NCBI RefSeq assembly: GCF_001267155.1
Contig: NZ_CP012357.1
Span: 930,001 to 994,000 of the forward strand
Length of the DNA: 64,000 nucleotides
From: Spiroplasma litorale
GTDB lineage: Bacteria; Bacillota_I; Bacilli_A; Mycoplasmatales; Mycoplasmataceae
Direction of reading: 5' to 3'
Shown here in pieces: positions 1 through 64,000 of this stretch; within the stretch, counting starts at the first letter, position 1, and every line of letters begins with the position of its first letter. Made by a program: the position numbers and the translations under genes. The notes beneath the pieces are model-generated. The model did no database searches and was not told the DNA's origin. It saw only the letters and a list, made by a program, of their open reading frames with translations.

Positions 1-448
1 TATACATCATTGGTTTACCAACATCATTAGATTTACCTGCTTCAGTTATTAAATTTCTTAATCTTAATTTATAGAAAATGTGATCACAACCAACTCCTCT
101 AATATTTTCAACATCAGATTTTGTTACAGGTCCTTTATAAGCTATTATCGAAAGAACTTCAATGCTTGCAGATGATAATTTAGATTCAGTTTTTAGATTT
201 GATAATCTAACATAATACTCTGAGTTTTCTCTCTTAGTAGTCATTCTGAATCTATCTCTTGCAAATCTTTGAATTTCTAATCCACACTCTTTATCTTCTT
301 TGTACTTATCAACAATAAAATTAACTATTTTTTCACTTTCTTTTTGAGTAGATTCTAAAAATTCTGCAAGTTCTTCTAATGATATACCTTCATCACCATT
401 TATAAAAAGCAAACCTTCAACTAGTGAAATTTTTTTACTTTTATCCAT
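1..448 (-). CDS. scpB: Segregation and condensation protein B (partial)
   Basis: ScpB is the winged-helix partner of kleisin ScpA in the SMC-ScpAB condensin that compacts and segregates the nucleoid. The visible N-terminal ~149 residues begin MDKSKKISLVEGLLFINGDE and contain the family's SSASIEVLSIIAYKGPVTKS segment (first winged helix), followed by the VENIRGVGCDHIFYKL stretch. The ATG at 448 overlaps the last 8 bases of scpA, so the two are translationally coupled. The C-terminus lies beyond the window start. The identification is firm from conserved sequence plus the scpA neighbour. Confidence 0.93.
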   Translation of the reverse strand, partial: MDKSKKISLVEGLLFINGDEGISLEELAEFLESTQKESEKIVNFIVDKYKEDKECGLEIQRFARDRFRMTTKRENSEYYVRLSNLKTESKLSSASIEVLSIIAYKGPVTKSDVENIRGVGCDHIFYKLRLRNLITEAGKSNDVGKPMMY

Positions 449-1199
449 TTTGTTCTCCTTCTAATAATACATCGATGTTAATTTTCTCATTTTCTTGTGT
501 TAATGTAATTATTTTTTTCGCTGCTAAATCTAGTATAGCAAGAAAAGTTGCTACTAACATTTTTACGCTAAATTCTTTTAAATTTATCAATTCTTCTAAG
601 TCAATGCTCTTTATTTTTGAACTTATAAAATAATCAATAATGTCTTTTGACAATTCTTCTGGAGATATTTCAGTTGTTGTAAGAGTATTTGTTTCAAAAT
701 TTTTAAATTTATTTTTTTCAATTGCGTTTAAAAATATTTTTGAAAAACTATCTATATTAATATTATTTTTTGCTAAAGGAAGTTTATCGTCATCAATTTT
801 TGTAACTGTAATTAAAGTTTTTTTCTTACTGAATGTTTTTAAATATTCTTCTTGTTTTGTTTTAAAAAAACTTGTTACTTCTTTGATTTTGTGATATTCA
901 ATTAATCTATTAATTAATTCTTCACGTTCACGTTCCTCATAATTTTCTTCAACTTCTGCAACTTCTTTAGGAATTAAAAGCTTAGATTTTAACTCTATCA
1001 AATAAGCTGCCATTACTAAATACTCACTTGCAATCTCTATATTTAAAAACTCTAAGTTTTTAATATACTCAATGTATTGATTTGATAAATTTAAAAGATT
1101 GACTTCCAAAATATTTATTTCTTTTTCTTTTATTAAATGTAAAAGTAAATCAATTGGACCATTAAAATTATCTAAACTAACTGATGTTCATTTTTCCAT
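441..1199 (-). CDS. scpA: Segregation and condensation protein A
   Basis: Kleisin subunit bridging the SMC heads, 252 aa, a normal family length. The start at 1199 gives MEKWTSVSLDNFNGPIDLLL, the classical ScpA N-terminus (FxGPLDLLLHLI); an in-frame UGA (the W) hides it from standard-code translation, where only the part from 1109 is visible. The N-terminal helical SMC-neck binding region is followed by an acidic linker and a C-terminal winged-helix-like region. It lies 9 bp downstream of an unknown HEPN-motif gene and overlaps scpB, indicating a three-gene operon. Confidence 0.93.
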
Positions 1200-1208
1200 A
1201 TATTCCCT

Positions 1209-2048
1209 TTAATTTTCTCTTAATTTATCAAACAATACACTCATACCTTCTTCATTTTTTAAATATCTATCAAGCGCTAAAGTTATTCTACCAATTATAA
1301 TGAATAATAAATTAATAGAAAATGAAATATTATAACCAAAGTTTGGATCTGCAAAATCATGTTCAAGCATATTTCTTAATCTTCTTATATAATGCCAAGC
1401 ACGTGAGTAAGTGATTAAATCAATAACTGAAGTTAAGCTTTTAAAATCCTCTGGGCTTTTTGATAAAAATGAAATATCTTTAAGAAAATCATTAAAAAAT
1501 TTAAGAGAAGTTTCTGGGCTTTGTTTTACTTTCTCTAAATATTTACATTTTAAATGATTTGCAATATATGTAAGTTTGTCAAATATTGTGTATATATATT
1601 TAAATGTTTCATTTTGTTGGTGAAATTCAGGAGTATTTATTTTATACAATGTTTCATAATTTCTTAGTGATTCTAATTTATATGATTTTTGTAAAAAATA
1701 CTTTATTATATTTTTTATTTCAACAAAAATAGTATGATTAAAAACTGATTCTTCAGAGAAAATTGCATATTCAACTACTTTTTTTGAATATTTAATATAA
1801 TTTGCAATGTCTTCAACTGATAAATCGATTTGATTTTCATGTTTGAATGTTACATCTAAATGTCTTGAGCTTTTTTCACAATATTCAACTAATTTTTGGA
1901 TTATTGCTTCATTTCTAAAAAAAGTTTCATCTATATATGATTGAATTATATCTGAGTATGCCCTAAATTCAGATATATTTGTATATTCTTTTTTTTCTAA
2001 GATTTTACCAATTTTGGCAATATCTTTGAGAGTTGTTTTATTAGCCAC
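1209..2048 (-). CDS. Unknown protein with a HEPN-type RNxxxH motif
   Basis: 279 aa, helical, soluble, no signal peptide. No family recognised over the whole length. Near the C-terminus it carries RRLRNMLEHDF (R225, N226, H230), matching the R-[N/D/H]-x3-H signature of HEPN domains, followed by a hydrophobic helix. The start is the GTG at 2048 because AGGGGTG lies five bases upstream. It precedes scpA by only 9 bp and is probably co-transcribed, which suggests a resident rather than recently acquired gene. HEPN function (RNase, or merely structural) is inference from one motif; a generic helical protein with a chance match is the alternative. Confidence 0.6.
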   Translation of the reverse strand: MANKTTLKDIAKIGKILEKKEYTNISEFRAYSDIIQSYIDETFFRNEAIIQKLVEYCEKSSRHLDVTFKHENQIDLSVEDIANYIKYSKKVVEYAIFSEESVFNHTIFVEIKNIIKYFLQKSYKLESLRNYETLYKINTPEFHQQNETFKYIYTIFDKLTYIANHLKCKYLEKVKQSPETSLKFFNDFLKDISFLSKSPEDFKSLTSVIDLITYSRAWHYIRRLRNMLEHDFADPNFGYNISFSINLLFIIIGRITLALDRYLKNEEGMSVLFDKLREN

Positions 2049-2102
2049 ATTTTCACCCCTATAAAAATATTATACATAAAAAAGGGTTTAGGTTTAAATA
2101 TA

Positions 2103-2132
2103 TTGTTATGTGTGCTCAATTTTATATATAAT
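2103..2132 (+). promoter_or_regulatory. Putative sigma-70 promoter of ispG
   Basis: TTGTTA at 2103-2108 and TATAAT at 2127-2132 with 18-bp spacing, about 33 bp ahead of the ispG ATG. Good -10, weaker -35. It lies between the divergent unknown gene (start 2048) and ispG. Confidence 0.55.
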
Positions 2133-2165
2133 ATTTATTGAATAAATTAATTAGAAAGAGACATT

Positions 2166-3251
2166 ATGTTCAATAGAAAAAATACATTAAAAATTAAGGT
2201 GGGTAACCTTTATATTGGCGGTAGTGAAGAAGTAATTATTCAATCTATGACAACTGCTAAAACTCACCAAATAGAAGAAACAATTAATCAAATTAAAGAT
2301 TTGCATAAAGAAGGATGTCAACTTGTAAGGGTTGCTGTTTTAGGTCTAGATGATGCAAATGCTTTAAAAAAAATTGTTGAACTGTCTCCGATACCAGTTG
2401 TTGCTGACATTCACTTTAATTACAAATTCGCTTTAATTGCCGCTGATGCAGGATGTGCAAAAATTAGAATTAATCCTGGTAACATTGGAAGTGTCGAAAA
2501 TACCATTGCAGTAGTTGAAAAGTGCAAGGAAAAAAATATACCTATTAGGATTGGTATTAACTCAGGTAGTTTGCCAAAAAATATGGTTGAAAAGTATGGT
2601 TGAACTCCCAAAGCAATGATTGAATCTTTAAGAACACATATTGAAATTCTTGAAAAACTTAATTTTTATAACATAATTTATTCTTTAAAAGCAACCGACC
2701 CACTTATGGCAATAGAAGCTTATGAAATGGCAAGCGAAATATGAAAATACCCTGCTCATTTAGGAATAACAGAAGCTGGAAGTTTATTAAATGGTACTAT
2801 TAAATCAAGTTTTGGTCTTGGATGATTACTTTATAAAGGTATAGGAAGTACAATAAGAATTAGTTTAAGCGAAGACCCTGTACAAGAAATAAAAGTTGCG
2901 AAAAGGTTGCTAAACTCTATGGGATTATTTGAAAATATAGTCGAAGTTATTGCATGTCCTACGTGTGGTAGACTTGAGTTTAATTTATCAAATGTAGTAA
3001 AAGAAGTTGAAGAATACGTTGAGAATTTGAATTTTCCTTTAAAAATTGCAATATTAGGGTGCGTTGTTAATGGACCTGGAGAATCAGCACAAGCAGATAT
3101 TGGCATTGCTGGTGGTAATAAAGGTGGAATTATATTTAAAAAAGGTAAATTATATAAATCTACAACTCAAGATCAATTAGTTCCAGAATTAAAAATATTA
3201 ATTAATGAATATTATGAAAATTGATTAAAAAATAAGTCAGAAAATAAATAA
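2166..3251 (+). CDS. ispG: 4-hydroxy-3-methylbut-2-enyl-diphosphate synthase (GcpE)
   Basis: Catalyses the penultimate MEP isoprenoid step, converting MEcPP to HMBPP with a [4Fe-4S] cluster. 361 aa. The N-terminal TIM-barrel part contains VIIQSMTTAKTHQIEET and the conserved PVVADIHFNYKFAL and KIRINPGNIG stretches; the C-terminal cluster domain keeps ACPTCGRLEF (two Cys) and CVVNGPGESAQADIG (third Cys and the fourth-ligand Glu). Several UGA codons are read as Trp (first at 2601), and the true stop is TAA at 3249-3251, not the UGA at 3222. Monocistronic on the plus strand. All catalytic residues I can check are present, so the pathway is probably functional. Confidence 0.95.
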
Positions 3252-3256
3252 CCCAT

Positions 3257-3284
3257 AATAATATCTACAAAAATAAATATTATT
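3257..3284. terminator. Weak bidirectional hairpin between convergent genes
   Basis: An 8-bp inverted repeat, AATAATAT (3257-3264) with ATATTATT (3277-3284), between the stop of ispG and the stop of the lipoprotein gene on the other strand. All A/T pairs, so only a weak terminator candidate. Confidence 0.4.
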
Positions 3285-3294
3285 TTATAAATTT

Positions 3295-3834
3295 TTAAAA
3301 GTATTTATTAATAATTGCATCAAAATATAGTTTTACCTCATTTGAGGTTGTTTTTTCATTTTCCTTCATAAAATTTTTAATATTTATTAAAAGTTTTTCT
3401 TTTGTGGTTGATACTAAATCTTTATCACTTTCTTGTAATCCATGTTTATCAAGAAATTTTTGTAATCCATTTTCTACTTGACAAATTTTATACTCTAAAA
3501 CATACATATCAGCATATAGTTTAATTTTATCTTGAAAAGTTTTATTGTTTTTTTTGAAATTTTGAAGTTCATTTCTCTTTTCAATTGTATCTGGTCATCA
3601 ATTTTTACCAAATTTAAATTCTTTTTCTTGATCAAACTTTTCTTGTAAAGCCGGATACTCTTCTTGTTCTTTTTTTAAATGAAGTTCTATCATTTCATCT
3701 AAATTGTCTGAATTAACTTCTTCATAACCACCAATTCCATCATTATTTGAATTTGATTCACCACAACTTAATACATAACTTGAAGCGTTAACACTACACC
3801 CAAAAATTCCAATTAAAGCCATTATTTTTTTCAT
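3295..3834 (-). CDS. Lipoprotein, paralogue of the one at 5164-5721
   Basis: 179 aa. Signal peptide MKKIMALIGIFGCSVNASS with lipobox YVLSC, so a membrane-anchored surface lipoprotein. The mature part has a short Asn-rich linker with NDGIGG, then a charged, probably coiled-coil domain. Two consecutive UGA codons encode WW after GKN (about 3595-3600), joining what would otherwise look like two fragments. It shares signal peptide, NDGIGG linker, (K/D)NWxPDT motif, KICxxENG and TTKEKL with the lipoprotein at 5164-5721. The SD GGAGG lies just upstream, but an IS begins 43 bp before the start, so its native promoter is displaced. Function unknown. Confidence 0.85.
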
Positions 3835-3951
3835 TTATTTTACCTCCACCTATATATTAAAAAAAATTGGCTTTTTTGAACATCTAAAATAAAATTGACA
3901 GTAAAAAAGTACTTTTATTGTTAAAATTTTATTGAAAGGTGTTCTTTTTAT

Positions 3952-5115
3952 ATGGCAAAACAATGAACAAAAAATGAAAAACTTAATATAATTAATGAAT
4001 CAAAAAAAATTGGTATTTTAAATGCGGCATTAAAGTTTGATATTAGTACTAGCACAATTAAAAGATGAAAATCAGAGGTAAAAGTTAAAGGTGAAGGCGC
4101 TCTTGAATGAGGTAGCGGAACACAAGCAAAAGGAAATATCAAAAAATTTAAATCTCATGATTGAATTTTTAAAGAACCTGATGATATGAGCATTGAAGAA
4201 TTAAGAGAGGCTTTGAAACTGGAACGAGCTTTAAAAAAGCATTTGGCGAAGACAACTAAGGAAAAGTACTTCGCCATTTTTAATGTTAAAAGAATGTTTT
4301 CTTTGAAATTATCTTGTTTATATTTAAAAGTTTCAAGGTATGGATATTTAAAATGACTTAAAAACGGAAAACCAAAGTATAAAAATTATAATAGAATTTT
4401 AGCAATTAAGATAAGATGCCTTTTTTACTTGTTTAAAAAAAGATATGGTTATAATATGATAACTTTATTTTTAAACAAATACTTTAAAGAAAGATTAAAC
4501 CCTTGAGTTGTTTATAGATATATGAAAATAATGAGTTTAAAAGCAGTGAAGAAAAAGAAAGTTCCAAACTATGATAAATCAGGTCCATTAAGATTTGAAA
4601 ATCTACTAAATAGAAACTTTAAATCTAAAAATATAAATGAAAAATGAGTAACAGATGTAACTTATATAAAAACTATTAATGGAAACGTATATCTATCTGT
4701 TATAAAGGATTTGTTTAATTCAGAAATTATTGATTGAAAGTTATCGGTTAGTCCTAATAATAAATTATGTCATACAAATTTAATAAGCGCCATTAAAAAA
4801 AGAGGTGCACCAAAGATAATCCACTCAGATCAAGGATCACCATATACAAATGAAACTTGAGAAAGATTATGTAAAACTAATAATATAAATATTTCTATGT
4901 CACGAAGAGGAAATTCACCAGATAATGGTGCCTGTGAGTCTTTTTTTGGAACTTTTAAAAATGAATGTATATATACATATAAAGTAAAAGAACTACATCA
5001 TTCAAATATTTATAAAATTATCTCAGACTATATAGAGTTTTATAATTATGTTAGACCTTCATTAAAACATAAAAAAACTCCATACGAAATTCGTATGGAG
5101 AAAGTATCTTTTTAA
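3952..5115 (+). CDS. IS3-family transposase, single continuous frame
   Basis: 387 aa reading UGA as Trp. N-terminal helix-turn-helix (MAKQWTKNEKLNIINESKKI to ISTSTIKRWKSEV), a short helical linker around residues 70-105, then the orfB-type HTH_21 region and rve integrase core. Catalytic triad visible: D in KWVTDVTYIK, D in IIHSDQGSPY, E in DNGACESFFGTFKNE (DD35E spacing). The orfA and orfB parts, usually joined by a -1 ribosomal frameshift in IS3 elements, are in one frame here. SD AAAGGTG precedes the ATG. All motifs are intact, so probably active. Confidence 0.92.
5078..5113 (+). terminator. Intrinsic terminator embedded in the transposase 3' end
   Basis: CTCCATACGAA-A-TTCGTATGGAG (5078-5100), a perfect 11-bp stem, followed by TATCTTTTT. 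It overlaps the last codons of the transposase and is conserved in copy 2. It should stop read-out from the IS, or sequester the end of the message. Confidence 0.65.
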
Positions 5116-5163
5116 TGTCAATTTTAATTGACAATTTCATTTTACCAATTTTTTAAAACTTTC

Positions 5164-5721
5164 TTATGAATACTTCTTAATAACTTTATTTATGTACTCT
5201 AAATTTTTTTCTGATATTGATTTTCCCTCATTATAAGCATTTATTATATATTTTAAAATTTCAACTAGTTTTTCTTTTGTAGTAATCAATTTTTCTTTAC
5301 CCACTTCTCCTAATTCAGGATTTTTTTCCATTATTTTATCAACACCATTTTCAAAACTACAAATCTTAAACTCTAAAACATTATTATTAATTTTTAATAT
5401 AACTGCTTTTTGTAAATTATCTTGACTTCTTTTAAATTTATATAATTCATTTTTCTTCTCATCTGTATCAGGTCTTCAATCCTTTCCAAAATGCTCAGTT
5501 TGTTCCTTTAATGCAGCAAGTTCTAAATCAGGTATTTCTTTTTTCTCTACTCTTAAATATAAATCAACCATTTCATCAATATTTTCCTTAGTTACGACTT
5601 CACTACCTCCAATACCATCATTTTCCTCGCCCACAGCATCATTATTCCCACAACTAACAACATAACTACTTCCACTAGCAGCTATCCCCAACGCTCCAAA
5701 TAAACTCAATAATTTTTTCAT
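5164..5721 (-). CDS. Lipoprotein, paralogue of the one at 3295-3834
   Basis: 185 aa. Signal peptide MKKLLSLFGALGIAASGSS, lipobox YVVSC. The mature domain is acidic and lysine-rich with NDGIGGSE, FGKDWRPDTDEKKNEL, KICSFENG and TTKEKLVEILK, the same order of motifs as its neighbour, so the two arose by tandem duplication. I chose the ATG at 5721 (9 bp after AGGAG); an ATG at 5727 is also possible. The stop is 24 bp from the IS right end; before IS insertion the two lipoprotein genes would have been about 63 bp apart. An inverted IS remnant begins 37 bp upstream of the start. Role unknown. Confidence 0.85.
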
Positions 5722-5757
5722 AATCATTTTCTCCTTATAAAAAAAATTATAACTCAT

Positions 5758-5804
5758 TGAAATTGTCAATTAAAATTGACATTAAAAAGATACTTTCTCC
5801 ATAC
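5758..5804 (-). mobile_element. Inverted remnant of an IS right end
   Basis: 47 bp exactly reverse-complementary to 5093-5139, the last 47 bp of IS copy 1, with similarity continuing to about 5811 after one mismatch. It is the end of a second, opposite-facing IS copy whose remainder is gone. It contains an outward-facing TTGACA hexamer directed at the lipoprotein gene. Confidence 0.9.
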
Positions 5805-5869
5805 AAATTTTAAAAATTATATTGTTTTATTGAAATATATTAATTTATAATCTAAATATTTTTTATGTA

Positions 5870-5905
5870 TATAAAAATATAAAATTCACTATTGCAGTGA
5901 ATTTT
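5870..5905 (-). terminator. Terminator of the 9964-5911 gene series
   Basis: AAAATTCACT (5881-5890) pairs with AGTGAATTTT (5896-5905) around a 5-base loop; on the minus strand the stem is followed by TTTATATTTTTA. It lies directly after the epimerase-like gene stop at 5911. Confidence 0.75.
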
Positions 5906-5910
5906 AAAAC

Positions 5911-6741
5911 TTATTTAATAAAATTTATTTTGAAATCATGTGTTTTTGATTTATTTTTATTTAAGCTCAGAATGAATTTTTTATCTTTTATTTCTGTAGT
6001 TTGTTGACCATTATAATCAGGTGTCCCACATCATGGTTCAACACAAACATATTCGGCTTTTTCATTAATTGCTCATAATAAAAATGCACTGTAATTTGGA
6101 TAAATTATTTTATACTTAACATTTTTATTTTCAATTATTAAACTCTTTGAATTACAAAATGATAAATAAGATTTTGAATTACTAAAATCTATCTCTCCAT
6201 AATTAAATGATTTGATTTTTAGTGGTTTATAGTTTTCTGGCATTAACCCATTTGGAAATTCTCCAATAAATGAGTCTTCTTTATTTAAAGTAAGTTTATC
6301 ACCTTTTTTAAACTGAAATGCAGGGTGATGTCCGAATGAATAATAAATAACTTCATCATCCATATTAATAACTTTTATTTTTGCATTAATTTTTTTATTT
6401 TTTACAAATATTTTTATTTGTATTTTATATTTAAATGGATATAGATTATTATCCTTATTGGTATTTATTGATTCTAAAAAAACTGAATTTTCTTTTTCTT
6501 CAACAACATTTCAATTTAATATTTCGTGAAAGAATCCATGTCTCTTAATATCTAGTTCCTTACCTAAGTGTGTTACATTAGCTTTTAAATTACCGCAAAC
6601 CGGGAACATAATTGGTCATGTTTTTTTTCAATCACCATCTTTTTTATATAATATTTCATTTCCTTCATAAATAATACTTTGGATTTCAAATGGATTTATA
6701 CTATAACTTAATTTAATGTTTTTACTTTTCAATGTTTTCAC
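5911..6741 (-). CDS. Aldose 1-epimerase-like (LacX-type) protein
   Basis: 276 aa, galactose-mutarotase-like beta-sandwich fold, cytosolic. Typical family stretches: an N-terminal substrate region with PIMFPVCGNL, HGFFHEILNW with the RHGF motif, YYSFGHHPAFQF with the conserved His, and WCGTPDYNG near the C-terminus. UGA encodes Trp several times. The start is probably the GTG at 6741 (AGAGG upstream), overlapping the preceding membrane-protein gene by 20 bp; TTG at 6732 is an alternative. It would interconvert sugar anomers; the true substrate is unknown. Confidence 0.8.
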
Positions 6742-8233
6742 TACTTTTTACCTCTTTTTCTTTACCTGAGAAATCAATTTTTGTTTTTGCTTTTTCCATA
6801 ATACGTTTTTTTAATAGGTTTTTAATATTTCTTGTTGCATTATTATAATTAATATAATCTGCAAAGAAAGAGTTATTTTTAAAATAAAAGACAAGTATGC
6901 ATATTAATATTATCATACATGAAAAAGACATCATTAAAGTTGTTGCGATATCAAACTCCTTTAAAGAATCTGAATTTACATTTTTTATATTTTCTAAATC
7001 ACTCAATAAACCAACATTATGAAAAACACCTTTTTTAAGATTGGCTATAATTTTTTCTATTGAACTAACAATAAATTTTGCACCAAACATTGCACTACCA
7101 AAAAAACCTGTAACTGGGTTTTTTGGAGATCTGTAGTTTCACATTATACATAAAGAAAATAAAGAAAAAACTATTTGGTTAAATAAAATACCTGTAAATA
7201 CATTTACTGATATATAGATAAATGGATTTGTTGTAAATGCAAGTATTGTGTATGCTCCAAATATTAAAAATAAGCAAGCAAAAATTAAATATTTTTGACC
7301 AAAATATTTTAATGCAAATTTATAAATAAAATACGATATTAATATTGATGGTATTGTATATAAAAAGTTAAATGTCCTCAATAAACTTATTACATTATTA
7401 TAATCAATACCATAATCTCTTAAATTAAGTCCAATAAACATTTTAACAATTAATGAGTTGTTAAGAGAACTAGTTATCGAAACTAAAAAAACTATTAAAT
7501 AAATTAAAAAGAAGTTAAAGTTATTTTTTTTAGGAATGCTATCAATTATCTCTTTGTCAAAAACTCCGGCTAAATTTTTGTTTTCTTGTATAAAAAATGA
7601 GTATGAGAATAAATATATTATGAGTATTATACATAAAACAATTATTGTATTTTGATAATAATAATTAGTAAATAATACTTTCAACTCATTTAAATATGTT
7701 CCAAAAGCAGTACCAAAACCAATAAAACTAAAAATAATTCAAACTACAGGCAAAACATATATTCTATAATAATATTGCTCATTACAATATAAAAAGAAAA
7801 TTGTTGAAGAAGCCAAACATATTGATAATAATAATGTTGTAAATACAAACAAATATGAATTTATATAGTTTTTTGTAAAAAAATCAATCACTAACAATAT
7901 AAAAACTAGTACATATGTTATTTTAATTCATATAAATCTATTCCTTATTATTCCAGTAATAAAAGTTGCTAATGGTTTTAAGAAAACTAAAAATAATGAA
8001 GTTCCTAAAATAACAATACTAAAATATTCTGCTTTATCAATTAATAATGTTGAAGGAATATTATTAGAGTTTTGATTTGATAAATAACCTAATATAACCC
8101 ACAATAAAGCTGTATTAACCAAAAAAATAATCTGGTTTTTTTTAACTTTTTCTTTAAAAACAATAAAAAGCAAAGTGAAGAAACACATTGCAAAAAGTAT
8201 AGGTAACATAATTAATAAATCTCAATTATTCAT
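6722..8233 (-). CDS. Polytopic membrane protein, MFS-like
   Basis: 503 aa with about 12 hydrophobic helices and a short, highly charged cytosolic tail (KAKTKIDFSGKEKEVK). UGA-encoded Trp (for example CIMWNYRSP at about 7137) joins three apparent fragments into one frame. The helix spacing and a central hydrophilic loop (residues ~205-225, with FDKEIIDSIPKKN) resemble major-facilitator transporters, but no diagnostic motif was found. It overlaps the epimerase-like gene, so a sugar substrate is plausible. I chose the second of two adjacent ATGs (8233) because GAGG is 5 bases upstream of it. Confidence 0.7.
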
Positions 8234-8299
8234 CATAACCTCAACTACAATATATTGTATTACAATATAACAAAAAAGCACAAACTTTAATCATAGCAA

Positions 8300-8749
8300 T
8301 TAATGTGATACTTTTTTTTGATTTTGATTGGTTTTTTTAATTCCAGGTATATGATTAGTGTTTTGTTTTTTTAGTCTTGTTTTTATTTTTTTTAAGTCAT
8401 TATGAACTTTAATTAAATAAGTACTTGTTTGTACATTAAATTCTTGAATAGAATCAATAATTTTTAATTTATTATCAAGTGTATAGTTTTGATAAGCAAC
8501 TTTTTTGTATTGTTTTTCTAAAACAAAAATTAAAAAACCGACAATGTAAGCAATAAATACAATCAATAAAAATGGACATAATGTTATTAAAACATAGTCG
8601 ATTATTAAAACTTTTTCAAATTTAAAAATACCTAAATATTCAACACTAAAATATTCATTATTTAAATATAAAATTACTAGTTTTGACACCAATAAAGATA
8701 TTGGTGTTATTATAGTTAAACAAAATAATAAAATTAATCATACTGACAT
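8300..8749 (-). CDS. Small membrane protein with cytosolic coiled coil
   Basis: 149 aa. The start at 8749 yields MSVWLILLFCLTIITPISLL (UGA at codon 4), giving two transmembrane helices (residues ~2-25 and ~48-75) and a basic C-terminal coiled-coil tail of ~70 residues. It overlaps the end of the 408-aa gene by 12 bp, so the two are translationally coupled and may act together. No family recognised. Confidence 0.65.
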
Positions 8750-9964
8750 AACTTTAAATTTTCTATAAAAGCCAGATTCTTTTAAAGTTGCTTTGGAAAA
8801 TGAACTTCCTAATCCATATATTGTATTTGATTCATTATAATTATTTTTATCATTAAATTCAGTTAAAATTACTTCTTGTTTATTTAAAATGTCACTTAGT
8901 TTATTTGTATCAAATCCGTTTGTTTCAGTATTATCAAGAATTGTATCTCTTGTATTATATTCATTAATTCTATTTATACTTGCATTACTATTTATTTCAT
9001 TTTTTTTATTATCAAATGAATTGTTAATTAATTCTTTATTTATTTTAACGTAATCTTCTTTATAACCATTATCTGGTAAAGTCTCAGTTGAAAATGTATC
9101 AGATTTTTGAGTTATATTTTCAGTCACATTAATATAAGATAAATTATTTTCATTGTCTTTACCATCTGTTAGAGTTTCATTTGTTTGTGTTTGTGAATGT
9201 ATTTCTTCTTCAACTGGATTTTGAACATGAGTCTCATTGCTAGTAGTTGTATTTTGTTGACTCATATAGTTTAAATCAATATCTAAATCAGTGTTTTCAA
9301 CATCATTTATATTATTGTTTAACTCTTGATCTTTGATGCTTTGTTCTTCTAATTCCGATTTATCAAACAACTTAATTTCTTTTTCTTTTTCTTTTTCTTG
9401 CTGATTTTGATAATAATCACTTGTTTTAAGACTATCAAAAGATTGATCAACAAAATTATTTGTTGCCAACAAATCTGTTTGCTCATTTAATTTATTTCTT
9501 CTTGGTTTATAAAGTGTTTGGGTGCTATCTCCTAAAAAACTCTCAACAACATCATTTCCATTAATACTATATTTATCTAATTTTCGATTTGTTAGTGTTT
9601 TTGTTGGATTAATGTCATTTAAAAAATCATCAGAATAACTATTTAGAGTTTTATCAATTTCTACATCATCAATTGACAAAGTATTTTCACCAACTATATC
9701 AAATATATTTTCATCTGTTTTTTTGTATGAATTAAATTCAAATAATGAATTAATATACTCAGTATCTCCATTTTCGCTATTTTGTTTTTGATTTACTACA
9801 ACTGGTTTAACAGCTTTTGATTCAACAGTTAAAGTTTCTTGTGAAATTAGATCTTTAAGACGCAAAAAAGTTAATTGTTTATCTGTTAATTGTTTTTCAA
9901 CAACATCAACAATTAAATAGTTTTTATTATTATAATTAACAATAACTCCTTTTTTATAACCCAT
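8738..9964 (-). CDS. Unknown protein with long disordered Asn/Thr/Glu-rich region
   Basis: 408 aa. The first ~55 residues (MGYKKGVIVNYNNKNYLIVD and following) look like a compact beta-rich, SH3/KOW-like domain; the remainder is low-complexity, rich in N, T, E, D and Q, ending in a short basic segment (SGFYRKFKVMSV). No transmembrane segment or signal. It is first in a minus-strand series leading through the 149-aa membrane protein to the MFS-like and epimerase-like genes. Function unknown. Confidence 0.65.
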   Translation of the reverse strand: MGYKKGVIVNYNNKNYLIVDVVEKQLTDKQLTFLRLKDLISQETLTVESKAVKPVVVNQKQNSENGDTEYINSLFEFNSYKKTDENIFDIVGENTLSIDDVEIDKTLNSYSDDFLNDINPTKTLTNRKLDKYSINGNDVVESFLGDSTQTLYKPRRNKLNEQTDLLATNNFVDQSFDSLKTSDYYQNQQEKEKEKEIKLFDKSELEEQSIKDQELNNNINDVENTDLDIDLNYMSQQNTTTSNETHVQNPVEEEIHSQTQTNETLTDGKDNENNLSYINVTENITQKSDTFSTETLPDNGYKEDYVKINKELINNSFDNKKNEINSNASINRINEYNTRDTILDNTETNGFDTNKLSDILNKQEVILTEFNDKNNYNESNTIYGLGSSFSKATLKESGFYRKFKVMSV

Positions 9965-10014
9965 ATTTACCTCTACTCATTAAAGATCAACTTTTTTTGC
10001 CCTAATACTTATAC

Positions 10015-10066
10015 TTATTATAATAAAAAAAGAGAAAATAAACATATTAATTAATTATTTTCTCTT
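10015..10066 (-). terminator. Terminator of the pyrH-frr operon
   Basis: On the minus strand AAGAGAAAATAA pairs with a TTATTTTCTCTT-like arm across an AT loop and is followed by TTTTTTTAT (forward 10020-10034). It starts at the frr stop codon. Confidence 0.8.
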
Positions 10067-10613
10067 AAACTGTCATTAATTCTTTTTCTTTGTTTTTAGC
10101 AACTTCATCTAAATGTGCAATATTTTTGTCTGTTATTTTTTGTACTTGATTTTCAAAATCACCTCTAGAATCTTCAGAAGATGAAGAATCTTTTTTAATT
10201 TTATCTAGGACATCTCTTCTAATGTTTCTAATTCTAACTTTGAATGTTTCTAATTCTTTTAACATTTTTTTAACTAAATCTTTTCGTATTTCTTCAGTTA
10301 ATGGCGGTATTTTAATTCTAATTAAATCTGCTTCTGCAAGCGGATTTAATCCCAAATCTGCTTTATTAATCCCAGCAATCACACCACCAATTTGACTTCT
10401 ATCATATGGTTTAACTACTAATTGTTGAGGCTCTGGTGCAGAAATTTGTGAAGTTTGTCCTATTGGAGTTAAAGTTCCATAAAAATCAACCATTACGCCA
10501 TTTAAGATATTTGCATTTGCACGACCTGTTCTTATTTTATTTAAATATACTTTGAAGTTTTCAATCACTTCATTCATTTCATTATTTGCTTTGTCTAAAA
10601 GTTCTTTACTCAT
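10065..10613 (-). CDS. frr: Ribosome recycling factor
   Basis: Splits post-termination 70S ribosomes together with EF-G. 182 aa, standard length. It has the family's KIRTGRANANIL (domain I), VDFYGTLTPIGQTSQI (domain II entry), PYDRSQIGGVIAGI and RIKIPPLTEEIRKDLVK. It lies 12 bp downstream of pyrH and is the last gene before a strong terminator. Confidence 0.97.
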   Translation of the reverse strand: MSKELLDKANNEMNEVIENFKVYLNKIRTGRANANILNGVMVDFYGTLTPIGQTSQISAPEPQQLVVKPYDRSQIGGVIAGINKADLGLNPLAEADLIRIKIPPLTEEIRKDLVKKMLKELETFKVRIRNIRRDVLDKIKKDSSSSEDSRGDFENQVQKITDKNIAHLDEVAKNKEKELMTV

Positions 10614-10625
10614 TATTTTTCTCCT

Positions 10626-11339
10626 CTATTTAATAACTGTACATTCAATATCGCCATGGGCAACTTTAACAATGTTATCTTTTCCTTTTATATCAAAAAC
10701 AACTATTTCAAGCTTACCATCTCTTGATAAAGTAGCTGCTGTTGAATCCATTACTTGTAAATTTTTTGTTACTAAATCATTGTGTGTTAGTGATTGATAA
10801 AATGTGGCGTCATTATGTGAATTTGGGTCTTTATCATATACACCTTTTGTACCATATTTAGCCATTAATAGTGCATCAGCTTTTATTTCTATTGCTCTTA
10901 TTGATGCTCCAGTGTCAGTTGTGAAGTAACTATAACCTGTGCCTCCTGCAAATAATACAACATACCCTTCTTGTAATTTTTCTCTTGCATTTCTATAATT
11001 ATATGCACTTGTTACTGTTTTAATTTCTAATGATGAATATACTTTAACCTTATCAAAATTAAGTTTTCTTAATGTAGCTTCAAATGCTAATGCATTCATT
11101 ATTGTTGCTAACATACCCATATAGTCAGCTTCAATTCTATAAAGTTCTAGTGTTCCTGCTAATTTACCTCTTCAAATATTACCCCCACCAATTACAACTC
11201 CTATTTGAAGGCCTTCCTTAGTAAGTTTAATAACTTGTTTTGCAACATCTTCTAATTTTTCTTTATCATAAATGTCGTTTTTACCTTTTAATGCTTCTCC
11301 TGATATTTTTAATAAAACTCGCTTATACTTCAATGACAT
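10626..11339 (-). CDS. pyrH: UMP kinase
   Basis: Phosphorylates UMP to UDP; amino-acid-kinase fold, hexameric in relatives. 237 aa from the ATG at 11339. N-terminus YKRVLLKISGEAL, then GVVIGGGNIWRG (UGA-coded W), the UMP-binding MGMLATIMNALAFEATL, and the ATP region FAGGTGYSYFTTDTGASIRA. One UGA hides the first ~70 residues from standard-code translation. It precedes frr as in most bacteria, but is separated from tsf by two membrane-protein genes. Confidence 0.96.
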
Positions 11340-11401
11340 AATTACCTCGCTAGAAAGATTATAACAAATTTTTTTAGAAAGGAAATTAAAAAGTTAGATG
11401 A

Positions 11402-12376
11402 CTATTTATAAAAATATCTTTTTTTTATAAAATCTAAAGATGTACATATTGTAGGTACCAAAATTATAAGAGTAACAAAATCAAATACTGTACTAAATGA
11501 ATTATAAATAAATGAGTATGCCACGGCATTATTAAATTCAAATTCGTATGATATTTCATCAGCAGATAAAGCATTAGGATTAAGTCAAAATAATATACCA
11601 CTAATTGATCTACAAAAGTAAAAAATAATCATTGGTACTGTAACAAAATTAAATCATGATAAAGACCTTGTAAATTTATTTTCAATTTTATCTGAAGGTT
11701 TAAAGAAACAAGCAAGTGATATTAACGTTGTTGGTAATCAATAATCGAATAGAAATTGAACAAATGATAGAACATATGTTCCAGGATTAAGTAATGTCAC
11801 AAATGAACATAAAATACATAATATAAATGATTTAGTGAAATTAAATATATAACAACCAAAAAACAACACTATATATTTAACTGAAATTGTAATAAAGAAT
11901 GGAAATGGTGGTATAAGACCTGTTGTTAAAAAATCTACAATAAAAAATAGTGCTAACAAAATTGACATACTTAACATATCCATAATAGTTATATTAGGTT
12001 TTTTAAACTCATATTTATTAAACCTTAAAAATCTAAGGTAATAAATAATTAATTCTATATTCAGAGCAATTAAAGAAGCTACAAGGTTAGTTTTTGTATC
12101 GTTTTTATTATAAATAAAGTTTAAAACAGAGTTTATTGAAATAATTGCATAACTTATAATGATAACTGCAAAAATAAATACAACAATGCTTTTTTTTAAT
12201 GTGGACATTTCTTCAAGAGAGGCTGTTCCATCATCAGCGTATACTTGTGTTTTTTTATTTATTACAGTGATAGACAATAATATCAATAAAAAAGTAAATA
12301 AAAAAAATCTAACGAAACTTAAGATGTAAGTAGATATTAATAAATAATTTTTTTTGAGTTTTACATTTTCTTCCAT
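11402..12376 (-). CDS. Putative ECF-transporter S component, ThiT-like
   Basis: 324 aa, very hydrophobic. The N-terminal third has three helices; the central part resembles thiamine S components: MLSMSILLALFFIVDFLTTG, then PPFPFFITISVKYIVLFFG and TYVLSFVQFLFDYWLPTTLI, which parallels the PVQxLLDYPxAF motif of ThiT. S components bind a vitamin and dock onto a shared EcfAA'T module; no such module is in the window. The protein is longer than ThiT (~200 aa) and extended at both ends. The thiamine assignment is inference; another vitamin is possible. It is 62 bp upstream of pyrH. Confidence 0.5.
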
Positions 12377-12409
12377 ACCTATATAATATATAAAAAAATA
12401 AAAATTTTG

Positions 12410-12440
12410 GTAAAAATAAAAAAAATTATCCGAAGATAAT
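12410..12440 (-). terminator. UUCG-type intrinsic terminator
   Basis: On the minus strand ATTATC-TTCG-GATAAT followed by a TTTTTTTTATTTTT tract. It ends the rpsB-tsf-membrane-protein transcript and separates it from the ThiT-like/pyrH/frr group. Confidence 0.8.
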
Positions 12441-12458
12441 ATTTTTATGTTTTAGATT

Positions 12459-13187
12459 TTAGTCGTTTTTTTCTGTTTTTGTTTCTTTTTTATCTTTTTC
12501 AGTTTTTTCAACACTTTTAGTATTTTCAGGTTTTATTGGATCTGTTTTTTTAGTATTTTTGTTTAATTTTTCATAAACAGCTTCTTTGCTATTAGCTTCT
12601 TGAGTTGAATAGAATTTTTGTTGTGAAATTTCTTCAACATTAATTTTAACAATTCCACATGACTCTAAAAAGAATTTCGCTGTTGCTGAGTTTTTATTCA
12701 TTTTTAATTTTCTATTTTTTCTAACTCCTTCTAAGAAGTTTAGGTAAACGTTATTTGAATCAACATCATTTACAACTTTTGTTATTTTGTCATAACTAAC
12801 TTTATCTGATAAAGTATTGATTTTTGTTTCATCGAATATCATTCATAAATAGTGACTTCATATAAATATTACAAAGTAATATATTGCAATAAATAAATAA
12901 CCCAACACCAATGTAGTTAATGCGATAACACTATCTGTAGAAATACTTACAATATCTAAATTAACAAAAACTAGAGAAATAGAAGAAAAGATTGTTGATA
13001 AAATAATGTCTAAAGTAATTAATGATATAGCTAATTTATTTAAATATTTTGGTTTATCTTTAACTTTTAAGTAATTAAATAAACTATAGTACATAAATAA
13101 TGCTGGTAATCATAATACAAGAATAGCAATTGAATTAATTATATAAAATTGACTATTATTTTTAAAATCTACAAGTAAATTTAACAT
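12459..13187 (-). CDS. Membrane protein with charged cytosolic tail
   Basis: 242 aa: three to four transmembrane helices in the first ~110 residues (start MLNLLVDFKNNSQFYIINSI), then a soluble region (residues ~115-190) and a tail made almost only of K, E, T and N. Two UGA Trp codons split it in the standard code. ATG 13187 has AAAGGAAA upstream and sits immediately after the tsf stop, so it is co-transcribed with rpsB-tsf. No family recognised. Confidence 0.65.
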
Positions 13188-13188
13188 A

Positions 13189-14064
13189 TTAGTTTCCTTT
13201 CAATTGTGCAGCAACTTCTGCTGCAAAATCTGATACTACTTTTTCTATTCCTTCACCAACTTCGAATCTAAACATATCTTTAATTGAAGATTTTTTTGAT
13301 TTTAAGAAGTTTCCAACAGTTTGTTTTTCATCGATAACATATGATTGTTCTAATAATGTCACTTCTGCAATTTTTTTATTTAATTTTCCTTTTAAAATAT
13401 TTTCTGCAACATTTGCTGGTTTTCCTGTTACATCTGTTGTTTCTTTAATTATATGCATTTCTGAATCTTTAAATTCTTGAGGAACTTCTGATGTTGATAC
13501 ATATTTAGGTGACATTGCAGCCACGTGCATACAAATATTGTAAGCATCATCTTTTGAGATCTCACCATCAAAATTAATTAAAACTGAAATTCTTTTATTA
13601 GAGTGATTATAAACTGCTAAATTGTTACCTTCAACACATGCTACTCTTCTTAAAGAAATTTTTTCTCCGATTGTAGCTGTTGCTTCAATACATGCTTCAC
13701 TAATTTTTGAACCATTAGATAATTTCAAATCCAATGCTTCTTCTAAAGTAGAAACTTTAGAATTTAATATTACATTTGCAATTTCATCTATTAATTTTGT
13801 AAATTTTTCATTTTTAGAAACAAAGTCTGTTTCTGAATTAACTTCAATTACAATAGCTCTATTTGAATTTGCAACTGCTAATGCAACACCCTCTGCAGCA
13901 ACTCTATCTGCTTTTTTAGCTGCTTTTGCAAGACCATTTTCTCTAAGTCAAACTACAGCTTCATCAATGTCTCCATTTGTAGCTTCAAGAGCTTTTTTAC
14001 AATCCATCATTCCAGCTGAAGTCATTTCTCTTAACTTTTTAATTAAATCTGTTGTGACTGCCAT
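13189..14064 (-). CDS. tsf: Translation elongation factor Ts
   Basis: Nucleotide-exchange factor for EF-Tu. 291 aa. N-terminal UBA-like domain with [20 protein letters not shown], then the core signature [13 protein letters not shown] (here [20 protein letters not shown]), and C-terminal [11 protein letters not shown] and [18 protein letters not shown]. One UGA (VVWLREN) in the N-terminal domain. Its ATG overlaps the rpsB stop by one base (TAATG), a coupled pair. Confidence 0.97.
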
Positions 14065-14924
14065 TATTTTTCCTCCTTATTTGATTCTTTAATAACTTTA
14101 TCATTTTCATTTGTTGAAGGTTCTGCACTTACTCTTGATTTATTTTCATAGTTATTTTGTCTATTGTAGTTATTATATTCTCTTGGTTTATTCTCTTCTT
14201 TTTTTTGTGCTACAAATTTAAGAGTTGTTGGTTGCATTTTAATACCAGCAGCATCTGCGTATACCTCAGCTATAAAATTAGTTATTAAATTTACAGATTC
14301 TTGTAAATCATCATTTGCAGGTATAACATAATCAACCATATCTGGATCAACGTTTGTGTCACAAATAGCAATAACTGGTATTCTTAGTTTTCTTGCTTCT
14401 TTAACTGCTATTTCATCAGTTTTTGGGTCAACTACAAACATTGCAGATGGTAATTTATGCATTTGTTTTATACCACCTAATAATCTTTCTAATTTTGCTT
14501 TTTCTTTTTTAATTAGAATTTGTTCTTTTTTAGGTCTTAAGTTAATTTTTCCTGTTTTTTCTTCATTTTCAATATCTCATAAAGCCTTAATTCTCAAAGA
14601 TATTGTTTTCATATTTGTAAGTGTTCCACCTAATCATCTTGAATTAATGTAGAAATTTCCACTTCTTACTGCTGATTCTTTAATTGCTTGTTTTGCAGTT
14701 CTTTTAGTACCAACAAATATTATTTTTTCTTTTTTAATTGCGATTTGAGTTACTAATTTTTTTACGTCTTCAAGTCTTCAAATAGTTTGTTGTAAATCAA
14801 TTATATGATTTTTGTTTTTTGAATTATAGATATAAGGCTTCATTTTTGGGTTTCATCTTTTTGTTTGATGACCATATTGAGCTCCTGAATCTCATAATTG
14901 TTCTCTTGTTAAATCTTTTATCAT
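14064..14924 (-). CDS. rpsB: Small ribosomal subunit protein uS2
   Basis: 286 aa. Begins [20 protein letters not shown] and continues with [13 protein letters not shown], the S2 fingerprint, then [34 protein letters not shown] and [12 protein letters not shown]. The C-terminus carries a ~60-residue Asn/Glu/Lys-rich extension beyond the usual end, common in Mollicutes. Four UGA codons encode Trp. First gene of the rpsB-tsf operon, preceded by a structured leader. Confidence 0.97.
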
Positions 14925-14978
14925 TTTTAAATTTCCTTTTCTTATTTTTTATTCGTTATTCTTCCAAAAGGTTCTAAA

Positions 14979-15015
14979 ATTATCCACCTATATTCAAATT
15001 AGGCACTAGGATAAT
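14979..15015 (-). promoter_or_regulatory. Structured rpsB leader hairpin
   Basis: In the rpsB 5' UTR, ATTATCC (minus strand) pairs with GGATAAT 37 nt later, enclosing an inner CCTA/TAGG helix with an internal bulge. No U-tract follows, so it looks like a protein-binding leader rather than an attenuator. Possible S2 autoregulatory site by analogy with other bacteria; I cannot match it to a named family. The 309 bp between rpsB and the next gene otherwise hold AT-rich promoter-like sequence (TATACT/TATAAA near 15050-15080). Confidence 0.5.
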
Positions 15016-15233
15016 AAATTCCCAAATGTGATTGCATACCCTTTTTTATAAAAATATATACAACATATATAGTATATCATTATATATATTTATTTAAAGG
15101 TTAAAGTTTTTAAGTTTAATGATGTATTTTTTAGAATAAATATTTAATTATATTTTGATGTATTTGAAATAAATATAATAATAAAAAAGTACCTTATAAT
15201 GTATAATTACACTTATAAGGAGTTATTAACCAA

Positions 15234-15548
15234 ATGAAAAAAATTGAATATAATTTTAAACAAGAAAAAGAAGATAATATCAATTCATATTATGGTTTTA
15301 TAGAAATATATTATGGTGAAAAGTTTTATTTTAAATACTTCGATTATACAAAAGGAGAAATCTTTAATAAAATAGAACCTTTAAACTATAGTCATAAAGG
15401 TTCTAAACTTGGTTGAGCATTTCAAAAAGCATTTGAAAAAAACACTACAATAATTTTACAAAATATTAATTATACAAAATATGAATTTTTTCAAGAAGAT
15501 ATATTGTTATCAAGTTTTTTTTATAATGAATTTAAAATCGTTATTTAG
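15234..15548 (+). CDS. Hypothetical protein
   Basis: 104 aa, aromatic- and lysine-rich, soluble, no signal peptide (MKKIEYNFKQEKEDNINSYY onward). A single UGA (GWAFQKAFEK) divides it in the standard code; the real stop is TAG 15546-15548. AAGGAG lies 11 bp before the ATG and TATAAT around 15196. It abuts, without a gap, a convergent 42-aa gene. No family recognised. Confidence 0.6.
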
Positions 15549-15677
15549 TTAATCACTGTACTCACTATAACATTTATAACTACAAAAATGTTTTTCTACA
15601 TATTTATGCATTCATACATTATTTGGATTGTAACAAATATCTTTTTTACAGTTTTTGCATTTTAACTTATATTCCAT
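15549..15677 (-). CDS. 42-aa zinc-finger miniprotein
   Basis: Begins MEYKLKCKNCKKDICYNPNN and continues to HFCSYKCYSEYSD. The pattern C-x2-C ... F-C-S-x2-K-C resembles TRASH/MYM-type treble-clef zinc-binding peptides. A strong SD (AGGAG, 7-bp spacing) precedes the ATG at 15677. One UGA Trp. Role unknown; metal binding is inferred from the cysteines. Confidence 0.6.
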
Positions 15678-15765
15678 AAATAATCTCCTAAATAATTTTA
15701 AACCTAAATTATATAGATTTATATGGTAAAAACAAGAGTGCTTGATTAATTTTATATAAATTTAA

Positions 15766-17784
15766 TTATTTACTATTTTTAGGTATATCATAGTCTGAAA
15801 ACACAACATCAAATGCAATGTCATTTCTAGATAAAGTTCAAAGATCTTTATTTGACTTGCTAACTATTTTATATTGAACATTTCTAAAAACTAATTTACA
15901 ACTTCTATATTCAATTAATTTAGAGAGAGCTAAACCTGTGGGCTGTTCTCATTCTTGAAGTTCATTATTTGTATTTTCATTTCTCCTAAATGCATAAGTA
16001 TATTTAGCATCCATAATTTTAATGTCTGCATTATCAAGTAATTCTTTATTTTTACCTAATGAATAGATTATTTTTTGCTCTAATAAATCAATTATAGGTT
16101 TAATTGATACTTTAGGGATTATCGCATTAATTTTTTCATTTACTATTGGTAAGGCTTTTTCTTTTAAAGTTCCACCTAAAGCTATTGCAAAATCTTTTAC
16201 AAATTCTTTACCTTCAAGTTCTTTGACTCCATCAATTAATCCCTTCGCATCAATATCTTCAAAAAATTTTAAATCCATATCATTAGATATTATTAGGTCA
16301 TCTAATTTGAAGTACCCATCTTTTTGTTTTGAGTAAAAATTTCTTATAATTGACTGAATGATATTTGATGGGGTAATTTGTATTAAATTTAGAACTTCAC
16401 TTAAATTCTTATTATTTAATAAAGTTAATTTATCACCAACCAAACCTTTTATTATTCATTTTAAAGCTGAACTCATTTCAATATCATCAATATTTAATAC
16501 AGCAGTCATTTTAATATAAAAATTCTTATCTTTTCTATTTTTATCATAACCTACAAGTGCATTATAACAGAGTATATCAATATTTGTTGTTGCACTTGAA
16601 TAACTTAAACTTGCCTGATTTCTATCAAAATTTTGTCTGAAAATTTTAGTAATACTGTCATTTTCATCCATATCTTTTGTTAAATATTTTAATAAACTAT
16701 ATAACAAGTTATGACTTTCAGTAAAGTAACTTGGAGTTTTTGTATCAAAAATCATTTTAACAATCTCAACAACAAATGGTTCAATATTTCTTAAAATATC
16801 CATTATTGTTATACAATCTTTACCACTTTCATCGCCAATTTCTATATTAATCATATCTGAATTAAGTCCACTTAAATCAAGTCCTAATAATTCTAAAACA
16901 TTTGTATTTAAAAGTTCTGATATTTTTATAGTAACCTCTTTATCTCCTAGAGGTAATTTAAAAGTATCATCAATCCCAAATGTTTTTAACAATTTTGATA
17001 TAGAATCCATTAATTTTTCAAAATACTCTACAAAACTAGAGTCAAAATTTTTATAAGTTTCTTCATTATATTCTTCTAGACTTTTAAGATCTAAATTACC
17101 AATTTGGTTTATTTGATTTATTAGATCTTTTAACCCTGGTAATGCTGTTGCAAAACTATTCAAGGTTTTAACTAAATTAAATAAAACTCCGAATGATATT
17201 TTTCCAACAACTGGAACATTAAATAATTCAATGTCTAGTTGTTGAACTTGTCCGAAATTTGAATTTGCTAAACTGTCTTGATTTAATAGATTTATTATAT
17301 TTCTATAAACTTCTAATATACTTGAAGTATAAACAAAGCTCTGAGTAGAAACTACTTGGTCATAATAAAATAAAGATATATCAAACTTACCTACTAACTG
17401 TTCAACTTTTTCATTAGTCATTGCACCTTGATTATAATTATCAAGCGATGGCATTGTAAAGTTATTATTATCTGATGCTTTGATTTTAAATATTTCAGTG
17501 TCCAAAGTTATTTCGCCACTTACTTTACTTATTAAATCCTTTTTAATTAGTTCAGAGTTTTGACTAACAATATCTAATTCGGTTATGTAAGTCTTTGATG
17601 TTAAATTATTAAAGTTATTTATGACCTCTTTTATACTTTGTGGTAGGTACTCTCCTCCATTATTACCATTAGGATTATCAAACAAGCTATCATAATCTGG
17701 TTTGCTATTAGTACATGATACTATAGTACCAATTGGTGTGACCACTAATGATAATGTTGAAAATAATGCAATGATTTTTTTCAT
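15766..17784 (-). CDS. Large lipoprotein
   Basis: 672 aa. Signal peptide MKKIIALFSTLSLVVTPIG with lipobox TIVSC, then a Gly/Asn linker (NPNGNNGGEYLPQSI) and a long extracellular domain rich in short amphipathic stretches, ending FDVVFSDYDIPKNSK. UGA codons at two Trp sites join two apparent fragments. It lies 64 bp downstream of the giant FtsX-type permease in the same direction. In Mollicutes, lipoproteins are often paired with such permeases. Substrate or adhesin role unknown. Confidence 0.8.
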
Positions 17785-17848
17785 TTAAAACTACTCCTTT
17801 GCTTGTTAATTGAATTATAGTATATAAGTTTATAAAAATATTTTTAAG

Positions 17849-20800
17849 TTATTGATCTCCTAATATTTTTGAAGGACTTATTTTTGATAATGATTTATAA
17901 GCAATAAACATTGATAGAAGATAGATTAATATAATTGTTAAGAATACAATTAATAACGGCTGGTAATTAAAGAAAAATGGAACTACGAATGATGAGTTTA
18001 TCGATAATAGATTAAATAAGTAATGCAACATTCCAAAACAAGTACCAAATGCTATTCCAATACTTATCAAAACTGGTATAAAGTAAATCATAAACACTTG
18101 ATTTATAATGTAATAATTTGTATACCCAAGAGTTTTCATTGTTGCAATAAATGAAGAGTTTTCATTAATCGTGTATATTGAACTTATAAAAATAATAATA
18201 AATGTCATTATAAATACAATACTCAAGACAACATATAGCAATAAGTTCAATAACTGACTAATTTTATTTAAAAAATCTTTTTGAACTTGCAAATCTTGAA
18301 CTAAATTTGTATTGCTTTTTGCAAACCCATCTTTATATATGTTTGAACCTGATTCTTCGTCTTTTTGCTGCTGACCATACAATCCAATTGTGCTAAAGTC
18401 ACCAAAATCTTGTGTTTTAGAAGAATTATATTTATTAGTGTTAAAACTATTAGAATCTTTTATATATTTGTAACTAAATATAGGATATTGATTTTTAAAT
18501 ATTTCATTTAACAGTGATGAAAAATGTTTATAACCTTTAGTATCTTCATAATCATTACCTAATTTCAAGAACATATCATTAAAATCATCATAGGGATTAT
18601 TTGCATTTTCACTATTAAATTTATTGTTATGTCAACCAACCATTATTTGATCAAGATAGTCAACAAAATCCTCTCATTGCTCTTTACTAAATTTTCCAAG
18701 TAGTTCTTTATTGTTTAATTCTTTTAAATAGGTTCTACCATATCAATCATTCACAAAAAAATTGTTAAAGAAATATTTTTGTATTTTATCATAACCTAAT
18801 AAATGATTTGCATTCTCGTTTGAAATTCATGCTTTTGGTTCTCCATAACTTTTTTGAATACCAACAATTACGAAATTTGAAGATATTTCATTTGTTTGAG
18901 CTAGAATCTCTGAATTTCAAGCAGCATTTTGTATTTGAGAAGCATTATTAATATTTTCTAAATTATTAACTGCAATATCATATTTTTTTTCACAAGAAGA
19001 TTGTTCTTGGTTTTTGTCAACACAAAAATGTGCTACTTCAATTTTATCTTTTTCTGTTGATCATCCATTATTATAATTATCATATGAATAATAGTTCTTT
19101 TTATACTCAGAATTAAAAGATATATCTTGGCTTTTATGATTTTTGTTTAAACCCATTTTTACATTATCTATGTTGATTGTAGTAGATGAATTTTGTTCGC
19201 TTGTTGATGAATTATTTGTTAAAACTAATTCTTTTTTTGCAATTTTTATTTCATTTAAAGTACTACCTACGTTAATCCCAAATTTAGTAGCCAGTGAATT
19301 GTTAACAACTATTGGTATTTTATTTTCATATGATGAAGACACTTTTTTAAATAAATTTTCTTTTAAGTCATAGCCATAAGAATCGTATAAATCAATAAAT
19401 GAAGTTGTTGGGTTTATTCCATATATTTTTAGATCATTGATTTTGTTATTTGTTTTATATGTTGCATTTAGCAGTGTTCCTAATTCTTCATTTGTTTTAT
19501 CATATGGCACTATATTATATGAAAAATTATAATCTTTATTTTCTAAAAATGCGTTTTTAATATTTGTTTGTGCATCAACTGACTCATGAGAATAAAATGA
19601 TTGTATTATACTTTCCCCAAGTTTATTTGAAAAGTTTATTCAATATCAAATAATTATATTTGAGTTTAATATTTTTAAATCTTGGTTATTTAATTTATCT
19701 ACATCAATATTCCTTACGTCTTGATCATTATAAGATAATTTATTTTTTGAAAAATAGTTTTTAAAGTTATCAATAGATGAACTAAAACTTGAAGCAAATT
19801 CATATTTATTAATAACTGATAATGGATTAGGTGTTTCATACTGTTCATTATAAATATCATTTGTACTTGAGAAAATTAATTTATCGTAGTTAATCAACTT
19901 TAAATTTTTTTCATTTAAATTAAAATCATTGTCAAAATAATAATCATTACTTAATCTAATACCATTATCATACTTAATGTAGAACTCTTGAAGAGTTTTA
20001 AATATATTTTTAGAAGTTTGTTCATCACTCAAACCACCGCTTGAAAAATTATTATTGTTCAATATGTGTTTTTCTAATTGATAAAGTAAAATATTGTAAT
20101 CAGATCACTGGTTTAATATATTTTCAACAACTTTATACTCAGTGGTTTTTTTTGTTAAATTATTAAAGTCAATTTTATTAATCATATTTAAATATTTTGT
20201 TGAAAAGTTTTTTCAATTCGAATAACCTAATTTTGAAATTTCTTTAATTAATTTTTTTTCATCATCATTATTTTTTGTGTTTGTTATTTTAGGTATATTA
20301 TAAGAATAATAATTTTTACTAATATCATTTGAGATTAAATCAGTTAGTATTTTATTAACATCATAAGACATTGTTCCATCAGATGCTAATGAAGTTGGGG
20401 AAGCAGTGTAGTAATCTGCTTGTCCATCTAGTCCTTCGCTATAGTCATTTATAACTTTATCATCTGAAAACTCATAATCATCTTTTTTATTTGAGTTATA
20501 TGTTTTTAAAAATGACATTGGGTTATTTGAAATTGGTTGATTGTATTCTACAACGTTATTATATCCAATACCATCAAAAGAACTTTTTTTATTATCATCG
20601 ATCACAAAAGGAACTATTGTTAAAAAAGAAAGCAAAGATGAAGAAATGAATATAATCAATGTTGATGTCATAACTTTCTTAAATGAGCTTGCAAATAAGG
20701 CTGAATGTAATTTAACACCAAATCTTGACTTACTATATATTTTTTTATATGCATTTAAAACAACTGAAACTTTTGTATCAGAAACTCCATTAAGTAATTT

Positions 20801-22426
20801 AGAAGCGTCTTTTCTAATATAAAATATTGTATTTAGCTTGCAAATGATAAAAAATGTTAAAGTAAATAATGATATTATTGCAATCGCATATATTCATAAA
20901 GATGATATTCAACCAAGACTAAAGTTTAAATAATTAGTAATACCAGATAATATAAAACTTTGAAGAAAGAAAGTGAATACATAACCTACAACAACTGCCG
21001 CAAAAACAATAAGGGTTGGTAAAATTCAAAAGAAATTTGATAATTCAGAATTTTTACATCCAAGAGCTTTAAAAGTACCAAGTTTTTTTTCTGACTCTTT
21101 CAATTCTCTTTTTATTAATTGAGTAACAATAAAAATAATTATGAAAACAAATATGAAAACAAATAAGTAAGAAACAAATTTAAAGATAAAGAAAACATTA
21201 TTGTATATACTTAATCTTGAAAAGTTTTTATAAGTAGAATCATTTACAGAATAAAAAAACTTTTTATTTTTTGGGTTTATATTACCAAAACGTATAAATT
21301 CCTTATTTAAAGAAGTTAATAATGGTGAACTGTAATTAGAATTATTTTTAAATTTTCCAGAAAAATAAACTTCTCTTTCACTTGCAGAAGATGAATTTAA
21401 TACTGATTTTGATGGATCATAACTATATAAAGAAAAGTTTCTTGATATTCTTGATTTTGTCAAACCAAAAACTTCAGGTGAAACATAAGCATTCATTTCT
21501 GTTTTAATATTTGGTATTGGGTTTTCAGCATTTCTATATGAATAAAAGAAATCAATAGAAGTACCTAATCCAATTACTTGAAATCAACTTTGATCAGAAT
21601 ATTTAGAGTTTTTAATACCATTTTTTTCATCATTTATATCATTAGGTTCGTTACCAAAACCAATATCTTTTACATCATTTTTTACTAGTAAGTTTTCACC
21701 ATATTTATCTGATGTCAATCTAACAATATCATTTAATTTTATACCGTTTTTATTTGCAAAGTTTGCTTGCAATACAACTTGATGAACTGATTCTTCGATA
21801 TTTTTACTAAATGGGTTTTGACTATCATTCACATTATCATAAGTTATAAGTTTATCTACATCTTTAACCTCATTTTCACTTATATCACCATTGATATTGG
21901 TTTCAGTGTTTATGATTCCGGTCTTTGCAATAACTCTGGTGCTAATTTTATTATCATTAAATGTTATATTATTAAAAACTCTAGCTTCAGTTCTTGATCA
22001 ATTAAAATAATTATCTCCTATAATTTCATTATTTTGATCATCATAAAACTTACCCTTTCTTGATAATGTATTAACTAAATATTGTTGATATAGATCATTA
22101 TTAGAATAATCTAATATATTTTCTCCACCGACCAATTCTTTTTCATTAAAAGAAATTCTGTCATTTGGATCAATATCAATTACAAAATCTCTTAAAACAG
22201 AATCATTTGATAATTTATTAAAATTGCTATCGACTCTTTGATAAAACAATGAAAGCACAAAACACAATACTGAAGCAATAAATACTAAAAGTCATATAAA
22301 AAAAACAGAAGCATAGCTTTTTGACATCTGTTTTATTCCTGATTTAATTATCAATCAGTTTAGACTACTAACTTTATTTTCTTTATCAGAAACCTTCGTC
22401 TTTTTTACTTTGTTTTTATCTTTCAC
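17849..22426 (-). CDS. Giant FtsX/MacB-type ABC transporter permease
   Basis: 1525 aa; seven apparent fragments are one frame when UGA is Trp. One N-terminal transmembrane helix (~residues 33-60), a large extracellular domain, a first FtsX module (~405-610) with KKLGTFKALGCKNSELSNFF, a ~780-residue extracellular domain, and a C-terminal FtsX module (~1395-1525) with SSFIATMKTLGYTNYYIINQ. The conserved lysine-glycine KxLG pattern is typical of FtsX permeases. This layout resembles the large permeases of mycoplasmas. The start is GTG 22426 (AGGTG upstream; GTG 22435 is possible), 9 bp after the preceding gene. No ATPase gene is adjacent. Confidence 0.85.
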
Positions 22427-22435
22427 AAAAAACAC

Positions 22436-24610
22436 CTACTCTATTGAAACTTTTTGAATATTAAATTCATAAGATGTATCAAATTGATCACATGTACTAT
22501 AGTCATTCATTCTATTTGTAACTTCAAATGCAAAAGAAATATTTTGATTATCATTATTTACCGAACCTTTGGTTATGCTCATTTTAATAGTTGAAGACAA
22601 TTTTAATGTAGATCTATTATTACATTGACTCCAAAAGTTTCTTGAACGATAACTAATTTCCATATCTTTGAACTCATTATTTGTATTTACATCAGTTGAA
22701 TAAGATTGATTTGAACCTAAGTTATTAATTTCAGATAAAGGAACTTCTACTAATGTTGAGTTATATCCCCCCATATAATCACCAATTTTTCCTTGATATC
22801 CAGTAGATTTGAATTTTTTCAATGTAATTTTAGCGTATAGTTTTAATTTACTATCGTTATTATAGTTGTATGCATCCTTGATTGAAAAAGGAATTGTGTA
22901 ATCAAATTTAAATCTTTGAGCTCCATTTGTATCAGTATAATTATGAGACAAAGTCGCTTCTTCAATTATTGAATTTGTTCTTGCAACCATTCCATCGACA
23001 TCTGTATTTTCTGTGCCATATATTGACATGTTTTTACCATTATTATTAAAGTCTGTATTAAAAATTATTTTAGTATTACCAAAATATCTTAAAGAGTCAG
23101 TTTTAGAATTGACATCGACTGAATCATATGTCAAATTAACTAATTCAAAATTTTCTAAGTCAAAAGGAATATTGTTATTGTACATTGAAATTCTATCAAT
23201 AATTTCTTGTTTTGTAGTCCAATAAAATTTTCCTATATTATTAGTTTTAATTACTTCTTTAACTTCTTTACGTCTAACTTTGAAATTTGGTTTAACAGAA
23301 CCTTTATACCCATTAATTTTAACTTCAAATCTTGAGTTTACATCTCTATCTGTAATTGTAAAATTGTCATGTTTTATACTATTTTTATCTATTTCAAATA
23401 AACTATCGTCTTTTATATTGTTAAGAATTGGGTTTTTATTTTTAATTGCAGTTATTAATTGTTTTATTGGCTCATTTTTGTCCCAATTTTCAATCGGATC
23501 AAGATTTAAATTTGTAATAATTCCATCAACATTTTCACATTGATAAGTTATTTTAATATCTTGTGTTAATCCTGAGCTTAAGGTAAAAGCTGCATTTCTA
23601 AGTTTTAGATCTTTAACGTTTAATTGAATTTTTTTGTTGTTATCTAGGTATTTTTGTAATAACGGATTTTTATTTAATATTTGTTTTTGAAGTTCATCTT
23701 CAGTTATTGAATTTATTAAACCTAAATCAGTTTCAGTTACTAATCCATTTAAATTATTAACACTGAAATTTACAATTGATGTATTATCATTAAAATTTTC
23801 TTCATTTAATTGAACTTTTGCATTATTATAATTTATTTCATTACTTAAAACATCTATTTTTTCAACTTCTTTTTCAATTAATTTATAATTATCATTAGAC
23901 TCGTTAGACACTTCAATTCTTGAAATTATTTGCTCTTTATCAATTTTTGCAACATCACCAATGTATCTGTTTAATATTAGACCGTCTAGATTTGATAATT
24001 TATATTGAATCATCAAATCAGAAGATGAAGTTCTTAAATTTGATTGTATATTTTTTTTATTTAAAGAAAGTTCATTTAATGAACCATATCCAATTGAGAA
24101 ATATGATTCAATATCAATGTTTCTCAATTTCGGATTTATATTTTTAAATTTTTTGAATACATTTACATCATCTAATTTATCAATTGTACCAATATCTGTT
24201 TTATCAACCATCTTTGATATATCTGTCAATAAATATTTAACATCAATATACCCAATAAAACCTTCGAGTTTAATTCTTGCACCAGTTATTTTTGTAAGAC
24301 TTACATAAACATCGTTCACTGACAAGTTAGCTATTTTACTATCGCTTTTATTTAACTCAAGAAACTTTTCGCTTATTATTTGAGTTGACAACATATCAAA
24401 ATCGCCTAAATCACTTTTTAAACTATTTTTAAGTTTATTTAAATCATAAAAACCCTGGTTATTTTCATCTAAATTATTATTATTATGAGTTGTATTTGGT
24501 TGTCTATTGATTTGATTTTTATTAAAGGAATTTATAATTCAAAATAAAGGCAGAACTAGTATTGCGAAACTCAACATTATAGAAGTTGATAAAAAAATTA
24601 ATTTTTTCAC
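22436..24610 (-). CDS. Membrane-anchored repeat protein linked to the permease
   Basis: 724 aa. The GTG start at 24610 follows GGAGG and gives MKKLIFLSTSIMLSFAILVL, one N-terminal transmembrane helix without lipobox cysteine, then an Asn-rich linker. The extracellular part contains several ~75-100-residue modules of similar pattern: LSNLDGLILNRYIGDV, VNNLNGLVTETDLGLI and CENVDGIITNLNLDPI, each followed by a helix with (K)NP. C-terminal ~200 residues are beta-rich. Three of its four Trp codons are TGG, unlike neighbours that use TGA. Its stop is 9 bp before the giant permease, so one operon. Function unknown. Confidence 0.7.
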
Positions 24611-24735
24611 AATTTTACCTCCAACCTTACTTAACTTTAATATACTACAATTAGTTTAGTAACTTTTATGAAATCTTAATATAAAAATAGTTTTAAATTA
24701 TAAAAATATTTTAATAATAATCTAATATCATTAAC

Positions 24736-24776
24736 AAAACAAAACAACCACTTTATTTAAGTGGTTGTTTTGTTTT
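24736..24776. terminator. Strong bidirectional terminator
   Basis: An 18-bp perfect stem (24736-24753 with 24759-24776) with loop TATTT and flanking A/T tracts. It follows the ferritin gene (minus strand) and insulates the permease operon, whose promoter must lie between it and 24610. Confidence 0.9.
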
Positions 24777-24793
24777 ATAATAATTTGTTGATT

Positions 24794-25315
24794 TTATTGA
24801 TGTGGAGCAAATGGGTCAACAACAGGACCTGTGTTAGGTTCAACTCTTTCGCTTGCTTTTTTATCAGCACTATAGTGATCACTATTTTGAAGTTTCAATC
24901 CATCAATCATATCTTTTGTTTCTGCAATTTCTTCATAAAAATCAATTAAGAATCAATCATAGAATTTTGCAGTTACATAATCTTCAAATTCATTTGCATG
25001 TTTATAGTAATTTGAAGTCATTTCAGCAAATTTTTCTCTGTGGGTTTTATAAACTTCCAAAACTTCTATAATTGTTTTGCAATTATTTTTATCAGCTGTA
25101 AAATTGGTTATTTCGAAGTCTTGATCTCTATCTAATAAATAATTTATAATTCTTCTTTGATGCAAAAACTCATCTTGTGCTTGCACTTGAAAGAAGTGTG
25201 CAAATCCGTTATAACCTAGCTTTGCGCAAACATTACTTAAGTCAAAGCAAAAATACTGCATTTTTGCATGTTCCACTATGTAATTTTCTAAATCTTTTTT
25301 AATTTCTTTATTCAT
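24794..25315 (-). CDS. ftn: Ferritin-like iron-storage protein
   Basis: 173 aa four-helix bundle that oxidises and stores iron. The N-terminal ferritin helix (KKDLENYIVEHAKMQYFCFD), the AHFFQVQAQDEFLHQRRIIN stretch with ExxH of the diiron site, and a third helix with VLEVYKTHREKFAEM are visible. One UGA (KFYDWFLIDFYEEIAE) extends it to the TAA at 24794; the tail (GPVVDPFAPHQ) is disordered. Monocistronic between two terminators. Confidence 0.85.
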
Positions 25316-25352
25316 ACCTTTTTTCCTCCTTGGTAATAAATTATATTAATAC

Positions 25353-25380
25353 AAAAAAAACTATTTTACAATAGTTTTTT
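25353..25380 (-). terminator. Terminator of the J-domain gene
   Basis: AAAAAACTATT (25355-25365) pairs with AATAGTTTTTT (25370-25380) around TTAC; the minus-strand stem runs into a T-rich tract. It abuts the J-protein stop codon. Confidence 0.75.
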
Positions 25381-26261
25381 TATTTTTTTTCTCTAAATGA
25401 CATTATAGTATCATAGGCATTATTAATTTCTGCCATTTTCTCTTTTGCATTTTTAGCTTTATTTCTATCAGGATGATACTCTTTTGCTAACTTTCTATAG
25501 TTTTTTTTAATAGTTTGATCATCATCTGAGGGCTTTGAATTCAAAACCTTATATGCTTCTATAAGTTTATTTTGTTCATCTGCAAAATAATTGTTATTAT
25601 AATCTCGCTTTTGATAATTAGAGCTATTTCAAGATTGCTGATTATTATTTGAGTTAATGTATTTACTGTAATTAAATGATTCTTTTAATTGACTTGTAAT
25701 TTTTTTTAAATCTTCACAAAAATCAATAAATCATTGATCTGTTGATGAATTAATATCATTAAATTTTATATCATTCTCTGAATACTTTTTATAATTATTT
25801 ATTAAAGCATAAACAATTTTATCTATGAATATTTCATTATATATTTTTAATGTTTCATTAGTGAACTCTTTATAAAAAAGTAAAAAGTCTTCTTCAGGAA
25901 TTTTAATTTTATTATCAAATGAAATGATTTCTAAAAAGGAAAATAAATCATATTCACAATTTGTCCAAAATTTATAAAATACATCTTGTTTTTTAAGCAA
26001 ATCGCTTACAAGATTCTGATTTTTTAATTTTTTAACTGACTTGTTAAAATTTGTTATAAATGGAAACTTTATTATTTGTTCTTTTGTGTCAATATTTTCA
26101 ATTTTTATTGTGAAGGCATTGTTTTTTATATATTTTTTTTTGAATGAGTTTAATTTTGAAGATAAGTTTTTATTATTAAATCTAAAATATATTATCAATC
26201 CTAACAAGATAATAAAAATTACAAATACTAATAAATATATATAAATATTATAGTTTAACAT
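25380..26261 (-). CDS. Membrane-anchored J-domain protein
   Basis: 293 aa. N-terminal transmembrane helix (residues ~6-27), a long helical soluble region, an Asn-rich linker (SNNNQQSWNSSNYQKRDYNN) and a C-terminal J domain with KKNYRKLAKEYHPDRNKAK carrying the HPD tripeptide that stimulates DnaK ATPase. It lacks the Gly/Phe and zinc-finger parts of DnaJ, so it is a type III J protein that probably recruits DnaK to the inner membrane face. UGA codons link the two apparent fragments. Confidence 0.85.
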
Positions 26262-26275
26262 GTTATCTCCTTTAT

Positions 26276-26302
26276 ATAAAAAAAATACCTATACAAGGTA
26301 TT
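26276..26302 (-). terminator. Terminator of the rplU-prp-rpmA operon
   Basis: Minus strand: AATACC - loop - GGTATT followed by TTTTTTTTAT. It sits two bases after the rpmA stop. Confidence 0.85.
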
Positions 26303-26304
26303 AA

Positions 26305-26598
26305 TTATTGTTTTGGTAAAACACTAACTTTAGTTCTATTTTTTCCAAATCTTTGATATTTAACAATACCTGATACCAACGCAAATAATGTGTCATCTCC
26401 ACCTCTACCTACATTAATACCTGGATGAATTTTAGTTCCTCTTTGTCTAAAAATTATTGAACCTGCATTAGCAAATTGACCATCAGATTTTTTTGCACCT
26501 AAACGTTTTGATTCTGAGTCTCTACCGTTTTTTGTTGAACCTACTCCTTTTTTAGAAGCAAAGAATTGTAAACCTAATAAAAATTTCATATTACTCAC
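26305..26598 (-). CDS. rpmA: Large ribosomal subunit protein bL27
   Basis: 97 aa. The N-terminus [20 protein letters not shown] has the Firmicutes-type extension ending in LQFFASKKG, which is removed by the cysteine protease Prp to expose the mature end next to the peptidyl-transferase centre. Then [20 protein letters not shown] and [20 protein letters not shown]. The start overlaps the prp stop by 8 bp. The Prp gene next door confirms the processing scheme. Confidence 0.97.
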
Positions 26599-26905
26599 CT
26601 ACCTTTTTTAAAATAAAATTTTTTGGATATTGTACAAAAACAGTCTCTAGTTGTATATATAAAAATTCCATAATTTTATTAATTTCATTACAACTATTGA
26701 TGATATTAACACTTATTTTATTTTCTTCAACATTAATTTTAACATTTTTATTATACAATATGTCAAAAGCATTTAAAGAACCACTAACGATAGCTGTTAC
26801 TGCGGAACATACAATGTCTTTATTATAATTGTCATAATTTGCATGTCCTTTTACAAAAAAACTTTTTACACATTTATCTTTATAATAAAATTCAGAAACT
26901 ATCAT
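26591..26905 (-). CDS. prp: Ribosomal-processing cysteine protease Prp
   Basis: 104 aa (YsxB family). Contains [20 protein letters not shown], holding the catalytic His and Cys of Prp, and a C-terminal helix with [10 protein letters not shown]. It cleaves the N-terminal extension of L27, encoded immediately downstream. Located between rplU and rpmA as in Firmicutes. Confidence 0.95.
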
Positions 26906-26907
26906 AA

Positions 26908-27498
26908 CTACTTATCTTCTTTTTTTGGTTTTGCTGTTGTTGATTTTGCAGCTGTTGTTTTAGTAGCAGCAGGTTTTGCTGTTGTTGATTTTGCAGCTGT
27001 TGTTTTAGTAGCAGCAGGTTTTGCTGTTGTTGATTTTGCAGCTGTTGTTTTAGTAGCAGCAGGTTTTGCTGTTGTTGATTTTGCAGCTGTTGTTTTAGTA
27101 GCAGCAGGTTTTGCTGTTGTTGATGTTAATTTAGGTTCTGAATTTTCAATTTTATTTTCTTGAACTTTTGCTGGTTTTGGTTTATTTGATAAAACACCAG
27201 TTAATGAAAGTTCGTCAATTTTTACTTTTGTGTATGGTTGTCTATGACCATATACTTTATTAACATTTTTCTTTGGATGATATCTTATAACTCTAAGTTT
27301 TTTTTCTTTTCCTTGTTTAACTATTGTTCCTGAAACAACAGCGTTTTTAATTAAAGGATTTCCAAAAGTTGAATCCATCATCAAAACTTCTTTGAAAAGA
27401 ACTTGTTCTCCTTCGTTTAAATTTAGTTTTTCAACATAAATTTCATCTCCAGGTTGAACTTTTAGTTGTTTACCACCTGTTTTAATAATTGCAAACAT
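26908..27498 (-). CDS. rplU: Large ribosomal subunit protein bL21 with repetitive basic tail
   Basis: 196 aa, against ~100 aa for ordinary L21. The first ~105 residues are standard: MFAIIKTGGKQLKVQPGDEI, then RYHPKKNVNKVYGHRQPYTK. The added ~90 residues begin KPAKVQENKIENSEP and then repeat a 15-residue unit (TAKPAATKTTAAKST) four times, ending KPKKEDK. The tail is histone-H1-like, basic and presumably disordered, and would project from the ribosome. First gene of the rplU-prp-rpmA operon, behind an L21 leader. Confidence 0.95.
   Translation of the reverse strand: MFAIIKTGGKQLKVQPGDEIYVEKLNLNEGEQVLFKEVLMMDSTFGNPLIKNAVVSGTIVKQGKEKKLRVIRYHPKKNVNKVYGHRQPYTKVKIDELSLTGVLSNKPKPAKVQENKIENSEPKLTSTTAKPAATKTTAAKSTTAKPAATKTTAAKSTTAKPAATKTTAAKSTTAKPAATKTTAAKSTTAKPKKEDK
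26927..27122 (-). repeat. 45-bp in-frame tandem repeats in rplU
   Basis: Four full 45-bp units plus a partial one, with start points 26927, 26972, 27017, 27062 and 27107 (exact 45-bp periodicity). Near-identical at DNA level, so recent expansion or active homogenisation by slippage. They encode TAKPAATKTTAAKST. Confidence 0.95.
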
Positions 27499-27504
27499 TA
27501 TTTA

Positions 27505-27585
27505 TACCTCCGAATAGACTCGCCTTGCATGTGAATATTAAATATTTCTTAAAACATACAAAAGAGCGGTTGAAACTACAACCTA
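27505..27585 (-). promoter_or_regulatory. L21 ribosomal leader
   Basis: The rplU 5' UTR reads GGTTGTAGTTTCAACCGCTC, a ~30-nt loop, then GCAAGGCGAGTC and GGAGG before the ATG. Paired CCGCTC/GGCGAG arms close to the SD are the hallmark of the Firmicutes L21 leader, thought to mediate autogenous control. Recognised from memory of the pattern; a covariance search was not possible. Confidence 0.7.
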
Positions 27586-27635
27586 ATTAATTTTACATTA
27601 TTTTTCATATATTTTATATAATTTCTTAAATTTAA

Positions 27636-27914
27636 CTAAAATATGCTTCCTCAACTTGTTTTTGGTGGTTGAGCCTTAGATTCATTGGATTTTGTTCTAT
27701 CAAATGATAAGCTATTGCTACCTATTTTCATATCAAACTTATCTACGTTATTTATTACTTTGCCAGCTAAAATTGATGTTGATATTGAACCGATTGTATC
27801 ATTAATTGCAGTTGATAATGATTTAATAATATTAGCTATACCATCAAGAAAAGCACCACTTAATCCAGCTCCACCAACAACTTCTCTTTTTTGATCAATA
27901 TTAAGTTTAGTCAT
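27636..27914 (-). CDS. Double-glycine-leader peptide (bacteriocin-like)
   Basis: 92 aa. N-terminus MTKLNIDQKREVVGGAGLSG: Leu at -12, Val at -4 and a GG cleavage site fit the leaders of class II bacteriocins and related exported peptides. The predicted mature part (77 aa) has a Gly/Ala/Ser/Ile-rich amphipathic region (GAFLDGIANIIKSLSTAIND) and a polar tail ending WGSIF (W is UGA; stop TAG 27636-27638). A very strong SD (GGAGGTGA) precedes the ATG, which is 30 bp after rsmI. No C39-peptidase transporter or immunity gene is in the window. Toxin, signal or structural peptide remain open. Confidence 0.65.
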
Positions 27915-27944
27915 AATGTCACCTCCAAATAGAGTATCGACATA

Positions 27945-28817
27945 TTATTTATTTTTATATATAAATTCAGACAATTTATTCTTATTTATATTATATTTTT
28001 TGCTTAAGTTTTTTATTATATCTTTGTTACTAATCGAATTATTTTTCATTGCTTTTATTTCAGAATCCAATTTATTCAAATTAAAACTAAACTCTTCATT
28101 TGAAGAGATTGATTCGATTAAAATACAAAATTCACCTTTTTTTACAAATTCATCCGAATTTATAAATTGACATACTTCACTTAAAGTTCCATAAACAAAC
28201 TGCTCATTAATTTTTGATATTTCTCTCCCAATTATAATTTTTGTAGATTCAGGTATTTGCAATAATAAAGAATTTAGTCTTTCAACTACCCTATGAACTG
28301 ATTCATAAAAACAAACTACACCTTTACTTTTTTTTAGTTCGTTAATCAATTCACTATTTTCAGTTTTATTTTGTAAAAATCCCAAAAATGTATTAGAGTA
28401 AGCTATAAGACCGCTTACTATTAAAACATGTATATATGCAGGACCTGCATTTATTGGTGTGATATTTACATTAATATTATTTTCAACAATTTTATTAACT
28501 AGATACATTCCTGGATCACAAATACAAGGTACACCAGCATCACTAATCAATGCAATTTTATTGTTAGTTCTTAGATCTTCTTGAAATGATTCAAATGATT
28601 CTATTTCATTAAATTTATGTACTGCTTTTAATGGCTTTTTAATTTCTAAATGATTTAACAACTTTATACTAACTCTTTTATCCTCACAATATATTAAATC
28701 CACTTCTTTTAAAATTTTAACAACCCTAAATGAAATATCTTTTAGATTACCAATTGGCGTACCTATTAAATATAAAGTTTTATTATCATTTTTATATGTA
28801 TTTTGAATTCTTAACAT
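27945..28817 (-). CDS. rsmI: 16S rRNA (cytidine-1402-2'-O)-methyltransferase
   Basis: 290 aa tetrapyrrole-methylase-fold enzyme that modifies C1402 at the ribosomal P site using SAM. Motifs: LIGTPIGNLKDISFRVVKIL, CEDKRVSIKLL, ALISDAGVPCICDPG and VVCFYESVHRVVERL. C-terminal helical domain present. SD TAGGAGA. It precedes the GG-leader peptide gene by 30 bp and may be co-transcribed with it. Confidence 0.95.
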   Translation of the reverse strand: MLRIQNTYKNDNKTLYLIGTPIGNLKDISFRVVKILKEVDLIYCEDKRVSIKLLNHLEIKKPLKAVHKFNEIESFESFQEDLRTNNKIALISDAGVPCICDPGMYLVNKIVENNINVNITPINAGPAYIHVLIVSGLIAYSNTFLGFLQNKTENSELINELKKSKGVVCFYESVHRVVERLNSLLLQIPESTKIIIGREISKINEQFVYGTLSEVCQFINSDEFVKKGEFCILIESISSNEEFSFNLNKLDSEIKAMKNNSISNKDIIKNLSKKYNINKNKLSEFIYKNK

Positions 28818-28828
28818 AAATCTCCTAA

Positions 28829-28852
28829 ATAAAAAAACCTATTAATAGGTTT
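28829..28852 (-). terminator. Terminator after greA
   Basis: Palindrome AAACCTATTAATAGGTTT followed on the minus strand by TTTTATTTAG, between the greA stop and the rsmI start. Confidence 0.7.
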
Positions 28853-28855
28853 ATA

Positions 28856-29329
28856 TTATTTTATATCTTTGATTAAAATTTTATAAGGTTCTTTCAGTTC
28901 TCTAACTTCACAAATATCATTTATACTTTTACCTAACATCGCCTTAGCTAGGGGTGATTCATTAGATATTTTAGATTCAAAGGGGTCCGCTTCAATAACA
29001 CCAACAATTTTTAGAGTCATTTCTTTTTTAGTTTTATGATTTGCAAAAGTAACAGTGCTTCCTACTTTAATTTCTTTATTTACTGAATTTGTATTATCAA
29101 TAATTTTTGCTTTTGAAAGCATTGTTTCAATTTCTTTTATTCTTGCTTCTACTTCTGCTTGTCTATTTCTAGCAGCATCATAATCAGCATTTTCAGACAA
29201 GTCACCTTGTGCTCTAGCTTCTACTAACTCTTCAATTACTTGTGGTCTTATAACATTAATCAAATTTGAAAGTTCTTTTTCTAATTCATCTCTACCTTCT
29301 GAGGTTAAAATTATATCTTTATCGGTCAT
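28856..29329 (-). CDS. greA: Transcription elongation factor GreA
   Basis: Rescues backtracked RNA polymerase by stimulating transcript cleavage. 157 aa. N-terminal coiled coil with LTSEGRDELEKEL, EARAQGDLSENADYDAARNR (the conserved acidic tip D and E residues are present) and the C-terminal FKBP-like domain with NESPLAKAMLGKSI. SD AAAAGGAG. Confidence 0.97.
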   Translation of the reverse strand: MTDKDIILTSEGRDELEKELSNLINVIRPQVIEELVEARAQGDLSENADYDAARNRQAEVEARIKEIETMLSKAKIIDNTNSVNKEIKVGSTVTFANHKTKKEMTLKIVGVIEADPFESKISNESPLAKAMLGKSINDICEVRELKEPYKILIKDIK

Positions 29330-29368
29330 ATTTACTCCTTTTACTAACTATGTAATTATACAATTATT

Positions 29369-31132
29369 TTATTTTTTTTTCTTATTTTTTAAAAAGTTTA
29401 ATAGATTAGTATACGTTTTTTCATTTTTAATGAACTGTTTTAGTTCTTTTTCTTCTAGATTATAAAAATCTTCTCTGTTATTAAATGTGTTGTTAATCTT
29501 TTCTATAATTTTAGGCCCAATGCCTTTTACTAATGTTAGTTCATCCTTAGTTGTGCCTTTTAGTTTCCTTTTTCTAAATCCCGAAATTGCGAATCTATGG
29601 ACCCTATCTTGAATTTTTTCTAAAAACAAAAAGGTTTCATCTGACTTATCTAAATTAACTTTTTGCATATCAAAATTCAATATATATTCAGTTTTATGCT
29701 TATCATTTTTTACCAATCCAATAATTGGTATTTGTAAATCTAATAAATCCAGTTGTGTTCTAGCTGCATTAACTTGTATTTTACCTCCATCCATAATAAT
29801 TAAATCGGGTAAATTTTCAGGTTTATTTAAGTCTTTTTGATATCTTCTATATATCATGTTCTGCATTCTATGATAATCATCTGGTTCATCGATATCTATA
29901 TTAAATTTTCTAAAATCATTAAAACTTGGTTCTCCATTTTTAAATACAACCATTGCACCAGTAACAAATTCATCCAATATATTCGCAACATCAAACATTT
30001 CAATATGATAAGGATAGCTGGGTAGATTTAGTATGTCTTGTAATTTATTTAGTAATTCTTCATTCACAATTGATTTTTGATTTTTATATTTTAGTTTTTC
30101 AATTAAGAATTCTTTTGCATTTTGTGTAACTAATTCAATTAGTTTGGTACCTAAATTATCTTGATTTTTTGCCAACTTTTCTTTAAATATTAAATATAAA
30201 CTATCTCGTTTTATTTCATTAGGAAGTATTATTAAATCTGGCATCATGTTTTTTTGATATACTTGCATAACAAAACTTTCAAATAATTCTTGTAAATTCT
30301 CTATGTCACTTTCAAACACCATGCTGTCTTTTGAAATTAATTTACCATTTCTATAAAAAAGAACGGCAAAAGAGATATAACTTTCTTCAAAGTAAAAACC
30401 GAATATATCTTTGTTGAAGTCCTCGCTTAAATCAACAAATTGATCAATAGTTGTAAAGTTTAAATGAGAAATTATTTCTTTTAATCTTTGAGCTTCTTCA
30501 AATTGTAAATTATTTGCAGCTTGCTGCATTTTACCTTTTAAAAGTATTTTTAATTCTTCAGCACCTTGGTTAAATACTTTTTTAATATTATTAATTTGTT
30601 CTAAATAATATGATTGTGGAACTTCTTTAAAACAAGCACCAGAACATTGTCCAATATGAAAGTTTATGCAAGGTTTTCCAAGATTACCTTTACATCTTCT
30701 TAATGGATAGACTCTTTCAAGTGTTTTTAATATATTTCTTGCACTAGAGCCATCAGGCAAAGGACCAAAAGAAATTTTGCTTTTATTATCATAGTTTCTT
30801 GTATAAATATAGGTAGGGTCTTTTTCATTAGTAATTGCAATATAAGGATATTTTTTATCATCATTAAGAACAACATTATATCTTGGTTTATATTTTTTAA
30901 TTAGATTTTGTTCTAACAACAATGCTTCTTTTTCGTTTACTGTAACAATTGTTTTTAGATCCTTAATTTCTCTGACAAGTTTAGTTGTTTTATAATTGTG
31001 TGCTTTATTGAAATAACTTGATACTCTTTTTTTTATATTTTTTGCTTTACCAACATAAATTACTTTATTATTTGTATTGTAATAAATATAACAACCTGGT
31101 TTTTCAGGCAAATTTTTTATAATTTCTCTCAT
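29369..31132 (-). CDS. uvrC: Excinuclease ABC subunit C
   Basis: 587 aa; makes both incisions in nucleotide excision repair. GIY-YIG domain at residues ~8-90 (PGCYIYYNTNNKVIYVGKAK, EKEALLLEQNLIKKYKPRYN), Cys-rich segment with CKGNLGKPCINFHIGQCSGA, UVR motif at ~200-235 for UvrB contact, the RNase H-like domain (EMFDVANILDEFVTGAMVVF; LIIMDGGKIQ; HRFAISGFRKRK), and two HhH motifs near 545-587. No UGA codons. Complete. Confidence 0.97.
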   Translation of the reverse strand: MREIIKNLPEKPGCYIYYNTNNKVIYVGKAKNIKKRVSSYFNKAHNYKTTKLVREIKDLKTIVTVNEKEALLLEQNLIKKYKPRYNVVLNDDKKYPYIAITNEKDPTYIYTRNYDNKSKISFGPLPDGSSARNILKTLERVYPLRRCKGNLGKPCINFHIGQCSGACFKEVPQSYYLEQINNIKKVFNQGAEELKILLKGKMQQAANNLQFEEAQRLKEIISHLNFTTIDQFVDLSEDFNKDIFGFYFEESYISFAVLFYRNGKLISKDSMVFESDIENLQELFESFVMQVYQKNMMPDLIILPNEIKRDSLYLIFKEKLAKNQDNLGTKLIELVTQNAKEFLIEKLKYKNQKSIVNEELLNKLQDILNLPSYPYHIEMFDVANILDEFVTGAMVVFKNGEPSFNDFRKFNIDIDEPDDYHRMQNMIYRRYQKDLNKPENLPDLIIMDGGKIQVNAARTQLDLLDLQIPIIGLVKNDKHKTEYILNFDMQKVNLDKSDETFLFLEKIQDRVHRFAISGFRKRKLKGTTKDELTLVKGIGPKIIEKINNTFNNREDFYNLEEKELKQFIKNEKTYTNLLNFLKNKKKK

Positions 31133-31149
31133 TAAAACACCTCATTTAA

Positions 31150-31186
31150 ATAAAAGTTAAAAATAAATCAGAACTTCTGATTTATT
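31150..31186 (-). terminator. Terminator of ftsK
   Basis: AATAAATCAGAA (31162-31173) pairs with TTCTGATTTATT (31175-31186); minus-strand tract TTTTTAACTTTTATTT follows. It overlaps the ftsK stop codon. Confidence 0.8.
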
Positions 31187-34100
31187 AATAAATATCTTCA
31201 TTTTTAATATAAACTTCTCTTGGTTTTGCACCGTTTTGAGGTCCAATAACACCACACATTTCAAGTTCATCAATTATTTTTGCAGCCCTATTGTAACCAA
31301 TACTAAATCTACGTTGTAATAAACTTGTTGAAGCTCTTTGTTCTTTAACGACAAATGCTTTAATTTCATTAAACATTGGATCTTTTTGCATTGATTGAGT
31401 ATTTGCATAACTATTATTTTCTTCTTCTAAACTTAAGAACTCATCATCAAATAATTGTTGTTGTTGAGATTTACAATGAAGAACAAGTTTTTCAATTTCA
31501 TTATCACTTATGAAAGCTCCTTGAGCTCTAGTTAACAAATTACTTCCAGGTGCCATGTATAATAAGTCACCTTTACCAATTAGTTTTTCTGCTCCCATTG
31601 AATCAAGAATTGTTCTAGAATCAATTGAAGAAGTTACTGAAAATGCAATTCTTGTTGGGATATTTGATTTAATAACTCCTGTTATAACATCAGTTGAAGG
31701 TCTTTGGGTTGCGACTATTAAATGAATTCCAGCAGCTCTTGCCATTTGAGTTAATCTCATTATTGAATCTTCTACATCTTTTTTGTTTGCAGTCATCATC
31801 AAGTCGGCAAGTTCATCTATTATTATTACATAGTATGGTAGTTTATTTTCAGTTTTAGATTGTTTTGAATTATAACCGTCAATATTTTTAGTTCCTTCAC
31901 TTGTAAATAAAGCGTATCTTCTTTCCATTTCACTAATAACTTTTTTCAAAGCATTATTTGCAAGATTCATATCACTTATTACTGGAGCTAAAAGATGAGG
32001 AATTGAAGAATAAATTGATAATTCAACTTTTTTAGGGTCTATCATTAAAAATTTAACTTCATGTGGTTTTGATCTCATCAAAAATGAACAAATAATACCA
32101 TTTATCATAACTGATTTTCCACTACCAGTTGAACCAGCAACAAGTAAATGTGGCATTTTATCAAGTTCACCAAATAATAAATCCCCAGTTACAGTTTTAC
32201 CAATTGCAAATAATATTTTTGAGTTAATTTTCTGAATTGGTGCTTTTTCAATAACACTTCTTAAACCAACCAACATTGTTGCTTCATTTGGTACTTCTAG
32301 TCCAACCGCTGGTTTTCCTTGAATTGGTGCTTCAATTCTCAAGTTTTGACTTGCCAACGCAAGTTTTAAATCATTTTCTAATCCAATAATTGAATTTACT
32401 TTTGTACCAGATGAAGGTGTTATTTCAAATTTAGTTACACTTGGACCAATGTTTATATTCGAAACTTTTGCACTAACTCCAAATTGTGTAAATGTTTCTT
32501 CTATTAATTTAGCTTTTTGATTTGCATAGTCTCTCAAAACATCATATTCTTTTTCATTTTGAGTATCTTTATTTAAGATATCAAATTGTGGAAGTCTGTA
32601 AGATTCATTAACATACATTTTTTTATTAGTTGCTTTTCTTTTATCTACTTCCATTTGTCTAACTGGTGTACCATCATAATTGTAAATTCCACCAACTATA
32701 GTTCTAGCAAAAGAATCTTGAATTGGTGAAGTGTAATCATAATATCTATCATTGTGTTTTTTTTGAACTTGTTCTTCTTTTGCGTCATTTATATATTGGT
32801 CCAATGTTATTTGACCTGTATTATATTTAGTTTCATCTATTGATTTACTTTTACTTACTTTTTTAAGTTCATTTGCCAGTTCAACAGTTTGTCCATTGCC
32901 TCCAAACGGAGTTATTTTTGATTCTAAATCAAATTTTTTTCTTGCAACTTCGTCATATTTGTTTGTGGGTCTATTTTTATTTCTATTTTGAGTTAATAAA
33001 CTATTATCTTTTATTATTGGTTCATCAAAATCATTATAATTTTCTTCAACACCAAAATTGTAATCATTATAATTTTGATTGTTTAAATTATTGTTTTGAT
33101 AGTTTTGATTATTGTTAATTGGATTATGGAAGTTGTCATCAACACCATAATCTTGAACTGAGTTCATTCCCCTATTTGATTCATAATATTCATGGTTATC
33201 AAAATGATTAAAATTATTATTTTCGTTATTTATAAACTCATAATTATTTAACTCTGAAAAATCTCCTTTGTAGAAGTTTTCATTTGTTGAATCATATATG
33301 TGTATCTTTTTTTGTTTATTGAAACTAGGAAGTTCAATTGTTATATCTGATTCCTTAATTGAAGACAATACCATTTTTTCATCAAAAGTTATATCATCTT
33401 CAACATCAATTAATGTAAATATATTTTTATAACCTTTATTTTTGCTTTTTCTGTGTTCTTTACTTTTTGAAGGATCAATTTTTCTAAGTGATAAAATTCT
33501 GAGACGATTTGTTTTTCTTTTACTTTTAGGCTTAAGCACATAGAATGGATCTCCTGTAAATATTCAAAGAGAGTTAATAAAAAATAAAAATAAAGCAGCT
33601 ATGAATGAACCATAAATTGTTAAATATGAAAATACTCCACATAAAAGAGTACCTATAATTCCGCCTCCAGCTCAAACGGTAAAGTAACTTTCTGGCCTTG
33701 CAATAATAAAGTTATGTTCGGTATTTCATAATGAGTTTATAAACCAGTTATTTGTATAAGATTTAATTGAATCTAAAAAAATTGAATCTGTTCAATAATT
33801 TTTAACAACAAATGAATCTGATTCTTTTGCATAAGCTACAATAAAAATAATTGAAGATATCAGTCAACAAAGCATTATAAAGGTTGTAGCAATCATTGCT
33901 AAAAATCTTTTTTTGGCTTTGAATTTTATTCCAAAGTATATTGAAAAAGCAATAATAAAATTTAATAGATATAAAAAGTATTTAAATCATCCAAAAGGGA
34001 ACGTAAAAATAACATCATCAAGAAATTGTCCAACAATTGTAATTCTTCCTAATGATATTGTGTTTAAAAAAAACAATATTAAAGCACTTATTATCCAAGA

Positions 34101-34199
34101 TACTGAATCACTACGTCTTTGCTTTTTTTGCAAAGAAAAGGCAACGGTTCTATCTGAATCCTGGTTGTTATTATTAAGATTTTCCATTTGATCACCCAT
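31185..34199 (-). CDS. ftsK: DNA translocase FtsK/SpoIIIE
   Basis: 1004 aa from ATG 34199 (AAGGG upstream). Four N-terminal transmembrane helices (~residues 35-215) are hidden by UGA codons in the standard code; then a disordered N/Q-rich linker (~220-480) and the motor: beta domain with KVSNINIGPSVTKFEITPSS, Walker A VAGSTGSGKSVMINGI (~690), Walker B YYVIIIDELADLMM (~790) and a C-terminal gamma winged helix (STSLLQRRFSIGYNRAAKII). It pumps chromosomal DNA away from the closing septum. Confidence 0.96.
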
Positions 34200-34263
34200 A
34201 ATCGCCCTTTAAAATATTTTAATACATTTCACTACAATTTTACAACATTAACAATTTATTAAC

Positions 34264-35985
34264 TTAATTGTTGTTACTTTTTTGTCTAATTTTTGGTTCA
34301 TAAACAGTATTTGGTAGTTCGTTTATCATTACCAATATAATTGGTTGCTTACCAGTTTCTTGTTTAATAACACTTCTAACTTTTGAAACTATGTCCTTTT
34401 TAATTTGGTTTAAATCGAAGCTTTCAGGTTTTAGTGTTCATTCTTCTTTTGCCCTATTTAAAATGTCCACTATTTGCTTCTGCATCAATTTAAAAATTGG
34501 GTTATCGTCTACAATGTAAACAACACCTCTCATTTGTATATCAATCAAAGAACATAACTCTTTATTCTTTTCTAATATATTTGCACCAATTATAACAGCA
34601 CCATCAGTTGCTAATTGTTTACGTTCATTTAAAACTATTGCTCCAATATCTCCAGCACCAATTCCATCAACAAAAATATCGGCATTTTTAATTTTTTGAT
34701 TGGCTACCACTAATTTACCATCTGGGAATATTTTTAATACTTGACCATTTTTTATTAATTCAATGTTTTCTGGTTTAACCCCAGCTTCTATAGCAGCCTT
34801 TTCAGCTGATAAAAAGTCTTTATGTAATCCTTTAACAGGTATAAATGCTTTTGGTTTCATTATTCTAGTCATAAGTTTAATATCTTCATAACTAGCTCTC
34901 ATTGTTCAAATATTTCTATCTGAAAGAGATATTAATTTTGCATTAGTTCTTGCTAATTCATCTAATATTTCAGCATGTCTTTTTTCTACACCAGCTGATG
35001 GAGGTGTTGCTAATATAATTGTGTCATTTTCAGTAAATTCAATTACCTCGTCATTACCAGCAGCAATTTTTGCTAATCTAGAATATAACAAATCACCTGC
35101 CCCAGTTATTAATAAAATCCCATCAGAAGATTTCATAAATTCTTCAACTGAAATTATGTCTTTATCATAAAACTGAAGACTTTCTTGAATTGTCTTAGAC
35201 TCTATTACTTTTGATATTGTTTTTCCATATATTGCAATTTTTCTATCTGTTTGTTTTGCTTGATTTATTATTTCAAATAGTTTAAAAACATCTTCTTCAA
35301 ACAAACAAAGTACAAGTCTTTTCTTTTTATCTTTCATAGGTCCTGAAATATATTTTTCAATTCTATGATTTGGGACAGTGTATCCGATTCTAGAAGCATA
35401 TTCTGAGTCACTAATTAAAGCCAAAACTCCTTTTTTTGAAATATCTGTTAAATGGTTCATGTCAGTTGAAAAATATGATTGCTCATTACCATCCATTATG
35501 TAATCACCTGCATATACAATACTTCCTGAATTGGTGTGAATTGCAAATCCAAATGATTCTGGAAACATTGAAGTAGTTCTAAATATTTCAACGGTTAAAT
35601 CTTTACCGAATTTAAGAATATCTTTATCCTTAATAATTTTAAAATTATTTTCTCTATTTTTTATTCTATATTTTAAGTTTCTATATTTTAAAACTATTGT
35701 TGTTAATTCATTACAATATACCGGAACATCAATATCTCTTAGTATATAACTAATTGATCCAGCATTACTTGAACTTGGATTAGATATAAAAATACCTTTT
35801 ATTTTCTTAATGTTTTCTTTTAAAAAATCAAAATTTGGAATTACTACATCAATTCCTAAAACACTTCTTTCTGGAAAGCGCATTCCAGAATCGAATATAA
35901 AAAATTGGTCATCTATACTAACTATAAATAAATTTTTACCTCTTTCGTCTTGGCCCCCTAAAGCCATAAATTTAATTTCTGCCAT
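34264..35985 (-). CDS. RNase J-family protein lacking catalytic metal ligands
   Basis: 573 aa, full length for the family; UGA codons join two large fragments and add the C-terminus. Fold landmarks are clear: MAEIKFMALGGQDERGKNLF, AIHTNSGSIVYAGDY, the beta-CASP region, EDIKLMTRIMKPKAFIPVKG and the C-terminal VDGIGAGDIGAIVLNERKQL. The HxHxDH motif that binds the two zinc ions is replaced by NPSSSN (69-74), SGH is TMRAS, and PVHGE is PVKGL. So it should be inactive as a nuclease and probably acts as a partner subunit, as RNase J2 does for J1, or in RNA binding. Confidence 0.9.
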
Positions 35986-36151
35986 TTTTTCTCCTATCTC
36001 TACTTTTTTGTTAACATTTATTTACTTTAAAAAAATTAAAAATATTAATTAGATATTAAAACCAATTAATAACATAAATAAATATAAAAGCCCAATTAAT
36101 ATTTATTATACACTTTAAAAAATATAAAATTAATATATAAGGAGCAAAAAT

Positions 36152-36451
36152 ATGATTTCACCAAAAGATTACTTTAGAGTTAAAAACGATGTTATAACAT
36201 TTGACGTAAGAACAAAAACTGAATATGAAATGTTGCCTCATTTTGATTGAGCAATAAATATTGAGTTTACTGAATTTATAAGCAATTACTTAGAATATAT
36301 TAAAAAATATAACCCAGAAAATAAACTTATTGTTACAGTTTGTAATGCAGGTAACAGAAGCGGACAGGCTGCTGATTTTTTAAGAGAACACGGTATAGAT
36401 GCATTAACACTTGAGGGAGGAATTTATAACTATAATAGAAAAATTAAGTAG
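36152..36451 (+). CDS. Rhodanese-like sulfurtransferase
   Basis: 99 aa single rhodanese domain. FDVRTKTEYEMLPHFDWAIN is the conserved N-terminal motif and LIVTVCNAGNRSGQAADFLR holds the active-site Cys loop (CNAGNR), as in PspE/GlpE types; LEGGIYNYN closes the domain. One UGA at Trp hides the gene in the standard code. SD AAGGAG with TATAAAATTAATATAT upstream. Its end overlaps the convergent EIIB-like gene by 8 bp. Confidence 0.9.
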
Positions 36452-36809
36452 TTTCTTTTTCTAATTGTTTTTTAAGTTTATTTAAAAATAAATTTATATT
36501 AAAACCCTTTACACTCATAACTATATAATTTTCTTCAATTTGATGCTTTATATTAAAAGATAATAATTTTTTCTTACTAACTAAATTTACAGATATTAAA
36601 TAAACTTTATCTTTATCAACTTTATCAATATTTTCTAATCCACCTAGAGCGTTTAAAATATTTTTATATGTAAATGCTTTTTCATTATTTTCTAGTTTAT
36701 ACTTCTCATTTTTAATCCATTTATATTTTCTTAAATTTAAGTGAATAATTAGAGAAATTAAAAAAATAAGAAAGATAACCGAAAATATTGTCAGCACTGT
36801 TATAAGCAT
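36444..36809 (-). CDS. PTS EIIB-like membrane-anchored protein without phospho-Cys
   Basis: 121 aa: one N-terminal transmembrane helix (residues 3-24), then a domain resembling glucose-type EIIB: YKNILNALGGLENIDKVDKD and a C-terminal FLNKLKKQLE helix. The active-site cysteine of the CxTRLR motif is absent (KVYLISVNLVSKK). The ATG overlaps the NAD kinase stop (TAATG). A similar EIIB-like/NAD-kinase pairing is known to me from Mycoplasma genitalium (MG129 beside MG128). Probably regulatory or structural rather than a sugar phosphotransferase. Confidence 0.65.
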   Translation of the reverse strand: MLITVLTIFSVIFLIFLISLIIHLNLRKYKWIKNEKYKLENNEKAFTYKNILNALGGLENIDKVDKDKVYLISVNLVSKKKLLSFNIKHQIEENYIVMSVKGFNINLFLNKLKKQLEKETT

Positions 36810-37615
36810 TAGTTTATTCCTTCTTTATCTTTTATGAAGATATCTCTTAATATTTCTATATCATTTTTTAAATCTTCATTTAAGCATGATATTACTTTTA
36901 TTATGTTTTTTGAAAGTTTTATAGTGATTCTTTTATCAATTATTTCATGTTCTGTTGTATCGATTATCATAGACTCTTTTGAATTACTTTCTAAAACTAA
37001 ATTTAATTCAAAATCTTTATCTAATATTAATGGTGAGTTTAAAGATCTAAATTTATTTGTACTAACAGGGGTGAGTTCTTGCATTTGATAAATTCCACTA
37101 TTACGAGGTAGTATAACTGCACCTCTTGCTGATTTCATATAACCTGTGCTTCCATTCGAAGTTGAAACAACTATTCCAGTTCCATGAAATCTTTCTAAAA
37201 AGTTATTATTTATACTAATTTCAATATATATGGGTCTTTTTTCATTCAATATTTTTAGTTCATTTACAGTTAATAGTGTTTTATTATTATTTAAGACTTC
37301 TAACATTTCAAATTTTTGCACTAAATATTTATTATTTTCAATTAAATCAAGAGTTAATTCAAGTTCATTAATTCTATTCTTATTTGTGTAAAACCCTATT
37401 CCACCCAATTTAAAGGGAACAAAATTAATTTTTTCTATTATATTTTTATAACGTGATACCGCTTTAAGAAAAGTTCCGTCACCACCAAAAATGAAAACAA
37501 ATTCAGGGTTTTCTTCATTTTTTATTCAGCCTCTTTTATTTAATTCTTCTTCAAACTCTTTTATTTTTGTGGCTGTTTCATTATAATCATTTTTAATTAA
37601 GTTGTATAGTCTCAT
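36809..37615 (-). CDS. ppnK: NAD kinase
   Basis: Makes NADP from NAD and ATP. 268 aa from ATG 37615; one UGA (RGWIKNE) truncates it in the standard code. Motifs: FVFIFGGDGTFLKAV (the GGDG loop), FKLGGIGFYTNK, and HGTGIVVSTSNGSTGYMKSA. Divergent from trpS; coupled to the downstream EIIB-like gene. Confidence 0.93.
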
Positions 37616-37672
37616 TGTGAAATCCTTTTATTAATTAATTTTACTCATTTTTAAATTAAAAATAAATAATTG

Positions 37673-37678
37673 TATAAT
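37673..37678 (+). promoter_or_regulatory. -10 element of trpS
   Basis: TATAAT 26 bp ahead of the trpS ATG; no convincing -35 hexamer in the AT-only stretch upstream. The SD TAAGGAG lies between it and the start. Confidence 0.5.
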
Positions 37679-37703
37679 ATAAATTGTAAATTAAGGAGAA
37701 AAT

Positions 37704-38720
37704 ATGGAAAACAAAAAAAGAATGGTTTCAGGCATTACTGCAACAGGAACAATAACGCTTGGAAACTATATTGGAGCAATAAAAAACTTCGTAGAATTAC
37801 AAGATAAGTTTGAAATGTATATATTTGTTGCAAACTTACATGCAATTACATCACCAATTGATAAATTAAAATTAAAAAATAATATAAAAAGTATGGTAGC
37901 ACTTTATTTTGCTTGTGGTCTTGATCCAAAAAAAGTTAAAATTTTTATCCAAAGTGAAGTTTTAGAACACACTCAGTTAGGTTGAATTTTAACTTGTAAT
38001 AGCACTTTAGGTGAATTAAATAGAATGACTCAGTTTAAAGATAAATCAACCAAAGTTAAATCAAGCAATGGAACTGAGTTTATACCAACTGGACTACTTA
38101 CATACCCATTATTAATGGCTGCTGATATATTATTATATGACCCAGATTTTGTGCCGGTTGGTAAAGATCAAAAACAACATATTGAACTTACAAGAAATAT
38201 TGCAGAAAGAATGAATTCTAAATATGGAGAAATGTTTAAAATTCCAGGAGATTATATTGCAAAAATCGGTTCAAAAATAATGGACTTGCAAGATCCAACA
38301 AAAAAAATGTCTAAATCATCAGATAACCCTAAATCATATATATCATTACTAGATGATTTAAAAGAAGTTGAAAAGAAAATTAAATCTGCTGTAACTGATT
38401 CAGAAAATATTGTTAAGTATGACCCAGAGAAAAAACCTGGTGTGAGTAATTTAATTACTATTTATTCATCTATAAAAAATCAAACAATTGAAGAAACTGA
38501 ATCTTATTTTAAAGATAAAGATTATGGTCAATTTAAAAACGAAGTTACCAAATGTGTTTGTGATCTAATCAGTTCAATTCAAGAAAATTATAATAAACTT
38601 TATGATTCAAAAGAAGTTGAACAATGATTAGAAGAAGGAGCTAATTCTGCTAGATTTATAGCAAATAAAAAATTAAATAAAGTTATGAATTTAATTGGTT
38701 TAAATTATAAAAGAAAATAA
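37704..38720 (+). CDS. trpS: Tryptophanyl-tRNA synthetase
   Basis: 338 aa class I synthetase. TATGTITLGNYIGA is the HIGH-type motif (TxGN), DLQDPTKKMSKSSDNP is the KMSKS loop. DILLYDPDFVPVGKDQKQHI and the tryptophan-pocket region are conserved. UGA at W residues (LGWILTC, QWLEEG) splits it into fragments in the standard code; true stop TAA 38718-38720. In table-4 organisms this enzyme charges the tRNA-Trp that reads UGA. Confidence 0.96.
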
Positions 38721-39053
38721 CTATTTGTAAAAATTTTCATCAAATTTTCAAGATACTGATTTTATTTTTTTAATTATTTTAGTACAGTTACTTTTTGGTC
38801 TAAGTTCTTTACAACCATCATGTATTGCAATAAAATTTTCATTAATTAACTCAATATTATTAAGATTAATAATTTCAATATTTCAAGGCATTTTTCCTTT
38901 TAACTTATCTTTAAATTCCATATGAAATTTACAAATAAAGCACATACGAAATTGATTTTCATCTTTATTAATTAGTTTTGGTGCATTATCCCAAGCAGCC
39001 TTAAAATCTTTTTCGTCAAATTCAATAATTCCATTATTCTCAAACTTTGCCAT
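38721..39053 (-). CDS. Cys-containing hypothetical protein
   Basis: 110 aa, hidden by two UGA Trp codons. Starts MAKFENNGIIEFDEKDFKAA; contains MCFICKFHMEFKDKL (CxxCxxH), then HDGCKEL and SNCTK, so possibly metal- or redox-binding. SD AGAGGTAAATT before the ATG. Its stop directly abuts the trpS stop. No family recognised. Confidence 0.6.
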
Positions 39054-39074
39054 AATTTACCTCTTTTTATAATA

Positions 39075-39118
39075 ATAAAACAAAAAAATATCTTTATTTG
39101 ATTTAAAGATATTTTTTA
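39075..39118 (-). terminator. Terminator of the infC-rpmI-rplT operon
   Basis: Long stem AAAAAATATCTTTA / TAAAGATATTTTTT with a short loop (39082-39118), minus-strand T-tract. Immediately after the rplT stop. Confidence 0.85.
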
Positions 39119-39484
39119 TTATTTAGTTGCTCCTAAAGCTTTTTTAGATGTTTGAACTAAAACTTCAAATTGTTTAGGTTCGTGTATTGCTAACTCAGAT
39201 AACATTTTTCTGTTTATTTCAATTCCTGATTTTTTAAGACCATTCATAAATTTTGAATAACTTAAACCTAATGGTCTAACTGCTGCATTTATACGGATTA
39301 TTCATAACTTTCTAAAGTCTCTTTTTTTAAGTTTACGTCCTACAAAAGCGTAAGCCATTGAACGCACAACTTGTTCATGTGCTTTTTTATAGTGAGATTT
39401 CTTAGTTCCGTAGTAACCTTTTGCTCTTTTAATTCAACGTTTTCTTCTTGCTCTTGTAACTTTACCAAATTTAATTCTTGCCAT
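39119..39484 (-). CDS. rplT: Large ribosomal subunit protein bL20
   Basis: 121 aa. [60 protein letters not shown] and [15 protein letters not shown] are all standard L20. UGA Trp in RRKRWIKR and LWIIRI hide it in the standard code. L20 also represses this operon through its leader in Firmicutes. Confidence 0.97.
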
Positions 39485-39499
39485 AGTTATACTCCTTTA

Positions 39500-39694
39500 T
39501 TAATTTTGTAATAATCCATCTAATCTTTTCATGTCACTATCTGAAATAAATGTTGCTTTTTTCAAGTGTCTTTTTTGCTTAGTGGTTTTGTTTTGTGCTA
39601 AGTGTGATCTATAAGCTTTTGCTCTTTTTAATTTACCTGCACCATTTTTTTTAACCCTTTTTGCTAAAGCACTTTTTGTTTTCATCTTTGGCAT
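39500..39694 (-). CDS. rpmI: Large ribosomal subunit protein bL35
   Basis: 64 aa: [20 protein letters not shown] and [18 protein letters not shown]-type core (here [20 protein letters not shown]). Between infC and rplT, the universal order, spaced 15 bp from rplT. Confidence 0.97.
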
Positions 39695-39721
39695 AAATAT
39701 TCTCCTTCTTATTTGTAAATA

Positions 39722-40252
39722 TTAAGGTTTTTTAGGCACTATATACATATCTAAAAATCTTGTATTTAATTTTGCATCTTTTTCAACTTTTGCAATATCT
39801 TCAACTTTAGTAAAAAACTTATTAATTGTCTCTTTACCTAATTCTTGATATGTAATTTCTCTACCTTTAAATTTTAAAGATACTTTGACTCTGTCGCCTG
39901 CTTCAAGAAACTCTCTTGCTTTTCTAGCTTTGGTTTCTAAATCATGATCACCAATACCAACTGTCAATCTAATTTCTTTATTTTCAACTTTTACTTGATT
40001 TTTTTTGTTTTCTCTTTGTTTTCTTTTTTGCTCGTATTTATATTTTCCATAATCAAGTATTTTAGCAATTGCTGTTGAATTATCTTGGTTTCCTACTTGT
40101 AATAGATCTAAACCTTGATCTTCAGCCATTTTCAAAGCTTCAAACTTATTTAAAGGTCCTATTTTTTGACCTTCTTGGTCAATAACTAGGATTTGTCTTG
40201 CTCTAATGTCTTTATTAACAAAATCGCTTTTATTGTTTTTTATTTCTGCCAT
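39722..40252 (-). CDS. infC: Translation initiation factor IF-3
   Basis: 176 aa. N-terminal domain with INKDIRARQILVIDQEG-type entry (NKDIRARQILVIDQEGQKIG) and DLLQVGNQDN, linker YGKYKYEQKRKQRENKK, C-terminal EIRLTVGIGDHDLETKARKA and GDRVKVSLKFKGREITYQEL. Keeps free 30S subunits apart and checks start-codon pairing. First gene of the infC-rpmI-rplT operon. Confidence 0.97.
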   Translation of the reverse strand: MAEIKNNKSDFVNKDIRARQILVIDQEGQKIGPLNKFEALKMAEDQGLDLLQVGNQDNSTAIAKILDYGKYKYEQKRKQRENKKNQVKVENKEIRLTVGIGDHDLETKARKAREFLEAGDRVKVSLKFKGREITYQELGKETINKFFTKVEDIAKVEKDAKLNTRFLDMYIVPKKP

Positions 40253-40267
40253 TTAACCTCCAAAAAA

Positions 40268-40395
40268 TAAAAAAATGTGCCTTAAAAAACTAGAAGCACA
40301 TTAAACTATTATTTTATATAAAGCAATAGAAGTTACCATTTCCTATTAGTAATGGTGAGCAATGTGCGCTACTTTTTTAACTCTTTTATTATAAT
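40268..40395 (-). promoter_or_regulatory. L20-type leader with attenuator
   Basis: The ~130-nt infC leader holds AGTAGCGCACATTGCTCACC and an ATTACTAATAGGAAATGGT hairpin, then a terminator-like stem AATGTGC ... GCACATT (40274-40280 / 40296-40302) followed by TTTTTTTATTTTTT. The upstream GCACATT can pair alternatively with the same arm, giving antiterminator/terminator switching as in the L20 leader of Firmicutes. Confidence 0.75.
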
Positions 40396-40430
40396 GCATT
40401 TATATAAAATGTAAATAGTTTTTAAGATAT

Positions 40431-42095
40431 TTATCATTTATTTATTTTAAGATTATTATTTTTAATTAATTTTTTTAATGGTTCTACATCAAAGTTAGAA
40501 TTAAATGAGATTTCATTCATTCTATTCTTAACGCTTTCTATAGGAGTCTTTTGATTTCCTTCAAAGTAATTTATTGTATGAACAACCTCATTGGTTATTA
40601 ATTTTTGCTCTTTTCTAATTGCTATAAATTTTTTAACGAGCATAAATGCTGCATAATACATTACAGCAATTGCAAATCATTTTAAATATCAAGTAAAATC
40701 TGCCATATCGATATTTAAACCACCTTGAATTCCCACAAAAACAATAAAGAATGCAATTACAGTTCCAAATACTCCACCAATTGTAAGACCAAATGATACT
40801 TTTGGATTGTAGTTATTATCTCTATGGAATGTTCAAGCAGTTGTTGGTAACGCAAAACCAGCAGCACATGTCATTATTGGAAAGGCTGCCGCAATATTCA
40901 TTCCCAAAAGAGAAATTATTGCTAGTGCAGGCGCATATAAACCAACTCCAAAACTTTGAAGACCTCCAATAATAAAGAAACCAATTAAACCAACAAGCAA
41001 TTTTCAATTATGCAAACCATTAGGGAGTGCAACTGAACCACTAACATCACCAATTACATTTAATTGCGCAAGTAACATTAATATTCCAGCGATAGATAAA
41101 CATATTGCAACAAATATTGCAACGAAAGCTTTGTTTACTCTACCAACAACTTTAGCACTACAAAAAGCACCTAACATTGTTGCAATTATTAAAGATATAA
41201 GAGTTGTTAGTTCAACTTCAATAGCACTAACAAATAATGTTCCTGCAAATAGGTTTGGTATTGTAAGACCAATGTTTAATGTGCCAGGTAAATTTTTAAC
41301 ATCTTTAACTGTATCAGTTGCATTTAACATTGCAACAGTTACAGCAAAACTACCGACACCAATTGTATCAGTAAAACTACCCACAGTTCCAATTAATGAA
41401 GTTTTTACTATATTTTCATCTTTATCTAAAAATATTCTTTTTTTAACAGCTATTAGCATAAACGCTAAAAAACCAATAATTAATAAACAACCAATAATCA
41501 TAGTAATAAATGCAATTAAATGGTTTGCATTTTTAAAACTAAAGTTGACACCATTATTTGCTCTTTCAAAATAGTATAAATAATTAACTGCTAAACTAAT
41601 TACCAACAATAAAGGTGTTGTAACTAATGCTATTAAAGCCACTATTTTAGATGGAAGATTCTTTTTTAGTTTTACATATTTTCTTTTTATTTGTTTTTTC
41701 TCAACTTTTTTTTCACTTTCATTGAGTTTATTGTTATTTATTATTTCATCTCTATTTTTAAGATATTCTTGTTTAAGTTCTACATAGTTTATATTCTGTT
41801 TTAAATCTATAGAGTTTTCATATTCTAATAAAGCAACAGTATATAGACAATTTAATATATCATCAATTTCTTTAGATTTTTCAACATACAATTTGGTTAA
41901 ATCATCTTTTAACTCATCAAGTTTATCAATAGATACATTTTTATTTTTATATTCTTTTTTTAAGAAGTTCATTTGTTCTTTATAAAAAGATTTTAAATTT
42001 TTTTTGTTTTCACTATAGGTATAAAGTTCCTTGATATAAGATTGTAAGTCATTTTCATTTTTACTTACAATCTTTATAGCTTCTTTATTGTCCAC
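40431..42095 (-). CDS. TauE/SafE-family permease with long cytosolic N-domain
   Basis: 554 aa; UGA codons link three apparent pieces. Residues 1-150 are hydrophilic, charged, coiled-coil; then ~9-10 transmembrane helices with two TauE-like repeats: LIGTVGSFTDTIGVGSFAVT and GFFIIGGLQSFGVGLYAPAL. TauE/SafE proteins export organic anions such as sulfite or sulfoacetate; the substrate here is unknown. A charged cytosolic tail follows. Ordinary members have no such N-domain. Two bases after the start of this gene lies the ridA stop. Confidence 0.8.
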
Positions 42096-42096
42096 T

Positions 42097-42471
42097 TTAT
42101 TTATGTGCTATTGCTTCAATTTCAATTAAAGCATTTTTTGGTAAAGCTTTAACTGCAAATGTTGATCTAGCTGGTTTGTGGTCTTCAAAGAACTTACCAT
42201 AAATTTCATTTACTACAGTGAAATCATTTATATCACTTAACAAAATAGTAGTTTTAACCACATTGTTTTTTTCATAACCTGCTTCTTTTAATACATTTTC
42301 TATATTTTTTAAAATTTGATTAGTTTGTGCTTCAATACCTTTTTCTAATTCCATTGTTTCAGGAACTAATCCTAATTGTCCTGATAAAAACATTAGTCCA
42401 TTACTTAGTTCTATTGCTTGTGAATAAGGTCCGATTGCTTTTGGCGCATTTTTTGAATCAATTATTTTCAT
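42097..42471 (-). CDS. ridA: RidA-family enamine/imine deaminase
   Basis: 124 aa. APKAIGPYSQAIELSNGLMF, SGQLGLVPETMEL, VVKTTILLSDINDFTVVNEI, and KPARSTFAVKALPKNALIEI with the catalytic Arg and the IEIEAIA end are standard for RidA. It hydrolyses the 2-aminoacrylate/2-aminocrotonate released by PLP dehydratases, and its ATG overlaps the stop of threonine deaminase (TAATG), matching that job. Confidence 0.95.
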   Translation of the reverse strand: MKIIDSKNAPKAIGPYSQAIELSNGLMFLSGQLGLVPETMELEKGIEAQTNQILKNIENVLKEAGYEKNNVVKTTILLSDINDFTVVNEIYGKFFEDHKPARSTFAVKALPKNALIEIEAIAHK

Positions 42472-43715
42472 TATTTATATATTCCTTCTAGTGCTTTTTT
42501 ATCAATTATTTCATACCCTAATGCTTCTAAATCATTCACTATTGCTTTAAGTTCATCTTTTTGATTTATATCAATAACCAATTTAATAATTTCTCTATTA
42601 ATTTCTAAGTTATTGTCTAGTTGAGAGTCTGATATTTTATATATTTGCACGTGATTTTTTGAAAATACACTTGTAATTTTAGATAAGTGATCTTTTGAAA
42701 TAGGTGCATCAACTCTCATAACTACTCTTCTGTGGTCCGCTATAAGAGCTCTATTTGTTATATTCATAAAAGTTGTAACATCAATGTTACCCCCTGTTAG
42801 AACACAAACAATTTTTTTATTTTTAACTTTTAATTTATTGAATAGCACTGCTGCACTTGTCACAGCACCTGCTCCTTCTGCTACTATTTTACAATTTTCA
42901 AATAAAAATAGTATAGTTTTTGCAATTTCTTCTTCAGTAACCAATACTACATCATCAACAAATTTGTTTAATATTTCAAATGTAATATCTCCAGTTTCTT
43001 TAACTGCAATACCATCTGCAATTGATAACTTACCTTTTACTTGATAAGGTTTGTTATTTTTTCTTGCTTCATAATATGATGGAACATTTTCAGATTCTAC
43101 ACCAACAAGTTTACAATTTGGGTTAACTTGTTTAATGTAAGCAGATATACCAGATAGTATTCCACCTCCTCCAACTGGAACAAGAACATAATCAGCATCT
43201 TTAATGTCTTCCATTATTTCAACACCAATAGTACCTTGACCAGCAACTACATCTATATCATTAAATGCATGAACTAGAGTTTTTCCTGTTTCTTTAACAA
43301 TTTCTGATGCCTTAACTTGTGCGTCATCAAAAAACTGTCCGTGTAAAATTACTTCTACACCATAATTTTTTGTGGCATTTATTTTTGCAAGTGGAGCTGT
43401 TTCTGGCATCACTATTGTTGCTGGGCAATCTAATAAATTTGATGCATAACTAACACCTTGCGAGTGGTTACCAGCACTTGCTGCAACAACCCCTTTTGAA
43501 AGTTTTTCTTTGTCCATATCAATCATTTTTGATAAGGCTCCTCTAATTTTAAATGACCCTGCTTTTTGCAAGTTTTCTAATTTTATGTATACTTCATTAT
43601 CAGTTATCTGGCTTAACTTTGTTGCTCTGATAACTGGAGTGCGATTTATATAAGGTTTTATTTTTTCGTGTTTTGCTTCGATAGTTTCTTTTGAAATTTT
43701 GCTCATATCTATCAT
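42471..43715 (-). CDS. ilvA: Threonine ammonia-lyase (threonine deaminase)
   Basis: 414 aa fold-type II PLP enzyme converting threonine to 2-oxobutyrate and ammonia. QKAGSFKIRGALSKM holds the Schiff-base Lys, VAASAGNHSQGVSYAS the phosphate loop, VLVPVGGGGILSGIS the Gly-rich cofactor loop. C-terminal ~75 residues (RVVMRVDAPISKDHLSKITS) form one ACT domain. With no visible isoleucine pathway it is probably catabolic (TdcB-type). SD GAGGTG. Coupled to ridA. Confidence 0.92.
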   Translation of the reverse strand: MIDMSKISKETIEAKHEKIKPYINRTPVIRATKLSQITDNEVYIKLENLQKAGSFKIRGALSKMIDMDKEKLSKGVVAASAGNHSQGVSYASNLLDCPATIVMPETAPLAKINATKNYGVEVILHGQFFDDAQVKASEIVKETGKTLVHAFNDIDVVAGQGTIGVEIMEDIKDADYVLVPVGGGGILSGISAYIKQVNPNCKLVGVESENVPSYYEARKNNKPYQVKGKLSIADGIAVKETGDITFEILNKFVDDVVLVTEEEIAKTILFLFENCKIVAEGAGAVTSAAVLFNKLKVKNKKIVCVLTGGNIDVTTFMNITNRALIADHRRVVMRVDAPISKDHLSKITSVFSKNHVQIYKISDSQLDNNLEINREIIKLVIDINQKDELKAIVNDLEALGYEIIDKKALEGIYK

Positions 43716-43823
43716 AAAAGCACCTCGCTTCTCTATGAATGAAAATCATTCAAAGATATTTTACATTAATAAATTCAAATATCAATAAATTTTCCATTTA
43801 TTATATGAAATAAAAAATATTTT

Positions 43824-45003
43824 CTAAATTATATTATTTATTATTTTTATGAAAATACTTATAAATTCTTTTAGCAACTCTCTTTGAGTTGCAAAGTTTA
43901 TTCTTACAAAATATTCTCCATTTTCAATATAATCATTTCCATAACTTAATATAATGTTATTTTTTCCATAATTTCTTGTAATTGTTTTTGACTAATTTTT
44001 AATTTTTCAAAATTTAAATATAAAAAATAAGATGCTTCTGTTTCGAAAACTTCAATATTACTGCAGTTTTTAATTTCAGTTTTTAAAAAATATAATTTTC
44101 TTTTAAATAATCTAACAATTCTTTTGCTCACTCAAGATTTTTATACGATTCAACTGTAGCAATTTTTCCAAATGAGTTTGGGAATACTATCCATGAACTT
44201 CGCAATTGTTTTTTAATTATTTTCTTAATCATATCACTTTTAACTAATAAATAACTTGTATCTAAACCACCAAAATTAAAAGCTTTGCTTGGGCTTGTTG
44301 CAGTAATTATATATTCATATTCATTGGAAAATTAATAAAAGGACTTAAAATCTTTTCTATTATATACAAAATCTCTATGAACTTCATCTGAAAAAATAAA
44401 TACATTATGTTTTTTGCAAATATCTAGTATTTTTTGTAAATCACTCTCTTTTCAAACACTACCGCCAGGGTTGTGAGGATTACAAAATATAAAAAGTTTT
44501 ACTTTATTTTTTATTATTTGTTCTTCAAAAGCTTTATAATCAATTTCAAACTTTTTATTTTTATAAATTAATTTGTTAACGATTAATGATCTATCTGTAT
44601 TTTTTACTATATCTTCAAATGGACCAAAAACTGGAGTTGTAACAATTATACTATCACCTTTAGACGTAAATGCGTTAATTGTATTTGACAACGCTATCAA
44701 AGTATCTTGTGCATAAATTATGTCTTCAGTTTTCACATCAACATTGAAAAACTCTTTGTTTCACTCAACAATACTTTTATATCAATTATCAGATAAAAAA
44801 GAATAACCAAAAATACCTACACCAGCTCTATTTTTAAGTGCATCAATTACATTTCCAGGCATTGGAAAATCTGCGTCACCCATTCAAAATGAATAAATAG
44901 GTTTATTTATATCGATGTTATATTTTTTTGATAAATATTCTTTGTTTCAATGCATATCATTGTCTTTAGTTCTATCTATTTTAATATCAAAATTATATTT
45001 CAT
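43824..45003 (-). pseudogene. MalY/PatB-type aminotransferase, decayed
   Basis: Reads as a PLP fold-type I C-S lyase from MKYNFDIKIDRTKDNDMHWN through SFWMGDADFPMPGNVIDAL, NPHNPGGSV and SPSKAFNFGG (PLP Lys present), but is broken. An in-frame TAA follows KDFKSFY near 44333; a frameshift lies in a T-run near 44095 (one extra base); another lies in an A-run near 43970 (one base missing). Restoring these yields a ~390-aa protein ending INNII at TAG 43824. At least three lesions in one gene make sequencing error unlikely. It lies upstream of ilvA-ridA on the same strand. Confidence 0.88.
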
Positions 45004-45019
45004 ATTTAACCTCCTTAGT

Positions 45020-45051
45020 TAAAATAAAAAACTTATCTTATGATAAGTTTT
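45020..45051 (-). terminator. Terminator after the tsaC-like gene
   Basis: AAAACTTATC-TTAT-GATAAGTTTT (45028-45051); minus-strand continuation TTTATTTTAAC. It closes the serS-thrS-tsaC group. Confidence 0.8.
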
Positions 45052-45134
45052 CAATTTATATTTAACACAAAAATTATAACTACGCTATTGTTTTTTATTA
45101 TAATAAAATTATTTTTATTTTTTAATTTTGAAAT

Positions 45135-45680
45135 TTATTTACGAATAACTTCAAAATCAAAGTTAATAACTGATGAAGGTCTATTATTAAGTTCTCCAAC
45201 TCAATATAATTTTTTTATTTCTTTATTTTGTTTTACAAATATTTCTAGATCCTTATACTTTGTCAAATAACTTGAACCTGTTTTATTGACACTTGTTGAT
45301 AATATAGGACCTACAACTTTTATTATTTTTTTTAAGTCTTTTCTTTTTGGCATCCTTATCCCAATTAATTCGTCGTTTTTATCTTTTAATAAAACAGTTG
45401 TTGGTGTTTTGCATTTTTTAATTATTTTTATATGATACTTGTTATATAAAAGACCCAGTTGTTTTGCTTGTTTAATAGAAGAAATCAAAACAATTAATTT
45501 TTTATTTTTATCACTATTTTTTAATTTATTTAATAAATCTTGGTTCTTTTCATTAAAAATTAAACTTAATCCATATATTGTCTCTGTTGGTAGGATAATT
45601 ACTTCATCATTATTTAAGTGCTCTATAGCTTTTAAAATTTCTTTCTTTTTTAAAAGTCTATTTTCTGTTTTCGTATTCAT
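45135..45680 (-). CDS. tsaC: TsaC/Sua5-family threonylcarbamoyl-AMP synthase
   Basis: 181 aa YrdC-fold protein that makes threonylcarbamoyl-AMP for tRNA t6A. KAIEHLNNDEVIILPTETIY with the TETIYGL signature, SDKNKKLIVLISSIKQAK, and GPILSTSVNKTGSSYLTK. UGA (LYWVGEL) extends the C-terminus to RPSSVINFDFEVIRK. I chose the ATG at 45680, overlapping the thrS 3' end by 23 bp. Placement after thrS fits threonine use. Confidence 0.88.
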
Positions 45681-47556
45681 CAACAACTTTATTTATGAAA
45701 TCTTTAACTTTCATTTCAATTTGTTCTTCGTTTTTATAAGTTCTAAAAGTTAACGAGTTATTTTCTAATTCTTTTTGACCCAAAACAACAATATAAGGTA
45801 TTTTTTTAGTTATTGCATTACGTATTTTATTATTTAATCTGTCATCTTTATCACTAATTAAACATCTAATTTTTTTAGCGTGTAATTGTTTTTCGACTTC
45901 AACACAATAATCATTATACTTTTCAGATACTGGTATTATTGCAATTTGAGTTGGACTACATCATAAAGGAAGAACCCCCATTGTTTGCTCTAATAATATA
46001 GCAACAAATCTTTCATAAGTACCAACCAATCCTCTATGAATCATAATTGGTTTTTCTGGTTTTCCTTCACTATTAATATATTCAAGTTCAAATTTTTCTG
46101 GTAATAAAAAGTCAAGTTGAATTGTTGAAACAGTTATTTCATGACCTAAAGCTGTTTCTACTTGTATATCTAACTTAGGACCATAAAACGCTGCTTCACC
46201 AACCATTTTTTTATAATCAAGTTTTAATTCTTTAAGCATATCTTCTAATTGTGCTTCTGCACTATTTCACATACTATCATTATCATAATAACTGTGTTTA
46301 TCTTCTGGGTCTCTTAAAGACAATGATAAGTATTTAATTTTAATATCAAATTTTGTTAACACTTCACCAATTAATTTATAACAGTTAATAAACTCTTCTT
46401 TTAATTGTGAAGGCATAACAAATATATGTGAATCTGTTAGTTCCATAGCTCTAACTCTTTCAAGACCTGTTAGTGAACCTGAAAACTCATATCTATGTTG
46501 AATTGCGTGCTCTGCATATCTTAAAGGTAAATCTCTATAACTTCTAATTTTTGATTTATAAACCGAAACATGGTGTGGACAATTCATTGGTCTTAGTACT
46601 AATGTTTCATTATCTGGCATTTCTATTGGTGCAAACATATTCTCTCTATAATGATTTCAATGACCTGATGTTTCATATAACATTTTAGATCCTAAAACCG
46701 GTGATTCTATTTGAACAAATCTATATTCAAACTCTTTTTCTTTTAAGAATTTTTTAATTTCTTGTTTTAGTATTGCTCCATTTGGAAGTCAAAAAGGTAA
46801 ACCTAAACCAATTAATGGATCTATATTAAATATTTCTAGGTTTTCATTAATATATCTGTGATCTCTTAATTTTTTTTCTTCAATTTCTTTTACAATTTTT
46901 GCTAATTGCTTTTTGTCATTAGCAACAACGAAATCAATCTTTTGTAGCATTAATTCTGATGCGTCATTATTGTAGTATTCACCAGAAAAATTTAAAATTT
47001 GCACTTCTCTATTGTTGTATTTTGATAAAAGTACTGGGAATCTTATTATAAGTTCAAAACTATCTAATTTAATTGATGGGAAATCAATTTCTTCAATATT
47101 ATATTTTGATAATGTTTGTGCTTTTTTATAATAGTTATTAAAATTATTAGAGTTTATGATTTCAAATTTTGACTCTTTAATTATTTCAATAAATTTTTTA
47201 GTTGTTACTTCTAATTCTTCTTTTTTTAATCTATCTTTTGTATTAAAAACTGCACTACAAGTTTCTTTGTTTATATCATTATTTTGAATTGATACTTCCA
47301 AATCATTAAATGAGCTTAATAAACTTAACTCCATTAACAATTTAGACATATAGTTATTTGATTTTTTTAATAATTCATTATCTATTTTTATTAATTCAAG
47401 TGTACAATCTTTTTTAACAATAGCTTGGTTAGGTAAAAAAACTTCACCAAATTTAACAACATACTTATTATTATCGATATTATTTTTTTCTAAAAGTTCA
47501 GAAACCAAAATCGGTTCTTTTATCTGAACTTTTTTTTCATCAATTATAATTTCCAT
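45658..47556 (-). CDS. thrS: Threonyl-tRNA synthetase
   Basis: 632 aa class II enzyme; four UGA Trp codons split it in the standard code. N-terminal TGS domain (residues ~1-65), editing-like middle region (shortened, weakly conserved), catalytic core with [20 protein letters not shown] (zinc Cys), [20 protein letters not shown] (motif 2), [20 protein letters not shown] (motif 3), and a C-terminal anticodon-binding domain with [14 protein letters not shown]. Editing competence is uncertain because the usual HxxxH of the N2 domain was not seen. Confidence 0.95.
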
Positions 47557-47568
47557 TTTTTTCTCCTC

Positions 47569-48816
<1,248 letters not shown>

Positions 48817-48844
48817 ATTCTTTTCCTATCTCCTTTAAATTAAA

Positions 48845-48872
48845 TAAACTAAAAAATTACACGTTAACGTGT
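48845..48872 (-). promoter_or_regulatory. Palindrome and T-tract in the serS leader
   Basis: ACACGTTAACGTGT (48859-48872), a perfect 14-bp palindrome, followed on the minus strand by AATTTTTTAG. It lies 43 bp before the serS start. Either a terminator for the gene ending at 49000, an attenuator, or an operator. I see no T-box conserved sequence. Confidence 0.45.
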
Positions 48873-48999
48873 TTCCAATATAGTTTTTGTATTTAAAAAA
48901 TAAATTCATAAATACCCTCTCTAATAATTAGCATTATAATTGAATTAAATTAAACAACTATACACATTTATTATACATTAGATTTTATTTTCAAGTTGT

Positions 49000-49689
49000 T
49001 TATCTAAATTTTTTATAATCAGGAATATAAGGGTTTTCTCTTTTAGGATTTCTTTTGACTGATTTTGTTTTACAATACATTATTATTTCATTTTTTTTGT
49101 TCTTTACATCGATTTCAGTTACATTATCTTCTTTATTATCAAATTTATAAATTAAGTTTCTTAGTTCTTGTTCTAATTTATATAAACCCAAAACATTTTT
49201 ATGTTCTTCTTTTTTTTGTTCCACTGAATATTTAGAATTTGGAATTTTGGTTTTATTTGGATAATAATCTATGTCAATATGTTTGCAACCTATATGATGA
49301 TAACCTTTAGATATTGCTTCTTGCATAGTTAAATAGTCTTTATCGTATTTTTCTAATGAAAGTACCTTACCTTCAAATGGAGCACAAAGATCACAACAAT
49401 CTTTTTCTTCTTTAACATATACTAATATTTTATTTCTTAAGGCTTGTTTGCTACCAAATCAATTATAAATACCAAAAATAGGTTTTTGAGATTGTTTTGA
49501 TTTATTTGATTCTTCTTCATTAGTTGAATGGTCGCTATTTTTTTCTTCTATATTTTTTTCGTTTTCTGGTTTATTTACAATATCACTCTTTTTTTGTCTT
49601 CATTTTCTAATTTTTTTTCAAGGTATAACTAAATATAATACTAAAACTATTACAAGAATAATTAATATAACTCAATATGGTAAAGTCAT
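49000..49689 (-). CDS. Membrane-anchored protein with phage-head-like CxxC/HxxCxH motif
   Basis: 229 aa. N-terminal transmembrane helix (residues ~5-24), basic then Glu/Asn/Ser-rich linker, and a compact domain with KEEKDCCDLCAPFEGKVLSL and GYHHIGCKHIDIDYYPN. The order CxxC-xxxxxG ... HxxCxH matches the zinc-like motif of phage minor head proteins (Mu gpF / min_cap2 types, CPxCxxLxGK ... HPNCRH). No other phage genes are nearby. UGA codons hide the first half. Its ATG overlaps the preceding small gene stop (TAATG). Function unknown. Confidence 0.65.
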
Positions 49690-49898
49690 TAATTGTTTTT
49701 ATTATTTAGATTTAAATAATAATCCTTTACTTCACTAAAGTTTATTCTTTGAATATTTTTACAACTAAAACATTTACCATTGGTTGGTTCAGACTCATCA
49801 AAATTAATATTACTTTCAAATATAAATTTTTTAAAATCTCAACATGTTTTACAAAAAGTAAATATTCAATTAGTATCAATATCAAAATTTTTTATCAT
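49689..49898 (-). CDS. 69-aa zinc-ribbon-like protein
   Basis: MIKNFDIDTNWIFTFCKTCW onward, with a second pair GKCFSCKN, giving CxxC-x~24-CxxC, typical of a small zinc ribbon. Two UGA Trp codons hide it. SD GGAGGTATAACAA. Stop overlaps the next gene's ATG by one base, so both are made together. Role unknown. Confidence 0.6.
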
Positions 49899-49910
49899 TT
49901 GTTATACCTC

Positions 49911-49944
49911 CAAAAAAAATTAAAATGGTTATAAAACCATTTTA
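49911..49944 (-). terminator. Terminator of the PTS permease gene
   Basis: TAAAATGGTT-ATAA-AACCATTTTA (49921-49944), followed on the minus strand by ATTTTTTTT. Thirteen bases after the PTS gene stop. Confidence 0.85.
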
Positions 49945-49957
49945 ATGAGATTAATTA

Positions 49958-51730
49958 TTATTTTTTAACTGCATTGAATTGATTTCTCATAGCGTTAGCA
50001 ACGTGCTCAACATCAGGACCAATTACAATTTGCATTCCTTCAGAACCAAGTCTTTTAACTCCGAATGAACCTGCAGATTTTATTTTAGCATCGTCGACTT
50101 TTGTATTATCTTTTAGGATAAGTCTTAGTCTTGTTGCACAATTATCAATACTTACTATATTATCAGCACCAATTGCTTCAAATATAATATTTGCCTTTGT
50201 TACATATTTATCTCCAGAGCTTTTTGATTTACTTCCTTCTTCTTTAACAACTTTCTGAATTGAGTTACCATCAAGTAATTCTCTACCTGGAGTTTGAAGA
50301 TTCATTGCTTTAATAACAAAGTAGAATACAAAGAAGTATATTGCTCCTGCCGCTGCCGATAGCACTAATATTCACAATGGATTAGACATTGCTAAATTAT
50401 TGTGGTATTTTGCTAATCCTCATGATTGAGCAAAAGAGATTAAATAATCAATAAGTCCCGCACTAAATCCAAATCCTATTTGTATTTTCATTGCGGTTGT
50501 TATTCCAACAAATACTCCCGTCATTATTGCGTGTATTCCTAAAAGAACTGGAGCAATAAATACGAATGAGAATTCAATTGGTTCGGTTATACCTGATAAT
50601 AAAGAAACCCCTGCGACTCCACCAAGGAATCCTGCGACTTCTTTTCTATTTTGTTTGTGTGCAGCCATAATCATTGCTATAGCAGCCAATGGTAATCCTC
50701 CCATCATAATTGGGAAGAATCCTGATTGGAATAGTCCAGAATTTGAAATACCTTTTGCGAAAGCATTAATATCTCCATTAACTAATTGATCTACTGCTCT
50801 AACTTCACCTGTCATCGGTGCAACAACATCTCCTGAAATTGGCATTTGGAATCAGAAGAATGTATTTAGTATTTGGTGTAATCCAAATGGTAAAAGCAAT
50901 CTATTTAAAATACCATAAACCATAGTACCTGGAATTGCAACTGCTGGACTTGTTGGGTCTGCAACCGCTGTTCCAAATTTAATTAAACCATATTGTATTC
51001 ATGGTCAAATTACTGCAAATGCAATACCAACTGGAATCGCTGCTGCAATTGCAACCATTGGGACAAATCTTCTTCCCCCAAAAAATGATAATGCAGTAGG
51101 TAATTTAATTTCTTTAAATCTATTATAAAAGTATGCAGATAAACAACCAGCAGTTATTCCTCCTAATACTCCTATATTAAGTACATATTGGTGTCCATTA
51201 ATTATTGTTTTTGCCGAATCTGCGTACGTTGGAACATAGAATAGACTTGAAAAGTCAAATGGTTTGGTAACAACCTCCCCATTTTCGACAACCTCTTCAA
51301 ATGCAGTGAAATTCAACACTTTACTATAAAATGCTTCTGGTAAAGTGTGCTCTGCTGTTAAAGCTGCGATTGCAAGGTAGAAAATAACTGCAACCAAGGC
51401 AACTTCTCCTCTATGATCTTTTGCTAATCCGAATGCACATCCAATAGCAAATAATAATGGTAAATTATCAAAAGGAACTGAACCAGGTTTTTGAATAACT
51501 AATGAAATTCATCAACCTCAACTATGTTCTTCTGCTAATTCCATACCTAAAGCGCCAAAACGGTTTAATATAGCTGCAAATGGTAAAACTGCAATTGGAA
51601 ATTGTAATGTTTTACCTAATTCTTGCAACATAGTAAGAAACTTACTTCAAGCGTTTGGTCCACCTGACTTTTGAGACTTTAGTTTAACTTTTTTGTCGCT
51701 TTTTGCGACACTAACTTTAGCTTCTGCCAT
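49958..51730 (-). CDS. nagE: PTS EIICB permease, N-acetylglucosamine/glucose type
   Basis: 590 aa; five UGA Trp codons divide it in the standard code. EIIC with ~10 helices: TLQFPIAVLPFAAILNRFG, LNIGVLGGITAGCLSAYFYN, KLPTALSFFGGRRFVPM, GLHQILNTFFWFQM, SGFFPIMMGGLPLAAIAMIM and GITEPIEFSFVFIAPVLLGI (substrate Glu), closest in wording to NagE. C-terminal EIIB (residues ~510-590) with the phospho-Cys in SIDNCATRLRLILKD. No EIIA is fused, so one must be supplied in trans. SD AAAGG. Substrate glucose is a possible alternative. Confidence 0.9.
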
Positions 51731-51819
51731 ATTGATACCTTTCTACGAGCAAGAAATTGCTCCTTAAAAAATTATATCAAAATACCTCCTGAAATAAAAT
51801 TCACTTTTGGAAATTTTTT

Positions 51820-52086
51820 TTACTTTAATATTACTTCTAATGATAAAGGAACAAAAATAACAAACATTATATAACCAGTTAAAGCTAAGATGATAATTCC
51901 ATAGTATTGTCAAAATCTAAAAAACTTATATTTACCTGGTGTTAGGTCAAAAGATTCTTTTTCGATTTTTTTACGTTTTTTAAATTTAAATAAAAATAAA
52001 GTTGCTAAGATTCCTACAACTAATCCTGCAATCCCTATACCGAATAAAGATCAAGCAGTTGACTTTGAAAGAGTTGCTAATAACAT
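51820..52086 (-). CDS. Two-helix membrane protein
   Basis: 88 aa: MLLATLSKSTAWSLFGIGIA, a first helix, a basic loop (FKFKKRKKIEKESFD), a second helix ending FVPLSLEVILK. Two UGA Trp codons hide it. It lies 29 bp after the ABC exporter and 90 bp before the PTS gene. No family recognised; perhaps an exporter accessory. Confidence 0.6.
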
Positions 52087-52115
52087 ATACGTCTCCTATT
52101 CATAAAAATATTATA

Positions 52116-53912
52116 TTATTTAATTAAAGATAGTTCATATAATTTTTTAAATCTTCCTTCTTTTGATTTAAGTTCATCAAATGTACCTACATCATTAATT
52201 CCGTTTTCATCAAGAACAATAATCTGATCAAACTCTTTAATAGTACTCAATCTATGCGCAATTGCAATTGTTGTTCTTCCCTCCATTAAGTGATCAAGTT
52301 CTTTTTTTATTTCTTTTTCAACTATATTGTCAAGAGCACTTGTAGCTTCATCTAAAATTAAAATTTCAGGATTTTTTAAGATCATTCTTGCAATAACTAA
52401 CCTTTGTTTTTGACCACCACTAAAAATAAATCCTCTTTCTCCAAGTATCGTTTCATAACCATCTGGCAAAGTTAAAACAAAATTGTGTAATTTTGCTTTT
52501 TTAGATGCCTCTATTGCTTCTAATTTAGTTTTATTAAAATTTGCATATAATAAGTTTTCCATTATAGTTCCATATAAAATTTGTGGATCTTGTTCAACAT
52601 AACCAACTCTTGATAGATAATCTGATTTTTTTAGATCTTTAATATTGACATTATCAATTAATATTTCTCCACTTGAAACATCATAATATCTTAGCATAAG
52701 TCTTGCAATTGTAGATTTACCAACTCCACTTTGACCAACTATTGCATACCTTTTTCCTTTTTTAAATGAATAATCAAAATTTGGAAGAATAATTTTTGAT
52801 GGTTCATCAGGATATCAAAATTTAACTTTTTTAAATTCAATTTTATTTACATCTTTTATTATTTCACCCTCAGTTTTAAAATCTATTAGACTTTTAGAAT
52901 TATAAATATAATTTAATCTCATAACGCAATTTGAAAGCCTAGTTAAACCACGCATTGCAGTTGGTAAAATCAATAAACCATAAAGCATGTTATAACAAGC
53001 AGTTGAAAAGGTAACAATTAAAATTGAAAGTTCGCTTGGGTTTAAATCATTTCTTATACCAACAACTAATAGAATTGCAACTATTGGCATAAATCAAGAA
53101 AACACATTAACAAAGACGTTTAAAACTGTTTGATAAACTACTGAAACTCTTGCTTTTTTTTCGTAAGTTTTATGTAAGTCTTTTGATCTTTCTACTTCAT
53201 AATTTTCAGTTCCACTTGATTTAATAACTCTAATACTAATCAATCTATCAGTTATATCTGCATCAATATTTTGTCTAATATCAAAAGCAATAATTATTGC
53301 ACGTCTATAATAAATAAATAAAACCCAAATAACGAAAGTCATACATATAAAATATCCTAAAATAATAGCTGCAAGTTCCACATCAATTGTAAACAATAAT
53401 GTTGTCATTGTAATCAAACTAGTTATTGCATAAATTAAATTAATTAAAAATTCATTAAACGCATCTCCAGCATTACTACTATCATTTATAACTCTTGACA
53501 TTGTTAAACCTATTTGATTTTTAGAGTAATAATTAATATCTATTTCTACTAAATGTTGTAGTGCTTTTAATCTTAAATATATTTCCATTTTTCTTGCAAA
53601 TAAACTTGCAAAAAAGTTTGTAAAGAACTCTAAAAAAACATAAAATGAATATCAACATATCCCAATAATAATCCAGTCTTTATAATCAAAGCTTCAAGCT
53701 AAAAAATTTGTTGGATGCCCAGTTTCTAGAGTTGTTACTAGTTTATTAACTATTACAGCTAATGATGTAAAAACTATTGAGTCAAATATAATAAAAGAAA
53801 TTGCACATAAAAAAATGACAGGTTGTGCTTTAATTCCTTCAATCATTAACCTTACAGACGCTAAAAATTTCTTTTTGCTAAAAGCTTTTTCACTTGTAAA
53901 TTTTTTTCTCAT
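52116..53912 (-). CDS. ABC transporter, exporter type (membrane domain + ATPase)
   Basis: 598 aa half-transporter; four fragments joined by UGA Trp codons. Six transmembrane helices (residues ~35-330) then ATPase: Walker A IVGQSGVGKSTIARLM, Q-loop YVEQDPQILYGTIMEN, signature FSGGQKQRLVIARMIL, Walker B ILILDEATSALDN, H-loop AIAHRLST. No C39 peptidase domain. Homodimeric MsbA/multidrug-like. I chose the ATG at 53912 (GGTG upstream); TTG 53924 is possible. Confidence 0.92.
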
Positions 53913-53927
53913 ATATTTCACCAAAGT

Positions 53928-53958
53928 TAAAAGAAAAAGACCATATTTAATGGTCTTT
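53928..53958 (-). terminator. Terminator of the FNT-channel gene
   Basis: AAAGACCAT (53936-53944) pairs with ATGGTCTTT (53950-53958); minus-strand tract TTCTTTTAA follows. It sits between the FNT gene and the ABC exporter. Confidence 0.8.
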
Positions 53959-53999
53959 ATATTTATTTAATATACTACATTTTATAATAAAAACAATAG

Positions 54000-55052
54000 T
54001 TAATTTTTATTATTGATTTGTTTATGTACTTTTTTTTGTTCTAATTGAACAACACTTTTTTTAGTAATTTTAATTACTTTTGCTAATCTTTCTAATCTAA
54101 GTTGTTTAAATAATAAATCAGTATATTTTTTATTGATTGCATGTAATATTCCAGCCATTAAAAAACTACCCCCAACCCAATTTCCTAATAATGTCGGAAT
54201 TGTACTTAATCCGAAAAATATTAAAACATGAATAAATTCAGGAGATACTTTTGGATTAGTTCCTGCTCAATCTTGTTTAAAAATACATTCTAATAACATC
54301 ATTCACATAAAGAACGAATTAGCAGGACCATGTTGAAATCCTCCAATAGCAAAATATAATATTGGAAAGATCAAAAGTAAGATTGCTGAAGTTGGGCTTT
54401 TTGTTGCACTTGTTAAAGGCAATGTAGAAGATACAGCCAAATTACATAAAATACCTGAGAAAAAACTATGAAGTATTGTTAACAATACTGTTCCCAATAC
54501 TAATGTGCCCATTATTTGATCACCAACACCATAAAGTTTATGAACTCCAGTTGTGTATATTTTTTCTGCAATACTATCAGGATCAGTATTATGGAAAGCA
54601 CCTGCTGCAACGTATGCAAGAGCAAAAATTAGTGTACCTAAAAAGTTACCAATTAAAACTGAGAATATTGCTTTAATATATTCTCTTCCTGATACACAAC
54701 CTTTAAACATCGGAATTGTCGCAAGTGAGTGACTAGTAAATAATGCTCCACCTAAAAAAGTAATTAAGATGATGCAACCTGGAAAAATGGCTCCAAGAAC
54801 TAGGGCTTCTAAATTTTCTGGTAAACCGTGCATTGCAGTTATACAAGCAACATAACCAAAGCCAATTATTACCCCACTCATTAATCCAAGTAAGATTTGT
54901 TTAATCATAGTATATTGAATTTTTTTAATCGATGCTTTAAAACCACCTAGGGTTCCACAAAGCATGAAAGAATGTTCGCCATCAAGTAAAGAATAATCAT
55001 AATTCTTTAATTCCTTGATTTCCATTTCTAATTTGTCAATCTTATCCGACAT
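54000..55052 (-). CDS. Formate/nitrite transporter family channel
   Basis: 350 aa pentameric FNT-type channel for small monocarboxylates. Six helices preceded by a ~40-residue cytosolic N-domain. Family traits: LLGLMSGVIIGFGYVACITA, ALFTSHSLATIPMFKGCVSG, LIGNFLGTLIFALAYVAAGA and AVSST..., GNWVGGSFLMAGILHAI. UGA Trp codons carry it past 54303 to the TAA at 54000. In glycolytic Mollicutes formate or lactate export is plausible. 33 bp downstream of pyruvate kinase 1. Confidence 0.88.
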
Positions 55053-55085
55053 AATATCTCATTTCTATAATTGATTAATACTTTA

Positions 55086-56519
55086 TTAACCTTCTACTTT
55101 TATTTCTTTTATATTTTCATTTCTAACAAAAAGGATTTTGCTTCCTGGTTTTGCTCCTCATTTTTTTGCAATTTTTATAATTTCTTTTTCGTCTTCTATA
55201 AATTTATTTAAATCACTTACTTTATTCATAAATATTGAATGTAATGAACCAAATGAGGTTCATAATTTTTCATTGTCACATACACCTAAAATTGTAATGT
55301 TTGGTCTAAACTTAGAAATAGTTTTTAGTAATTCACCAGTTCTTGAAACAACTACTGCAAAATCATATGCTCCAGACAATGTAGTATTAGCAAGTTGATT
55401 TGCAATATCTGCTCTTTTACCACTAGTAGTTTTTTGAGCATTTTCTAATTGTTTTTCATAGTATAGTTTTGAGTAGAATTCCATTTCAGCTCTTTTGTTA
55501 ATTGCAGCCATTGTTTCTACAGTAATGAATGGGAAATCTCCGTTTGCAGATTCTCCACTTAACATTGTAGCATCAGCTCCAAGTTCAGTTGCATAATAAA
55601 CATCAGTTACTTCTGCTCTTGTTGGTTGAGGGTTATCTGTCATTGATTCTAACATTTGAGTTGCAACAATTACAATTTTACCTTTTTCTCTACATTTTCT
55701 TATTATTTGTTTTTCTCAATAAGGAACATCATAATAAGGTATTTCAAGTCCTAAATCTCCTCTAGCAACCATTATTCCATCAGATGCTTCAATTATTGAA
55801 TCAATGTTGTCACAACCAACTTGTGATTCAATTTTTGAAATTATTTGTACATTTGTAGCATCTTTTTCTTTTAAAATTTTTCTAATTTCATTAACATTAT
55901 CTGCTGAGTTTACAAAACTTGCTGCAATGTAGTCAATACCTTGTTCAATACCAAAATTAATATCGTTATAATCTTTTTCAGCTAAAAATGGTAAAGTGAA
56001 TTCGATTCCTGGTAAATTAACTCTTTTGTTTGATTTTACAACGTGTGAGTTAAATGCTTTACAAGTAACTTTATATTTTTCTACTTTTTCAACATACATT
56101 GTTAATTTTCCATCATCAACTAAAACAGTATCTCCTGCTTTTAAATCTTGACTCATGTCATATGACATTTGAAGTTCTGTTCCTGAACATTCTTTAGTTG
56201 CAAAATCCTTTGGATCTGTATAGATAGTAACAACTGTATCTTTTTTGATTAATTGTTTACCATCGATCATTTTTCCGACTCTAATTTCTGGTCCTTTAGT
56301 ATCTAATAAGATTGAAATTGGTTTGTCCATTTCTTTTCTTAATTCTTTAACTCATTCAATTCTTTCACCATGTTCTTGAAAGTCTGCATGAGAGAAATTC
56401 AAACGAATTGTGTTCATTCCTTTTTCAAATAACTCTTTAATTGCCTCTTTTGAGTGCACGCTTGGTCCAAGTGTAGTAATTATCTTGGTACGTTTAATTT
56501 TATCCTCTAACTTTTTCAT
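55086..56519 (-). CDS. pyk: Pyruvate kinase, paralogue 1
   Basis: 477 aa, PEP + ADP to pyruvate + ATP. Start MKKLEDKIKRTKIITTLGPS; MNTIRLNFSHADFQEH, PISILLDTKGPEIRVGKMI, IISKIESQ (active Lys), GIMVARGDLGLEIPY, ATQMLESMTDNPQPTRAEVT and GADATMLSGESANGDFPF. C-terminal domain complete to EIKVEG, no extra PEP-utiliser domain. UGA codons split it. SD GGAGG. Closely related to the copy at 58979-60430. Confidence 0.96.
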
Positions 56520-57013
56520 TTATCCTCCTAGATATTTACAAAAAAAAAGTGCAATTTCATAAATGAAAAAGCCTTTGTTTTTATTTAATTTAAAACCCTT
56601 TAATAATGATGCAAATTTAAAAGTGGTTTTGCACTATAATTATAACTAAAAATAAAAAATATTTACATAAAAAATAATATTTAATTTATGTAATAAATTT
56701 ACATTTAAATCTCAAAATGTTGTATTGCATAGTTTTTTTTCTAATATATAAATATACTTCTTTTTATTTTGAAGCAAATATTAAAGACGCCTACTATATT
56801 TAAAATATATTATTTTAATTAATCTAAGTAAAAATTCAATTATAGGTTTTTAAAAATACTTAGTTTTTTTATTCAATATTGGAGTATCTTTTAAAAATTT
56901 ATAAAATAAAAACTCCTTATTGTATTTTATAAGGAGAACTTGTTTTAATAATTATTTACTAAATTTATTAACTAGAATATTTATCTATCCTATTAATTTA
57001 AATTATTAAGTTA
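56520..57013. other. 494-bp gene-free region
   Basis: AT-rich and without a supportable ORF. It holds the pyk1 promoter region, a TGCAAA ... TTTTGCA inverted repeat at 56610-56633, and a terminator at 56900-56936 for the next upstream gene. I see no tRNA or known riboswitch here. Confidence 0.6.
56900..56936 (-). terminator. Terminator of the Cys-rich small gene
   Basis: CTCCTTAT (56913-56920) pairs with ATAAGGAG (56929-56936); the minus strand continues TTTTTATTTTAT. Confidence 0.8.
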
Positions 57014-57259
57014 TTATCTTCATAAATAAACAAGTGTATTTGCAGTTTTGCCACAACCACATTTACCACAATTGTCTTTTTTTTCTTTTAATTCTATATT
57101 TGCAAAATCATCACTCATTTTGCCTCTTTTAAGTGACTCTTCTACTTTTTTACCATACTCTACTGAAGCTAAAACAGTTTTGCCTTCACTTAATAATTTG
57201 TTAATTAATTCAAAATCTCCATTAGAAACTTCAACAGCATTGTTTTTATCTAGACTCAT
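57014..57259 (-). CDS. Cys-rich small protein divergent from an HxlR regulator
   Basis: 81 aa. Mixed-charge N-terminus (MSLDKNNAVEVSNGDFELIN), then near the C-terminus NCGKCGCGKTANT with three closely spaced Cys (CxxCxC), ending VYLWR (W is UGA; stop TAA 57014). SD GGAGA upstream. It shares an 85-bp divergent promoter region with the HxlR-type regulator. A thiol-stress or metal-binding protein controlled by that regulator is inferred. No family recognised. Confidence 0.65.
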
Positions 57260-57311
57260 ATAAATTCTCCTTTCTATAATATAATAATCATGTTAAATTA
57301 AATTAATAGTA

Positions 57312-57327
57312 GTTACTTTAAAGTAAC
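57312..57327. promoter_or_regulatory. Putative HxlR operator
   Basis: GTTACTTTAAAGTAAC, a perfect 16-bp palindrome, in the middle of the divergent intergenic region, 17 bp before the regulator ATG. The symmetry and position fit a dimeric winged-helix repressor acting on both genes. Confidence 0.7.
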
Positions 57328-57344
57328 ATAAACAAGGAGTAATA

Positions 57345-57659
57345 ATGAGCTATTGTCCGGTAGAAATAAGTTTGAAAGTATTAAAAAACAAATGAACTAT
57401 TTTTATAATAAGAGAATTACTTGCATCTGAAAAAAGATTTAATGAGTTAAAAAGAAATTTAAAAGGAGTCACAACAAAAGTATTAGCAGAGAATTTGAAA
57501 CATTTAGAAAATTTAGAAATAATAAATCGAAAATCAAACAATGCTTATCCATTAATTGTGATTTATTCTTTAACTGATTTTGGACATAGTTTAAAAGGTG
57601 TTTTAGATAAGTTAGCAGAATGAGGTTTTAATAATCAGAACAAGTTAAATTTTGAATAA
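57345..57659 (+). CDS. HxlR/DUF24-family winged-helix regulator
   Basis: 104 aa. Starts MSYCPVEISLKVLKNKWTIF, with the conserved N-terminal Cys (C4) used for redox or electrophile sensing in relatives such as YodB and HypR, followed by KWTIFIIRELL; RFNELKRNLKGVTTKVLAEN is the recognition region, and YSLTDFGHSL the wing. UGA encodes two Trp. SD AAGGAG. Divergent from the Cys-rich gene. An IS copy begins 20 bp after its stop. Confidence 0.93.
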
Positions 57660-57678
57660 ATATATAAAACCGCTATTA

Positions 57679-58938
57679 TGAACATCTAAAATAAAATTGA
57701 CAGTAAAAAAGTACTTTTATTGTTAAAATTTTATTGAAAGGTGTTCTTTTTATATGGCAAAACAATGAACAAAAATGAAAAACTTAATATAATTAATGAA
57801 TCAAAAAAAATCGGTATTTTAAATGCAGCATTAAAGTTTGATATTAGTACTAGCACAATTAAAAGATGAAAATCAGAGGTAAAAATTAAAGGTGAAGGAG
57901 CCCTTGAATGAGGTAGCGGAACCCAGGCAAAAGGAAATATTAAAAAATTTAAATCTCATGATTGAATTTTTAAAGAACCTGATGATATGAGCATTGAAGA
58001 ATTAAGAGAGGCTTTGAAACTGGAACGTGCTTTAAAAAAGCATTTAGTGAAGATGACTAAGGAAAAGTACTTCGCCATTTTTAATGTTAAAAGAATGTTT
58101 TCTTTGAAATTATCTTGTTTATATTTAAAAGTTTCAAGGTATGGATATTTAAAATGACTTAAAAACGAAAAACCAAAGCATAAAAATTATAATAGAATTT
58201 TAGCATTTAAGATAAGATGCCTTTTTTACTTGTTTAAAAAAAGATATGGTTATAATATGATAACTTTATTTTTAAACAAATACTTTAAAGAAAGATTAAA
58301 CCTTGGGTTGTTTATAGATATATGAAAACAATGAGTTTAAAAGCAGCAAAGAAAAAGAAAGTTCCAAACTATGATAAATCAGGTCCATTAAGATTTGAAA
58401 ATTTACTGAATAGAAACTTTAATTCTAAAAATATAAATGAAAAATGAGTAACAGATGTGACTTATATAAAAACTATTAATGGAAATGTTTATCTATCTGT
58501 TATAAAAGATTTATTTAATTCTGAAATTGTTGATTGAAAGTTATCGGTTAGTCCTAATAATAAATTATGTCATACAAATTTAATAAGTTCTATTAAAAAA
58601 AGGTGCTCCAAAAATAATTCATTCAGATCAGGAGGCACCATACACAGATGAAACTTGAGAAAGATTATGTAAAAATAATAATATAAATATTTCTATGTCA
58701 AGAAGAGGGAACTCCCCAGATAATGGTGCATGTGAGTCTTTTTTTGGAACTTTTAAAAATGAATGTATATATACATATAAAGTAAAAGAACTACATTACT
58801 CAAATATTTATAAAATTATCTCAGACTATATAGAGTTTTATAATTATGTTAGACCTTGTCTAAAGCATAAAAAAAACTCCATACGAAATTCGTATGGAGA
58901 AAGTATCTTTTTAATGTCAATTTTAATTGATAATTTCA
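57679..58938 (+). mobile_element. Degenerate IS3-family element, copy 2
   Basis: 1260 bp, about 95% similar to copy 1 by eye over its length, with the same ends (TGAACATCTAAAATAAAATT ... TAATTTCA). Flanked by TTA on both sides (57676-57678, 58939-58941), a 3-bp target duplication. Net 3-bp shorter, accounted for by four small indels in the transposase. Confidence 0.92.
57754..58914 (+). pseudogene. Transposase of IS copy 2, frameshifted
   Basis: Same protein as in copy 1, but broken: one A lost in the A-run at ~57771-57775 (frame closes after MAKQWTKMKNLI), one base lost at ~58300 (CCTTGGG for CCCTTGAG), two bases lost at ~58600 (AAAGGTG for AGAGGTG) and one A gained at ~58870 near the end. 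The DDE residues are still recognisable across frames. It could only move if copy 1 supplies transposase. Confidence 0.93.
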
Positions 58939-58978
58939 TTAAAAGCAGTTTTTATATATTTATATTTTAATTATTTAA

Positions 58979-60430
58979 TTATAATTTGCAAACTTTAATT
59001 TCTTCAGATCTAACAACCAAGAATTCGTCACCTTTTTTGGCTCCTCAATATCTTGCAATTTCATTAATTTCATCTTGGTTAGCTCAGCATTTATCAATAT
59101 CTTTAACTTTATTCATAAATATTGAATGTCATGCACCAAATGCATTTCAAAGTTTTTCATCTTGACATACACCCAAGATTGTAACATTTGGTCTAAATTT
59201 TGAAATTGTTTTTAGTAGTTCACCAGTTCTTGAAAGTATTACTGCAAATTCATATTTACCATTTCTTGTAATATTTGCAAGTTCATCAGCAATTTCAGCT
59301 CTTTTACCACTTGTTGTTGATCTAGCAATTTCAAGTGCTCTATCATAATAGATTTTTCCATAATAACTTAACTCAGCTCTTTTATTAATTGTAGCCATTG
59401 TGTTTGTAGTAATAAAAGGATAAATTCCAGTTGCAGATTCTCCACTTAACATTGTAGCGTCAGCTCCAAGTTCAGTTGCATAATAAACATCAGTCACTTC
59501 TGCTCTTGTTGGTTGAGGGTTATCTGTCATTGATTCTAGCATTTGAGTTGCTACAATTGCAATTTTACCTGCTTTACGACATTTTCTTATTATTTGTTTT
59601 TCTCAATACGGAACTTCATAATAAGGTATTTCAAGTCCTAAATCTCCTCTAGCAATCATAATTCCATCAGATGCATCAATAATTGAATCAATATTAAATA
59701 TACCGATTTTTGATTCTATTTTTGAAATTATTTGAATGTGTGTTGCTTTTTTTTCTTTTAAAATATTTCTAATTTCTTTAACGTTATCTGCAGTATTAAC
59801 AAAACTTGCTGCAATATAATCAATTCCATTATCAATACCAAATTTAATATCATTAATATCTTTATCACTTAAGAATGGTAATGAAAAATCAACACCTGGT
59901 AAGTTAATTCTTTTATTAGTTTTAATTATGTGTGTATTAAAAGCTCTAGATAGAACAACACCTGGTTCAACATTTAAAACATTTAATGTTAATTTACCAT
60001 CATCAACTAAAACTGTATCTCCTGGTTTTAAGTCTTGACTCATATCATAAGATACAGTCATTTCTGTACCTTTACATTCTTTTTCTAAATAATCTTTTTC
60101 TTTTGTATAAATTCTTACATCACTACCAGCTTTAACCTCTTGTGAACCATCAATCATTTTACCAATTCTGATTTCTGGCCCTTTTGTATCTAGTAAAATT
60201 GAAATTGGTTTTTCTATTTCTTTTCTTAATTCTAAACAAGCCTTAATTTTTTCTAAATGTTCTTCATGTTTACCATGTGAAAAGTTTAATCTTACAACGT
60301 TCATTCCTGATTCAAAAAGTTTTCTAATTTCATCTTTACCACTTGTACTTGGTCCAATTGTTGTAATAATTTTAGTTCTTTTTATTTTTTTCTCAATTTT
60401 ATTTGGTTCGTAAAATTCTATTTCGTTCAT
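58979..60430 (-). CDS. pyk: Pyruvate kinase, paralogue 2
   Basis: 483 aa. Start MNEIEFYEPNKIEKKIKRTK, a short N-terminal extension relative to paralogue 1. GMNVVRLNFSHGKHEEH, DTKGPEIRIGKMI, IISKIESKIGIF, GIMIARGDLGLEIPY, ATQMLESMTDNPQPTRAEVT and LSGESATGIYPFIT. Ends EEIKVCKL. All active-site residues I can check are present in both copies. UGA splits the C-terminal part. Upstream of it, 17 bp away, is pfkA. Confidence 0.96.
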
Positions 60431-60447
60431 AAATTTACATCCTTCCG

Positions 60448-61419
60448 CTAAATAGCTTTATTAATCTCTCTAATTTTATTGTACTCTTCTGATTTATCTT
60501 TTCTTGGCATATTTAAAGTTGATTCAATATCTCTGGCGACTAGTTTATTATCAGACATACCAATATATAAACCACCCTTACCTTCAACTAATTTGTCAAC
60601 AGCAAATATACCAGCGCTAACAGCTAAATATCTATCCATTGCAGTTGGTGTTCCACCTCTTTGAATATGTCCAAGTATAGTTGCTCTTGTGACATAACCT
60701 GAAGCTGCTTCAATTTTTTCTGCAAGTTTATGTGCATCTGGATATGTTTTTTCAGCAATTGCAACTATCACACTTCTTTTTTTCATTTCTGCTAAATGTT
60801 TAACTTGTTTTATGATTTCTTCTTCTGATAAAAAACTTTCTTTTGTAGAAAATACCTCAGCACCAGTTGCTATAGCTCCATATAGAGTTAAATCCCCACA
60901 ACCATTACCCATAATCTCAACTACGCTACATCTATTATGTGATTGCATTGTATCTCTAATAGCATCAATAGATCTTACAACAGTATTAAGGGCTGTATCA
61001 AATCCTACTGTATAATCTGATGAAACAATATCATTGTCAATTGTTCCTGGAATACCGATACAATTTATACCCATTTTAGTAAGTTTTTCAGCTCCTTGAT
61101 AACTACCATCTCCACCAATTACAACTAAAGCTTCTATACCTCTTTTTTTAAGATTTTCTACTGCTTTTTTTCTGATTTCTTCATCTTTAAATTCAGGAAA
61201 TCTTGCAGATCCTATAACAGTTCCACCTCTTGAAATAATGTTATCAGCAAATATTGCATCAACTTCTTCAATTCAGTCATTATACAAACCTTTATAACCA
61301 TCTCTAATTACAAACGGTTTGATTGATTTAGAAATTGCAGCTTTAACAACAGAAGATATTGTTGCGTTCATCCCTGGAGCGTCTCCTCCTGATGTTAAAA
61401 CCCCTATTTTTTTTATCAT
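60448..61419 (-). CDS. pfkA: 6-phosphofructokinase
   Basis: 323 aa ATP-dependent bacterial PFK, the committed glycolytic step. [69 protein letters not shown] (catalytic TIDND), [19 protein letters not shown] and [18 protein letters not shown] (effector/PRPP-like region). UGA Trp (NDWIEEV) hides the N-terminal third in the standard code. SD GGAGG. The pair pfkA-pyk is a common operon in Firmicutes. Confidence 0.97.
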
Positions 61420-61501
61420 AGTTTTCCTCCAACTCTATATTATTAATAATAAACCTTATAATTAATAAATACAAAAATAGTTAAAATTCAAGTTTAATAA
61501 A

Positions 61502-62071
61502 TTATCATTTTCAATTATCTAATTTTGAAATATCACACGTAGCAAGAAAAGGTAAATTTCTAAATCTTTCTTGATAATCTAAACCAAAACCAATTAAAAA
61601 TTCATCTCCAAATTCAAAACCATTTCAATCAGGTTTTAAATCAACTTTAATTTTATTGGGTTTTGATGCTAAGGTTATTACTTTAACTTCCTTAGCACCT
61701 TTTTTTAATAAATAATCTTTTATAAAATTTAAAGTTATTCCTGTATCAATAATATCTTCTATAAGTAATACATGACATCCTTCAATGTTTACTGAAATAT
61801 CATTCATTATTTTAGGTTCTTGAACATTTGTAATGTTTCCAGCATAAGAAGAAACTATCATATAATCAGTTATACATTGAAAATTTAATTCTTTTATTAA
61901 TCCCGCCATGAAAGGAACACAACCTTTTAACAAACCAATTGTAATAACAGTACTATCTTTATAATTTATATTTTTATAATATTCATTTACATTTTTAGCT
62001 AATTCTGAAATTTTTGTGTCAATATTTTTTCTATCTACTAATATATCTTTTACTAATGGGTGTTTTACCAT
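61502..62071 (-). CDS. hpt: Hypoxanthine-guanine phosphoribosyltransferase
   Basis: 189 aa purine-salvage enzyme. [16 protein letters not shown] (PPi loop), [12 protein letters not shown] (flexible-loop SY), [20 protein letters not shown] (PRPP-binding DD/TG loop), [23 protein letters not shown] Trp codons extend it to [11 protein letters not shown] with TAA at 61502. Monocistronic in appearance. Confidence 0.95.
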
Positions 62072-62097
62072 TTGATACCTCCAATAAAAATATTATA

Positions 62098-62523
62098 TTA
62101 CTTCTTTATTTGATTTAAGTAAGAATCTAAAATAAACTTAGCAGCGATTTGATCCTTGTTTTGTTTTTTATCTTTTATGCTATAGTTTGAATTACTCATC
62201 ATATTGTTTGCCATTCTTGTGGTTAGTCTTTCATCTACTTTAATTATCATATTTTTATCAATTTTTAACATTTCAATTAATAGATAGATAAAATCATCAA
62301 CCATATCTGCACGATACCCAATTGATCCATTCATGTTTATTGGATAACCAACAATAATTTTATCAAAAGAATTTTCGTTAAATATATATTCAATTTTATT
62401 TATAGCTTCTTCAAATTCATACTCATTAAATCTAATTGTTTCATATGGTGTTGCAAAAAAACCTTCACTAACTGCTATTCCAACTGTTTTAGATCCAACG
62501 TCAAGACCAATATACTTATACAT
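62098..62523 (-). CDS. yqgF: YqgF/RuvX family nuclease
   Basis: 141 aa RNase H-fold protein (pre-16S rRNA processing nuclease, formerly putative Holliday resolvase). MYKYIGLDVGSKTVGIAVSE has the first catalytic Asp, KIIVGYPINMNGSIGYRADM, and KVDERLTTRMANNM / KDQIAAKFILDSYL the rest of the site. Complete. Confidence 0.92.
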   Translation of the reverse strand: MYKYIGLDVGSKTVGIAVSEGFFATPYETIRFNEYEFEEAINKIEYIFNENSFDKIIVGYPINMNGSIGYRADMVDDFIYLLIEMLKIDKNMIIKVDERLTTRMANNMMSNSNYSIKDKKQNKDQIAAKFILDSYLNQIKK

Positions 62524-62574
62524 TTAATGCTTCTTTCTAGATTTATATTGTATTTATATCATATTTTAATTATT

Positions 62575-62618
62575 AATAAAAATAATAAAAGCAATCATTT
62601 ATAAATTGCTTTTATTAT
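62575..62618 (-). terminator. Hairpin after the PAP2 gene
   Basis: AATAAAAGCAAT ... ATTGCTTTTATT with an 9-base loop (62584-62616), 20 bp after the PAP2 stop. The minus-strand tail is AT-rich rather than a clean T-run. Confidence 0.65.
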
Positions 62619-62638
62619 ATAAATATTCAGAATTATTT

Positions 62639-63556
62639 TTATATATTTCTTGGTCTTGTTTTTTTTCTAAATCATTCAACAACAGTTTTTGAATAATACA
62701 TGTAAATAAATAAAATTACTCCAGAAAAATATATATCTGACATAAAATGACTTAATGATGTTATTCGCGAAATACCCACTAACATAGTTATTAATGATGA
62801 AGAAACTATTGTAAAAATTTTTAGTTTTTTTGTTCTTTTGTTGTTTAAAAATTGAAAGAAAATAAATATGAACAATAAACCAGCAGATATAGTATGACCA
62901 CTCGGAAAACTATTTCCTCTATCTTTATTAAAGTTTATTTCAAATGTATAATAGAATAATTTATTATCATAGATTACATCATAAGGTCTTGTTCTACCAA
63001 CAATAAATTTTAATATTTGTACAGTTATTTGAGAGAAAAATATAACAAAAAATGCATATCCAGATCTTTTGCTTACATTAGATAATCAATATATATCCTT
63101 ATATAATTTCTTTTTATAAATATATATATTCACTACTAAATAGAAAGTTAAACTCATAATTATACAAACTAAACCTGATATTAGAGTTATTAGAGAGTAG
63201 TTGTTGCCTTTAATATAATTAAAAGAATCATTGTAGTAATAAAACATTATATTAATACATAAAAATATTATGTTGAAAATAATATATATTATTTTTTTAT
63301 TTTTAACTGTTTTAATAAAACTAAAATTTATCGTAAATACAAATATTAACAATAAATAATAAATTGGAATAAAAGATACTCCAAGACCAACTTGATCAAA
63401 AAATATTGAAAATCAATTTTTTTGTAAAGACAAAGGAATTATACTTGATAGTTTTAAGTCAAATATAATTAAAGGAATAGACACAATCAATAAACAAAAC
63501 ATAATTATAAAAAATATGTGGTGTTTATTTAGCTTTCTATCTTTTTTTAACGCCAT
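62639..63556 (-). CDS. PAP2-family membrane phosphatase
   Basis: 305 aa, about six helices. All three PAP2 active-site motifs are in the C-terminal half: KFIVGRTRPYD (KxxxxxxRP), NSFPSGHTISAG (PSGH) and GISRITSLSHFMSDIYFSG (SRxxxxxHxxxD). Possible substrates are phosphatidate or undecaprenyl-type diphosphates; with an active MEP pathway but no peptidoglycan, a lipid substrate is more likely. UGA codons split it. Confidence 0.85.
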
Positions 63557-63603
63557 ATTATTATCACCAAATATATTATATACATTTAAATTGTGAAAAA
63601 CTT

Positions 63604-64000
63604 TTAATAACTGCTAAATAAGTTATTATAGTTTTCTCATTCTTTATAACTATAAAAGTTTAATTCAATTTTTTTAAGGTATTTACATTTTTTAAGTAGC
63701 TTTGTGTCTTTCCTATAATAATAGTAATAATTTATAATAATTCTAATATTTTCATTATTATTTATTTCATTAATCATTTTAATTATATGTTCATCATTTT
63801 TTAAGGAGATACCAAAAAAATCAAAAATTATAATTTCATGTTTAAACTTTTTTGCTTTATATAAAATTCTATTTTTAAAATCCTTATTTATTTTTTTGCG
63901 GTTTAGAATTATTTGGGGATTAGGAAACTTTCCACTAATCATTTGCGTATTATTAATTTTACCGTTTACATAAAGATTTTCTGAATGAATAGGGTAAAAA
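63604..64000 (-). CDS. Hypothetical protein (partial at window end)
   Basis: Open at the window edge. The visible ~131 residues (FYPIHSENLYVNGKINNTQM onward) include IIIFDFFGISLKNDEH, a stretch of five Tyr (NYYYYYRKD) and a lysine-rich end, finishing EWENYNNLFSSY at TAA 63604. No transmembrane helix visible. The IFDFFGISLKN pattern is reminiscent of a small alpha/beta domain, not enough to name it. Confidence 0.55.

Follow-up and report, generated by a model that had tools for sequence, protein, structure and literature searches.

Double-glycine peptides that are exported by C39 peptidase-containing ABC transporters (PCATs) comprise the class II bacteriocins, the cargo of PCAT1, and ComC, which leaves the cell via ComA. 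The consensus of the double-glycine leader is LSxxELxxIxGG, and ComC forms part of the pneumococcal competence circuit ComC-ComAB-ComX. In 2019, no double-glycine candidate was known for the C39 transporters of mycoplasmas, that of JCVI-syn3A included (eLife, PMC6609329, citing Dirix et al. 2004); the cargo was reported missing although this minimal cell retains one C39 transporter, and import of lipoyl-lysine or of a lipoyl-peptide was proposed for the transporter in question, JCVI-syn3A 0401 (PMC6609329). MG220 of Mycoplasma genitalium, also termed RrlA, is needed with RrlB for sigma-20 activation and homologous recombination in a feed-forward loop (PMC9262362).

Here we analyze a peptide gene in a stretch of 64,000 nucleotides of the Spiroplasma litorale genome, referred to below as the window. 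As judged by comparative sequence analysis, its product is very probably the cargo of the otherwise orphan PCAT of Mollicutes.

Results

The double-glycine-leader peptide gene is located at 27914..27636 on the minus strand and is an open frame of 92 codons in genetic code 4, with orthologues in other genomes. It starts with the ATG at 27914, and its translation with table 11 has only 87 aa because TGA encodes Trp near the C terminus. A strong Shine-Dalgarno sequence, GGAGGTGA, is read directly from the minus strand at 27926-27919, and its motif recurs in front of the orthologues. The 92-aa frame behind a Shine-Dalgarno sequence proposed in the first-pass annotation was borne out. The precursor translates (code 4) into MTKLNIDQKREVVGG followed by AGLSGAFLDGIANIIKSLSTAINDTIGSISTSILAGKVINNVDKFDMKIGSNSLSFDRTKSNESKAQPPKTSWGSIF, with the predicted cut after GG between the two parts. 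Upstream lies rsmI, encoding a 16S rRNA methyltransferase (27945..28817, minus strand), which is outside the system, and downstream rplU, encoding ribosomal protein L21 (26908..27498, minus strand). With these two genes as flanks, the earlier statement that no exporter or immunity gene is nearby was right. The L21 leader RNA (RF00559, Rfam E 5.7e-7) occupies 27506..27581 of the minus strand, between the peptide gene and rplU, and a stem scan revealed a terminator-like stem at 27568-27583, at this leader RNA. As a side observation, the L21 protein has a C-terminal extension of near-identical tandem units (KPAATKTTAAKSTTA; window 26908-27200, minus strand), and the strand antisense to these repeats is open throughout.

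The pattern of a Shine-Dalgarno sequence and MxxL-x7-[VI]-x-GG was found at one place in the whole genome, the window frame, and at none in the reversed control. This match is unique, and dozens of genomes share the frame together with its leader and mature part, which confirms the frame as a real gene, above chance. A chance frame was dropped as an explanation in view of this conservation, and a frame that is part of the L21 leader in view of the separate position of RF00559. A phage gene was also considered and dropped, since a search of viral contigs for relatives of the peptide found none.

A protein search detected relatives in 37 of 60 genomes, including all 20 of the genus (the copy in G005 is frameshifted), and, at a threshold of E 1e-8, a profile built from 31 family members recovered the peptide in 50 of the 59 genomes sampled from the family (f1), equal to 50 of the 58 usable ones. 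The gene is single copy, vertically inherited, and near-universal in the family at a housekeeping locus. Members of the genus and most of the family share the order rsmI-peptide-rplU; in the citri-type clade and M. genitalium, the gene is not beside rplU. The alignment shows conservation of the product at the amino acid level along most of the chain. In 8 of 32 members (L244, L251, L261, L245, L052, L225, L265, and L118), the start codon is ATA, ATT, or ATC behind a strong Shine-Dalgarno sequence, and most of these genes offer no in-frame ATG, GTG, or TTG alternative. That near-cognate starts recur in this way suggests that initiation is deliberately kept low or is regulated, as it is in infC. 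These peptides have probably been overlooked because they are short, contain TGA as Trp codon, have genes remote from that of the exporter, and, in a quarter of the representatives, begin with ATA, ATT, or ATC. The citri-type clade (L102-L106, L109) has a second, tandem double-glycine-leader peptide of about 73-78 aa, for example MKLLTIKEQKETTGG followed after the leader by AAWIIGAL..., which begins about 270 bases past the start of the first. A tandem pair of double-glycine-leader peptides is also present in G102 of family f3 (L306).

The leader MTKLNIDQKREVVGG comprises 15 codons (27870..27914, minus strand), with a predicted C39 cut after GG, as derived from an alignment of 32 family representatives from 10 genera, to which the following counts refer. 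Leu at -12, Val at -4, and a GG site had been noted before, and these residues are present as L4, V12, and G14 G15 (-2/-1), with Gln at -8. Leader length is 15 aa in 32/32 representatives, all of which have Gly at -1, preceded at -2 by Gly (24) or Ala (8). Position -12 is L/M/I in 32/32, -4 is I/V/L in 29/32, -8 is E/Q in 30/32, and -11 is T/S/N in 28/32. The family thus shows the features by which a double-glycine leader is defined, namely, a GG, GA, or AG ending, hydrophobic residues at -4 and -12, and an acidic -8 position, and its leaders agree with LSxxELxxIxGG, except that -7 is often Lys instead of Leu/Met. The first-pass annotation held that orthologues devoid of GG and of the -12 and -4 residues would contradict it, and this argument fails to apply, since GG (or AG), -12, and -4 are kept. 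The search with bacteriocin-leader models that it suggested had a mixed outcome: for the window peptide, Pfam and TIGR01847 gave no match up to E 10, and the orthologue in G029, with the textbook leader MTKLTDNELEKIEGG, passes the NCBIfam model TIGR01847 (16.4 vs the cut-off of 15.7).

The mature peptide of 77 aa (27639..27869, minus strand) is, according to the alignments, composed of a small-residue-rich amphipathic helix, a conserved DKFDMKIGSNSLSFD motif, and a hydrophobic C terminus. A hydrophobic amphipathic mature segment had been proposed earlier, and for the 18-residue stretch from mature residue 7 the hydrophobic moment is indeed 0.60, a value that only 0.2% of shuffles attain. Across the family, the mature part has the form [AK]G[IV][ST]GA[LF]..GI..II, followed by a K.G...(S/T)(W/F).D-like motif and the hydrophobic C terminus, its length is 63-136 aa, and its net charge ranges from +3 to -10, being often negative and not consistently cationic. 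AlphaFold, provided with the peptide and 31 relatives, predicted a helix followed by a beta hairpin at low confidence, and because of its pLDDT of 56 this model is unfit for a fold search.

The source genome contains exactly one C39 domain and locus (E 2.8e-21), about 0.6 Mb from the peptide gene. The first-pass annotation had expected processing to depend on genes elsewhere and the idea to fail in a genome without a C39-type exporter; an exporter with full PCAT architecture does exist on the same chromosome, unlinked to the peptide gene. This protein of 676 aa combines C39, ABC_membrane, and ABC_tran in one chain and is homologous over its full length to PCAT1 (4ry2, E 1.2e-31) and ComA (8hf7, 3.1e-29), the closest solved structures. 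The catalytic Q/C/H/D positions are conserved in the aligned C39 domains, and the protein has what characterizes a PCAT, namely, C39, ABC membrane, and ATPase parts in one chain with Q, C, H, and D/N in the peptidase. The gene order at its locus is polC-rimP-PCAT-ORF-ybeY-dgkA-cdd. C39 domains were detected in 218 of the 248 genomes of the order. Those of family f9 (G044, G055, and G050; for example at L026 and L031) contain several in-frame TGA codons and some also TAA, so that the copies are either in decay or coded in an unusual way.

In 16 of 21 loci from families f1, f3, and f7, including those of M. genitalium and M. penetrans, the exporter gene is followed, usually with an overlap, by a gene for a protein of 112-136 aa. 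The copy in the source genome, a small bitopic membrane protein (G000:C1:317210-317584; L067:8210-8584), overlaps the end of the exporter gene and has equivalents in L269-L288. The five loci from genera g2, g3, g5, and g10 lack this gene and have ybeY directly behind the exporter. The model of the protein consists of one TM helix and a six-stranded beta barrel (pLDDT 93). The copy of the source genome had no match in Pfam or NCBIfam, and Foldseek found no match to the fold at E<0.001, with HlyD-type proteins not among the matches listed. The best VIA Z score, 7.4, is to other beta barrels, and such barrels are common. This protein is possibly an accessory subunit of the exporter.

The co-occurrence of peptide and exporter was scored in 58 f1 genomes, one per species. 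The exporter was called intact from the C39 domain and the first ~630 codons where fetched, and the exporter of G167, with its short frame of 388 aa, was counted as intact. Left out was G064, in which the exporter is present and neither peptide nor rplU was found, a gap that we suspect to be masked sequence. An intact GG/AG peptide is present in 44/44 genomes with an intact exporter and in 3/14 with an absent or broken one (Fisher 1.6e-9, a value that ignores kinship and is therefore optimistic). With the C39 domain as sole criterion, the counts are 45/46 and 2/12 (Fisher 1.3e-8, kinship again ignored). The sequences point to several loss events that are independent of each other. Both genes are gone in G199, which is 92% identical in the rplU region to G126, a genome that retains both. 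In the clade of G115, G129, and G191, for which no C39 match was found, the peptide is lost in G129 and G191 and decaying in G115, where GV replaces GG and a stop interrupts the leader of the second, tandem peptide. In G092, an exporter with many stops is accompanied by a GG to EV change in the peptide, and in G005, an exporter stop by a peptide frameshift. The exceptions, with an intact peptide beside a damaged exporter, are G202, G027 (split frames), and G034 (one frameshift), which may be recent losses or sequencing errors; frameshifts in the surveyed genomes in general may be of the latter kind. In G202 (L233, G202:C1:1137609-1140932), a transposase-like frame lies just upstream of the stop-ridden exporter and both peptides are intact, and the exporter has probably been inactivated recently. 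As far as these sequences tell, the peptide decays where its matching exporter is lost.

Similar peptides are encoded outside family f1. In f7, a small ORF upstream of rplU has a strong Shine-Dalgarno sequence, a leader ending in GG (or PG/VG), a hydrophobic segment, and a GE.K....KWD motif, and in families other than f1, frames with a GG leader upstream of rplU were found at L080, L097-L099, L182, L196, L197, L203, and L205. The peptide of G087, which we take to be M. hominis, reads MNINFKLMSEEETKNIVGG and, after the predicted cut, FAITALIS...GEVKAGNISMKWDNS...HYCT, and is detected by the profile at E 6.7e-8. The f3 members of NF045747 (MPN313) have GG leaders too. In G047, presumably M. genitalium G37, the divergent arrangement of the peptide gene and mraZ led us to take the former to be MG220; it carries MYKLEKAQAKQVVGG, and the PCAT of this genome sits at the published position of MG_390. 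Among 44 leaders from f3 and f7, partly selected by pattern, -12 is L/I/M/V in all. The window peptide reaches 16 bits (E 0.012) with NF045747, for which the cut-off is 100, and is thus not a member; that cut-off is passed by only 3 of the 248 genomes of the order. A common origin of the f1 and f7 peptides is likely from their sequences. The signal of homology between f1 and f3 (MPN313/MG220) is weak, and because of the weak similarity of the window peptide to NF045747, an origin shared with f3 is no more than a possibility.

Discussion

From the conserved leader, the exporter architecture, and the shared decay, we infer that the peptide and the exporter would form a pair and that the peptide would be cleaved and exported. 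The precursor would be made in the cytosol, and its 15-residue leader (L-12, T/S/N-11, E/Q-8, I/V-4, G/A-2, G-1) would dock on the C39 domain, which would cut behind the double glycine. The same ABC protein, in most lineages along with the small coupled membrane protein (TM helix and six-stranded barrel), would then drive out the mature peptide of 77 residues, and the exported amphipathic peptide would most likely stay at or near the outer face of the membrane.

As to what follows export, it is a guess with about even chances that the peptide serves the species as a conserved signal or surface factor and not as a bacteriocin; this reading is based on its universality, the coupling to an accessory membrane protein, and the link to RrlA. 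More speculative, and rather unlikely, is a stripped-down competence-like autoinduction circuit of wall-less bacteria, in which the peptide, the C39 exporter, and the mini beta-barrel would feed back on gene expression; this feedback could possibly, in M. genitalium, concern sigma-20, recombination, and DNA transfer via RrlA/MG220.

The first-pass interpretation is supported; a bacteriocin-like function found no support. In such a scheme, the mature amphipathic peptide would, as a class II bacteriocin, kill competitors, with immunity encoded elsewhere or provided by membrane composition. The GG leader, the amphipathic, small-residue-rich helix, the orthologues that touch bacteriocin leader models, and the second peptide of the citri-type clade, which recalls two-peptide bacteriocins, are consistent with this scheme. 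However, the cluster of the peptide, with rsmI and rplU as neighbors, includes neither an immunity gene nor an exporter, the mature part often carries a negative net charge, and vertical inheritance of a single copy, nearly universal and at a housekeeping locus, differs from the patchy, fast turnover of bacteriocins, which makes killing an improbable role.

It is quite improbable that the product is an intracellular or membrane sigma-accessory protein like MG220/RrlA of M. genitalium, with an incidental GG motif. MG220 is classed among the transmembrane sigma accessory proteins, and sigma-20 activation is said to require rrlA, but MG220 has a GG leader itself in a genome with the PCAT MG_390, and the 15-aa leader is kept exactly across the family of the window peptide. 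The proposal of PMC6609329 that the mycoplasma C39 transporter has another job, such as the lipoyl import mentioned above, would imply that the peptide is not its substrate. That argument was built on the absence of a GG peptide, whereas one is present with the diagnostic positions conserved and is lost or damaged along with the transporter, so that we consider this reading very doubtful. A small ORF that regulates the rplU operon, acting as a translation attenuator with a product that is not secreted, would fit the position just upstream of rplU in several families, but is extremely improbable given a separate L21 leader RNA between the ORF and rplU, a product conserved in amino acid sequence, a gene that in the citri-type clade and M. 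genitalium lies away from rplU, and decay of the ORF with a distant transporter gene.

With the peptide as probable cargo of the PCAT, wall-less bacteria, for which few secretion routes are known, would gain a pathway dedicated to peptide export, and the recombination regulator MG220/RrlA of M. genitalium would become a candidate exported peptide.

Comparison with known systems

Like the PCAT-exported double-glycine peptides, the window peptide and its family have a 15-aa leader with L-12, T/S-11, E-8, a hydrophobic -4, and GG, and they coexist with a C39-ABC exporter homologous over its full length to PCAT1 and ComA. In contrast to these peptides, the window gene is unlinked to the exporter and lies at a ribosomal-protein locus without an immunity gene, and its family is single copy and near-universal, with mature parts of 63-136 aa that matched no described bacteriocin or pheromone.

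The ComC-ComAB-ComX circuit shares with the system described here a GG peptide, a C39 exporter, and a small accessory membrane protein; in M. genitalium, the resemblance extends to an alternative sigma factor and to recombination. However, the mature peptide has 77 aa (63-136 in the family), compared with about 17-25 aa for ComC-type pheromones, no sensor kinase is known for it, and the accessory protein is only a mini beta-barrel, at best a putative relative of ComB/HlyD.

NF045747 (MG220/MPN313, RrlA) resembles the window peptide in its GG leader, hydrophobic segment, similar length, and a PCAT (MG_390) in the genome, whereas its C-terminal half is different and its gene is next to mraZ and not next to rplU.

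JCVI-syn3A 0401 and the other mycoplasma C39 transporters are of the same transporter type as the exporter of the window genome. The peptide family is a candidate of the kind reported missing for these transporters, and such a conserved cargo family makes exporter function directly testable.
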